Shown: positions 1 to 64,000 of the stretch, one piece after another
Layout: every line of letters starts with the position of its first letter
How positions within the stretch are numbered: position 1 is the stretch's first letter
Origin: Phoenix dactylifera
Lineage: Eukaryota; Streptophyta; Magnoliopsida; Arecales; Arecaceae
Length of the DNA: 64,000 bases
Assembly: GCF_009389715.1 (NCBI RefSeq)
Contig: NC_052407.1
Location: forward strand, 6,358,475-6,422,474
Direction: 5' to 3'
Position numbers and translations under genes: made by a program
The notes under the pieces: model-generated
What the model saw: only the letters and a program-made list of their open reading frames with translations
Told to the model about the DNA's origin: nothing
Database searches by the model: none

Positions 1-483
1 CTTGCCAGAGAGTTTTCAGCAGCGAATCCTCTGATGCCTAAGTCAGAATAGTGAGCCAACAGTATGGAAGGAAAAAACTTCAGCAAAGTATAGTTCTGAT
101 ATCATGTAGTATGTATGATTGCATAATTAAGGTCCCCAAGACTGCCTCTTTATATAGGAAAGCTGGTTTTGTCGCTACCTGGGTTGGCGCACACTAGTGG
201 TCTAGTAGCAGCCAATAGTATGGCCTCGGCATGGGCGGCGGATGGTACTGGCCATGTGCCGAATGCAGGATTGTTGCAACGACCCGTTGTTGTCACAATG
301 ATTGATTGCCAAGACTGTCAGTCCTTACCGGCACATGTCAATTAGTTCCTCGGTTGGAGGTGAAGCTGTTCATCTCGGTCGGTCGACTCCTCGGATGAGG
401 CCGAAGTTGTCTGCCTTAGTTTATACCGAGGTTGTCGAGACCGGTGTGGTCCAAGGTCGAGGTGTCTAATATTTCTCCTATCA
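1..483 (-). repeat. Partial 3' LTR of the Tat-like element
   Basis: On the minus strand the LTR begins with TG at 483 (TGATAGGAGAAATATTAGAC) and runs off the window after about 480 bases. It matches the LTR at 5704-6316: both start TGATxGGAGAAAxATTAGACACCTCGACC, both have a TATA-like stretch on the minus strand (plus-strand 144-156 here), and both carry the block that reads CTGATGCCTAAGT on the plus strand (33-45). The purine-rich AGTGGAGGGCATG just outside position 483 is a plausible polypurine tract. Confidence 0.7.
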
Positions 484-1020
484 CATGCCCTCCACTCTTG
501 AGGCCGAGTGGCATTCCAATTTGAGCAACGAAAGTTAGATCGTTGCCTCAATCGAGGATAGGGCTCTCGTCAAGGGGCAATAAATGTGTCAATTGGTCTT
601 ATCGAAGTGTAGCCGCGTACGGGCTATCTCGAGATGTCATTAGTGCAAGGCTTTTTAGAAGCGTCATTATGGTAGCGATCCTGGTAAATCGTCTGCACCG
701 TACCTCGAAATGACATGTGGCTCGATCTACCCAAGTAGCCGAACCGGGACTCTAATTAGGGTAGTTTGCGCCTCTAAATAAGGGTGGCACCTCCCTTTAG
801 CATATACTTCTTGCTTCATTTGCTCTTTCGCTCGAGTGCTCAAGCGTGTAGGCTCCCGGGTGGTGCTCCGGCGTAGTCCCTCATTTCCAGCTCCGGCATC
901 CTCTATATTCTCTGGTTTCTAGTGGGTACTACCTTTGGGTGCTCGTCCCTTCTCCTTATCTTCTTCCTCACTCCTTTATCTTCTCCTTCATATTTTTCTT
1001 TATTTTTTTTCTTCATCACC

Positions 1021-3200
1021 ATGAGTGGAGTCTAGGTTAATGCCCCAGAGGAGATTTGGTTGTCCAGACACTCTTCTCAAGTTTTCAGGAGCTGTCACCT
1101 CTGAGTGAGTCTGAGTCCAAGGTCCAGTGTGGCCCAGATTATGAGGTATCCATCCTTACCCAAGAGGAAATGGACCTCATCCAAGCTCAGCATTTCGTTC
1201 TCTCCAAGTTCACCTTTGAGCTCGCTGGTCCCGATGTTCAGGTGACTAGTCCTTCGCCTTCTCGGCTCGGCCTATACGAGGAAACAATAAGGGCCGGGCT
1301 GAGATTACCTCTCTACCCCTTCTCTGTCCAGCTGATGAGGGCCTATAGCCTCATACTGACACAACTAGTCTCAAACTTATGACAGGTTCTCGTCGGCTTT
1401 TTTTCTCTTTGTCTTCTTTGGAATATCCGAGCCCCGATTTTTCTCTTTTGGGCGTGCTTCACTCTGAAGAGACTTCCTTGGGACAGCATCTGGTGGTACT
1501 TTTCTTCTCGGAAAGACTGTCAGTTGATCCAAGGCACTCCCTCCTCTATTCGTTGATGAAAAAGGAGAGTTTTCTTTGTTTCTTTCGAGTAGTCATGGCG
1601 GTTCGAAACCATATGGAGGATGCCTTGGAAAGAATTAAATCGACCTCCAAGGTTGTCTGGTGACGACCAAGAGGCCTTGAACAAGCTCCTAAAATTCCAA
1701 TGCAAGATTTTTGCCCTATAGGAGTTGTTATCCGAGGAGATATTGATCGGCGTCAGTCTGAGCCCGACCAATCCCCAAGATAAGCTTCTTCTTATTTTTT
1801 TTCTATTTTTTCACCTTAACATTATTGACTAATATTGTCTTTGATTTTGCAGCTCTTTCCACCATGAAGACTGACCTCGCGTTGATTCATCAAAGGAGGA
1901 AATGAAGAAGAGGTCGGCTGCAGCAGCCAAGGCGAGACCCACCCAGAGAAAAAGGTCTAGGGGGGAGTTCTCCTCGACCCCTGATGCCAAAGCTGCCATC
2001 AAGGTCACTGTCGAAGCCCTGATTCTTGAAGTCTCCCCCAAGGTATCCGTACCTCGGGTGGGGACTGTGAAGCTCGATCCCGAGGTTGAGTTTGTAGAGC
2101 CAATCAGGTCAGCCCCTCCGGAGGGGGTTGTCTTCAGCTGCCACATCGGTCATCCCTTGAGGCCTGTGTCCTGGCTCGGTCCGATTTGAGCCGAAGAGGC
2201 CCCTCCACTTCGGCCCGCGCCTCCGGAACCTACTTTCTAGCATGGTAGGCCGAAGAGTCCAATTTGGCCTTGGAGTCTCCTGGGGTGGTGAGAGAGCTAG
2301 TCCGAGCCTTGCAGCTCCGAGCCGATAGGTTGCTTGTACGTTCCCTCAGCCTTGCTAAGTTCTTCAGTGGGGCCTTTGCCACGGTCATTCAAATAAGTTT
2401 CTAATCTATAAATCTTCATTAAGTCACATACCTTGGTAACTCACTCTCCTTCTTCTTCTTAGCATGCCCTTGAGATTGGCTGCATGCATGAGAGGATCAT
2501 AATACTTTTGAGGTGCATCTCGAAACTCGGGGAGAGGGTGGAGGGCACCAAGCAGCTGACCAAGGAAGGTCAAGAACAGGGCAGAGGCCGCCAAGCAGCT
2601 GACCAAGGAGAGGGCAAAGGCCACCGAAGACAAGGTTGAGTTGGCAAAAGCCAACGCCTCGGCTGTGTAGGTTTAGGCGATAATTAAGGAGAGCTACCTG
2701 TCTGCAGCCAGAGTGGCCTTAAAAGTCGCCGAGCAGAAAGTCACGAAGCTTTCCGCGAAGCTAGTCCAGGCGGAGCGGAATGCCACTAAGGCCTAGAAGT
2801 TTGCTAGCCGAGCTGAGGAAAAGTCACCAAGGCCTAGAAACTCGTCATCCGAGCCGAGCAGAAAGCTAGTAGAGCGGTTGAAGAGTACCACGCCTCTGAG
2901 GAGCTCCAAGAGGAGACCTTGGAGAATGGGACTGATGCCTTCGAAAAGGGCTTCAAGGAATGTCGAGCTCAGGCTCAGCGGATCTTCTTAAGGTTGGATT
3001 CTCCGGCCTTGACGACGACAATGATGGCGACGACGGCACAAGCGGAGGCAACAAAGATGGTAACGTCGATGGTGGTGGCAAAGGCGACGACCTCGACATC
3101 AGCAAACACAGTGAGGTGGGGGCCAACTCCGACAAAGGCAAAGGAGTTGATTCAAGGAAATACCCTCCTTATCCTGAATCTTTGCCTTGATGTTGTGGAT
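1021..3200 (+). pseudogene. Degenerate ORF with putative gypsy-type transposon domain (PF04195-like), antisense to pol
   Basis: The plus-strand reading around 1056-1382 contains the phrase LGLYEETIRAGLRLPLYPF, typical of the plant 'putative gypsy type transposon' domain (PF04195). The following frame (1379-1663) continues the same kind of protein. Further on, 1902-2189 is basic (KKRSAAAAKARPTQRKRSR), and 2560-2990 encodes a broken Ala/Lys/Glu-rich coiled coil ending in a segment like EKGFKECRAQAQR. Candidate splice acceptors lie near 1852 and 2460, so the ancestral gene probably had introns. Several stops interrupt it. It reads opposite to the integrase at 4690-5520 in the same element. It belongs to the transposon and is not a host gene. 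Whether this ORF class encodes a functional protein is unknown. Confidence 0.62.
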
Positions 3201-3789
3201 CATGTCCGAGGAGTAGGCCTCTAGGGTGAAGGTTCTGCCGGCAAGGGTCTTCATGAAGATCCCCATCTTGCAAGGTCGGATCGAAAACTCTTCTTTTCAA
3301 CCAAAGAAAACTAGGTATTTGACAAGTCAGGCGATGGCGATGAAGGCGAGGAATGAAGTCCCACCTTTTTACCTTTTTTCTTGTTTTTTTTCTTGCTCGA
3401 ATAAATCAAGCTCAATGTATTTTTTTTGTTCGGCCTCTACTGAGGTCAATATAAAAATCCAAAACTAATAAAAGCATAAAGTACCTGACTTCGACTGTTG
3501 TCATTATTGTCTCTTTTTCTTGCTTGAGTTTAGGTCGTCATCCCAAGCTTCAACCTTCTTATAGCTCTTTTCGCTCAGCTTCTACTAAGGTCAATGGGCA
3601 TACTAAGAGCCCAGGTCAATGTTTATACTAAAAGATAATAAAAAGTAAAGAATTTTCTAAAGTACCTGACTCCAGCCTTTACTTGTGTTGTTTATCTATT
3701 GGTTTGAGTTTGGGTCGTTGCGCCGAACTCTTCCCCTTATGTTTAATTTTGTCCAAGAAGAAGTAGCATGGAGTTTGGGTCGTTGCGTC

Positions 3790-4345
3790 GAGTGAGCTTA
3801 GCTGAAGGAGGTCCCGGGATGGCCCAAGACGTCTACTTAGTTGTTGATCTTCTCTGAAGTCCTACTATAATGAAATTCTGAATGAGCTCGGTTGAAGGAG
3901 GTCCTGGGTTGGCCCGGGGTGTCTCCTTAGTTGTTGATCTTCTTTAGAGTCTTGCTCGAGAGAAATTCTGAGTGAGCTTGACTGAAGGAGGTCTTGGGTT
4001 GGCCCGAGGCCTCTCCTTAGTTGTTGATCTTCACTGGAGTCCTGTTTTAGAGAAATTTTGAGTGAGTTCGATTGAAAGAGGTTTCGGGTTAGCCCGGGGC
4101 ATCTTCTTAGTTGTTGATTATCTTTGGAATCCTGCTCTAAAGGAATTCTGAGCTCGACTGAAGGAGGTCTCTGGTTGGCCTGAGGCATCTCCTTAGTTGT
4201 TGATCTTCTTCGGAGTCCTGCTCCAGAGAAATTCTAAGTGAGCTCAGCTGAAAGAGGTCTCAAGTTGGCATGAGGCATCTTCTTAGTTGTTAATCTTCTT
4301 CGGAGAGAAGTTCTGAGTGAGCTTGACTAAAGGAGGCCCCATGCA
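3790..4345. repeat. About 90-bp tandem repeat, six to seven copies
   Basis: The phrase GAAGGAGGTC..GGGTTGGCCCG..TTAGTTGTTGATCTTCT..GTCCTGCTC..AGAGAAATTCTGAGTGAGCT recurs at about 3803, 3893, 3983, 4073, 4157, 4247 and 4330. The spacing is 90, 90, 90, 84, 90 and roughly 80 bases. Because 90 is a multiple of three, the minus strand stays open over several units (3865-4188). Copies differ by about 10 to 20 percent. The array lies between the antisense ORF and the integrase remnant. Tandem arrays in this region of Tat-lineage elements are known and have been proposed as seeds of satellite DNA. Confidence 0.8.
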
Positions 4346-4689
4346 TCCTAAGGTGGCCCAAGTCGAATATATTCATCATAGTCATCCGATCTGAAAAAAA
4401 AAACACAATCAAGAGAATTCTTATTGAAAATAAGATCGGACTATAATATGCCTTATTGATAATTGATGCGGAGGTTAGCGGAGTTCCAAGTTTGTAGGAT
4501 CGGAGCATCGTGGAGATGCTCTAGTCTATATATGCCTAGTCGCATTGTTTTAGTTATCCAGTATGGGCCTTCCCAATTCGAACTCAAGCTCTCCTAGTCG
4601 TGACACTTCGATATTTCTCAAGATGAGGTTACCAGGTTGGAAGAGCTTGCCTTTGACCCTAGAGTTATAGTATCGGGCCGCTTTCCTCT

Positions 4690-5520
4690 AGTATGTCGCT
4701 AGGCATACTTAAGATTGTGCCCTAATTTCTTCCAACATATCGAGGTTAGCTCGGAGCCAATCTGAGTTCATTGGTTGTTGAAGCTTTCTACATGGTATGA
4801 TGGAAGTCCAATCTCCGGTGGGATCACCGCCTCTGCTCCTAGGTGAGGTTAAACGGCAACTCTCTGGTGGGAATCCGATGTGTTGTGCAGTATGCCTATA
4901 GGACATTGTATAGCTCTTCAGCCCATAACCTTTTTACTTGGTCAAGCCTTGCTTTCAACCTCTGTAGGATAGTCTGATTGGTCACCTTAGCCTCCTCATT
5001 GGTTTGTGGGTGTGCCACCAAGATGAATTGGTGGGCGTTCCCGATTTCGGAGCAAAACTCCTTGAATTAGGTATTGTCGAATTGACGTCTATTATTTGTA
5101 ACGATCACTCGAGGGAGTCTGAACTAGCAAATTATGGCCTTCCAAACTAAGTCTCGAGCCTTTCCCTCGGTAATCCGGACCAGTAGCTCGGCTTCTGCCT
5201 ACTTGGTGAAGTAGTTCACTATCACAAAGAGAAACTTGTACTGCCCTATTGCCAACGGAAAGGGTCTGAGGATGTCGATTTTCCACTGTGTAAATATTCA
5301 GGGGATGCTGATCGACCTCAACAGTACGGCCCGCCATCATTCGATGCTCGCATGTCATTGACATCAGTTGCACTTTTTAATGAGGTGGTTGCATCCTTTT
5401 GCAAGGTTAGCCAGTGGTATCCCTGGTGCAGGACCCTGCAGGTCAGAGATCTGCCCCCAGATGATTGCCACAAATGTCCTCATGCACCTCCCGAAGTGCA
5501 TAATTTACTTTGGTTGTGTT
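4690..5520 (-). pseudogene. Ty3/gypsy integrase remnant
   Basis: In the three minus-strand frames one can follow, in order, an integrase zinc-binding-like stretch (about 5520-5400), the start of the catalytic core (about 5300-5130, with fragments resembling the usual YFTKWVEAEP and VTDN motifs), and a downstream segment near 4900 including SYRHTAQHIGFPPE. The order is that of gypsy integrases, but the frame changes several times and stops are present. No reverse transcriptase lies upstream of it. It is non-functional. Confidence 0.65.
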
Positions 5521-5703
5521 GGCACAAGTATGGCGCATCCCAAGCAAGAAAATACAAGAAACTGCAGTGAAAACAACAGAGGGGTCGACTCATGCTGATC
5601 TGGGGTCAACCCCTGAAGAGTTGGGATCGACTCATCCAGAGCTGAAGTCAACCCCAGAATTGGGCAGCTAGGAGTTGTGGCCTTTTCTCTAGTACCAATC
5701 TAT

Positions 5704-6316
5704 TGTCGTAGAAATCAGACCGAGGTTGGAGCGTAGCTCGAAGAACCCTGGGATCGGCTAGAGACAAGCTAAGCATGTTAGTTGAGGTGTCGAGCGCTAG
5801 TCTCCTTTGGAAACAATCTGTAATAAGTCTGCTTGTCGAAGACTTTTCGACGGGCAACCCTCTGATGCCTAAGTTAGAACAAATAGGCAACAATATGGAA
5901 GAGAGAGAATTTTAGTGAAGAGTAATTTTGATATTGCGTAGTGCGTATTATTGTGTACTTGAGGTCCCCTAGACTACTCCTTTATATAGAGGAGCCAATT
6001 TTGTTGTTACCTGGGTCGACACACACCAGTGGTCAAGTGGTGGTCAATAGTATGGCCTCAATGTGGGCAGCATACAATACTGTCCGCGCGCCGGATGCAG
6101 GACTGTTGTAATGGTTAGTTGCTATCACGACGGCCGATTGCCAGGACTATCAGTTCTTGTTGGCACGTGTCAATTGGTTCCTCAGTCAGAGACAAAATTG
6201 TTCACCTCAGTCGATCAGCTCCTCGGCTAGGCTGAAGTTTTTTTGCTTAGGTTTATATCGAGGTTGTCGATGTCAGTCTGGACTGAGGTCGAGGTGTCTA
6301 ATATTTTCTCCATCAG
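5704..6316 (-). repeat. 5' LTR of the Tat-like element (about 613 bp)
   Basis: On the minus strand it begins TGATGGAGAAAATATTAGAC at 6316 and ends near ..TTTCTACGACA at 5704. A TATA-like CTCTATATAAAGG lies on the minus strand at about 5980-5992. The U5 block (plus-strand 5852-5866, CTGATGCCTAAGTTA) matches the LTR at the left edge. Sequence just inside (TTGGTACTAGAGAA on the minus strand) could be the primer-binding region. Divergence from the other LTR is substantial, so the insertion is old. Confidence 0.65.
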
Positions 6317-6339
6317 TAGAAAATAAAATTATGGAAGCA

Positions 6340-6845
6340 AAGATTAGTATAGAATATTTCTTTCTTCTAGTTGGCCTTCATCTCGGCCTTCTCGACTTAG
6401 CCTTTGCAGGTCGGCCTTCTCACCTCAACCTTCTTAGGTTGGCCTTCTCAAGTTGGTATTCTCACCGTGGCCTTTTCAGATCAGCCTTTTCACATCAGCC
6501 TTCTCTGGTGGGCCTTTTTAGGTCGGCCTACTAGTTAGCTTTAGGAGCTCAACCTTTGAAAGCTCAGCCTTTAGGAGTGGGCCTTCTCACCTTGGCCTTC
6601 TCGGGTTAGGCTTCTAATCTCGACCTTCTTAGGTCGGTCTTCTCACCTCAACCTTATCAAGTTGGCCTTCTCACCTCGGCCTTGGACTTTATCTTGGCCT
6701 TGGACTTCACCTCAGCCTTGGATTTTACCTCGACCTTGGCTCACCTTGGTCTCGGAGTTCACCTCGGTCTTAGAATTCACCTCGATCTCCACCTCAGACT
6801 TCATCTCGATCTTAACCTTCACCTCAGCCTTAGCAGCTTATTGAC
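6340..6845. repeat. Minisatellite of CTCGGCCTT-type words
   Basis: About 500 bases consist of degenerate repeats of a 13-19-bp word close to TCGGCCTTCTCACC, for example at 6383, 6411, 6440, 6467, 6588 and 6664. After 6680 the word shifts to variants built on CACCTCGGCCTTGGACTT. The plus strand stays open in places (6157-6534, 6662-6844) only because of the repeat, so no gene is called. A second small array of GAGCTATGAGAGCTTCT-like words follows at 6895-6975. Confidence 0.75.
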
Positions 6846-7206
6846 ATGCTAACCTGCTAAAAGAAGAAGAGCAGAATGATGGATAAGGGCTTGAGAACCT
6901 TTTACCATGAGAGCTTTGAGCTATGAGAGCTTCTAGCTATGGGAGCTTCTGGCTATGAGAGCTCCTCTTTTGGGGTCCCTTGACCCTCTTTTTATAGGCA
7001 TGGGAGTCATGATCCATTACAATTTGAGGCGGATGGCAATTTAGGGATGAGCCATAACTTCTTTCTTATGAGTCTTAACCATTTTTCTATTTCTCCATTG
7101 TCTTAAGTGCAAAGCTATAACCGCCCAAAATTCAAATATTTTCAAAATTGTTTGTCACGTGTCCATCCATAGTAGGAGAGTCTGTTTTATGCCCTACTAG
7201 AGAGTA

Positions 7207-8030
7207 TCCAAAATTTAATCAAAATATAAACAACATAGAACTAGCCTGCCTTAAACCTGGCTCAACCCAACTAATACCATTCTAAATGATAATTTCATCA
7301 ACTCGTGATTGTTTCTCTTAATTAAGTGATCAGAGAAATATTGGACACTTCGACCTCAAGCCAGACCATCCTCCTTAACCTCGGACCTAAACTGAGGTGA
7401 ACGACTTCAGTCCCAGTTGAGGAGCCATAACCAAGGAGCTAATTAGTCGAGGAGAACAATCAGAAGTGTCAATGACTGACGACCCTAACAACCTAAGCCC
7501 TGGCAGCCTGCAGCCTTGGCAGCACTACAGTCTACACCCGACCAACGTTGCACGCTGCCCACGTGGACTTACCTCACACCGTAGTCATACTACCGGCCGT
7601 TATCTGGCCATCAGTGCACGCTACATCAGCCTAGATAACGATAAAACATGTTCTTCTATATAAAAAGACAGTCCGGGGGGTCTTAGGTATGTTATTCATT
7701 TCTAACAGAAAACTACATTGTTGAAATATCTTCCGTCCATATTGTTAGCTCTTTGTTCTGACTTAGGCATCGAAAGGGCCTCTGCCGGAAACTTTTCGGC
7801 AAGTAGACTTCTTGCAGGCTATCTCTAAAAGAGGCCAGTGCCCGACCCCTTAATCATCTTGCTGAGCTCATCTCCAACCGATCTTAAGATCATCTGAGTG
7901 CACTTCGACCTCGGTCCAAATTTGATGGCAATATAAACAATGTAGAACTGGCATGTCTTGAACTTGGCTCAACCCAACTAATGCCATTCTAAATGATAAC
8001 TTCATCAACTCATGATCGTTTCTCTTAACT
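7207..8030 (+). repeat. Solo LTR (7327-7930) flanked by a 115-120-bp imperfect direct repeat
   Basis: An LTR related to the one at 5704-6316, but on the plus strand, starts TGATCAGAGAAATATTGGAC at 7327. It has a TATA box CTATATAAAAAG at about 7657 and the U5 block CTGACTTAGGCATCG at 7759-7773, and ends near 7930 (TTTGATGGCA). No 5-bp target duplication is seen. Instead the sequence 7207-7326 (TCCAAAATTTAATC..CTTAATTAAG) is repeated with about 15 percent change at 7915-8030, on the other side of the LTR. The repeat includes the last roughly 15 bases of the LTR, so it is probably element-derived leader sequence rather than a target duplication. Confidence 0.62.
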
Positions 8031-8381
8031 AAAAAGAGTTCGCCAAGCCCGACCCACTTCTTTTAGGAAAATGAGCAACTGAATGCGGCAGATCACTCTC
8101 AGCTCTCGTGATAGGTCCTACTCATTCTGAAGTACAAAAAAAATTAAAAAAGAGAGAATAAGAATGGAAGCCCGTTGATAAGGGCCAAAAGTTTGAAGCC
8201 AAACGAAACGCTTCACCACCTGATCACCCTGGAAGAATTCCCTGCAAAGCTCCTCTCCTCATCACCTCAGCCTTTTCCGACCCTCCGTACAACCCACGAC
8301 AACGACGTCGAATCTCTCCCCCCCCCTTCTCTCTGTCCATTCACCGTTCCTATCTCCTTCATCCCAAGCTGAGACCACTCC

Positions 8382-8390
8382 CTATATAAA
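8382..8390 (+). promoter_or_regulatory. TATA box of the Dof gene
   Basis: CTATATAAA lies 95 to 103 bases upstream of the Dof start codon. Transcription would be expected to begin near 8410-8420, giving a short C-rich leader of about 70 bases (AAACCCTAAACCCAAACCTCTCC). The AAACCCTAAACCC stretch at about 8412-8425 is a telobox-like motif common in plant leaders. Confidence 0.6.
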
Positions 8391-8484
8391 TCCAAACCAC
8401 CCAAAACCTCTTAAACCCTAAACCCAAACCTCTCCTCCTCATACCACTTCCAGAGAACAACTTAAAAGGAAGCAAACAAAGAAA

Positions 8485-9219
8485 ATGCCGTCAGAAACTG
8501 GAGAAGGACGTCGGCGGCCGGCGGAGGGGCTGGCGGAGGAGGAGGCGGCGGTGGAGCGGGGGAGGGAGCGGTGCCCCCGGTGCAACTCCCGGGACACCAA
8601 GTTCTGCTACTACAACAACTACAACACCTCCCAGCCCCGCCACTTCTGCCGCTCCTGCCGCCGCTACTGGACCCTCGGCGGTTCACTTCGCAACGTCCCC
8701 ATCGGCGGCTCCTCCCGCAAGCGTCTCCGACCCTCCCCTGCCGCCGCCGTCGCCGTCGCCGTCACCTCAGCCGCCGCCGCCGCCGCAGTCCGTTCCCTCC
8801 GCCCTCTCTCGTCTCTCGCCTCGCCAGCGCCTTCCTTGGACCTCCCTGCCACCACCTCGGCCCCCTCTGCCTTCGGCTCGTTCCTTCCCGGCCCGGTCTC
8901 GGCCGGGTTCTTGGCGCTCGGTGAGCCGTTCCTGGGGCGCCGGACCGGGTTCGAGCTCGGGCTCGGGCTGGGGCTCCGATCTGGACCTGCGGCGTCGCCG
9001 TCCATCGAGGAGCTGGGCTTCGGGCTGGGGACCACGCTGCTGTGGCCCACCGCGCTGCTGGACGAGGAGGGGGTCATCGGCGGCGGGGACGCGTGGAGGG
9101 TGGGGAGTGGTGGAACGGACTGCTTCGCTGCTCCGGCACCGGCTGCCGTTTGGCCGGATCTCGCCATTGCCGCGGCGCCCGCCGAGGGGAGCGGCAGAGC
9201 TGGAGGCGACTTGCGTTAG
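8485..9219 (+). CDS. DOF: Dof-type zinc-finger transcription factor
   Basis: A single-exon gene of 244 residues. Residues 28-80 are a complete Dof domain: [18 protein letters not shown], then [20 protein letters not shown] and RNVPIGG. The zinc ligands are Cys30, Cys33, Cys55 and Cys58 (C-x2-C-x21-C-x2-C). Dof proteins are plant-specific nuclear factors that bind AAAG-core sites. A basic run (SSRKRLRP, residues 76-83) directly after the finger may act in nuclear import. The rest is Ala/Ser/Gly/Leu-rich without known structure, as usual in this family, so the target pathway cannot be inferred. The ATG at 8485 is the first in frame after the TATA box. The gene is very GC-rich (third positions mostly G or C), which keeps long false ORFs open in other frames. 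Dof identity is secure; the subgroup is not resolved. Confidence 0.95.
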
Positions 9220-12200
9220 AGTGGCATCGTCGTGAATATTTCGGATTTGGGGGGCCTTTCCGGTTTTTGTGCCCCCTTGGGGTGGCCCACGTTTGCTTCT
9301 GATTGGTGCCTCAGGTGTACCGAAACGTTAGAAGCCCAGTTCCTCTGTTATTTTTGTAATCAAACGTTAGAAGCCTTTTCTTCGAAAAAAAGAAAAAAAA
9401 ATGTTTTTGCCGTAGAAAGTGAATGATTTGGTTCATGGCAATAGAGAACAGCTAGAAAATCCTGACATGTGAAGCCAGAACGAGGGACTAAATCTATAAT
9501 AGGGCGTTCGGAAATATTTCTTTTCGACCTTTTTCTTTATTAGAATATGCACATGAGCTGCACGTGGTGAGGAAAATAATATGTAGAACCTCAATAATGC
9601 AACATCTAGAGTTTGAAGCATATGTTTTTCTATCATGCATGGCGAATCCTATTTAGGTGGAGTTTTCTCCCATTTTCGTTATATCATGCTTGATATATCC
9701 AGGACGGCCCAATATATTTGGAGGCCTAAGGCGGATTCAGCGAATGAGGTCAAGGTAATGGAAAGAATTTGTCCAGGAAGAGGCTTCTCTATAAGAGAAA
9801 GTAGGGGTATTATGGAAATTTCACTCCATCTAATTAATAAAAGTCCCATCCCACCATCTTTCCTTCAAGGGAGTACCCAAGCAGCAACTGCAACATCAGC
9901 GGCCATTCAATCCCCAACCTCCCTCCTTTTCTCTCTCTACCAACCAAGAGGGGAGAGGGGAGAGGGGACCGAGAGGAGAAAATTAAAAGAATCTCCACCC
10001 TCCAAGATGTCCATCTCTAATCCCCCTATCTTTCTTCCTGATGGCCCAGCTGGATTAGGAGTAATGTGAGGGAAGGAAAACTAAGACCAAAACCAAAAAA
10101 GAGAAGGGATGAAAGATACGAGCAGCTTCAGACGTGTATCAAGCCAACCAATTCCCTCCTCTCTCTTTCTCTCTACCTAAAACAAAACTACTATCCCCAA
10201 CTTCCCAAATTGCCCCTCTGCAGCCAGGAAACTCTCTCCACGTCCCTTCCATCAAGGGGGAAGACTCGCAGCCAGCTCCTGTTCCCGTTTTATATGGAGC
10301 CTTTGCTTCCTTGGTCATTAGCCCGAGGCCTTAAGCGACCGCCTCGGTCGAGCGGTCGCTTAACGCTCTGGCCGGTCTTGGATATATCTTGATCATAGCC
10401 GACATGGCAAATCCACCAATGAGAGCTCGCTATGAGATCTTCGACCAACTAGTCAAAGTCCGTCATATGGTTGACTCCAAAAATGTGTGGAGAGTCCTTC
10501 GAATTTCAAACTCTTTTTTTAATTGGCGATGACTCGGTCAGGATCGTGAATGATTTGCATAACTGCGTGGGAGGAATGCCTATTTTATAGTCTTCGAGAT
10601 GCAGCATCGGGGTACGAAAAACGACCCATCCTATGCCTGATTTTCTCGGCGACGGGTACCGATCCTCACTTACACAAACAATTTCCGAGAATCCACCAGC
10701 TAAATGCTCTTGTGCTTTTTTTTATTTTCTTACGCCGCCACTCTGCTGCTCTTATAATATCTTCACTGTTTCTTGAAAGTCTGTCTGACTTAGACAACGG
10801 AGGGTTATCCATCGAACACTCTCTAGCAAGAGGATTTTTTTTATTCTTATTGTTTTAGGTTGGATCTCATGTCGGAGTGAAGGTCCAAGCATGATCTCTA
10901 TCATTTAACATCACCTCTAAAGTGATCGACGTCGAAACCATCACCATCCGAGCGTAGCAGCCATCGAATCACTTTGGTAAAATTAGATTGTGATCTTCAG
11001 CCAGCCTTTATGGTCTCAACAGACAATTGTCTGAATACTCTAGCAATTCAGTTAGCTTGGCATTTATTTTTCACTAAGACCGAAAAAGTCATTCAGTCCC
11101 TCACGGGTTAAAGACTCCGCTCCTCCCTCCGATGCCGGTAGATAAATTCCAAGACCAAACCCAAAGTTTCTTAAAGGAAACTTTCAACTATTCACTTTGA
11201 ATTCGAGCCGCAACCATGTTCAATAAATGCTTATTAAAATGTACATATGGATTATACCATGCAATTGGTTTGGACCTTAATTAAGGCACAGCAATCCTTG
11301 ATTAATTTTTTTCTTATTTAATCTTATTTTAAAATAAAATATATTTGTTGGGGATTATAATGACTTATCCCCGGAACTGAATATCTCGTTATGAAACCAT
11401 ACCCAAAGACTTGGAAGTCAACACGGGTGAAGGCCATATTGTCCCACGTGTCATGCCTAATTGTGCTGCACAGCATCTTTCACTCATTGCACCTTTGCAC
11501 CTTCATCAATGAATACTATTCTTGCCTATATCTTATCTAGGATCTAATCATATCTTTGAAGCCTTATACTTAGCTCTCTAGGATGCAAGCTCTAGTTCTT
11601 CTCATAATCCAATCCAATCCAATCAGAAGTTGTTTCTCATTATGACTCGAAATTATGCATCCAATATTATTAGGATATGTTTTCCAAAAATAATTAAAAA
11701 GGGTGGGGGATAATTCGATTTTTTCCCCCGCATTCTTAGCTAAAATATTTTTTTTTCACTATCTATGTAATTTTCTTTGGAAGGAAAGTTTTATACTTTT
11801 CTAAAATAATTAAAAAGACTTGTGCATGCCTAATTTTCCCAAAAGAAAAACTTTTATACTACCATATTTTTTTCTACATTTTTTTTTTTGCATGTGTAAT
11901 TTTTCTTGAAAAGAAAAATAATTCTTTCTCGAATAAATAATAAGAGTCCAATCAGCATGGGAATATTTCGATTTTTCTATTTTTCTCTGTGTGTAATACA
12001 ATATTTTTTTGTAAAATAATTAAGAAGAGTCTACTTGGCATGAGGATATTTAAATTTTTTTAATATTTATTCCTTTTTCCAAAATGATTAAGAAGCGTGG
12101 GTTCAGTAATGGCATGGATCATGGCTCACCCATCAGACCCCTCCAAGAACGGACCAGTGGGCTCGTATTTTTCACCAACACGGTTGGGTTCGACCACCTT

Positions 12201-12431
12201 TTTGAACCGCTTTTTTTAAAAAATGAAATAAAGGCGCTTCCGAGGCACTCGATCCCCTCCACAACCGTAGATCCGAGACCCGCACCTAAAAAGACGAAAG
12301 AACCCAAGAGTTTTCCAAGAATCAAGAACCAAGAATCCGATCAACTCGGGGAATTCTTCCCCTGATATAGGGGTATATCCGTCCATCCGTCGTGCCGCGC
12401 ACCGAAGATTTCGAAATCTTTGGGTTTAGCA
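9220..12431. other. Intergenic region between the Dof gene and NUP58
   Basis: No gene is supported here. The first roughly 200 bases are the presumed Dof 3' UTR. There is an inverted repeat at 10331-10363 (listed separately) and AT-rich sequence with poly-A and poly-T runs at 11300-12080. ORFs of 60-140 codons in this stretch show no domain and unremarkable composition. Confidence 0.6.
10331..10363. repeat. Perfect 12-bp inverted repeat with 9-base loop
   Basis: TTAAGCGACCGC (10331-10342) is exactly complementary to GCGGTCGCTTAA (10352-10363), separated by CTCGGTCGA. The arms contain the octamer AAGCGACC. It stands alone in non-coding DNA, and no element end or gene is evident beside it. Confidence 0.8.
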
Positions 12432-15400
12432 ATGAAGGAGGTGTTCATCTACCAAAAGGGCCGATTCCGAGTGACCGAAGAGGTTGATCCCGACTACTAC
12501 GCCCCCCCGCCGGCGCCGGCGCCGCCGGAGTCCTCTTCCCGGACGGATTTTACACCCCGGCCTCCGACGACGTCGGGCCTCCCCCTCGCCTGCCGGATAG
12601 TCGGCAGCGCTCCTCAGCCCGCCCCCCTCGCCTACCCGATTGGCAGCAGCCCTCGTCGTCCCGCCAGCCGGATCACCCCCAGAATGCCGATCAAAACCTT
12701 CCGGACGCCGACGCCCCGAGGTTATCCCAGAAGAGGAAGCAGTCGCCTGGGCAGTTGGCCGGAGAGGGAGAGCATAACCTAGCGCCGCCGGTCACACAAA
12801 CCCCGCCGGCCGAGGACAGCCTGGGGTTAACCGAGAAGAGGAAGAAGTCAACGGAGTTGTCTAGAAAAGAAGTCCAAGAACAACGACCCTCCTTTGTCCA
12901 AACCCCCCAACCCGAACAGCAGCAGCAGCCGGCGATCTTGCACCACCCGGAACCCCAACAGCAGCAGCAATCTTCGCCGTTCCCTTCGTTTGTTCAGCAG
13001 CCGGCGATCTTCCAAACCCTCCAACCCGAACAGCAGCAGCAGCCGGCGATCTTGGACCTCCTCCAACCCCAACAGCAGCAGCAATTTTCGCCGTTCTCTT
13101 CGTTTGCTCAGCAGCCGGCGATCTTCCAAACCCTCCAACCCGAACAGCAGCAGCAGCAGCCGGCGATCTTGGACCGCCCCCAACCCCAGCAGCAGCAACA
13201 ATTCTCGTCGCTCCCGTCATTTATTCAGCAATGTTCGCCGTTCTCTCCGTTGATCTTCCAATCCCACCCACAAATGGCGTTCGCCTTCTCCACTCCTCAA
13301 CTCCAACAACAGCTGCCCTCCCTCTTTCAAACCCTTCAACCCCAACAGCAGAAGCAGCCGTCGATCTTCCAGACCGCCCAACCCCAACGGCAACAGCAGC
13401 CGTCGATCTTCCAGACCCCCCAACCCCAACAGCAGCCGTCGATATTCCAGCCCCCCCACCCCCAACAGCAACAACAGCAGCCGTCGATCTTCCAAATCCC
13501 TCAACCGCAGCAGCAGCAGCAATTCTCGCAGTTGCCTTCGTTCGGTCAGCAGCCGCAGCAGCAGCAGGCGCCGCAGTCGCAGCAGCAGGCGCCGCCGCCG
13601 CAGCAGCAGTTGATGCTGTTCACGGCGGATGGTTCGCCAACGAGTAATAATACTAAATTTGTGGATTTACATCCGGATTCGCAGAAGCTTCTGCTGCAGA
13701 TCGAGTAGGGGTTTCTTGGCTTCTTGTTTATGCTTTCTTGCTGAAATTTGGCTTTCTTTTGCGTTAGGTTTTATGAATTTTGGTTACAGGAGTCTTCTTT
13801 TTCTCAATGGCTGTTGCTTTCTTGCCCTCTTTCAAGATATTGTGGGTCATATGCCTTCTAGATTTCTTTTCCTTTTTTTTCTTCCTCACTTTGTTGGTTT
13901 ATAGGGAAGAAGGAAGAATGTTTCTGATATGTTTGCATAATTTGCACTGGGGTTTCGATATTTGTTTCAGAAACAGGCTTTCTGCTCCTTTCCTGTCATG
14001 CAGGTTCTTTATCTTTTTTATTGTCTGCATTGTATTTAGTGTCTTCTGTTGTGTTTTCCTTTCAGTTTTCTTATTTGAGAGGAGGGAAAAAAGGAGTGCT
14101 TTTAAATTCTTTGCATCGTTTCAGTTTGGGTTTTTATACTTTGTTTTGGAAAGTGAATTTTGTTCATCTTCTTTCATGCAAGATTCTTCTGCAATATGAT
14201 TTCCTTCATTTCTCTTGTCTTTATTGACTAAGGGTAACCATAGATGTGGTTCATGATGCAGGGAGCGAATTCAGGAGTACAGGGCCGAGAGCGAGAGGCT
14301 GGATCAATGCTTCCGACTTTATGATTCATCAGTATCAAGTGACCATTTCGAGCTTGATGCTAGTCGTATTCTTCAGGTTTTGCCATTATCCTTTCACCTT
14401 GTTTTGTCCATTGCAGTTTTGTGAATATTTGAGCTTTTATATATATCTGTATCATTAATCTTCCCCTTTTTACATGTCATGCTGGATATATCATTTCATT
14501 GTTTGCTTAGTCTGAGGATGACATTATTAGTGAATTTCATATAGAAAAGAATGCGCATTTTTATTGGGTTTACTCTACTTTCCAAATAGTTGTATAAGTC
14601 GAGGTACACTGTTGGGCTATTTTAAATTGAATAGCTCAAATATTTTTTTCAATGTTCATTACAATAATTACTTTGTATATTTGTATAGACTTGGAAGCAT
14701 GGAGCTGGAAGCACATCTAATTGAGAATTGAAATTTGGACGGAACATTTTGATTTTACATGTTTCATATTTGTAAATGGGAATAAGAATGGGAGAGGCTT
14801 TTGGAAACTGGCCCACCACCATAAGTAAGACATAGATACCCTACCTAAATCAAATTATTTGAAGAAAATGTGGATGTTCACTTAAAATTTGTTGCTTTAT
14901 TAAATGAAATAATCCTATGTATATTTGAGCGCATTCTTGTGAAAACCCATGCTTTTGCGTGTGACAAATGAGTTCTTCAAATGAAGAGAATGTACAAACA
15001 TCTTACTGCAATTTAAATTCTTCTGTTGATGTCCTAAATAGGGAGGTAGACTGTACTATGTTCGTATTCAAGAACATTAGAAATCAAGAAGACAACAATG
15101 TGCACCGTTTTCCATTTTCATATTGTAGACAAATATAGATCTTTAAACAACGAGTCTAAGTCATGTAGTTTAGTGTTCCATGGTTACTGGGGTAATGTTG
15201 TCATGAATAATATAAAAAGTCTGGTTCACTCGTCCACTATGGAGGGTACCATTTGTTAGCACTATAAAAAGAAGTACCTTCTTTTCTTAAATAGTTTAGC
15301 AAGGCTGTTCGACCATTTACTTTTGGTGTGTTGACCATATAAAGAAACACTTCTTATTCATGAAGGGTTGATGGATGGAGTTTAATGTTTTAAAACAAAG

Positions 15401-18400
15401 TTGCCTAGGCACCCATGTCCATGTTCTTCATCATATTTGAATATGGAGGAAGAGATTGATTTATGTGTTGGCCCTTTTTGGATGTCAAATGGCTAATCGG
15501 GGGTAAATACTTTTAACTCTAGGTAATCATCCTTTATTCGGTTACCCATGGGATATTGATATCCCTTGTTTGGTTGACGATTGAGGATTAGTGGATCAGT
15601 TATGGAAAAAAGTGAAAGAGTAAGAAGGGAGAAGAGAGAGTTCTGGTGATTAGACATATTCCGCCTTCCACCATGAAATATACTTAACCAAGGTATGTGA
15701 TTTTTTAGGGTGTTGACTAGATAAACTTTAAATACCACCTTTTTGCTTGTGCATGGCTAGTTAAGTGGATAACCACCACTTAACCACCCTGATGACCCAA
15801 AGATTGATTCATAAATTGATTTTGATGATCACAAAACCTTGAAGTATAGATACTAATGCTTATGTTGCAAGGAGAAAGATATTTATTTTGCAAGGAACAT
15901 AGCAAGTTGGGAGAACACAAGAAGGCCTCCAAAGCTCTCAAGTTGGAAGAAAGCTACAATTTATTGGCCCAAAGTTTAAAGTTCAAAGGATTCAAATTGG
16001 AGGAGTAAAATCAAAAGAAAAATTCAAAAGAACAGTCTTCGAGTCGACTCCAGTGGAATTCGAGTCGACTCCGGAGAAGTATGAGTCGACTCCGGAGAAG
16101 TATGAGTCGACTCCTAGGAGTCACAGGCAGAAAAGTCAGAGAGCAGTTTTCGGGTCTGAGATTCGAGTCGACTCCAGTGGAACGCGAGTCGACTCCGATG
16201 GTTGGTAGGTCGACTCCAAAGAAAGCAAGAGTCGACTCTCAGCGGAACACAAGGAAAAAGTCAGAGAGCATTTTTGGGACTCTGAGATTCGAGTCGACTC
16301 CCGCATTGCACGAGTCGACTCCGAGACTCCGCGACCATCAACAGACAGAAAACCAAGTTACTGCCTCTGAGATTCGAGTCGACTCCCAGACAGTTCGAGT
16401 CGACTCCAAGGCAGCGCGACCCCAAAAATGCAGAGGATCAGTTTTCGGGCTCTGAGAGCCGAGTCGACTCCAAGAGAATCCGAGTCGACTCGAGGAAGAA
16501 AATCAGAAAGTATGTCCTCTGGATTCATGGGATGAGCCGACTCCGAAGATGCCAAGTCAGCTCCAGATGTTGGCGAGTCGACTCCGGGTTAAGTCGAGTC
16601 GACTCCCAGTCAAGGCATGCACTTTAATTCAAATTTGGAACAGTAGCCGAGTCGTCTCCAGTAAAGCACGAGCCGACTCCTGCAACAGGCGAGTCGACTC
16701 CTGATCGCGCGAGTCGACTCCGATCCCAACGGTAACATTGTCAGGAAATGCAGACTGTGTCCAACGGCTCTTTTTCTTGTCTCTAACGGCTATATTCTTG
16801 TTTCCACGCCATCTAAAGCTATAAAAACAAGAAGAGAGCTAGGGGAGAAGGCATGGAAGTGGGAGAGAACTTTTAGGGAAGAGATTCCAAACAGATTACA
16901 AGGGAAATCTCCCAAAAGCACAAAAGGGCCATTCAAAGTGAAATAGAGGGAAGAAGAGCATCCAAGTGAATCCCAAAGCTTCCTCTCCATCCGTGTGCTG
17001 CCTCAGTGATCCTCCACTTCGTGCCAAATCAGAAGAGGGTCAAGTAAAGAAGAAGCCGAGCTCCTCCATCTTCAAAACTCGTTTGAGGGCTTCTCTTTAC
17101 TCTATTTGTTTATATTGTCATATCTGCTTGTTTAAGAAGCTTTGATTTGTTTTTATTCTTTGTTTTAATATCTTGTAACTTGATTCAATCAAGGGATTGA
17201 ATCAAGGGGTTAAAGGTTTGTTGGTGAGCCAAAGGGAAAACCAACGGTGTAAGGTTTGTTGGTGAGCCAAAGGGAAAACCAATGGGATTAAGGTTTGTTG
17301 GTGAGCCAAAGGGAAAACCAACGGGGTTTAGGTTTGTTGGTGAGCCGAGGGTAAAACCAACGTGTAAGGGTTTGATTGTGATCCCGGGAAAACAATCGGA
17401 GTGGTTCTAGTCGGTGAGCCTGGGAAAACCGACCGAGTTCGTTGTGCGCTCGTAAAACAACAAGTTGGGTTGTGAGCTTGTAAAACAACCGGCTGTAATC
17501 GGTAGGATTATAGTGAAATTCCCAAGAGGTCTTGGGGAGTGGATGTAGGTGCTGGAGTGCACCGAACCACTATATGTCCTTTGTGTTTGTAATGCCTCTA
17601 GTTATTGTCTAACTAACACACTTACTTACTTAGATAAATTGCTTGCTTAATTCTTATCCGCACATCCTTTAGTTGCAAGCATATTTAATCAAGTCGAAGT
17701 CTATACATCAAACCCTTGCTAAGTTTAACTTTCACTGTGCATCTATACAACTTAGCATAGTTAATCAAAAAGTTTTAGAAGTAGCATAAAAGTTTTGAAA
17801 GACCCAATTCACCCCCCCTCTTGGGTTGTATCTACTGGGCAACAAGTGGTATCAGAGCAGGTGCTCAAATATTATTTGTAGTCTTAACCGACTAGAGCCA
17901 AAGATCATGACAACTCAAATAGATAGTTTTCTAGGAGAAGGACAATCAATTGATACACCTCCACTGTTTAATGGTATAAACTACCCACATTGGAAAATAC
18001 GCATGCGCATTTTCATTCAATCACAAAACTATTATCTATGGAAAATCATAATAAATGACCTTCACACACTCTCTCATATTAATGAGAAGGACTTAGCACA
18101 ATTAAATGCTAATGCTATGAACATATTATATTGTGCTATTCAAGAAACAAAGTTTAATGAAATTTCTGCATGCTTATCTGCTAAGGAGATCTGGGATACT
18201 TTAGAAAATATTTATGATAAATCTCAGATTAGCTCTCATATGCTTCAATTATTAATTTTTGATATCATGTCTATATGTGTATTGACTGACTTATACTTTT
18301 AGAAATTGTTTCATGGTTTGCTCAATCTAAAATATTTCTATGGCTGTATCATAACCATGAAATACACAAGTATATGATTAAAACTCTGATTTAGAATGAC

Positions 18401-21400
18401 TTGTGAGAAGCTACGAATTCTTGGGCATAATGAAAATAGTGTTTGCATGATATACCTCTATACGATACATTTCATTATTTCTTTATTCTGCTCTTTCATG
18501 TAGATTACTTGAGAATAACAAAAAGAGAGAGAGATAAAGAAAAGAAAATGGATATTATTCAAGAGAAGTAAAATCCAAGTAGAGGCAAACACTTCAACCT
18601 TAAGGAAAAGCAAAACAAACTTAATATATTCGACACATTTGTGAGACTTGTGTGAGCTTTCTTTTGGAAGGAATAAAATCCATAATTAATTACACTTAAA
18701 CAGGGAGTTTTTGAAGTAAACATTTTAACCTTTCTATATTGCTTATCATAGGGATGGTGCCAATGGGGAGGCTAGTGGTAGTACCCGGCACTATTTGACC
18801 CAACTATTCGGTGTAGGGCATATTAGGGACGGCACAAGAGGGAGGCTAGTGGTAGTACCTCGTGCCCCTTCCCAACTCCACCGGATAGGGAGCAAATAGA
18901 GTATAGAGCATAAGAAAGTTATAAATGAAAAACAAAGTAAATGAAAGTAGAATTAAGTCAAATTTTTAATCACTTGAAAACACACTTTAAGGATGAAATC
19001 ATTGCAAGATTATATTTAAATAGGGGGAGTTTATTTGAAAAGAATTGATTTTGATCCTTGACATTCTTGTACTTAGTATTTTAATGCATGACTTAACACA
19101 TGGTATATTTTGCATATGGTATGATGTCTTGATTTATGGATTCTCAATATTTTGTAATGTTTCATACTTGGACAATTTGATTGAATGTTTGAATTGCTAC
19201 ATAACATCTTTTGTTTAGTTTTATTGAAAAGAAATTTCAGATTTGTCATTCACAATCATTGTTAAAATCTGAAAGCTAAATAAAATTGCAGAAAGGAGAA
19301 GAGAAGAACATCTCTATTTAGGAAAAATAAACTGATATTGATCTATCTTTCTACTTGCCTAACTTTGATACATAATGTCCTAATACTTGTTAAAATATCC
19401 TTTATTTTGTATCGAAACTCAAAATTAAACACAAAGATTCTGAAAGTGCCTTAATGTTATTGAAATATGTATTTTTCAATCGTAACAATTTAAGATGAGC
19501 TACATTGTGAAAGATACATATCTCATATTATGACTTAGAAAGCTTCTATTGAAAATCCTATGTAATTCAGAATCCGATTTTGTATAAAAGTTTAAACTCC
19601 ATATGATTACTAAATAAAATGTTAATGTAAGAAAAACAGAATTTATTTTGATTGCTCCGATACGCATCCGAAACATATCATTTCTTATCTTCAAAGTATA
19701 CTAATTTTGATTCAAATGATGTGTCTTACGATGATCTTGATTGCAAGTAAATATTTTTAAAATATATGACTTTATTTTAATATTTAAAAAATTTTTTGAG
19801 CTTCATGTATACATTGCTGAAGAACTGTGATTAAGAAATTGAGTTCTATAAATACACATACCTCAATGATCATCTATATGTTTTTCTCTCCTACATTCTT
19901 AGAAACTATCATCAGAATATATATATATAGAGTGAATACTATAAATTTTGAATAATTCTAGATCACTCTACATTCTCGATAACATAGAATTTCAGTTTTA
20001 TTCACGTTTATTATTAAATTCTGAAATTCAACCAAAGAAAAGAATGATTAAAGAAGAATGCATCTTTTGAGGGGGAGCTTTAGATATTCAGTATCTTATC
20101 CTAAAGAAACTTTAATTTGATGCATACCTTGAATTTTATGGATTGATTTTGATGAACCTCCTTATATTGCAAGACATGCTTTAATTACCTTGAGATGAGT
20201 TCTATAAAGGCTGTCTTATCTCAAACCTTGAGTCTTATGAAAATGAGCTGAAACTTATAGAAAATATATTTTTGAGATTGACAATTTTATGAACATTATC
20301 TTCAAATTCTAAACTCTTAAATGGAATGATCAATAGAGGGGGAGAAAGAAAATTTCAGAAGGAGAGGTCTCACGGAACTTAATTACATAAATCTATAGAA
20401 GAGGGAAAGAATACTAAATGAAAAGTGATCCTAATACTCTCCAATATGTATCATCTGAAATTTAAATCTGAAAATCTTTATGATACACCTTGAGGCATGT
20501 TATTTGGTTAATATATCTTCTGCACAAATCATGAACCAAATTGCAATTCAAATAGTTGATCTTAAGAGCCTCTAATTTAATGAAAAAAAGGGGAGAATAA
20601 CGTGTTAAATTTTCTTGAGTATCTCGTAGAAAATCTATTTTGGAATTCACTAATGAGTCCTAATTGGCTTGCTCTTTAGAACTTCAATATTGTGCCAATT
20701 CATATTTTTATATATGTATCAAATCGTGCTTATTTTCTAAAGGAATAAAAGAAAGTCCTTAAAAGAGCTCTAAGATATATCATAAATTGCATGAATTCAT
20801 ATTTTGGTATTTGTGCCCCAATGCTCTTATTATCATAAAAAGAACTTTGAAGTCATGATCCAACATGATGATATGTTTTTCAAGTATATAAGTTTTGATC
20901 TTTTACTCTGAAAATCAATTAAATTGCTCTCATGTTGATAAAATACTTAATAGATTGGGCAAACGTTCTTCAATGAACAAGCTTTCATACTTATTATTAA
21001 AGAGAGGTTAGATTTACACTCATGTTTTTCCTTGAATATCATTTGTGGTACTTCTTGAATTAACCTAAGGAAGATTCCACCTACACTTGATTAGAAAACT
21101 ATCTGTGGTATCAAATTAGAAAATCTCTTGAATTCACACTCGATGTGTTCTGATCTGATCTTTGTACTTAATGTTTCACTATCTTTTTGATGTTGTCAAA
21201 AAGGGGGAGAAATATCTAAGTATATGCTATATACTCAGAATGCTTTATTACTTTGAATTGAATACAAATCAGCTTAAAATTTAAATATGTTGATTGTGTT
21301 AAGCTGATTAAATCTAAAGCATTATCATGAAGTATGTTTTTAAATATATATGTTTTCTACTTCATGCAACTTAGCTATGTATTACTTCTAGAAATCAATA

Positions 21401-24400
21401 TCTTTTATATTGCATATACTCCAAGTTTTGTCATCATCAAAAAGGGGGAGATTGATGACCCAAAGATTGATTCATAAATTGATTTTGATGATCACAAAAC
21501 CTTGAAGTATAGATACTAATGCTTATGTTGCAAGGAGAAAGATATTTATTTTGCAAGGAACATAGCAAGTTGGGAGAACACAAGAAGGCCTCCAAAGCTC
21601 TCAAGTTGGAAGAAAGCTACAATTTATTGGCCCAAAGTTTAAAGTTCAAAGGATTCAAATTGGAGGAGTAAAATCAAAAGAAAAATTCAAAAGAACAGTC
21701 TTCGAGTCGACTCCAGTGGAATTCGAGTCGACTCCGGAGAAGTATGAGTCGACTCCGGAGAAGTATGAGTCGACTCCTAGGAGTCACAGGCAGAAAAGTC
21801 AGAGAGCAGTTTTCGGGTCTGAGATTCGAGTCGACTCCAGTGGAACGCGAGTCGACTCCGATGGTTGGTAGGTCGACTCCAAAGAAAGCAAGAGTCGACT
21901 CTCAGCGGAACACAAGGAAAAAGTCAGAGAGCATTTTTGGGACTCTGAGATTCGAGTCGACTCCCGCATTGCACGAGTCGACTCCGAGACTCCGCGACCA
22001 TCAACAGACAGAAAACCAAGTTACTGCCTCTGAGATTCGAGTCGACTCCCAGACAGTTCGAGTCGACTCCAAGGCAGCGCGACCCCAAAAATGCAGAGGA
22101 TCAGTTTTCGGGCTCTGAGAGCCGAGTCGACTCCAAGAGAATCCGAGTCGACTCGAGGAAGAAAATCAGAAAGTATGTCCTCTGGATTCATGGGATGAGC
22201 CGACTCCGAAGATGCCAAGTCAGCTCCAGATGTTGGCGAGTCGACTCCGGGTTAAGTCGAGTCGACTCCCAGTCAAGGCATGCACTTTAATTCAAATTTG
22301 GAACAGTAGCCGAGTCGTCTCCAGTAAAGCACGAGCCGACTCCTGCAACAGGCGAGTCGACTCCTGATCGCGCGAGTCGACTCCGATCCCAACGGTAACA
22401 TTGTCAGGAAATGCAGACTGTGTCCAACGGCTCTTTTTCTTGTCTCTAACGGCTATATTCTTGTTTCCACGCCATCTAAAGCTATAAAAACAAGAAGAGA
22501 GCTAGGGGAGAAGGCATGGAAGTGGGAGAGAACTTTTAGGGAAGAGATTCCAAACAGATTACAAGGGAAATCTCCCAAAAGCACAAAAGGGCCATTCAAA
22601 GTGAAATAGAGGGAAGAAGAGCATCCAAGTGAATCCCAAAGCTTCCTCTCCATCCGTGTGCTGCCTCAGTGATCCTCCACTTCGTGCCAAATCAGAAGAG
22701 GGTCAAGTAAAGAAGAAGCCGAGCTCCTCCATCTTCAAAACTCGTTTGAGGGCTTCTCTTTACTCTATTTGTTTATATTGTCATATCTGCTTGTTTAAGA
22801 AGCTTTGATTTGTTTTTATTCTTTGTTTTAATATCTTGTAACTTGATTCAATCAAGGGATTGAATCAAGGGGTTAAAGGTTTGTTGGTGAGCCAAAGGGA
22901 AAACCAACGGTGTAAGGTTTGTTGGTGAGCCAAAGGGAAAACCAACGGGATTAAGGTTTGTTGGTGAGCCAAAGGGAAAACCAACGGGGTTTAGGTTTGT
23001 TGGTGAGCCGAGGGTAAAACCAACGTGTAAGGGTTTGATTGTGATCCCGGGAAAACAATCGGAGTGGTTCTAGTCGGTGAGCCTGGGAAAACCGACCGAG
23101 TTCGTTGTGCGCTCGTAAAACAACAAGTTGGGTTGTGAGCTTGTAAAACAACCGGCTGTAATCGGTAGGATTATAGTGAAATTCCCAAGAGGTCTTGGGG
23201 AGTGGATGTAGGTGCTGGAGTGCACCGAACCACTATATGTCCTTTGTGTTTGTAATGCCTCTAGTTATTGTCTAACTAACACACTTACTTACTTAGATAA
23301 ATTGCTTGCTTAATTCTTATCCGCACATCCTTTAGTTGCAAGCATATTTAATCAAGTCGAAGTCTATACATCAAACCCTTGCTAAGTTTAACTTTCACTG
23401 TGCATCTATACAACTTAGCATAGTTAATCAAAAAGTTTTAGAAGTAGCATAAAAGTTTTGAAAGACCCAATTCACCCCCCCTCTTGGGTTGTATCTACTG
23501 GGCAACACACCCCATTACCAGCACCCAAACATGGCCTAATTGTTGCAATTACCCAGTTGACTTATATCTTACGTGATATTTATGTTTCATTTTTTGGACT
23601 CAACCATTTTCTAGATTTCTACATATGTTTGTTTGTTTTTTGAATTTGTTATTTTATGGATGCCTTGATCTCCATGTTTTTGCATAGAGCCTAGATGCTA
23701 GACAATCACCTAGCTACCTTCCTACCATCTACAATCTTTCAAAACACTTGAGTGAAAAAGGATTTTGCTAGTTACATTCACTTGTGATGATGACCATGGC
23801 TCTCATAACTCTTATAATACAATCAACCAGCCATGTGTGATTCCAATCATCTTTTTAGCGTGAAGTTTAACTATTAGGCATTGAAAAATATCCCTTATTT
23901 ATGCAAACTTTTTTTATAAAAACAGTTATCCCTTGTCATGTCCAAATCCCAACCCTTAGCTAAGAAACAAGATCCTTAAATGCTTCATAATGATGTGGGA
24001 GAAGGTGAATAATGTGTAAGAGTTCTTTCAGCCTATCAATCAGGCCTAGTCCTTGTTCTTAATTGTAATGTCCGGGCCCACAACCTACTAGGCCCAATAA
24101 GAAATAGGCCCAGTTAGGGGTTTGGGCCCAAATTTTTACTGTGGGCAGTACTATCAGAGTGGCAATCGGAAAGAGGTTGCCACCTCATGCCGGGAAGAGA
24201 AAGGATAAGGCCACAACTGGCCGACAGGGGAAGGCCACCTCATGCCCCACGTGGCAAGGCCAGGCCCAAAGGCAGAGCAAGGGGGGGCAGCTGTTAGTCC
24301 CGGAACCAGAGGGCAGGAGAGATGGGACTTCACAGAAGAAAATCCCCAGCCATGCAAACCCTGGGACGGCCACCTCACCCCCTGCTGGCAGCCGATTCCG

Positions 24401-27400
24401 GCGGGCCTGAGACAAGGGGGGCGGCTGTTAGTCCCGGAGCCAGAGGGTAGGGGGGATGGGACCTCACTGAGGGACCCCCAGCCATGCAGAACCTGGAGCC
24501 GCCACCTCAACCCCCCTGCTGGCAGCCGATTCCGGTGCGCCTGAGACCGGGGGGGCGGCTGACAGTCCCGGAGCAAGGAGAAAAGGAGAGGATGGGACCT
24601 CTCAGAGGAGGTCTCATCCCTTAAACAAATTATTTAAGCCTCTGCCGGCAACCCCAAGTCACAGACCCCCTAGAACACTGAACGAGAGAGAGAGCCGAAG
24701 CCCTGGAGCCGAAGGCAAAGAAACCCTGAAGCTCTGAGAAAGGAGGGACTACTAGGGAGGAAGCACTGCCCGACTGCAACTGGCCAAGGTAAGGAGTTTT
24801 TAGGGTTAGAGTTTAACAGAAGTAAAGAAACCCCTCAGTGGGGTGCTCTCCCCCTCTGTGTCAACAGTGAAACAGAGGGGAGGAGGCCGGCACAGGAGAG
24901 GGAGAAAAACCCACAAGCCCCGGGTCGGGCCGGACTCACAGGCCGCGTACTCAACGGCCACCCGGGCCGAACCCAACCGGGCTCGGCCTGCGGACGAACC
25001 GGACACCGCGGCCTCGGCCACGGGTACCCTAGGGCTCGAGGGGCAGCCCCGGGCCGCCGGTCAGGTTGAGCCGGCAACCGGCGTGGCCACAGGGCTGCCA
25101 ACCCCGGCCGGACCACCGCCTCTTCTCCGGCAAGGGGTGGTGGTGCCGGAAGGAAGGACCAAGGAAAAATTAGAATGAACTCACCGGACTGTAGAGGCTT
25201 CATCCTCGGACTGCGGCCTTACCTCACCGCGGTCGGAGCAGGTGGAGACCTCCCGGAGGAGATCCAGCCGTGACCCCACCTCCCGGCGCTTCTCCTCTTC
25301 TCCGGCATCGCTTTGGAGAAGAGGAAGGGCCGGCCTTCCTTCCGCCGGCCCTCCAGGGGGGGAAGCTCCGCCTCGGTCGGTGGATCGGGGGGAGCCTCGC
25401 CTCCCCGGCCGCCTGCAAAAGAAGAAAGGGAGAAGATGGAGGGCTACGGAAGGGATGAAGGACCAGGATCTAGGGTTTCGGTGGGAACAACAAAAGAAAG
25501 AAAGGAAAAGAGAAGGAGAAGGAGAGAGGGAAAGAAGGGAAGAAAGACCGGAGCCGGAGAAAGCCGAGGGCTCGGCCGGAGGCTAGGGTCTCGGCGAAAA
25601 CAAAGAAGAAAGAAAGAGAAAGAGAGAGAGAAGGAGAGGGAGTGACCGAGAGGGAGAAGGCCACAGATCTGGCCGGAGGAGAAGAAGGGGGCCGGAGGAC
25701 CGGCCGGAGGCGTGGGTTCCGGTGGAGACGAAGGAGAGAAGAGGGAGAGAGAGCGGCCGGAAGAGAGAGAGGGGAGCCGGGAGACGAAGAGGCGAAGCCT
25801 CTGGAAGGGAGGAAAAACCCGGATAGCGGGTTCGCGGGTCGGATCCAAATCCGAACCCGCAACCCGTTAGGCCTAAAAGTCAAATTGGGTTAAGTAAACC
25901 CAAATAAACCAAGTCCAATCTGTTTGGGCGAACCCAAATGACGAATTAGGTGAAATCTGAACCCAATTGAGACCAATTTAAGCCCAGTCCGAACCCAATT
26001 AAGTATGTGGGTCTTAACAGACCCGATTGAATGTAAATCAGGCCCAATTCGAGCCCAAACCAACTAATTTGAGGCCAAATTGACTTTGGGCTGACCCTGA
26101 CTCAGGCCCAAATAGGCCACATTGACCCTTAAACCCAAAATTTGGCCCAATTAAACTTGGGATTAAGCCTATTGACCAATTAGAAGGCCAATTAACCCAT
26201 ATGAACCCAATCAAGGCTCCAATATGGACACATTAGACTTGGGCTATAATTCGGGTAGGATCCAAACAAGTAAAAAGGAAATAATATGCTTATTATGATG
26301 TGATTTTAGGTGACTCAGGATCCGTCACCAGAACGTAAGAAACTTGGGAGAAAGCGAATCACTGTAAGTAACCTGTCCTAATCTTTTATGGATCATGCAT
26401 GAAATTTAACGTTATACTTGTATTGTAGGTCATGTACCCTAAATTATAAGCTGTGCATGGTGAATGTATATGGCATGCTTTAGTTATACAAGTTATGATT
26501 GTATGTGCTTTATGATTTCCATTATGCCTACGAAATAAGTAGATTACATTATATCCTAAGATATGGATTATGAATCATGTGTATGAGTGGCATGTGTGAG
26601 CCATATAATTGGTGATTGTGCATATATCATGCTTATGTAGATTTCATGATGCATGTAAGGTGAATGGAATTACATGTCATAATTTTCATTAGCATGAGCA
26701 TAAAGAATGATGATGAATTGCCTCCAGTTATTTGCACATCTTGCAAGGGGTACCTAAGGGTTCTCGATGCTACGGGCCGAATGCAACTGAGCCGGCCTTG
26801 CCAGTGGCCGATAATGACTGAGCCAGCCCCGCCAGTGGCCGACTAATAACTGAGCAGGCCCCGCCAGTGACCGATAATGAATTCGCCGTAGCATCCATGA
26901 GGTACCACCTATAAGAAGTATTGTCTACGAACTCTTAAGAGCTACTGATCGAATGCAACTGAGCCGGCCTTGCCAGTGGCAGAATGACTGAGCCAGCCTC
27001 GCCAGTGGCCGTCTAATAACTGAGCTGGCCCCGCCAGTGGCCAAGAATGACTTCGCAGTAGCATCTGAGAGTATGACCACGGCATGCCGGTGGCACGATT
27101 TTCTTTATATATGCATGTTACAAGATTTCTTGATAATGTAGGATACTGATTTATTTACTCAGCATGAATATTTTATTATAATGATTTATTCAGTAGTATA
27201 CATGTCAGCTTCTCAAACCCTGATTAAATATGATCAGTATGGTAGTTGATCCGATAAGATTATGCAGGACCACTTACTGAGCTGTGTAGCTCATACCCGT
27301 GCATTTATGTTTTTTTTTAGATCCCCACCAGTGACCGCTGCTAGGAGCATTTTTCTTTTGTAACAGGGCTTCCTTATTTTGGGTGATATGAACATATTTA

Positions 27401-30400
27401 TGTACATAAACTGTGTAGAAGCTCTGTACCTTATATGAACCAGTATGTTGTAATACCTACATTTTGATATATGTAAGTTTGACTGCTTTTGACTACATGT
27501 TGACCATGTACGAGGCTGCGTGCTATTGTGGGCAGTAGTCGGCAATGGCACGGCCGTGTCACGGATCCGGATCCAGGGCGTGACATTAATGGTTGTATAA
27601 CTTAGGGATGATTGGCAAGTGCTGATAGTTGTGATAAAGATTTTTAAATTGTGGCATAAAATTTTATGGAGGAAGATGATGTTCAACTAGTTCTGGCTCT
27701 GAATTTTAATTTTATATTAAGATATTTTTAACCTTGTAGTTTTGAACAGTACCAAAGGGCATAAAAATGGGTGATGATTGTGGAGAAGCAAGGATTTAGA
27801 GCCGTTCAAGGAATTGCTTACCTAAATGAATAGAAAGGCCATGTGTTTTGAGGCACAATTTTGAGATACATATATATTGTTGCTGAAGGAATGCTACTAT
27901 TTCTCCTTGTCTTCCTCCTCCTTGCTCCTTTTAATAGTGATGGCTGAAATGTCAACGGTTGTGGCCTTTGTTGCTAGTGTGCAGCGACGTTGGTCGAAGT
28001 CTTTTAACAATTGCTGCCTTGAAAGGTATTTATACTAAAAATTTCCAGCTACCTCATTCCTGAAGTCTCTTGGTGGTTGTGCCAGAGACATAGGGTTAGA
28101 TCTTCGCATTGTAAGTGTTGTGGGAGATTAGGGGGATTGGAGGAGGCCGACAGCTCATTATGTAGCCTGAAATTACGAACAAATCTTACCAACCAAGAAA
28201 GGCATTTGAACATAGTCAAGCAAGTAAAGACAGAGGTAGGTGAACCAAGTGAAGTAGCTATCTTGCATAAAACCGTACTAACAATGATACATATGAGCTA
28301 GTTTGTGATAATCTGTTTCTTGTTGACGATGTTATATCCTTTGTCATGTTGAAGCTTGTCATTATGATTGGAAAAATGTTCAATTGAACATGGAACTGAA
28401 AATGACTGTGTTTCTCCTTCCTATCAAGAAGGTTATTGTCCATCTATTCCTCCAATTCCTCCTTTTGTTCTTGTCACTAGTTGTTAAGTGCTGAAGGGTC
28501 TTTTAGCACCAAAATATGATTTAATTGATACCAGTCTATGTGCTATAGTATGGGCAAAAATCGTGGATTTTAAGTTAGTTACAATGTTTTCTTATATAAG
28601 ATGGTGATAGAACTCAAGCTCGACTACAAGTGACATAGATGTCAAGTGTCCTAAAGAATCCTACATAGAAATCTTCTAACAGCTTTATATGTGTGTGTGT
28701 ATGTATCGGTTTATGCTGTTATGCATATCATAAGTAATAAGCTAGATTATTCTCCTTGAGTGCTTGAAGTTTAATAAAATGGTAGCTGACTGTTATGTTG
28801 GTATTGATAGCTTTCATATAAGTGTCAAAAGTAGACACATAGTGATGCTGACATGATGGTTTGATGGTATGAAGTGTCAAGAAGTGTTATAAAGTGTCCC
28901 AAGTATCCAAGTGCTCGACATGTTGAAAAGACCCAAGATTTTGAGTGCCTAGGTAACCATACTTGACAAGGAAAAACATCATGATGTGCAAGTTCAATTT
29001 GTTCATGAAAGTGTATGGTAATAATGTCTTGTTCTTTGGGGGCAAGATATGGCAACTTCCAATATGTGCTTTAGGGCCCCTCTTCTGTATTTTATTGTTT
29101 TTGACTCTTCCACACGTGTGGGGGTTGGAATTGAAACGTGTTGGTTATACCCCATCCTTTTTAGAAAAAATGCAATGAAGTTAACATTATTATTGTGTGG
29201 TGTACGATAGATTGGGTGGTTTTGCTACTCTACTACATATTATTATTTAAGGTTTTTGTAGGGAGTTGTTTAGAAGCTTTTTTTTTAAAAAAAAAAATTA
29301 TAGTTTGTTTCACATTTTATTTGTAAGGAACAAGGTTTTTCGTACCGGTACCGGACCCCATACCGGTGTCACACTATCATAGTGTCGGTATGGTACGGTA
29401 CGCGGTACGCCTAGCGTACTAAGTGTTGGTACACCACTGATATCGGTACGGTACGTCCGATACCGTCTGTTACAGTACAACATACCATGGTAAGGAAGAG
29501 GCCAAAAGTGGTAGATGGACATAAATCATTGTCCACAAAAAAGGATAAGAGGGAAGGAGATGAAAAGAAACACGAAGCAAAAGTCAAGTAGGTTTAGCCA
29601 TTCTTCTTCAATGTCGTCTTCTTTCCCTTCGCAATTTCTACTGAGTGACTCCTAGCTTTTCTCTATTTAATTGTCGTTTAGTGCTATGCGAGTCCCCTGT
29701 TTCCATATTGCACTCTATGGCCACTATGCCTTGTTCTAGGTTTTGCTAATCTTGTAACTTAGGTCTGCTTTTTGGGGCTTTTTCCTTCTATTTGTAGTTT
29801 GGGTTTATTTTGCATGGGCACTTTTTATATATATATATATATAAAATATGTATGTATATATGTATGTATGTATGTATGTATGTAAGTAAGTATGTACGTA
29901 TGTATGTATCTATATATATATATATGTGTGTGGGGGGGGGGGGTGTGGGTGTGTGTGTAGATATATGTATTTGTGTGTGTATATATGTATATGTATATGT
30001 ATATATTTATACATGTATACACACACACAGATATACATACATACATACATACATATATATGTGTATGTATATTATGTTCATATGTATATGTATGTATGTA
30101 TGCATATATATGCATATATATATGTATGTATGTATATGGATATTTTTATGTATATATATGTGTGTGTGTCTCTCTCTCTCTCTATATATATTTATAAAAG
30201 TGCAGCTTAGCTTTTGTTTTGATAACTTCACTAAAAATTTTCTCAGGCTAGTTAAATAATTGATTGGATGATTGAGTTCCAGACTCACTTGGGACATAAA
30301 GGGGCTAAAAACTATATATTCATTATTAGAGGCGAAAGCCAAAGCTTGGTTTAATTGGTTGGCCTAAACTCCAAAAATATGTACATATTTTGTTAAAATT

Positions 30401-33400
30401 AACTTGAAAGGCTATGATATTGTAATATAAACAACTTGTGCTATGTATTTTGTTGTTTCTTCATTTGATTGCATTTTTGGAAGCATTTTGTCATAATCAA
30501 ACTTGAATCTTGCAAGTTTATAGGAGATTTGGGAGTGCGTATTGATGTCAAAGTTTAAAAAAAGTTGAAAGGAACACTAATTTTTTTGACCTTACTAACA
30601 TTATCATCAAGCAATAAAATGATATATACCAAAATGAAATATTGCAGATCATATTTTCTTATTGTTATTGCTTAAACTGTGTTTTTGATTATTTAAATGT
30701 GAAATCAACGAAATTGATGTGCCCTTCTCGATCAAAAGCAATATAAGATACTCAAATGGTGTCTAATATTTTCCTTTATTAGGTTCACCTTTTGTATTGT
30801 TTTTAATTAGTCTTTGAAGACCCGGTCGACTCACTTAAGTCGACTGAATAGACTTGTCAACTGGCACACTTTACATGCTTGTTTGGTGAACAGCCTAATT
30901 GTTGGACAAACCCATTCACCATTCGACTTAGGTGCTTCAACCATCCGAACTGCCCAGATTAGATGGTAATGGCCTGTGGGTTATGTAGGAGGATAAGAAT
31001 CCATCCTGTCACCCTTTGTCTTGCTTGCGCTGCTAGATCTAGTGGTCGTTGATGCCACAAGAGATTAAGTGTTGATCTCCTCTCTGCCTTTTTCTCGTTG
31101 AGTTGCTGTAATACTTGGAGAATAACACTGTTGCTGGAAATTGGACCCGGGGGTGGCCACTTGGCTGAGAAGGAGGAGCTCCGGTGCGAGCGGTACGTCG
31201 GCGGGCTGCATCCTCCGGTAGACCTACAAGAAGCCGATGGCCGGGGTTTCCGGCGCCGGCCCTCCGATGGTTAAGTCAGAGGGGGCTTTTGTGGAAAAAG
31301 AGAGAGAGATTGCAGGCAGAGTTTCAGAGTCAGAAGTTTCCGATCCAGGGGAAGAGGTTTCCCTTTTATAGGAGGGATACAGGCTTACCTGTAAAGTGAC
31401 TGGGCGAATTAATGAGTCGCCGTCATGATTGGGCGTGGTCGTGTGAATTAATAAATTGCCATAGGTGAATGGACGATGTTGAGTGAGTCAGCTAGTTGCC
31501 ATGAATGGCCTGAGGTTTTGAGTAAGCAGGAGATCTGTGGAGACCATACGCATTAATTGTTGAGTAAGCCGGAAATCTGTGGAGACCATGCGCATTAATT
31601 GCTGATGGTTGTAACAGAGCATGGTCCCTAGTTGAGCTGGTGCGGTGAGGCTGCTGCAGGGTATGGCCGTAGCAGGTGGACGACAAGGTCGGCCTTCTGA
31701 GGTCGGCTTGGCCTGCTGAGCTGGGTTCGGCCTTCTGAAGTCGGGGATGCCGAGATCAGGCGCCTGGAGGTTGGGCGCTTCGGGGTCGGACGTTTGGAGG
31801 TCAGGTGCCTGAAGGTCGGGCGCCTCGAGGTCGGGCGCCTCAGGGGTTGTTGCCGGGGCGCCTGTCATCACGTGCCGGCGATGCGCCCACGTGTTTCGGG
31901 GCGATCTGTTTTTCTCCCCAACAAACACAATGGTGGAAGACGTGATTGGAGATGGCGATCATCATTAGAGGCGTAGGAGATGGGGAATGGAAGGTGGTTG
32001 CTGATCCAACTTGCCATTGAACTGCAGTTGAATCGTTAACCCTTGACCCATTCACAAAAATGGGTTGGTCTTGGTTGATGGGTTCAGAACATTGTTTCTA
32101 ACTTCTTGACCTTTTTAATGTTTTTCAATATTTTTTTTGTTACCAAACCAATTGAAAATTTGAAACTTACCGAAACTGGAACTCGTTTGCATGGTCAAAT
32201 TCAAATTAAATCTGAGATTTCAACCTTACCCAACACTATAATTTCTACTTCACTATGTAAGATTTTGGAAGGCCTGTTATGCGTTGTTGGTTTATTGTTT
32301 CCAAGAGTTTAAATTTTGCAGAAACCGATCTGCTCGCTGAAACATATTGGTTTAGACCAATTTGATCCAGATTCTGTCGCTGATTTTAGGTTTTGGCTGG
32401 TTTCACTTTCTTTGCTGAAACTGCTTGGTTTCTAGTCAATTTCTCTTTCTCTGGCCAGATTCTTTTTTTCCTGGGGGGATGTTCGTTTATTTATTTCTCT
32501 ATCTATATTTAACTAATTAGTGTAAATTTCAGGCGGTTGTTCTTTTTCTCTTGAGCTAGATGAACAACATTCAATCTCCATGGTGGCATTGTGTTTATGT
32601 GAATGACTTGTTTGTTTAAGCTTCCGGATCTTGTCAATTATTGATGAGCTAATTTAAGTATAAATATAATAACTAAATGGATATATATCCTCCAATGTTC
32701 TAGAAAGATAGGAACTGATACTGGCAAAGTTTATAAAGATACTGATGTGATTTGGTAATGTTTATAAAGTCTCGTGTTAATTGATGTTCTGTAATAGGTG
32801 CCTATTATAGACTGCAGCAAAAGAATATAAAGATTCTGTCCTTTTGAGGTAAAAAAGCTTCTCTTCCCATTTGATGTTTGAGCATTGCTTCACCTTTTTT
32901 TTTTGTATAACTGTACTTCCTATTATCTTTATAATAAATCTGATTTGTATTTTTCAAAACGAGTAAAACTACCCATGCATGCAGTTTTTATCACCTCATC
33001 ATCATTTTCCTTTATATGCTTTTAAAATTTGACCACCTATTTGTGCATCATTTCAGTGGTTTTAGGTTTTATTTTGTAATGATGATCATGGGATCTTTTG
33101 TTGCTTTATAGGAACTAGGAGGGATCACTACGTCAATAGAAAGAGAGAAGTTCTCGGTGCAAGATCTGATGAAGAAAGTGAACGATATGATGTGGCATAC
33201 AGAATTTGCTGTCCGTTCATATATGATGCTTAGGCCAAGGTTTCTTCGTCCAAATGTACCAGCTGCTTCAGGTATTGGTTCAGCAAGTCAGACTGTGGGT
33301 GCAGCAGGAACTTCTGGCCAAACCAATCAACTGATGACAAGCTCCATATCACCAAGTTTTGAATTCTATAGTGGGATTCCAAAAAGACCTTCTCAATTCA

Positions 33401-35388
33401 TGCACCACACTGCTGCTAGATTCAAGGAGTATCTTACTGAGTGTTGCCGGTGGATTGAAGAACTAGAGCAGCTGGTCCTGATGGATACTGACAAAACCTC
33501 ATCAAAGTCTTTAGAAGCTCTTCCAAGAGTAATGACAAATGTATATGATTACTTCATCCATGTCGCTACCAAGGTAGAATTCTGTATGCTTTTCCTGTTA
33601 TGCTTACTGACACTCCAATAAAGGAGTCAAACTTAATATCCTAGATGCACATCAACTTCCATAAAAATCTCCAGATCATGCATATTTCTGACCAATCATG
33701 TGTATATTCGCTACAATTTTGTGGTATTGATTGGAATCTCTTATTTTGGTTTTAACTCTCTCTCCGTCTCTCTCTCTTCTGGGAAATCCTATGTAACTCC
33801 AAAATTGCATAAGAGACTACCATAAGGTGAAGGCACTTGTATTATGGTTCCTGACAGTCTTATGATTGGCTTTCGTAAATATTTCCATCAAAGTTTTGTT
33901 TCTAGTACCGGGGGACTAATTTGAGTATGAAGTTATCATGCTACAAATGCTTGCCTTATTTTGAATGCTTTAGAAAGAAAATATCTTGCTATTTATTATT
34001 TTTGTTGTTACAGGTTGAGAACCTCCATCAGTATGTTGAGTCTATGAAGATGGCCTATCTTGCTGATCACCAGCGTCGGGGTGATGGTAATGATCCATTT
34101 CTTGAGGCCAATAGAAGAGAAGCAGCTAAACAAGAATCTGCTGCCAGAAGAGTTCATCCAACATCGCATTTACTGGCTAATTATTCACGACCAGTCACCC
34201 AAGCTGCTGGTATCTTTGCCAGCTCAACAGCTTCCATATCAAGTGCACCACAGCTGTCTTCAGGGACTACTGCTGCATCCTCTGCTTCATCTTCTTTTCT
34301 CTTTTTGACTCCAACCGCATCTGCTCAATCATCCAGCCTGTTTGGCTCTGCTGGGTTTACACCTCAGTCAACTCCATTTGGGACTGCATCTACATCTCTA
34401 TTTGGGTCCACTCGAGCTCCCTCAGGATTTGGAATTAATACTGCCTCCTTCTCATCCACCCCTGCTGTGGGTAGCTCTCCACTGTTCACCACACCCTCAT
34501 TTGGCACAGGTATGCCAAAGTACTCATGATGTTTATTTTATTCTGACATCACTAGTTTAAACGTGAAGATAGTACATGCATCAGTGGTGTTAGTGCTCAG
34601 GTGAGGCCAGGCTAAGATCTGTTCTACCCTGATTATGGCAAAGGCTGGTGGCCCTACAGTTTTGAGGGAGAGCCCCGTATACTCACAGCCAAAGTTGTAA
34701 TTATCTTAAAGTGAACATAGATGAAAAGTAGGCTTATACTGAATAATCTGACCTGTTTAAAGTTAAGAATGCATGCACACTGATTTGATTATTATTTTGT
34801 TCTTTTTTCTCCACCTAAGTGGTAATTTCTATTGCAAAAAATAAAAACAGAAAGAAGGTGGCAAACACAACGGGCACTTCTTATTGGTGTTGTTATAGTT
34901 TCTTCTCTCATGATATTGTAATATTTAGCTTTATGTGTATTCCCATTTATTTATTTCTAGAACTGTTTCCATATCCTGGTTTGTGCCAACATACAAAAAA
35001 TTCCCAGCCAAATCATTGACAGTGGACTTATGAATACTATGTTATCTTTCTGCCTTGATTAACTTGTATAGTATTAGGTATTCTCAAATGATGCAAGCTG
35101 CCCTCCATGTGTAAAGACTTTTTTTTTTGCCATGCACATGTTAAGATTAGTTCTTATGGTTCTTCCCTGGCTTAACTTGATTATGCTTAACTTTAGTATG
35201 CTATCTACTATTAGGTGCTGCAACTGGTTCAGGTGCCAGCTTTGGTGCTGCATCTGTGAGTATAACTCTGTCAATTAATTTATCGAGAAATTTAATTTAA
35301 TTTTTTGACATACTTGTCTTACATATTACTTTTTCTTGCTTAATAGTATAAATCGTCCAGGCCAGAGTCTCATTCAACCCGGCACTGA
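12432..35388 (+). CDS. NUP58: Nucleoporin NUP58 (Nup58/p45-like), six exons, one-base frame break in exon 1
   Basis: Exons: 12432-13704, 14262-14376, 33112-33573, 34014-34509, 35215-35255 and 35347-35388; all introns are GT-AG. Exon 1 is Gln/Pro-rich. The conserved core starts at the exon 1/2 join (SQKLLLQIE, then ERIQEYRAESERLDQC) and continues as coiled coil through exon 3 (KFSVQDLMKKVNDMMWHTEF, PSQFMHHTAARFKEYLTECC) into exon 4 (VENLHQYVESMKMAYLADHQ). Exon 4 ends in FG repeats (SLFGS, STPFGT, SLFGS, PSGFG, PSFGTG), and the last exon encodes the short basic tail YKSSRPESHSTRH. NUP58 is a central-channel FG nucleoporin partnered with Nup54 and Nup62. Everything from about 12485 on is one consistent frame with correct phases at every junction, but that frame has no ATG upstream. 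The ATG at 12432 is in another frame, joined only if one base is missing near the C7 run at 12502-12508. The predicted protein (about 810 residues) is much longer than Arabidopsis NUP58 (about 510), mostly because of exon 1. The N-terminus is therefore tentative. Confidence 0.85.
12900..13610. repeat. CAG-rich coding repeats in NUP58 exon 1
   Basis: Runs of CAGCAGCAG alternate with short spacers. The first block (12900-13215) has about three units of roughly 115 bases, each encoding xxxxPQPEQQQQPAIL.., then a Q5 run and FSPFSSFAQQPAIFQTL. The second block (13320-13530) has about six shorter units encoding QPQQQQPSIFQT. A third run (13550-13610) encodes QQQ/APQ. The repeats are in frame with NUP58 and look translated, since Pro-Ser-Ile-Phe-Gln is kept between units while synonymous positions vary. 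Confidence 0.8.
16041..16720. repeat. Array of palindromic GAGTCGACTC decamers in the 5' LTR
   Basis: I count 17 exact copies of GAGTCGACTC, each containing the SalI hexamer GTCGAC, at 16041, 16062, 16083, 16104, 16165, 16186, 16229, 16291, 16312, 16376, 16397, 16461, 16482, 16575, 16596, 16691 and 16711. At least four one-base variants are also present (for example GAGCCGACTC near 16533 and GAGTCGTCTC near 16650). Many pairs are exactly 21 bases apart, two DNA helix turns. Spacers are otherwise mostly unlike each other, apart from a recurring TCTGAGATTC. The decamer is usually followed by C. Confidence 0.92.
17211..17490. repeat. Degenerate minisatellite in the 5' LTR
   Basis: Units of about 38 bases, AAGGTTTGTTGGTGAGCC then AAAGGGAAAACCAACGG, occur four times from 17211. 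They then decay into related units that change the key word (TTGATTGTGATCCCGGGAAAACAATCGG, GTCGGTGAGCCTGGGAAAACCGACC, GTTGTGAGCTTGTAAAACAACC). In each unit the first word (for example GTTGGT) is complementary to the last (ACCAAC), so every unit can fold into a small hairpin, and the paired words co-vary between units. Confidence 0.8.
17847..17858 (+). promoter_or_regulatory. Primer-binding site (initiator-Met tRNA) of the Copia element
   Basis: TGGTATCAGAGC begins two bases after the 5' LTR end. It is the standard plant Copia primer site, complementary to the 3' end of initiator methionine tRNA. Confidence 0.9.
17907..18302 (+). CDS. Truncated Copia gag-like ORF
   Basis: An ORF of 131 residues starting MTTQIDSFLGEGQSID. 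It contains PPLFNGINYPHWKIRMRIFI, the hallmark of the N-terminal part of plant Copia gag polyproteins (UBN2/DUF4219-type), followed by a helical region (EIWDTLENIYDKS). It ends early at TAG. The CCHC zinc knuckle and all of pol are absent downstream. The element would need proteins from an autonomous relative. Whether this short product is made is unknown. Confidence 0.75.
   Translation: MTTQIDSFLGEGQSIDTPPLFNGINYPHWKIRMRIFIQSQNYYLWKIIINDLHTLSHINEKDLAQLNANAMNILYCAIQETKFNEISACLSAKEIWDTLENIYDKSQISSHMLQLLIFDIMSICVLTDLYF
18303..21439 (+). other. Non-coding internal region of the Copia element
   Basis: About 3.1 kb of AT-rich sequence without a recognisable protein. It holds a near-duplicate pair GGGAGGCTAGTGGTAGTACC at 18769 and 18840, and polypurine tracts with GGGGGAG at about 19023, 20071, 20337, 21203 and 21443. 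The last of these is the functional-looking tract before the 3' LTR. The phrase TGTCAAAAAGGGGGAGAAAT near 21195 resembles the terminal TCATCAAAAAGGGGGAGATT, which suggests a duplicated element tail. Confidence 0.6.
21453..23507 (+). repeat. 3' LTR of the Copia element
   Basis: Same length as the 5' LTR (2055 bases). One substitution was noticed (C at 22946 against T at 17283). It contains its own copy of the palindrome array (21704-22383) and the minisatellite (22874-23153). Directly after it stands CACCC, the target duplication. Confidence 0.93.
21704..22383. repeat. Array of palindromic GAGTCGACTC decamers in the 3' LTR
   Basis: This is the same 17-copy array as in the 5' LTR, shifted by 5663 bases. 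No differences from the 5' array were seen. Confidence 0.92.
24280..24620. repeat. About 137-bp tandem repeat in the gypsy LTR, 2.5 copies
   Basis: The unit runs from GGGGGGxxGCTGTTAGTCCCGG through GGGACTTCA..CCCCAGCCATGCA to CCCCCTGCTGGCAGCCGATT and ..GCCTGAGACAAGG. Copies start near 24280, 24415 and 24548, and the third is partial. Confidence 0.8.
26760..27075. repeat. Nested GAGCCGGCC-type repeats in the gypsy LTR
   Basis: A unit of about 30 bases (AACTGAGCCGGCC, then TTGCCAGTGGCCGATAATG) recurs three times within each of two larger blocks (about 26765-26893 and 26938-27068). Each block ends GTAGCATC. The arrangement is a higher-order repeat. Confidence 0.8.
29340..29480. repeat. CGGTACGGTAC-rich dispersed repeat
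   Basis: A tract dense in (C)GGTAC and its complement GTACC(G), such as GTACCGGTACCGG at 29343 and GGTATGGTACGGTACGCGGTACG at about 29389. GGTAC/GTACC is itself palindromic. A related but decayed tract occurs at 42490-42635 in the peptidase gene. The class is likely a transposon fragment; no ends were found. Confidence 0.55.
29826..30195. repeat. Compound TATG/TA/TG microsatellite
   Basis: (TA)n, then (TATG)n near 29846-29915, a G11 run at 29932-29942, (TG)n, (TATATG)n, (CA)n, (CATA)n, again (TATG)n, and (TC)n at 30170-30182. The strands are partly complementary (TATG and CATA blocks), so part can fold back. ORFs spanning it encode only Tyr/Met/Ile/His/Val runs. Confidence 0.95.
31129..31923 (-). 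mobile_element. Solo LTR, Tat-like gypsy, 795 bp, with target duplication
   Basis: Read on the minus strand it starts TGTTGGGGAGAAAAACAG at 31923 and ends CCAGCAACA at 31129. It is flanked by AACAC on both sides (31124-31128 and 31924-31928). On the minus strand CTATAAAAGGG at about 31362-31372 is the likely LTR TATA box. Downstream lies CTGACTTAACCATCGGAGGG (31264-31283), the same U5-type block seen in the LTRs at 5704-6316 and 7327-7930. The U3 part carries a repeated word GGCGCCCGACCTC. A solo LTR left by recombination fits best. Confidence 0.82.
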
Positions 35389-36689
35389 TCACTTCCAACA
35401 GAAAATGTGTCCAATCCCAAAACCTTGCTGCAGAATTTTGTGGACCTTAGCATTTTGTGCACCATATTGAGATGATTATTCTCCCAAGTAGATGCGCAGC
35501 AATGATTCTTGATAGGCTCCAGGATTTTTCTTCTCTCTTTTTTTTTTAAATTTCTGCAGTGTCAGCATCAAACGTGTAAATAACTTCATGGTAGTGCCAT
35601 CTCACTTTCTTTTTGCCTTCCCCTGGAATAAGGTTGCGTGGTGAGTGTATGTAGTAGTTGCGGGTGTCATATAACAATATTTTAACATTTTGAAACTTGT
35701 AGTGAGCAGATGTGAGAACTGAAAAAATCTGTAGATTTTCTATTGAGGCCATTTAGTCAACCAAAATTGGGGTTAATCTATTTCCTACGAGCAATACTGT
35801 ACCCTGCAATCCTCAAGCCCATAATGCATGTAATTTTGAAATGGGTTTACTTGCGTTTACAGGACTATTTTTTGCCCCTTCAGCAGTCTAGCAGTTGTTG
35901 CTGGCAACCTGGAAATAGGTTTTTTGATCAAAAGAAAATTTGGAGATTGATTTAGATGCATACGTATTATTTTCCTCCATCAGTAATTGCCATGACAGTT
36001 CTTCTTGAAAAGTAAAGTTTGTGCTTGTCTTGCAAAAAAGAAAAGTAAGTGCCATATGTTTGGAAACAGAATATTGACATTACTTGCAAAGGTGGTTGCA
36101 TCTGAGTCTAACAGGTGGTACATATTGTTATGTAATATTGGCATGAAGCCATTAAAGTCTTAGTTTAAGCCATTTATATTCTAAGTTTATGCACCTTTCA
36201 TTTAATGCAAATTATATAGTTGTGGACCAAGTTGGTATCACCTATAATAACTATTTTTTGAATGTTTATAATAAATAGTGATCTTTAACATGTGCTAAGT
36301 ATTGATTTTGTCCTGTATCCTCGTTAGATATCAAGTACTCGAATGTTCTTCATTCAGATTAGGCTAATCAATGTTTTATATTGTCACTCCATATGTACAG
36401 TATATTCAGATTAGGCTAATCAATATTCTAATTCTTTATAAACACTCTGCTCTCGTGGATTTATTGTTCAAGTATCAACAACTTCGGTCTTTAACAGGTT
36501 TGAGAAACATGTGTGGAGATTGTCAAGTTGGCAGAGCAACGATACGGTGTCACCTACTTGAAAAAGTTCTCTCAAAGTTTCGTGGAACGTTTCCAACCTA
36601 AGAGAACTCATGCATTCTCTCCTGCAAAATTTATTAAGCAAGTAAGCGATATCGGGAGCTATAGGTAGGTGCTCACCAAATTGAAAAGG
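35389..36689. other. NUP58 3' flank and intergenic sequence
   Basis: This stretch holds the presumed NUP58 3' UTR followed by AT-rich sequence. The word TCAGATTAGGCTAATCAAT is duplicated at 36355 and 36408. No gene or element boundary was identified. Confidence 0.5.
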
Positions 36690-37510
36690 CATTTGGTAAA
36701 AGGTGGTCATTCTAAGATTAAGAATGATATAGTTGGTGGCATCACGGTAATTCTACATGACAATGATCTCAGATCATCCTCACTTCTCAAATCATCATTC
36801 AATTAAGTGATGGAATATCCATTCTTGAGATTGAAAATCCAAAATCACCCCAAAGCAGTGATCTTGAGCTAAAATTTCAGGATAAAAATATCCGTTAGTC
36901 CAACAAAAAAATTGGTACATCAATACAGTTAATATTTTATATTGATATTATTTTATATTATATTAATATTATATATATTGTATTTATGAGATATATTATG
37001 TTATAATATATTATTAATCATATTATTGTCGTATTATTATTCAATAATAATTTTAAATTATTGTAAAAATATATTGCTGTACTTTATATTTATATGATAA
37101 ACTTATTTAACATATTATTTCTATTTGCCCTATTTTTCTAATCAAAATAATATTAGTATTAAAAAAATAATATATTTATAAATATAAATAAAAATATTAA
37201 TTCTATAATAGCAATTAATATATCTTTTAGAATGAATAATTTATAGGATTAATAAATATATTTTTATAAAATATATTAATAGATATATCAATATTTTATT
37301 ATAATATATTTATATTATTAATAAATATATTTTGATAGAATATATTAAGGATAATTTTGGTATTATATAATCAGTGATCTTGATTTCTATAGAATACTAA
37401 ATAGATTTTTTTTTGTAGATATCTAGAAATTTTAATTATTAAAATATAGGATAATAAATTATCTTAGATCATCATAGATTATACTATTCTGAGATAAAGA
37501 TCATAAAAAA
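36690..37510 (-). mobile_element. AT-rich non-autonomous DNA-transposon-like element, copy 1
   Basis: The part 36700-36905 is related, on the opposite strand, to 44035-44275. Both carry the series GATCACTGxxxTGGGGTGAT..TCTTGAGGT/GAACGGATATTxCATCACxxAGTTGAATG, followed by GATTTGAGxAGTGxxG. The rest (36920-37500) is AT-rich with TATTAATATTATAT-type words, as in copy 2. The end GCATTTGGTAxAxGGTGGTC resembles the copy 2 end ATACCAAACATTC. The other end was not found, so the borders are approximate. Confidence 0.5.
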
Positions 37511-38484
37511 AAGCTGAAAAGAGACGACCAACTCTGATGGTCAAAGCCCTGACAATCGGGAAAATGTCCTCTCTGCCTAGATGGATGGATGGTCGTGATA
37601 CATTTGACGCTGGATCTTCCTTCTGCTCAAGGATTTGAATTTGATCCACGAGGGGTTGAAAGCCTCATCCTGACCATGTCATCATATGTCCGACTCGACC
37701 GATCAAAGAAATCTTTGGATTTTATGGTGACATGCTCTTTTTTTGTTTTTTGCTAGACGTTGACATGCTCTTTTATTGGTCAAAATCTCCCTCGCTATTG
37801 TTTTTATTGCTGTTTGACAAAGCATGCAAGCTTTGGTTACGCATGTGCTTACATCAGTCTTTCGGTAGTTCCACGCTCTTCTCCCGTCTTTTAGTTAAAA
37901 TGGGTTTCGACGGGTTTCCTCGTTCTCGGGGAGTTGAACATCATGTGGTGGATATCTTGGGCTAACTGCTAAGCTTTCCAGGATGCCAAGAAGTGTGTAT
38001 CTGGGTAACTTCTAGGCACTCACGAGAGAAATTGAAACTTTCCCAGCGTTGCACTTTTGATGCTACTGTTGTTATGAACAGTGCTAAAATATGAATTGCG
38101 TCGCTTTCTTATTGACAATAAGCATTCTCTTTGATGGCCAATTGTGAGGTTCTAGTAAGCTTTTTAAAATCCATGCTATTGAAGAAGTTTTCATCGAGTA
38201 TCTAATTTAAATTATAAGTGTTATATTTTTTTTTTATAGAACCTTACTAACCTCGAAAAATTAGATTTCCACTTGATTAATTGTATGTAGAGTTCAAGAA
38301 AGTATGTAACCATAAACCCTTAGAAGTAAAATGTTTTTTTTTTTCTTTTTTTTTCTGTGAGAGTTGTTTGCTATGTTAGCATTCTTTCGGTATTATTCTA
38401 AATATGTAATATAACCTAAAAATTGAAAGAGAAAAAAAAAGAAGCTTATGTTAGTATTTTATTATGAATTATTTTATTCATTCA

Positions 38485-38486
<2 letters not shown>

Positions 38487-38529
<43 letters not shown>
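38487..38529. repeat. (AT)n microsatellite
   Basis: About 21 AT dinucleotides in a row, in intergenic DNA. Confidence 0.95.
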
Positions 38530-38532
<3 letters not shown>

Positions 38533-38639
38533 CTTAGCATTACTAGTACTCAAGATCTATACAGTGAATAACCAATTCAGTCTTCATAGATCCGTGTTGT
38601 AGTGTCTTCTAAAATATATAGATTATGGGTTGGGTTCAC

Positions 38640-38830
38640 TCTGATACTATTTGTAATAACTCAGGACCTCACCTAAAATAGTTAGCCAAAAAATATTATT
38701 TGGATATCTAAATCTTGTATAAGTATCGAAAATCTAACCAACGAATTTCCAATGTGGGATTAAACACACGTCCACACGAAATCTCACCAGACTAATATAC
38801 CAATTCAACCCCACAACGTGGTATTGGAAA
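38640..38830. repeat. Dispersed repeat with TCTGATACTATTTGTAA word
   Basis: CTCTGATACTATTTGTAATA, then CTCAGGACCTCACC and CCAATGTGGGATTAAACAC, is a phrase I recognise as recurring in many plant intergenic regions. A related reverse-oriented word (TGGTATCAGAGTAGAGG) occurs at 51003. It is probably a small non-autonomous retroelement relic; the ends are unclear. Confidence 0.35.
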
Positions 38831-39099
38831 AAATTTTGCAACATGTGATTTTACTCTTTATAGCATCATTATATTATTTAAATAATATTATAGAATAATA
38901 AAGTGATGATGGAACGGAATATTAACTTCTTTTTTTTTTGGCTAGGAGGAATATTAACTTTTAGAAGCAAAGATGATGCCGCATCGGAATCTAATTACTG
39001 GGCCGCGGCAGTCATTTAGATCTTGAACACAAAAATGTAAATATCTTCAGAATTAGTGGCATTTACAGATCTCCTTCCCTCCTCCCCAAGATAAAACCC

Positions 39100-39980
39100 G
39101 GGTGGTTCTATATACACCCCCCCTATTGCTAAGGACACCCCCCAAAAACCAAAAAAAAAATACCCAAACTAACCTTTAGTGTAATTACCATATTGCCCTT
39201 GAAATTTTCTCATACACCCCCCTTCCTCCTCCGTTTCGTTTTGAAAAGAAAAAAAAAAAACACCCCTCAAACCTCCCTTAAACCCCTCGATCCATTTACA
39301 TCGTTTAGGCGATCTTTGAAGGAGATTTAAGCCCCATTCGAAGCATGGACAAGCAACTAGTGATTTGGGACGAAGAATCGGCCGCAAAGGTACGTGTTCC
39401 ACCTTGTTTCGAAATTTTTTTTTTTTCACGGTTCGTGCTCCGTTCGGCATTGGATCGCCGAACAAAAGGCTTCTGTTCGGCTGAACAGTGCCGAACAGAA
39501 GCCTTCTGTTCGGCAACCCTCAACCGAACAGATCTGTTCGGCTGCACAGTGCCGAACAGAAGGCTTCTGTCCGGCACTGTTCAGCCGAACAGAAGCCTTT
39601 TGTTCGGCGATCCAGTGCCGAACGGAGCACGAACCGTAAAAAAAAAAAATTTCGGGAGAAGCCGGCGAGGTGGTTCCGGGAGAAGCCGGCGAGGTGGTCG
39701 GAGATCGGGAGAATGCCGGCGACGAGAGGGAGAAGGGAGAACGGGGGGGTTTTGGGCGTTGGCGAGGTGTTTTGGAGGGGAAGAGCGGGGTGGGGGGGGG
39801 GGGGTTTGGGGGGTGTAGAGAGCAATTTAGGTGAGGGGGTGGGGAGAGTGGGGGGTAATTTAGAAATTTTTAATTTTTTAGGGGTGTCCTTAGCAAATGG
39901 GGGGTGTAGAGAGTATTTAATTTTTTTTTAATTTTTGGGGGGTGTCCTGAGCAATAGGGGGGGTGTATATAGAACCACCC
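39100..39980. mobile_element. Mutator-like non-autonomous TIR element, 881 bp, with 9-bp target duplication
   Basis: The ends are inverted repeats of about 49 bases with one mismatch, starting GGGTGGTTCTATATACACCC on both strands. Flanks are a perfect 9-bp duplication ATAAAACCC (39091-39099 and 39981-39989). Long TIRs with a 9-bp duplication are the signature of the Mutator superfamily. The terminal word (ACACCCCCC..TTGCTAAGGACACCCC) recurs as subterminal repeats at about 39885-39915. Inside are a short open stretch starting MDKQLVIWDEESAAK (39345) that ends at a donor-like GGTACGTG, the large hairpin at 39410-39654, and GC-rich sequence repeating GGGAGAAGCCGGCGAGGTGG. No transposase is encoded. 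The right end is 347 bases from the peptidase start codon. Confidence 0.85.
39410..39654. repeat. 245-bp near-perfect hairpin inside the Mutator-like element
   Basis: Arms 39410-39532 and 39533-39654 are complementary with roughly half a dozen mismatches and no loop; the centre is CCGAACAGATCTGTTCGG. The arms are also repetitive: GTTCGGC and GCCGAACAGAAG recur, so sub-hairpins are possible. If transcribed it would give a long double-stranded RNA. Confidence 0.88.
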
Positions 39981-40125
39981 ATAAAACCCAGGAGGCCAAA
40001 ACCCCCCGTGTTCTCCTCCTTGTTTGCTCCTTTCACCTTTGACCCCCATCGCCTCGCTCTTTGCCTCTCCTGAGCCCCCCTCTCTCTTCTTCCCTCCGAG
40101 GGAAGAAGAGCTCGGGAAACCAACC

Positions 40126-40134
40126 AAACCCTAA
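40126..40134 (+). promoter_or_regulatory. Telobox AAACCCTAA upstream of the peptidase gene
   Basis: AAACCCTAA lies about 200 bases upstream of the start codon, in C/T-rich leader-like sequence. Teloboxes are common in leaders and promoters of plant housekeeping genes. No clear TATA box was found between the Mutator-like element and the gene. Confidence 0.45.
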
Positions 40135-40326
40135 CTTTAATCCCCTCCTCCATCAAACCCTTGTCTTCTCGCAACCCCTTTGATTGCCCTTTTCCGATCT
40201 CGATCCGGTGGTCTTTTCCGCAGAAAGGGCTTATTCTCTGTGATCTCGAGCCTCCCCTCGATCCCTCCGCGCTCTCCTCCAGACCCCGTGCATCCGACCT
40301 TGCTCCGTTTCTCCAAGATCGCAGCC

Positions 40327-42825
40327 ATGGCGATTCGCGCCACCGTCTCCTACTCCAGCTACCTGGCCCAGTCCATCGCTGCCTCCGCCGCCCTCCGCTG
40401 TGGCCACTGCCGCCTCTTCTGCGACGTCGCCGGACGCAGCCCCCTTGCCCTCTTCGCCGGCCACCGCCGCTCCGACAATGATGATCCCCCCGCCCCGGGC
40501 CGCGGTCCCAGTCGATCTAGGGTTTCCGATTGGTCCAAGACCCCGGCTTCCCGGTTCTCCTCCTCGTCATCCTTCTCAAAGGACTCCTCGGTGAATGATC
40601 GCTGCGTGCCGAATCTGACTGTTGGCTTGCTCTCTGTCATGGTTTCCGGCTCTGGCTCGTCGACTGCCGGCGTCGGATTTTTCGGGATCTCATCTTCCAT
40701 GGGGATGGGGTTCAAGCCTTCGTCGCTGCTTCCGTTCTTGCAGGCAACGAAGTGGTTTCCTTGCAGTGAATTCCTCCCGGGGTCGGCGAGAAGTGCCTCG
40801 GTGGATGAGGGAGGGACCGTTCCCAGTGATAAGAGAGACATGATTCCTCTCAACAGTAATGGTGGGATGGTTTCTTCTGAGGGAAGTGGGGCTAAGGAGA
40901 GTTCGAGCTCCATGATGACTGCGAAGGGGTTGGATAGCAAGCTCGGGGAAATGAATTCGGGTGAGAGGCATGGGTGGCTTTCGCGGTGGATGAATTCCTG
41001 CTCAGATGATTGTAAGACTGTTCTTGCAGCGCTGACTGTTCCGCTGCTGTACGGGTCGCTCATGGCAGAGCCGAGATCGATCCCTTCTAGGTCTATGTAT
41101 CCGACTTTTGATGTTGGAGACAGGATTCTAGCAGAGAAGGTAATGAACTTTTTAAATATGCCGATTCAGCTGGTAGATTGTCATTGCTTGTTTACATAAT
41201 TTTGGTTTAAGTTTGATCCGTTTCTCGGTTTTGGTTGCACAGTGTGATGTTGATTGTTACAATTAGGAATTAACAACTCAATTCTATGGAAATTATGTGT
41301 TCCTCTCGAGGGATAAAGTCAATCAAACGCTCCATGAGGGGAAATTTGCTTTATTAGGAATATATAACTTTGTACTTATTGAATAACAACTTTGAAAAAT
41401 GATTGAGGAATCACTTAGATCAATTAATTATAAATTAGATGAGTCACTAAAGTGTACAAAAGGTTTACATATTTTACTTGCTGTATGTGGATGCTATGTA
41501 CGCAACTCTTGTATTTGTGTTGATGCTGTTTCTTGGTGATTAATTTTGTATTCTGAAATCTTTATGTTGATTTATTTTGTTCTTGTTGTTGAAATTGCAG
41601 GTCTCTTATCTATTCCGAGAGCCAGAAGTCACAGACATTGTTATCTTCAAAGCTCCTCCAATTCTTCTGGTATATTATAATTTTTCAATTGATGCAGTTA
41701 TTTACGCATCCTATACCTATAAGCATTAATTGTGCTATCTGCCCTGTTAGGTTCACTAGAAATTTGCTTTTTATAGGAAATTGGATACAATTCAAGCGAT
41801 GTCTTCATCAAAAGGGTTGTGGCTAAAGCTGGGGACTATGTCGAAGTAAGTTTCCACTATTGATGCGGGCCCTTCCTTTCATTTGCATATGTTTCTTCTA
41901 AATTGACATTCCACGATCGAATGATAAGCTGATGATGTATGCATTTTCATTCATGATAGGTGCACGATGGTAAATTGTTGGTGAATGGTATTGTCCAAGA
42001 TGAAGAGTTCATATTAGAGCCTCTTGACTATGAAATGGATCCAGTGGTATGACATCTTTATTGTAATCGTTTTTTTTGTATGTATTTAGAACCAATGGAT
42101 GTATGTCTTACATTGGATATATCCTAGAGATATTGTTATGTAAATCTCCTAGTTTAAAAGTTTAGTCATGGGTGAGTTGAATTTCACTTGCAATACCTCA
42201 AAATGTAAGATCTTTGTTCCAAAATATGCTGGGGGTTTTCTTTTTCTTCATCTTTTCTCTCTGTTTTTTTTTTCAGAGAATCGATGTTGATTTGTATTCC
42301 TAACTGGCTGCCGTTGCTTATGTAGCTTGTACCTGAAGGTTATGTCTTTGTGCTGGGAGATAATCGCAATAACAGCTTTGACTCTCATAATTGGTAAGTC
42401 CTGAAACCCAAAATAAAAGCTGTTCATTTCTCCATGCTGGAATTGTTTAGAAGTGTTGATCCTAAAATTGGAACAACCAAGATCTGCAACATACCGGCCA
42501 TATATCCTGTACGCACAACTGTACCACCCTAATGCTCCACTCGGTTCAGATTGGTATGGACCAGTTTGGCTTCGATACTGAACCGAACCTCGTTATCGTA
42601 TTGATACTTTATCGGTATGGCGGTATGGCAGATCTTTGGAACAATTAATGTCTGCAATGCTTGCTAATATCTTCTATCGGATCATTATTTCATTGTTATT
42701 TCAGGGGTCCACTTCCTGTCAAAAATATTCTTGGAAGGTCAGTGATTCGATATTGGCCGCCATCAAAAATATCAGACACTATTTATGAACCAAATGCAGT
42801 GCAAAATGTGCTGGTAGTTTCTTGA
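40327..42825 (+). CDS. TPP: Chloroplast thylakoidal processing peptidase (type I signal peptidase, S26), six exons
   Basis: Exons: 40327-41139, 41601-41669, 41777-41845, 41960-42046, 42326-42393 and 42705-42825; all GT-AG, 408 residues. The enzyme removes lumen-targeting signals in the thylakoid membrane. Residues 1 to about 60 are Ser/Arg/Ala-rich with no acidic residues at the start (MAIRATVSYSSYLAQSIA), a plastid transit peptide like that of Arabidopsis TPP1. One hydrophobic segment (TVLAALTVPLLYGSLMA, about 230-246) anchors the protein. Catalytic boxes follow: SRSMYPTFDVGDR with nucleophile Ser256, DVFIKRVVAKAGD with general-base Lys306, and [24 protein letters not shown] near the end. 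The C-terminus ends VLVVS. Length and exon joins are complete, with no disabling change. The ATG at 40327 is chosen because it gives the family N-terminus; the frame is open further upstream but without an ATG. TPP1/TPP2-type is likelier than PLSP1 because of the long N-terminal region. Confidence 0.95.
42490..42635. repeat. Decayed GGTACC/GGTATGG-rich repeat in intron 5 of the peptidase gene
   Basis: The sequence ACATACCGGCCATATATCC, then TTGGTATGGACCAGTTTGGC and ATCGGTATGGCGGTATGG, shares the GGTAC/GGTATGG vocabulary of 29340-29480. It sits inside the last intron and leaves the splice sites intact. Confidence 0.4.
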
Positions 42826-43357
42826 CACATGCCCTTCCGCTTGAAGAACAAGATCTGACTGGTAAGGTGGATTTTTCAAGAGCCCTCCCCAGAGCTTTCT
42901 TGGACTTTTTTTTTTTTTTGTTGTTGTTGTTTATCCCTGGAAAATTCCTAATTATATTAAGTCATCCTTGATTTTTTGCCTGCCTGCCTCATTGGCAGAT
43001 GTTTGCTTAAGCATCTCTCATCATTGTCATTTGGAGCACACCTTGTGTTAATTGTGGCCAATGAAGGAGCAGTGCATTTTTTATTAATCCTGAAATTTGA
43101 CGTTGCAGGATGATTCTGATGGTTGCCTGAGATGTTAATAAGGCGGACGTTCTACTTCCAGCACGAGTTGTTGTCTCTCTCAATGATTTGTGCACCATTG
43201 GGCTTTCTTTTTTCTTGAGACGGCTTAAAAGATGATGAAATAGACCAATGGACGAGCCACGTGTGATATGTCTCTTGGGATTATGGGGATTTGAACAGGT
43301 TCCTTCTGTGCTCTCGAGCCCAAGTCGAGGAGCAGAACAATGGGCGGACATCCTGAG

Positions 43358-44275
43358 GGGGCGTTTGGTAACCCAACATGATCACCACAGTGATCTAAGA
43401 TCTCCGGTGATCCGAATGCTGGGGTGATTTGAATTTCAATGATTTAAGATCAACGTGTTTAGTAAGCCATAGTTCAGTGGTTAAAAATTTCTGGATATCC
43501 CTGAATAACTTATTTGGTATGATGCGGAATTCAAGATCACCGACCACATAGTACCACAAATACTTCTGATATATCTTAGATGAATTTTTTATATGTTTTT
43601 AATTCTCATGACTCAAAAATATAAGTCAATATGCTAATTTCTATGGTAACTCCATAATTTTGTCATATATTCTACTTTTAGTAGCCCTTATTAATATATT
43701 CTATAAAAATATATTTATTATTCCTATAAATTATTAATTTTATAAAAATATGTTATTTTTCATTATAGAATTAATATTTTTATTTATACTTATAATATAT
43801 TTTTTAATACTAATAATTATTTTGATTAGAAAAATAAGATAAATAGGAGTAATATATTAAATATTTTCATTATATAAATAATATATAATAATATATTTCT
43901 ACTATAATTTAAAATTTTCCTTTAATAATAATATGATAATAATATTATTAGTAATATATTATAATATAATTTTATATCATTCATATAATATATAATATCA
44001 ACATAATATTATATATATATATATATATAAATTTTTCTGCTAAATTGAGGAATATTTTTATCTTTAACTTTAAATTCAGGATCACTGTTCTGGGGTGATC
44101 TTAGATTTCCGACCTCAAGAACGGATATTTCATCACCGAGTTGAATGGTGATTTGAGGAGTGGAGATAATTTAGGATTACTGCCACGTAGGATTGCCGTG
44201 GTGCAATCAAACGCTGTGATATCATCACCTTCACCCATATTATTCTTGATTCTGGGACGATCATTCTATACCAAA
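43358..44275 (+). mobile_element. AT-rich non-autonomous DNA-transposon-like element, copy 2
   Basis: The left end GGGGCGTTTGGTAACCCAAC and the right end CATTCTATACCAAACATTC are imperfect inverted repeats centred on GTTTGGTA/TACCAAAC. Inner flanks repeat the theme TGGGGTGATxTxAGATxxC on both sides, and the middle (43640-44030) is AT-rich with palindromic TAATATATTA words. It is related to 36690-37510 in reverse orientation. No transposase and no clear target duplication are present, so the superfamily (PIF/Harbinger or hAT) is not decided. It lies just downstream of the peptidase gene. Confidence 0.6.
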
Positions 44276-44949
44276 CATTCTTTGAGTGTCATGGCTTTGT
44301 TCTACAGATGAAGAAAGTGTTCCAAGTTCTAAGGATGAAGGCATTTGGGGTATTTCATGGATACGTGCTCTTGTAGGGGCTATGATGCCACCTTAATGTG
44401 TCTGCCATTGCCATCTGGTTGCTTCATGGGGATCGGTTTGGTGGTAAAATGGTTTTGCAGCATTGTTACTAAAAAAAATTATGCAAGATTGGAAGATTTG
44501 CAATGCTTCTTGGTTCCGTTCTCTATTTTAGCCGGAGGAAGTGAAGCTTTTCTTTTCTGGGTTGAAAAAATTGAAGCCCTTCAAACTAACCGAAAAATCC
44601 TAGAAGGATATCCTCCTCTCTCTTTCTCGTGAAATCTCAATCTCTCCCCTTTCTCTCTCGATATATTCTGGGTTTTAAAGGAAATCAATGCGGGAAGGAA
44701 TTCAGCTGCGAATCCGAGCAGGTGAGCTTTATATGCTTTAGAATTCTTGGTTTATGAGGATGTGGAAGCATGACATAGGTAATGCCACTAATGTGATCGT
44801 AGATAATGATGGATTGAAGACATCAAGGTTGGTTTTGTGACTTAGGATTTTCTAGGCTTTTAGACATGGTTCTTTGAGTGGTCTCAGGTTGATGGGCATA
44901 TCTTTGTTGGCTAAGGCCATGAAGAAAGGCATCCATGGATTTGAAGGGT

Positions 44950-45400
44950 CTTTTGATATCTCAGGTGTGCGGTCGCAGGCCAGACGACGGATGGGGATAA
45001 AACTTAAAAAAGTAAAAGCGGACAAAGAGGGGTTGACCGCTAAATGGCCATAGGCAAAAGATATAAAGCAGCAAAATTCGGTCCATTAGAGAGTCAACCT
45101 ATGAAAATAACGAGTCAACTTCTAAACTAAAAAAGTTGAACCCATAATGGCTGCAAGAAAAAGATAGAACACAACAAAAGTAACAATTAGTCTGAGTCGA
45201 TCTCTGAAGATCACAAGTCGACTTTTAGAGATAATGAGTCGAGACTTGAAAATTACGAATCAATCTATTTGCGCTTGACAACAGTAACAACTGATTTTTC
45301 TGTAAATCAAAATGGCTATTTTGTCTTACAATGGCTCTTCAATCTGCCTAATGGCTGAAAATGTCTTTAATTGTTTCTCAACGGTGCAAAATAAACACAT
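44950..45400 (+). repeat. Ancient LTR relic related to the GAGTCGACTC Copia family
   Basis: GAGAGTCAACC, CGAGTCAACTTC, TGAGTCGATCTC, CAAGTCGACTTT and TGAGTCGAGACTT occur at 45089-45257. They are followed by CTTACAATGGCTCTTCAATC..AATGGCTGAAAATGTC, which parallels the CCAACGGCTCTTTTTC..CTAACGGCTATATTC stretch after the palindrome array in the young Copia LTR. The copy is heavily mutated. No pair or target duplication was found. Confidence 0.4.
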
Positions 45401-45478
45401 GTTATAAGAGCAGCAGTCCAGATACAACAAGCCCAACACCTATGAAACAACCCAAGGCATCAAAGAGAAGTTACGCTT

Positions 45479-45675
45479 ATGGGTTCGCCAGTGGATGGAG
45501 CCTTCGCCCAAGCCCCTAAGCACCGGCCCAAGCCCCCCATCTCACCCTCCATGCCCCTAAGCGTAGTTCTTCTACGTATTTGTATAATTTTCTGGTATTC
45601 TATTTCTTGGTATTGCTATAATAAATTTTTCTACACAAGCCAGCTTCATCTGCCTCAACCACTACCCTCCATGCG
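45479..45675 (+). pseudogene. 2OG-Fe(II) dioxygenase fragment (exon 1 start joined to a piece of exon 2)
   Basis: 45479-45540 reads MGSPVDGAFAQAPKHRPK, the equivalent of MGLEVDPAFVQSPEHRSD in the intact gene at 47266. After about 90 unrelated bases, 45640-45672 reads SFICLNHYPPC, matching SFIRLNYYPPC of exon 2. Everything between and after is missing, so this is a deleted relative of the neighbouring gene. Confidence 0.75.
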
Positions 45676-47265
45676 GGAACTTTATCTTCTATAGATTGCT
45701 AATTTTTCACATAACAGAACATGCATCTAATTTATCAGTATTTAATAAAAATAGAGTGTTGAGTTTGACAAGAAGCATTAGAGCACCAAAGGAATTCTAA
45801 TCACGATCATTGAGTCCAATAGGTCCATTGATGAGAGTTGCCATCTAAAATCTCGTAGAGATATCAGATTTTCAAAAAAAAAATGTTGAAAATAGACATC
45901 ATATGCAAAAAATTATGCCCTTCAAAGTTCTCAAATCTACCCAAAATGACTAAATTGATCCATAAGGGTCCATTGATTATCCTTGATCAAAATGCTCCAC
46001 CATCCAGTTACTTGCTAACTAAATTACTTGGAGAAGTCACCATTTAGTGCAAGTCTAGTACAACCGATAAATCGGCCATTCATTTCTTTATTTCTCTAGG
46101 AAGATTACGAGATGATAGATGATGGACACCGAGGGCTATATCACACTTGTACCTTCAATGATTGTTATTATCTTTGAAAAGAATGCTAAACTAACATCAA
46201 GCCAGACAACTAACCTTGAAAATTTGGGTTGGTACCTAAATTGGATGGCCTCTTTTTAAGAAAAGAACTTTTTTGGATGCTAATATTAAATTTTTATAAT
46301 TGTTCACCTGCCTAATCTAGTGCAGCATTATTGATGATCTAAATTCTGGCCGACAAACAAGTTGACTCAGGTTAATCACTCTGCTTGATCTGATTTCTAA
46401 GTTTTGATCAACTAAATATAAGATGGTTGTCTAAGCATGTAGGAAATAATCTGCTTGTCATGATACTTTGGAATGCTCTTGCACTATGACCATATATGCA
46501 TAGGGTTGTAAAAGACCTAAGTTGCTTATATTTCGATATGCTAAGAGCTCGTTTAATCTCTACTCAACGAGCATAGATTCTTTGCAATGCAAGATTTATA
46601 TCATAGGGTGTTTCGTGCACCTGAGAATGATGTGCAGTAGTACTTGGTGCTCTCCATTAAGAGATAGATGATTATTAAGTAAAAAAAAAAAAAAATAGAT
46701 ACCATATAAGGTCCATCATTATTAATAGCCATCTATTTTCTTATAGCTACTATCAAATATTTCACAATATTTTTAGGTGCAAATCCTATTTCCTACACCT
46801 AACTACCATATATGCCCAAGAAGAAGAAAAAAAAAAAGAAGCAGATTTATGATCCACTGTCTGTATTTATTTTATTTTATTTTATTTTATTTTGCGCTAA
46901 GGTGGACAAATTAAACTATATGAGTTCGGACACATGTAAATAAAACTAAAAATAACACACCGCAAAATACTCTAGGCAACCCTTCTTTTCGGGTCTACGA
47001 TCCCTATTTGCTCCAAGAGATGCGTATAAGCTTGAGACTTGTTTGATTGGTAGAAAATAAATTATAAAATAGTTATTTTGAAAGGAAAATATAAAGAACA
47101 TAAATTAGTAGATTTATTTATTTTTTACGTTAGATGTCCAGATTCATTCCTGAATGGGGCCAACACGAGGGTCTAGATTCGTGGTGGACGTTCTTTTTGT
47201 CTGTTTTAAGAGGTGGATGCTGCAGCCACTACACACACCGGCGGCGGGTAAGGGAAAGAGGTGAG
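45676..47265. other. Intergenic region upstream of the dioxygenase gene
   Basis: AT-rich sequence with poly-A runs (46681-46695, 46828-46840) and a (TTTTA)n stretch at about 46868-46892. No gene is recognised. The promoter of the dioxygenase gene must lie near its end, but I see no convincing TATA box in the right place. Confidence 0.5.
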
Positions 47266-48931
47266 ATGGGACTGGAGGTGGATCCAGCCTTCGTCCAATC
47301 CCCCGAGCACCGATCGGACCCCACCGTCGTCGAGGCCAGCGGTATCCCGCTGATCGACCTCTTCCCCCTCCTCCACTCCCCCATCCCGGACGCCGGCGAC
47401 GCCGCCCCGCCGGCCCTGTCGGGTTTACTGGCGGAGGTGGAGGCCGCGTGCCGAGATTGGGGCTTCTTCCAGGTGATCAACCACGGGGTTCCATCGGAGC
47501 TGGTGGAACGAGTGGAGGCCGCGGCGAGGGGCTTCTTCGCCATGCCGGCCGAGGAGAAGCGGGCGGTCAGGCGGGACGAGGTGAACCCCTTAGGGTACTA
47601 CGAGTCGGAGCACACCAAGAACGTCCGCGACTGGAAGGAGGTCTTCGACTTTGTTGTCGAAGAGCCGGCGGTGATCCCCTCGCCGGCAGAGCGCGCCGGC
47701 GTTGGGGGTGGTGGGTTGATCGAGCTGTGGAATCAGTGGCCCAAGTATCCTCCGGAATTCAGGTGAGACTTGATCCTTTTTTTCTTTTTTAAGATCAGAA
47801 ATAGCCGTTGATCCAAGGGAGACAAATCTAGCAGTTTGGGCTCAAATCTGGATCAAATCTATTACTTTTTGCTCGTAACTCAGGGGTCTGAACTTTTGGT
47901 ACAACCAGAAGTGAGCGAGCACTTCCTTCTGTTCGTTTTTCTATAATCGAGCAGTTAAATCCCTTTTTTTTGGGTACAAATTTTGTGCAAATTAAGAAGA
48001 GCTTTGTTTTATATTTCCTTGTATCTTTTGGAACTTTTCATCTGCAATGATTTCTAATATACTGCACTTTCTCTCCACACCGCCCCCCCTCCCCCCCCAA
48101 AAAAAAGATTTTAATTTTGGTTATTAGCTTTGAGCTACTTTTGATCATAATCACAATGTAATACTTTTCTGGTCCTGTGCTATGCATAAATAAATCTAAG
48201 AGTCTAAGTCGACAAGTGATAATCCAGGGGGATTAATCTCACCATCAATTCCCAAGGTTGACAGGACTCGGACACTTCCAGGAAAACCAACATTGGAAAT
48301 TGGCAAAACTGCATCCTCTGAATTGACCCTCCAAAACAAACAATGGCAGTAGCCAAAATTTCAGTGCAGTAACATGAAACAAACACATGATCAGAACTCT
48401 TGTTCTTGGAATTCGAGTTCTGGGAATCCAAATTCAGAAACTTGCAACATTCACGAGCACAAATGCATGCACTAAATAATTTCATTTCAGAAAGCTCTCT
48501 ATATGGATTTAAAGCTACGTCAAAACTTAAACCAAATGCTGACGTTCATCAATTTTTCCAAATGCTTGTGTGTAGAGAAGCCTGCGAGGAATATGCCGGA
48601 GCTGTTACAGGCCTGGCTTTCAAGCTGCTCGAGCTCATTGCGCTGACCTTAAAGCTGCCAGCGAAGCGATTGAACAGCTACTTCAAAGATCCAACCAGCT
48701 TCATCCGCCTCAACTACTACCCTCCATGCCCCTCCCCGGATCTTGCTCTCGGTGTCGGCCGCCACAAGGACTCTGGAGCCCTGACCGTCTTGTATCAGGA
48801 TGATGTCGGCGGTCTCGATGTCAGGAGGCGGTCCGATGGCAAGTGGATCAGAGTCAAGCCCATCCCCAACTCTTTTATCATCAATATTGGTGACATTGTT
48901 CAGGTGCCCATGCATCAATTGAATGCTTGAA

Positions 48932-48965
<34 letters not shown>

Positions 48966-49303
48966 ATGATGCTATACATTGATTTCTACCATATAGTTTT
49001 CATGAGTAATTTACTCTGTTGTAATGGTGACAGGTTTGGAGCAATGACAAGTATGAGAGCGCAGAGCACAGGGTATCGGTGAACAGAAAGAAGGAGAGGT
49101 TCTCCACTCCATTCTTCTTCAACCCTGCTCATTACGTGATGGTGAAGCCATTGGAGGAGCTGGTGGATGATGAGAAGAGCCCGGCCAAGTACAAGGAGTA
49201 TAACTGGGGAGAGTTCTTTAAGACGAGGAAACTTAGTGACTTCAAGAAGCTTGAGGTGGAAAACATCCAGGTCTCTCATTTCGCTGCTACACTTTGTCAT
49301 TAA
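47266..49303 (+). CDS. 2-Oxoglutarate/Fe(II)-dependent dioxygenase, three exons
   Basis: Exons: 47266-47762, 48576-48903 and 49034-49303; GT-AG introns, 364 residues. The N-terminal DIOX_N domain holds IPLIDLFPL, CRDWGFFQVINHGVP and FFAMPAEEKRAVRRDEVNPL. The catalytic domain follows with FIRLNYYPPCPSPDLALGVG, then HKD with iron ligands His229 and Asp231, the third ligand His287 in SAEHRVSVN, and the 2-oxoglutarate-binding pair Arg297/Ser299 in RFS. The C-terminus has FFKTRKLSDFKKLEVENIQV. The phrases EHTKNVRDWKEVFDF and NQWPKYPP place it with the Arabidopsis At3g19000/At3g19010 group of plant DOXC enzymes, whose substrates are not settled; flavonoid or hormone oxidation is possible but not shown. 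The last residues, VSHFAATLCH, come from read-through at a place where the second GT could be a relic donor. All key residues are present. Broken relatives lie on both sides. Confidence 0.92.
48937..48961. repeat. (AT)n microsatellite in intron 2 of the dioxygenase gene
   Basis: About 12 AT dinucleotides within the 130-base second intron. The splice sites are unaffected. Confidence 0.9.
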
Positions 49304-50589
49304 TAGTGGGTAGGCTGTCAAATAATCAGTACAAAAGAGTTGGTTAATGGTTATTAGCTGAGGTGATATGGTAGCAATAAATTTTATAAATTTCATAATC
49401 TTACAAACCAGCTGTTTGTTTGTTTTTTTTTTTTTAAAAAAAAAGATCTTGGATTATAAAAAAGTAATACAGGAAAATGAGACTGCACCGAAATTCTTCA
49501 TAACCAAGTAAGCATATTTGATGATGAAACTCCATTATGAAACATAAACAGACCTTATAATCCCCTTGTCTAAGCAGTCATTTAGACATCAATGATTGTG
49601 TGGGTATCTTTGCTCTTAAGAGTATGACGGATGGTTTTATGATATGAAAGAAGTAGAACTTGGGAGAGTTTGATTGCCCGTGGTTCCATTGGAAGTACTG
49701 CAATCCAAATTGCTGCTATCTTGTATGGTTTGCCGGCATTTGTTGTTGTGAAAGAGTGTTGTTAGATATCTCCAACTTAGGCTTATATGGTTTCGCTATT
49801 TGGTTGTCTAATACTGAAAGGGATGTAGATCCTGCAATTAAAGTAGGTAAAGTTAGCTCTTAAAAGTAGTGAACTTTTTACAATTTTAATATTCATGAAA
49901 AAGGAAAACGGACAAGGTAAACATAAATAATAATAAATAATATATGTTTAATCATTACAAGCACTCTAATTTATTCTTTGGTGAGGGTTTAAATTGAGTC
50001 AAGAATTTATACAAGGTTAGTTTCTATATTGAGTCAAGAATTTCCTATATAAAACTTATAAATATACTAACACCTAATGTCTTTCTTGTTTTTTTTTTAA
50101 AAAAAAAATTGTTTCTATGCAGACTAAAGATAAATGTCTGCTATTGTACCCTTGAGGTCTAAACACATCTAATTTCAAAACTTGTTTTAGAAGATCTATT
50201 AGAACGCTACTTTGTGTATGTAGCGAGATACACACTAGCTACGCTTTAAAAAAAAAAAACAAATTTATTTGCTTTTTTATTCTTATTTGAAAGCTGCTCT
50301 TTTCAATGTTATTCTAAAAATTAAGCTCTATTTTCATTATTTTCTCCTTTTTTAAAAAAAAAATTATACTTATAGGATATGTACAATGCACATACTAGAT
50401 ACTAAAAAGATATAATCTAAAAAATTATTATAACGGAAAGAGTGCTTCACAAGCTAAAGCCACGACAAAACACGTTGCTTCACCGCAAACTATATCAACG
50501 CTATCGGATCACTTTTAAAAACCACTCCATGGATATTCGTTATGTATGAAATGCCCGTTTTAGCAAAAAAAAAAAAAAAAACCACTCCA
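49304..50589. other. Downstream flank of the dioxygenase gene
   Basis: AT-rich sequence with many poly-A/T runs (49423-49444, 50089-50109, 50250-50260). No gene or bounded element is recognised. Confidence 0.5.
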
Positions 50590-50925
50590 TGGCCCCAAAG
50601 CATCGGCCCAAGCCCAAGACCAAGCCCGGGCCCACACATTTCCGACTCTGGTGAAGCCCCATCGATCGGCCCCTCCCCTCTCCTCCACTTCCACTTCCCC
50701 ATACCCAACATGGATGGCTCCACCTCACCGGCAAGTGGCGGAGGTGGAGGTACCACGCCAGCAGTGGGGATTCTTCCATGGGATCAACCATGGCATTCCG
50801 CCAGAGCTCCTTAAGAGCTTCATGACAAGATCAAGGACGTTCTTCGCATTGTCTGCAGAGAAGTAGCATTTTTAAGAGAAACGACGTGAACCCACCAAGT
50901 TACTGCAACGCAGAGCACGCCAAGA
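50590..50925 (+). pseudogene. 2OG-Fe(II) dioxygenase pseudogene, exon 1 part
   Basis: Conserved pieces of exon 1 occur in order but in different frames: KHRPKPKTKPGP (50596), LPVAEVEVPRQ-like sequence, WGFFHGINHGIPPELL (50771-50818) and TFFALSAEK followed by a TAG stop (50838-50867). Next comes NDVNPPSYCNAEHAKK (50882-50930), matching RDEVNPLGYYESEHTKN of the intact gene. The middle of exon 1 is deleted. Sequence after 50930 is unrelated, and matching exons 2 and 3 appear only about 5 kb later (55915-56245). Confidence 0.85.
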
Positions 50926-50964
50926 AAATATAAAATATATAAATAATTAAATCTACCTTATGTT

Positions 50965-51160
50965 ATTAATTTAAGCTTTTGGGACAAATAGTGATTTTAA
51001 TATGGTATCAGAGTAGAGGTCCTGAGTTTGAATCCTGTCTCTGCACTCTTTAATCCCATTATTAAAAATTTCACATATTAGGCTCACCCATTAAAGAAAA
51101 GTCAGGCCCACATGTGAGGAAGAGTATAAAAATATATAAAATATATAAATAAATCTACCT
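50965..51160. repeat. Small tRNA-like dispersed repeat (SINE-like)
   Basis: TTTTGGGACAAATAGTGATT, then ATGGTATCAGAGTAGAGGTC and GAGTTTGAATCCTG resemble pol III A- and B-box spacing. It is followed by the ATTAGGCTCACCC..GTCAGGCCCACATGTGAGGA phrase. The block is bracketed by the near-identical words AAATATATAAATAA..TAAATCTACCT at 50935 and 51137, a possible 25-30-base duplication. Confidence 0.45.
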
Positions 51161-52189
51161 CATTCTATAAAGAGTTTCTTAACTTCGTTGTTGTTTCCAC
51201 CCAATATTTATTTTTGAGTGTAAAGTGTTTACACCCAAAAAATGATCAGTCATCGTCCAATTATAGTAAATAGTTCAAAAATATAAAACTGATCAGGATG
51301 TGATTAATCATTTATGCATAATATAAACTTGAAGGTACTATACTAGGCTATTTATCAGTTATACAAGGGACCATAACTTGGATACTTATTTGCTAGAATT
51401 AACTTATCAAAACAAGTTGCCGGTAGAGGGAGTAATTCATGCAATAACTATTGACAACCATCAACAAAGTAGTTACCACGGCAAGCAACCACCAAAAAAG
51501 AGTGGCTGTCGCAGAAATAACTACTATCAACTTTATTCGCTCTCTCTCCCATCTACATACATGAATACTTAACTATTTAGCTATTGGACAAGGTTTTTAT
51601 GCCTACCCAATGTAACACAATGAGCATCGAAAAGATTCTACATCGATGACCTAATCTAAAATTCTGTAGCATGACATCTTATTCTATCTTGGGGGGAAAT
51701 CAACCGAGCATCTGGATCCTTGTTGGTTTATCCAGTTCTCTAGCACGACGGCAATTCTATTGTAGAAAATATTTGTCAATATACTTAAGTATATTTCTTC
51801 TTTATGATCATTCTTTTTATTATTTTATCTCATGAGATATTACTTTCTTAGCAACTTTTTTACAATATTTATGTCCTATTTGAAAGCTTCATTCCTTTCT
51901 TAAGATGCTTTTCTTGATCCACTATATCTATCTAATCGGCCTGATTGGTATGATATGCTTGCAATTGTCAATCCACAAATTTATACTCTTTAAGGAAAAA
52001 AAAAATTGCTAAAGTAGATTTTTCATACAACACAGGTACAGACACACTCAATAAAAATCATAATATAAAATGCCACAGAATGGCTGGCCACATAAGCAGT
52101 CATCCAACCGCAGCCCCATTTGCTTCCTTAAATACATGCTTAGCCTGAAAAGCCACGCTATCTTTACTTATCTTTCAGATGTTTGGAAA
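51161..52189. other. Non-coding sequence between the pseudo-exon and the mitochondrial insert
   Basis: AT-rich nuclear-type sequence with no recognisable gene. By comparison with the intact gene it would correspond to intron 1 of the broken copy or to later insertions. Confidence 0.4.
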
Positions 52190-52556
52190 AAATTATTGGG
52201 AGCCGGTGGTGCTCCTCTCTCCGGCGTCTTCTCTTCCTTAGCGTTAAGCGTTTGGTGAGAGAGTTGCTTTAACGCGTTAATAAGGGTTTATTGCACCCGC
52301 CTCATTCCCTTGACGCGATCAGGTAATTTCATTAATGTGCTTGGATTTTTATTCATCAGAGGTGCGGGCAGACGGATAAGCCGCGAGTGCACGAAGGGCG
52401 GGAGAGGGGAAGAGCGGATCTCCCGTGTATGTATAGCCACTTCAGTCGTGCTTGTCCTTTCTCGAATGGAAAAAAAGTATCTTTTTTCTGGGAACATGGT
52501 AAACCAGAAATTCTTATGTTCGTGATTCTTCATCCACCGATGCAGAAAATGCTCCA

Positions 52557-52724
52557 GTTTTCCATTACCGAGGGGGTGGATCGAAGCGATTGCAGCGAAA
52601 AATTGACCTGAAACGAAGCACTTCGTCTATTGGCATTGTAGAAAGGATCGAATATGACCCTAATCGTTCTTCTCGGATCGCTCTAGTACGATGGATCGAG
52701 GGGGTGCTGCTACGCCGCACATGA
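52557..52724 (+). pseudogene. rpl2: Mitochondrial rpl2 fragment
   Basis: The frame starting [20 protein letters not shown] and continuing through [20 protein letters not shown] is the N-terminal block of plant mitochondrial ribosomal protein L2. It ends at TGA after IEGVLLRRT. Only about 55 codons are present, and the expected start region upstream cannot be recognised. Being in the nucleus without a targeting sequence it is presumably dead. Confidence 0.85.
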
Positions 52725-54216
52725 AGAAGATCCCTGCTCTGATGAGCATTAAGGATTAGCTGCGATTCTCGTCTGGGGCTCGTCTCGGCTTGCGTTAAGC
52801 TTTCTTTCTGCCGCTTTCAGTTCCGCACCAAATCGTAGCAAAGCGCAGTACCCGATCTCGCCCTCGTACCATTTCCTTCTGCTGCTATAGCCTCCATTCC
52901 AGGTTGGCAGAAGACAATTCCTGCTGCTAGAAAGAAAGAAAATAGATGAAGTGAACCGATCTCCTATTTTAGTCCCCCGCCTCGCTTCTCTTTAGAAGGC
53001 CCTTTGTCTTACTTCGATTTCATTTCTTCGACCAAAACAACTACTTGTGAGGAAAAGTCCCAACATCTAGCTAGGGGGATATGGGTCTCTCCACTACCCA
53101 GATAAAAAAAAAAAAAAAAGAAGTTCCCCTTATCTTATTTATTCCTTACCGGATTCCATTCTTTCGGTTAGGAAGGATCTGTTTAAGAAGAAGCAGCTCT
53201 TTCATACAGTGTGCAGAGTGCTTGCTTCAGCTCCAGCTACTAAAGCCAATCGGGATACGTTGGACTGGAAAAAGGCAATGGCCTCCTGTACTTGGCCCGA
53301 GATTCGTTGCCAAAGCTAAAGCAAAAGCATCCTTTGGTGATTAATTGGAGTTACACGTGTAAGCTTGCGGCTTCAAAGTCAGGCCGTAGCGTGTCAGGTT
53401 TTTGGTAAGGTTACTTAGTCTTATCCGAAAGCGGCGGAAGGCAAGGCATGTTTTAATCACTTTAGTCTAAAAGCCGAAGCCGGAAGTCGAAGGGCGAAGA
53501 CAAAAGCTACAGAGGCACGTGGTTATGAATTCCAACGTGGCGGATAAAATCATATATCTGCATGGCCCAATTAATAGTTCAAGTCACACACTCCCATAAT
53601 CCATCCTCTCTTCGAAAAATCCACTTCAACTATTCAGATTTGTGCAGGAGCTGGCCTCTGATGGACTCAAACTCTAGGCGAAGGTGCATGAGGAACTGAA
53701 ATAGACGTTGCTGATCTCGGGCCTTCTGCTGCTTCTTGGCATATAAGGCTTTCTTCAATCGGAAAAAAGGGATGGATCGGAAGTCTGATAGGGCTTTAAG
53801 AGATAGGGACTCCAGCGGTAAGAAAGACTCACTCAGTGAATCGGTGGATCACACACTTGGAGACAGGGACAGGGACACGCCTGACTATTTCGAAAGTAGA
53901 CAAGTGTTGAAAGAGTGAAGTCTGGGGACAACGGTAAACGTGAGGAATGGGATCTCCAAAGCTACCCGCCCTACTAAAGAAGTTCGCGAGCAAGGGACAT
54001 GCCGTGATTCCTACTACACTGCCTATGGCTTACGGTAGTTTCTATTCCCTTGTTGCCTTCGCCCTCGGAAATGGCTCGAGGGGAATCCGGGGAGAAGATT
54101 TCAAAAACTGTGCTTTAAAGGGCAGTCTCACTACTGACTAGATCTGGCGATATACCTACTTGACTAACTAGGCACAGGAAAGGGCGAGAGGGTTTTCCAT
54201 TCAGTCCTTTCTGAAC

Positions 54217-54438
54217 TCACAGTACTGAGAAGGTTGGGGTCCGTACACATGTCATTACCAGACGAATCCAATGGGAATAAAATCCCTTTTTATATAGTAT
54301 AGTCTCAAGGAAGTCCAAATTCAGACTGTCGTATGCCTTTTCGATGTCCAACTTGATACACATACAACCCTTCTTTGCCTTCGACCGTCGTAAATGGGAA
54401 AAAGGCAGATCCAAAGCCAGTGGCTTACCTAAGAGCAT
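54217..54438 (-). pseudogene. LINE-type reverse transcriptase fragment within the mitochondrial insert
   Basis: 74 codons on the minus strand include GCMCIKLDIEKAYDSLNLDF and a segment WIRLVMTCVRTPTFSVL, which are the motif A (K-x-D-x-x-K-A-[YF]-D) and following helix of plant non-LTR retrotransposon reverse transcriptases. The catalytic YADD region and all flanking domains are absent. Confidence 0.75.
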
Positions 54439-55914
54439 GACCGCTAAGCATTGCTGCTTTCTATTCTCGCGCGGATCTTGAATCTAAAACACTCTTCAAT
54501 ACTGTTTGGAAAGTCGTCTTGTATTGATCTTCTTTTTTCCTGGACAGATGCTGTGGGGTAGCTCTTACTCCTCATCTTCATTCTACTAATTCTTCTCGGT
54601 GTAATAGACAAAGGTGTAGGCTTGACATCTCAGCTAATGGATTGGATACCCGCCAGAACATAAGACTCAAAACGATCCTCCACCCCTCGGTCTGTAGAAA
54701 GCTGAGCCTTACAAAAATAAAAGGTCGATAGATCTTCACTAAATGAGTAAGTTGCAAGGTTGGGAATCCGCTGTGCGCCTAAGTGCGAAAAGACAGTGCA
54801 AGCTTTGTTATGCCGAAACCTAAATGTAAAGTCAGCAACACTTCTAAATGCAACAACCTTTCATTGCCACTGAATCCCCCTTTTTGATCAGCCGAACTTT
54901 CCTTCTGCTTGACTTAGAGTAGATTTCATTCGACATATGCGACCAACTGCCCCAGTAAGGACACTAGTCTCGGGGGCATGCCCAGAATCGGATTGATGGC
55001 AGAGAATGCGCAAAGTGACAAATGTGAGAATCAGCAGCAGGAGCAGTAGGAGGAAAGCGAATAGTGCCTCACTTGCCTGAAAGCAGGAAGCATCCCTATT
55101 TCTTCGATAATAGAGTTGGCTATCTCTGTGGCATTGATTGTACAAGTTCGTGAAGAGGGCTGGACGAGTAGAATGAGGGAAAGCGGCTCGATCGACAAAA
55201 AAAAGGTAAAGCAGCGGAGGTAGGGAGAAAGAGATTGAGTGGTAGCGATCCCTCATTCCATTCTTCTTTCATTCTCGGGTAGCAAGGAGCTCAGCGAACG
55301 GATAAACCCCAGAAGTAAGGGACCGCAAGGCGCGAAAGAACAAGCAACGGCTTTCGCCGTTGCGCGTTAGCGCAGCCGTTTTCTTTTTCCGACGCTTCAA
55401 TCGCCATTTCGACACCGGGTCATTTTTTTATGTCTTTACCGGACGATCTCGTAGCGGTGGCCATATAATTAATAGGTTCCCTCGTTCGTAGAAGGGCACG
55501 ATGATTGAATGCATAACCCATTCTTGATTAAAGCAATCATCAAACCGTAGGAGGGGACTGCTTCCAAAATCCTGTCTTGAAGCGGGTTCAAAAGATCAAC
55601 TCTATAGTATAGGGTTTCGGTTGGTTGTTCCAAAGCAGTTCAAAAGCTTAGCCGATGACTCTCTCTCTTTAATAGATTCCCAACCTTGCAACTGCGCGCT
55701 AACCCGAGCGGGACTCAAAATCTTCCCCCTCCGATTAAACATATCTTCCCCTCCTTTGAGGGATTGAATATTCATCTCTAAAAGTCTTTATCAATAATCC
55801 TCAATACCCTCCTAGATTTATGTAAGATTCAGTCCGTTTAGAAAACTAAATATGCCACTTAGAAAGCTTAACCCTGAGCTCAGAAACCAGAACAAACCTT
55901 AAGCCTAAACTAGC

Positions 55915-56245
55915 AAGGTGTAACGAGTTTGGCTTTTAAGCTGCCGAGCTTATTACACCAACTTTGGACCTGCCGTTTAAGCGACTAGATGGCCAGCCAC
56001 TTCGAACATCAAACCAGCTTCATACGCTCAACTACTACCCTCCACGGCCTTGAGGTCAAGAGGCAGCTCGGTGAGAATGGGTCCAAATCAGACATTGTTG
56101 AGGTGCCCAGAAATCACCCTTCATGAATAATTGCAGTGTGTTACTGGTGATAGGTTTGGAGAAATGTCAAGTATGAGAGCTCGGAGCACAGGACGCCGGC
56201 GAAGCCGGAGGGGCACAGGTTTTCTCTCCCACTCTTTTGTGGCTG
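55915..56245 (+). pseudogene. 2OG-Fe(II) dioxygenase pseudogene, exon 2-3 part
   Basis: Pieces of exon 2 (LAFKLPSLL-like sequence at 55928, TSFIRSTTTLHG at 56014-56050) lead straight to the segment for LEVKRQLGENG (56053). The stretch carrying the HxD iron-binding motif is therefore deleted. Relics of intron 2 follow (GTGCCCAGAAATCA.., then GTTACTGGTGATAG at 56140-56153), and exon 3 reads VWRNVKYESSEHRTPAKPEG (56154-56213). Retained intron sequence shows this is a genomic duplicate, not a retrocopy. It may be the second half of the pseudogene at 50590-50925. Confidence 0.8.
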
Positions 56246-57721
56246 TTAAACAACAGGGAGGCTGTCCCCGATCGGTTGAAAAAAAATGGCTAAAGGTAGA
56301 AGAAATTATATCCTACACCATATGCACCACTTGGTTTAGTCATGAGAGCTACCGGAGATTGTCTATTAGCAATCTAGAGCCCAGTCCCATCTTTACTGCA
56401 ATTCATAATCCCAAACTATGTACAAAAGAAATGGCAAATGGTGGTAGATATAAAGGTTTATTAATATGTTTGTGTTAATAGATAGGAATGGCTACCAGAT
56501 GGAGGAGAAATTATGTTCTGCACCACGTACAGCATGTGGCCATGTGCCATGGCAATGATGCCATCTTATTTCTGCAAGCTCCATTTATCATGCGCTTGCC
56601 TTGATGGTTGGTCTATAGGAATGCGATGGTGTGATTGATACAGTGCACAGTTATGTTGCTACGTGCCCCTAGTTTAGTTGGAAGTGAACGGTGGCTCTGA
56701 TACCATGTTGAAATGAAAGAATTAGAGAAGAAAAATATATTTCTGCCTATCAATTATAATATACAAAAGCAGCCCTTATATATTACTTGGAGGCTGATGA
56801 AATTTAATAAGGTCGATTATATTCGACACAATCAATCACAAATCAATCAAGGTGAAGTTTGGTAAGACCGACTAAGTTTGACACAATCAATCACAAATCA
56901 ATCAATGGTCCTACAATAATTCTAACAGAAAGTTACTTGAGCCCGTCCCGTCTTTTGCTGCATAATCTCAAACTGCCAAGGAGCCACGACCCCTTCTCTT
57001 TCTCTCTCTCACTGCCTGTTTCCATCAAAAGCCAAAATCAAAATACGCCGTTGACCAACCCCCCACTTCAGTAAACGATTCCCCTCTCCCCTGTCTCCTC
57101 GATAAACTCTCAGTCTTCTAAATGCCCCCATTGCCACCCTCAGGAGGGCCCAAGCTTACAGGAGAAGAGGTTGCATCGAGCTCCAGCAGTGACCGAATCC
57201 TCTTTTAACCATCAGAGTTATAATAGCTCATCATCTTTATTCTAGATGAGCCAAGTTTTGGCAGGGTGATGAGAGGAGCGCTTATGTCAGGGCTAATTCG
57301 GTTGTATCTTTCCAGCGAAAGGATGATTGATCCTTCTTCTTTTTTTCTTTTCATGACCGTTGGATCATGAACTGCACAGATCTTCCAAACTGTCTGCACA
57401 TATCTCAAAGTGATCGATACAACCATGGATTCCCCAGCCCCTAATGTCGAGAACAGCTTAGAAGAAGAAAGTTCTATTTCAATCCAATCCTCTCCCCTTT
57501 TTTTTTTCCTTTTGAGTCTCATAAGGATATGTGTAAGCCAGGAAAGTTTCTGGAGAGTCAGAGAGACAAAAATCGTTACAAATTACTGTTAGCAAAATTA
57601 CTAAAGTATTTCTTGAAGGGAGTTGCTGCGGAGAAGCCAGTGTTTTCTATTGATCAGAACTTGACTGGCTCATTTGTCACCTAGTGCCCATGACTAGGAA
57701 AGAGCACGGATCCGCCATGAG
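56246..57721. other. Intergenic region
   Basis: No gene is recognised. The phrase GGCTCTGATACCATGTTGAAAT at 56694-56715 is the dispersed GATACCAT word common in plant intergenic DNA. The direct repeat GACACAATCAATCACAAATCAATCAA occurs at 56826 and 56880. An ORF on the minus strand (57205-57522) has no recognised domain. Confidence 0.5.
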
Positions 57722-58140
57722 CAGAGTACTGTACGATTCTTAATATCTACCATCAAAAGATAGACGGCCATCAAATAAGATGGTCCACAAGCATGTATCA
57801 CATTATATATGATGTATTGTCTGACAATTGTCTATCTCTTGATAGCAGCTATTGAGAGCTGTACGGTACTGTACAGAGCTGCACAGTACTCTGCGATGCA
57901 TTTGCACACCGCAAAAAAAGCACAGATCTTTTATGGTGCATGAGGACCCACTGCAGAGTGCTCTGCATTCCTCAATAGCTACCACCAAAAGATGGACATC
58001 CATCGAACAAGATGGTTCACAAGCACGTATCTTATTATATATGATGTGTGTTATCTTATAACTGTCCGTCTTTTGATGCTGCTATTGAGAGTTGTATGGT
58101 ACTCTGCGATGCATGCACACCGCAAAGAATCATGATTATT
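57722..58140. mobile_element. Two tandem MITE-like units
   Basis: Unit 1 (57722-57893) and unit 2 (57954-58106) each start CAGAGTxCT and end AxTACTCTG. In each, the stretch (A)ATAxCTxCCAxCAAAAGATxGAC near the left end is mirrored by GTCxxTCTxTTGATxGCxGCTATTGAGAG near the right end, so each folds into a long hairpin. Both are followed by the same flank CGATGCAT..GCACACCGCAAA, so the whole about 232-bp block was duplicated in tandem. There is no coding capacity. Confidence 0.65.
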
Positions 58141-59607
58141 GTGGGAACCATGTCTGCATTGACTTCTCGTCTTCATGTAATAAAGCTGCAATGTGACATT
58201 AATCATCTACCTTGGCTCAAGTTATCTACCTATCCCATCAATGTGACAGTAATCAAACACTTGGCCAGAGGTTTCTAGCTGCCCCAGCAGTGTAAAACAC
58301 ATTGACTCCCCCTTCAAATTCCACTGTTTAAGAAAAGACCCCATCACTTGGAAGAACGAAGCTTTGGCAAGTGATTGGAGTTAATACAAGCTAGCTAACA
58401 TAGGACCTGGATTCTGAAATAAACCAACCATCGGCATTGCAAGTTTGTGTCATTAGGCACCTCAGGTGTGAAGCTTTTGTTAGCTATTATTTTTCTCCTA
58501 GGGATGACAACAATGATAGCAATCCAGAATCTAAAGCATAAAATTCCCAGCATTGCAGTAACCAAATTTGACAACTTTGGCACCAACACAGAGAATTGTT
58601 ATTCAAGCAGTGCCGACATAAGACAAATATTTAGATATTCATATAAGATTGAGCTGAAAATCCTATGAAAATCGGATTGGCCCATCTAGGCCTATCCAAA
58701 TTCAGCCCAGATCCTAACCTCTGAAATACAAAAGAAGAAAAAAACCTACAAATACCTTTTTTTTATTCTTCTCATATGATTTGGGCTAGATGATGCTTGG
58801 TTGATATAAGATCACGCTTAAATAGACGCCAATCTATGAATCCTATATTTTAGTCCAATCCTGTAGGAATTTTCAAACAAACCCTTAGGTGCAAACTTTC
58901 CAACAGTGTTGAAAACAAACCGACTATAGCTGACCATCATACCAATCTTCTCGAATCAAATTCCTACAACTTGATGTGACCGAGCCACTGAACTTCTAAC
59001 AAAACTCAGCAAACAGCATCTCAGATAAATGGAATCAATGTGTTCTCCCGACTTGATTTTTTTTTTGTTTTTCATTTAGAGAAACTCGCTTGATGCATGT
59101 TGAGGCCAGAGGAAAACAAAATAAGCATTATCACTGCATACAGCATGACTGGGTCCATGATGACGAATTTCATCATGCCAGCAGATGCTGAGTAAAATAC
59201 ACTCTCAAAATCAGTAAGCAACCAACTCAGCTCCAAAGGTTGGTTTAGTAAATATATTGTGTAAGAAATTGCTGAAAGCTATCAGTCATGAACATGCATG
59301 CAATTGCTTTTCGTTCATAGCTCATTTATTTTATATATTATGTCCAATATATACAAGACTAAAACTCCAGAGACTGTACAGAAGTATTGAGATCAGAAAG
59401 CAATTCTTAGATGCCAAACCTCCCCTCGGGAAACCTAAGTCCAGCCAATGTCAGCTGTATTCCACAAAATCCTGGATCAGATGCACAAATGGTGTTTATG
59501 TGCTAATATTTCTTTTTACAACAGATTCAATCTGAAAAGCATATTGCGGGAGAACAATTAAGATAGCACACAAATATGACAAACAATGAGAGCTTACACG
59601 TATATGG
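58141..59607. other. Intergenic sequence and ATG101 3' flank
   Basis: No gene is recognised. The part near 59250-59607 is likely to include the ATG101 3' UTR (minus strand). Confidence 0.45.
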
Positions 59608-62600
59608 TCAGCTGATCATGGTTGGATGCCCAGTCTGTAACATCCTCTTGAGCACATCCGTGTGCCACCCAAAGGGAGAATCCGATGAACTGGGCAGCAT
59701 TATGGGAAAAATTAATCAATGAAATATGTAGAGAAGTTTTTAAGAAGAGAAATTAGGTACAACATGATGTCAAGCAAAAACATCTAATACGGAAGTCATA
59801 TTTTTGCTGCTACAATAAAAATATGAGATAAAGATGAACACATACCTCAGAATTGTGATTTCATATGGAAATGATATACCCTCTTGATTTGGTATTGGAG
59901 GTAAGTGATCCTTCTTCTCATTGACAAATCTTATTATCTGAAACAAGACTTCACGGAGTGATGACTCCAGTGCAGCACGTCGTGAGGTCCTCTCTTCCAA
60001 AGCTCCTCCTAAAATCAAAGGACAGCAAGCATCTCCATAATAAAAATTGGCAGCTATCTTACAAAATGAATAGATGGGACATGTAAAAAAAAGAAGCAAA
60101 GATGCCATTAATGATATTAGTAAATCAAACAAAGAGGCTCTACCTCCAAGATCTGTGGTTGCTTTATTGTGATGAGACTTGCCCTGTGCTTTGGGATTAA
60201 TCACATGCAAATTAATATACCACTGCTCCCAATATAGGCGCTCAACTTTGTTGCTGAACCATGTAGCCTGCTTGTTCTTGATCTCGTAGAAAGATAGACA
60301 TATCTGCACAATCATTGTTATAGGTAAGATTGAAGGAAACTAGGGAAGGCATCCATAGAATCCAGATATACTGTATCTTCACAGATAATGAAAACAACAT
60401 GCACGCATAACTCAAAAGGAGACAGACAACTTCACTTAGCTGTAGAACAGTTTACTTGTTTATAACATTTTGGCAACCTTAGTTGAAAACTGCAGGATGT
60501 TAAACACTTTTTATGTATAACTAAAATTCAAGATTGTACTTAAACGAGTAAAAGGGCATGATTTACGTATAAATTGCTCCAACAGTCATATAGCTGGTAC
60601 AATATTTTACAGAATTCTCAATAGGCACCAAGCATAGTTGCTAGCAGTCAAAATAATAGATAGACGTCATTCAAATGAATGACATCTTAGGTCAATGTCT
60701 CACAGTAATGATCTCTTCATATTAAATGATAATAAGGGAGTGAAAGACACAGCTAACAATAAAACAAAAAAGCCTGTTATTATATGCCAATCGCTCAATT
60801 CACTGACTTTGGATAGACTCAGATTGCTAGAAAATAGCTTTCCTAAGATATGCATTGTTACTTAGAGATAGAAATCAAATTTAATTTAAAAAAACACAAA
60901 CCTGGCTCTTCCTGTTTGGATGTTTCTCCACTTTATTCATGAACTCACCAATCTTTTCCTCAATTTTCCTTTCTACTTCAGCATCTCCACATTGTACCTG
61001 TACAAAAGTATTCTAAGTTTACGCAGGTTTGGTTTCAACAAACATCAAGTACAATGAAACATGTAACTGTGTAAATAAGGAACAGTGGAAATTCAACATG
61101 CTAGAATTCTTAGAAGCATAGACAAGAGAACACAGGAATCTTCACAAGCCACAAAGTTAAGTTTAATTAGCTGATTCATAAAATGTTCACCCAAAATCCC
61201 AGATACCAGAGATTTTTTATATGTACCAGAAGGATGCTTTTTTTTAGTAGACTAGGCAATAGACATTGCACTCATCCTTGTCGTCACTCTATTCGACAGT
61301 ATGGTGCACCATAACACATGCCTTTCTCTTGGTAAGTATAAGAATTGAAAACTCAGTGGCAAATGTAAAGCAATAGAATTGGTAAAACATGCATCAAAGA
61401 GTGATTGCAATTTTAGCTCAAAAGTGAGTACAGAAGAAACTTTATTTCCAACAAAAAGTTTCATTTCAGCCAACATATCTTATCTTTTTAAGCCATCTTT
61501 GGATGCGGGAAGATATTATCAGCCTGATCAGACCGTTCAGGCAACATTGCTGTTTTAAAGATACATAAGAAGTGGGGCAGTTAAAAGAGATCAGGCAGCC
61601 ACAGCAAAATCAATCCCTGAAAAATAGGGATAAGTTAAATCATCCTGGCAAAAGGATTCAGGTATCCTATTTTTGAGCAATATGGTGCGTAAATCCCACC
61701 AATATTTCATTAAGATGAAACGAGAGAACACAGCCAATATAGCCTGAGAAGGTTGGTCGGAGAAGCCTATAAAGAAAGGAAAAAATTAGGGGACCATGCA
61801 GCCCAATACAAGCTGGACAACAATCCAGAAATCCCAGAATAGAAACATAAGCCCGTATACAATCCCTAAGAAATGCAAAAACAAAGAAATTAAAGGAAAG
61901 TATTTAGTTATCCCTAAAGGCATGGATTAGTTCTGTTTCCAGCTTCCACAAACTCATCTAGAGACCTCAATTCCAATGTGTTTTTACATAAGCTTTCTTT
62001 GCGGGAAGATCTTATCGGTCCAGAATCCTAACAGGGCCTTAAGTAACAGTCTGATACTTCAAATTGCATGCAGGTATTGAACCACTTTCTGAACAAAACT
62101 TGTTGAAGCAAGCTGTTTCATTTAAGAACTGGTATTTTTCAATTAAAATAGTCAAACATGCAGAAGTTTCACTAGAATGACAAAATCATTAGGTATGGCA
62201 TAAAAAGGCAGAGGATGAAAATTAAAGTTTCCATGCTGCAAACTTGAAAGTTCTTTCTTAATTTTAATCTACCATAACAAAATAAGTGCACATGAGATGG
62301 AGCCCAAACTATAGAAGTATAGTTGAATCATGAGACTTTCAGACCAAGAATCATGCAAAAATTTCAACATACCTTTTTGTGTGTGCGGGCATGCATGTAA
62401 ATCTTCACAACAACTGCTGTTTCACATTATCATCATGAGGGACAATAATATTACACATGCTTATGACGCCATTTTCTTGTATGATTTAAGATCAAGAATT
62501 GACAATTTTATCTGCCAAGATATTATGACAACTAAAAAGTATTCAAATGCATTAACAAAAGTACAAAAATGCTCTATTATATGCTCCATTGGGAGGAAGC

Positions 62601-63823
62601 ATTGGAAATATTCTAATTTCAGCATCTGAAATTAGTCAAACACCCTGAATAGGGGGGAGGGGAGAAGAGCTAGAATATTTGCTATTTTGTCCAAATGCCA
62701 AGTTCTTTTTCTTAATCATGTGTTTCTTTAAGTGATAAAAGTGACTAAAGTGCAGCTCAAGAATCTATAGAAGAAAATATTAGATGGAAGAAATAATTTT
62801 GCAAATCAGACAATTATTTTAAAGACTGCAAGCTGTAATACTTGCCCAGAGAACCTCACAAGAGAATTTGAATGTGCAAACATGATGAAATACCATTAAC
62901 CTTCAACAAATTCATAGTAATAGATGCATCAGAATGACAATCAGTTACATGCAACTCTAAAAATTCCATTCAGTGTGAGCAGCTATTGAAGGTTTAACCA
63001 CTACTTACATAAGTGATTTCAAAAAGTTCGCAGTCGATATCTTTTGGCCGGATGAGACCTAATGCCCTGTGAAATATAATAGTGTGCAGAATACCTGCAG
63101 ACAGCTTCACACATTTAATCAGAAAGAAATGTAATGCGCTTGGGAAAATCTAGTGAAAAATGGGAACTAAGAAACACAGCAATTAGGAAAGATGAAAGGC
63201 ACTACTAATGTGTAAGTCAAGCATTCTATAGCACAATTAGAGGCAGCTTTGAGGAACTGAATGAAACCAAAAAAAAAAAAGAGAACCTGTGAGGCACTAA
63301 TGTTGTATTGAAAATTCTCTGTCCGTTTTTCATTCTTTTGCGTCAAGTAAAACTATAACGATCAACAAAGATATAAAAGAAAAGTAGGTACATATGGTTA
63401 TCAACAGTTGAAAGTAGTTCACTTACAGCGCAAGACTTCTCGGATCTCAAAGTACTCCACCTCCTACATCCAAAAATTTTACAACTGGTCGGCAAAGTAC
63501 AAAAATTGTAACAAAAATTATACTTGCAACGCAATGAATGGTCACGCTAAAAAGTAAGCAGAATCATTTCTTTCCTCCAAAACACGACACAGACCGATAA
63601 AGCTAGAAACAGAGATATTTCACCAGCGATTTATGCAAATAGCAAGACAGAAACACCATTAAAAAAAAGAGAGAGAATTTACAATTCTTATTAGAGGCAA
63701 CTTAATTAAGAGTTCCAATGGAAACGGCATAAGCAAAATCAAATCTTGGTTATAAATATAGCGTAGATCGAACCAAGAGCAGAATCTCACCAGTTCTTTA
63801 AGCTCGCACACTTCGCAATTCAT
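59608..63823 (-). CDS. ATG101: Autophagy-related protein 101 (ATG101), seven exons
   Basis: Minus-strand exons in order: 63791-63823, 63427-63463, 63009-63094, 60902-60997, 60144-60303, 59846-60008 and 59608-59689; all GT-AG with matching phases, 218 residues, the usual plant length. The protein is a single HORMA-fold domain that binds ATG13 in the ATG1 kinase complex that starts autophagosome formation. Recognisable stretches are MNCEVCELKELEVEYFEIRE, RCILHTIIFHRALGLIRPKD, NRKSQICLSFYEIKNKQATW, YWEQWYINLHV, RRAALESSLREVLFQIIRFV, PPIPNQEGISFPYEITI and the C-terminal LKRMLQTGHPTMIS. Trp99-Phe100 in ATWFSNK is a candidate for the WF finger known from other ATG101 proteins. Intron 3 (60998-63008) is about 2 kb and holds no gene. 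The start is fixed by the conserved MNCEVC N-terminus. No damage is seen. Confidence 0.96.
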
Positions 63824-64000
63824 GGCGTCTCCCTCAAGCTTTCGCTCTGGACCAGACGACCTTGGAATCACAAAAAGAGACCACCAAATCCAAGACTTTG
63901 GATCAATAAAAAAGTTTAAACGAGAAAAATACCAAAACGCACGTTAGATCCAGAGAGGGAAAGACAAAGTCGGGATCCCACGATCGAAAGAAGACGAATC
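63824..64000 (-). promoter_or_regulatory. ATG101 5' flank (partial)
   Basis: The last 177 bases of the window are the presumed 5' UTR and proximal promoter of ATG101 on the minus strand. No clear TATA box is visible; the sequence is purine-rich on the plus strand. Confidence 0.4.

Follow-up and report, generated by a model that had tools for sequence, protein, structure and literature searches.

The closest described system is that of the Sirevirus retrotransposons, in whose long terminal repeats (LTRs) Bousios 2010 reported palindromic "repeated motifs" (RMs) upstream of the TATA box (PMC2829016). In the sections of that paper that describe them, RMs were present in 13 of 21 Sireviruses, at 3 to 14 per 3' LTR, starting 200 to 400 bp into the LTR in clusters of 300 to 500 bp that mostly form CpG islands. 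In nine Sireviruses they also occurred in the linker, mainly before the envelope-like gene. A CGG-CCG core is their signature there, with Tnd-1 as the sole exception among the 13, the grape word is CGGTCGACCG, and classic Copia elements are described as lacking RMs. The same sections list as Sirevirus hallmarks multiple polypurine tracts (PPTs), AT/TG attachment bases, an inverted repeat, the junction CA/A(T or G)TGG-TATCAGAGC, a polyC signal and a TATA box in mid-LTR (PMC2829016). The role of RMs was left open in 2010, the relevant text calling for promoter experiments and giving no common binding factor. Palindromes in maize Sirevirus LTRs are described as hotspots of small RNAs (Bousios et al. 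2016, via the accounts in PMC5311732 and PMC10760457), and box I of Tnt1, as summarized in PMC2829016, provides an example of a symmetric or repeated short activator site in an LTR.

The array considered here is carried by a Ty1/copia element at 15790-23507 of the window (the whole stretch of DNA analyzed, 64,000 nucleotides), with LTRs of 2055 bp. The first-pass annotation of this DNA had placed the array in an LTR, and the partner sequence bears this out: the 5' LTR (15790..17844, plus strand), which runs from TGATGACC to GGCAACA, is 99.95% identical to the 3' LTR (21453..23507, plus strand), with a single mismatch at 17283. Target-site duplications of CACCC, read by eye in the flanks, stand at 15785..15789 and 23508..23512 (plus strand), and together with the one-base LTR difference they point to a recent insertion. 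The TATA box, CTATAAAA (16819..16826, plus strand), is approximately in mid-LTR, 98 bp past the last palindrome, and near the LTR end is a polyC-rich signal, CACCCCCCCTCTTGGG (17804..17830, plus strand), which resembles the Sirevirus integrase signal when judged by the text description in PMC2829016 and not by letter-by-letter alignment. The terminal CA is followed by AGTGG and the primer-binding site TATCAGAGC (17845..17858, plus strand), so that the junction reads CA-AGTGG-TATCAGAGC, in agreement with the published form (PMC2829016). The terminal PPT, AGGGGGAG with AT attachment bases (21443..21452, plus strand), starts 10 bp before the 3' LTR and yields AGGGGGAG-AT-TG; further AGGGGGAG tracts are found at 19022, 20070, 20337 and 21202 (plus strand), and all five plus-strand copies in the window fall inside the element. 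An inverted repeat surrounds the PPT/3' LTR junction (21415..21511), with arms of 28-29 bp at ~21415-21442 and 21483-21511 that differ by two mismatches and one gap. By these published noncoding features, the element has the hallmarks of the Sirevirus type.

Little coding capacity is left in this copy. A truncated gag of 131 codons to the stop (17907..18302, plus strand; Pfam Retrotran_gag_2, E 8e-8, on 17799-18299; start codon assigned by eye) is the only listed interior frame longer than 75 aa, and the interior is without pol, so this copy must presumably have moved with proteins made elsewhere. A relative carries RVT_2 (Pfam), and the LTR pairs of other copies are ~8.8-9.3 kb apart versus 5.66 kb here, as taken from 40 scored R-U5 matches of 4,613 first-look candidates. 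The sole LTR difference falls within 39-bp tandem repeats (GGTTTGTTGGTGAGCC...AAAACCAAC; 17203-17381 and 22866-23044) downstream of the TATA box in the LTR, and similar units are present at another locus (L009).

The decamer GAGTCGACTC occurs 17 times exactly in the 5' LTR, with starts from 16041 to 16711 and the last base at 16720, and 17 more exact copies follow in the 3' LTR at an offset of +5663 (21704..22383). The 34 copies in the window compare with 0.02 expected from 100 dinucleotide shuffles. Both the interval and the number of perfect palindromes given in the first-pass annotation were exact, and its remark that many neighbors are 21 bp apart is borne out by 8 of the 16 spacings in the array, with one further spacing of 20 bp. 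Five additional in-register places, one to three bases off the word, are at 16207, 16534, 16554, 16649 and 16670. At the resulting 22 register sites, pairwise identity averages 0.93 for the decamer and 0.35 for the following 11 bp (composition expectation, 0.27), a contrast that taken alone is partly circular because the sites were picked by decamer likeness. A flanking C accompanies the decamer on one side in 17 of the 22 sites and on the other in 20. Tandem Repeats Finder returned periods of 20/21, 85 and 124 bp, showing that the spacers are not random and that the array is a degenerate minisatellite, constant only in the decamer and, mostly, the flanking C. The array forms the CpG-rich part of U3, with an observed/expected ratio of 1.13 versus 0.34 in the internal region, and 15790-16040 contains zero CpG. 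Elsewhere in the window, four degenerate boxes at 21-bp steps (GGGGTCGACTC, GGGGTCAACCCC, GGGATCGACTC and GAAGTCAACCCC; 5581-5655) are probably what is left of a related GTCGAC array.

Compared with RMs as the relevant sections of PMC2829016 describe them, the array is likewise palindromic, of high copy number (17, against a threshold of at least 8) and CpG-rich, and it occupies the upper half of the LTR, ahead of a TATA box in mid-LTR. It starts 251 bp into the LTR, inside the published range, its word has the core GTCGAC in common with the grape RM, and relatives have copies in the linker, in one case just before a long open reading frame. Unlike those RMs, it extends over 680 bp, the largest arrays hold 17-25 exact copies per LTR, GAGTCGACTC is without CGG-CCG, and the word recurs in gag as well as in one Copia element of non-Sirevirus type. 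The maize palindromes are similarly clustered in the cis-region of the LTR, with a word, CACCGGACNNNGTCCGGTG, that differs from GAGTCGACTC (as given in the accounts cited above), and for Tnt1 box I and further enhancer repeats of plant LTRs, PMC2829016 describes two or three tandem repeats, versus 17 here. An initial impression that no described LTR has this arrangement thus has to be given up, palindromic high-copy boxes upstream of TATA having been published for Sireviruses (PMC2829016). The array is a known kind of structure, a Sirevirus RM cluster, with a new word, and not a categorically new system. What is new is the genomic abundance, the number of 21-bp pairs, the quantified conservation, the copies in gag and in the linker between pol and the 3' LTR, the lack of CGG-CCG and the spacings, most of them close to a multiple of 10.5 bp; the range of elements that carry such an array is probably wider than published. 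Among the matches listed, papers containing GAGTCGACTC look unrelated by title and abstract and general literature on LTR palindromes yielded nothing useful by title, and searches combining date palm with Sirevirus or with palindromic LTR found nothing relevant.

Across the 773-Mb assembly (2391 contigs), GAGTCGACTC occurs 274,308 times, about 355 per megabase, versus 393 for the reversed word, and 111,310 decamer pairs have a spacing of exactly 21 bp. Another GTCGAC palindrome, GGGTCGACCC, is present 32,036 times versus 263 for its control; boxes of GGGTCGACCC and GAGTCGACCCAA are seen in an LTR with a Sirevirus-type end (L009:1-1505). CpG-transition derivatives (GAGTCAACTC, either strand) number 4,575 and 4,761 versus 364 and 381 for the reversed controls, and these 9,336 derivatives, set against the intact words, indicate that few words have decayed by CpG transition. 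A scan of viral contigs for the decamer pair gave no match.

The window together with 200 kb of contig C1, 264 kb in all, holds 255 decamers in 20 clusters, whose locations we read from position, strand and identity. Fourteen clusters are in the LTR pairs of seven elements, three are in the linker, ~2.4-2.7 kb before the 3' LTR (L021, L023 and L028), two are in gag (L024 and L010), and the remaining one is an unassigned decamer pair (L026:3614). In L028, 250 bp separate the end of the linker cluster from a 515-aa frame (L028:2190-3737), which is at the position of the Sirevirus envelope-like gene and has a Pfam match to Transposase_32. In the two gag frames with coding decamers and ESTP repeats (L024:3-1373 and L010:3918-4520), the word is translated E-S-T-P in L024, where all six TCG codons are within the ESTP repeats, and four of the seven L010 decamers are in the open frame. 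Synonymous differences in gag affect 0 of 12 decamer codons versus 21 of 122 outside, both small counts.

The relation of the array to the promoter varies among elements. In six LTRs of three elements, including that of the window, the last decamer is 96-98 bp before a TATA match. Six other Sirevirus-type LTRs, also of three elements, are without a TATA match near the array, three having their first match ~700 bp downstream and three having none in the searched stretch, which is partly shortened; these six speak against a fixed promoter distance. The array is also present in both LTRs of a second Copia type, an element of 5 kb with 942-bp repeats (L025:5325-6266 and L026:283-1224, minus strand), a 4-kb interior with a long gag-pol frame and a target duplication, ATCAA, read by eye. 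Eight decamers occupy LTR positions 83-334, three of the seven spacings are 21 bp, and a TATA box is at LTR position 430, ~86 bp past the last decamer. In the reverse transcriptase (RT) region, this element and one of Sirevirus type share 37% identity, and its PPT is AAGTGGGAGAT, not AGGGGGAG. When 742 of the 942 LTR bases were compared by BLAST to the other arrays, matches were at most 98 bp long and confined to the array or its edge, and outside the LTR there was one 107-bp match, to two linker stretches. Judged by its PPT, LTR length and total length, this single element is non-Sirevirus, and an array of this kind is probably present outside the group to which the relevant sections of PMC2829016 confine RMs.

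The spacings suggest that decamers are phased on the DNA helix. Among the distinct spacings larger than 24 bp in 13 clusters, 24 of 25 deviate by no more than 2.0 bp from a multiple of 10.5 bp, the exception being 29; with one LTR per element (19 clusters), the figure is 24 of 24, in a set that left out L011 and L022 and thereby the 29-bp misfit. Twenty further loci, picked around decayed decamers (4 of the 20 without an intact one), gave a fit for 29 of 33 distinct spacings and 92 of 100 occurrences between 25 and 200 bp. The chance rate for such a fit is 43%. Multiples of 21 are expected anyway from unit duplication, and the fitting spacings not near such multiples include 31, 32, 51, 53, 73-75, 93-95 and 115 bp; those that fit poorly are 16, 29, 48, 60, 71 and 81 bp, with 16 occurring in the linker clusters. 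Many of the half-turn values represent one event followed by 21-bp steps, leaving perhaps six or seven independent events, and random draws, in which none of 20,000 and none of 50,000 reached the observed fit, ignore this nonindependence. Genome-wide, half-words at a spacing of 32 number 3,023 in the forward orientation versus 18 for the control.

Conservation of the word is evident between copies of the window family, a comparison less circular than the one made with the register sites. Among 12 copies, taken in all 66 pairs, decamers differ at 144 of 10547 sites (1.37%) and spacers at 2656 of 28886 (9.2%), so that decamers change ~7 times less, and disjoint pairings give medians of 13/958 (1.3%) versus 243.5/2629 (9.3%; Fisher 2e-20). 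Across families, five disjoint comparisons yield 8/564 versus 211/1330, and 12 between-element comparisons, which share sequences, yield 42/1756 versus 754/4239. Because a single perfect copy sufficed for a decamer place to be counted, the decamer rate comes out somewhat too low. In the family at large, each of 24 array stretches (722-816 bp, some cutting the array) holds 14-19 exact copies. The proposal that the word itself and not its spacers is conserved is therefore upheld, and decamers do not evolve as fast as spacers.

Whether selection maintains the word is a separate question, for which change after insertion, within LTR pairs, provides a control for mutability. Seven LTR pairs, matched on sequence identity and position and with 93% identity in the oldest, differ at 16/1175 decamer and 78/3419 spacer sites, and 17 pairs differ at 17/2775 and 105/8240 (p 0.003), a ratio of 0.48 compared with 0.15 and 0.09 between elements. 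A McDonald-Kreitman-like contrast of change within versus between elements gives p 0.004 and 0.0008; without the oldest pair, these values become 0.35 and 0.16, and the within-element ratio in the other pairs is 0.27. The contrast is less clear than expected and depends on the oldest pair; we regard selection on the word as likely, with lower mutability as a possible alternative.

The reading that we favor, at a probability of roughly 60%, is that the array is a U3 enhancer in which each GAGTCGACTC is a putative site bound by a dimeric DNA-binding protein of the host. The RM cluster would be a cis-regulatory block upstream of the element's TATA box, each two-fold symmetric word would be bound by one dimer, and steps of 21 bp, or two helical turns, would place the dimers on the same face of the DNA for joint action on the promoter. 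Source copies that lose sites would be transcribed less and leave fewer daughters, so the word would be renewed as the spacers drift. The place before TATA, the symmetry, the spacing and the occurrence in two element types, the second represented by one element, fit such a factor acting on the promoter, and the dimeric protein site suggested in the first-pass annotation stays the leading idea; that a protein binds, that it comes from the host and that it activates are steps that we infer. The copies in gag and the linker, outside U3, count against a U3 enhancer; they could be downstream or internal enhancers or could serve at the RNA level. A family-specific gag or integrase site was rejected because the word is common to elements with such divergent RT regions.

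An RNA-level role, in which the palindromes form hairpins or kissing pairs for packaging or dimerization of element RNA, we consider unlikely. U3 is transcribed at the 3' end, the gag and linker decamers are also in genomic RNA, and the array RNA folds at -279 kcal/mol versus -230 for shuffled sequence (z -7.9; 20 shuffles). However, any palindrome array folds well, and folding energy cannot separate an enhancer from an RNA role of the gag and linker copies. None of the 20 commonest decamer differences is a paired change that keeps the palindrome, and the substitutions among them destroy its symmetry, as in GAGCCGACTC and GAGTCGTCTC. Neither the distance to TATA nor spacing close to multiples of 10.5 bp would be explained by RNA pairing.

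Decidedly unlikely, in our view, is that the array is kept as a silencing target, with palindromic transcripts feeding small RNAs, decamer CpG concentrating methylation and the host recognizing the element there. The maize hotspots, as far as the accounts cited above describe them, and the CpG content of the array relative to the internal region are in line with this idea, and by analogy with maize, carrying palindromes may have a cost. Yet successful lineages would be expected to lose a signal for host recognition, whereas here the word is kept and CpG-transition derivatives are few relative to intact copies. Silencing is more likely a consequence of the array than the reason for its conservation. 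That an ordinary minisatellite was spread by slippage and recombination with nothing bound to it is improbable: the 21- and 85-bp unit copies in the spacers, the 124-bp period, the array lengths and copy numbers that differ between copies and the lower decamer change within elements, for which lower mutability alone could suffice, all agree with it, and the spacers are in this sense degenerate repeats, but slippage would homogenize full 21-bp units and not 10-11 bp, the decamer is conserved far beyond spacers that diverge ~7-fold more, and the same word with other spacers has the same place in a different Copia type.

Returning to the enhancer reading, we offer only tentatively the further suggestion, itself doubtful, that different Copia lineages of this plant independently came to exploit one host protein, either converging on the phased palindrome upstream of their promoters or exchanging it, and that retrotransposons hold most of its ~274,000 genomic sites and are possibly a sink for it. 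Identifying the protein would reveal the way in which a large plant retrotransposon group is switched on and how so many sites affect the factor's normal targets. With one exact word at very high copy number, conserved among drifting spacers and shared by two Copia types, this genome is a test case. A reading of GTCGAC as a CBF/DREB variant site found no support, the sequence appearing in the literature passages retrieved as a SalI cloning site. Two other repeats in the window are a stretch of 36-114-bp tandem repeats rich in CAG/CAA and CCC (12897-13515), possibly a Gln/Pro-rich coding stretch, and a 90/180-bp tandem repeat with 5.8 copies of 90 bp (3790-4305).
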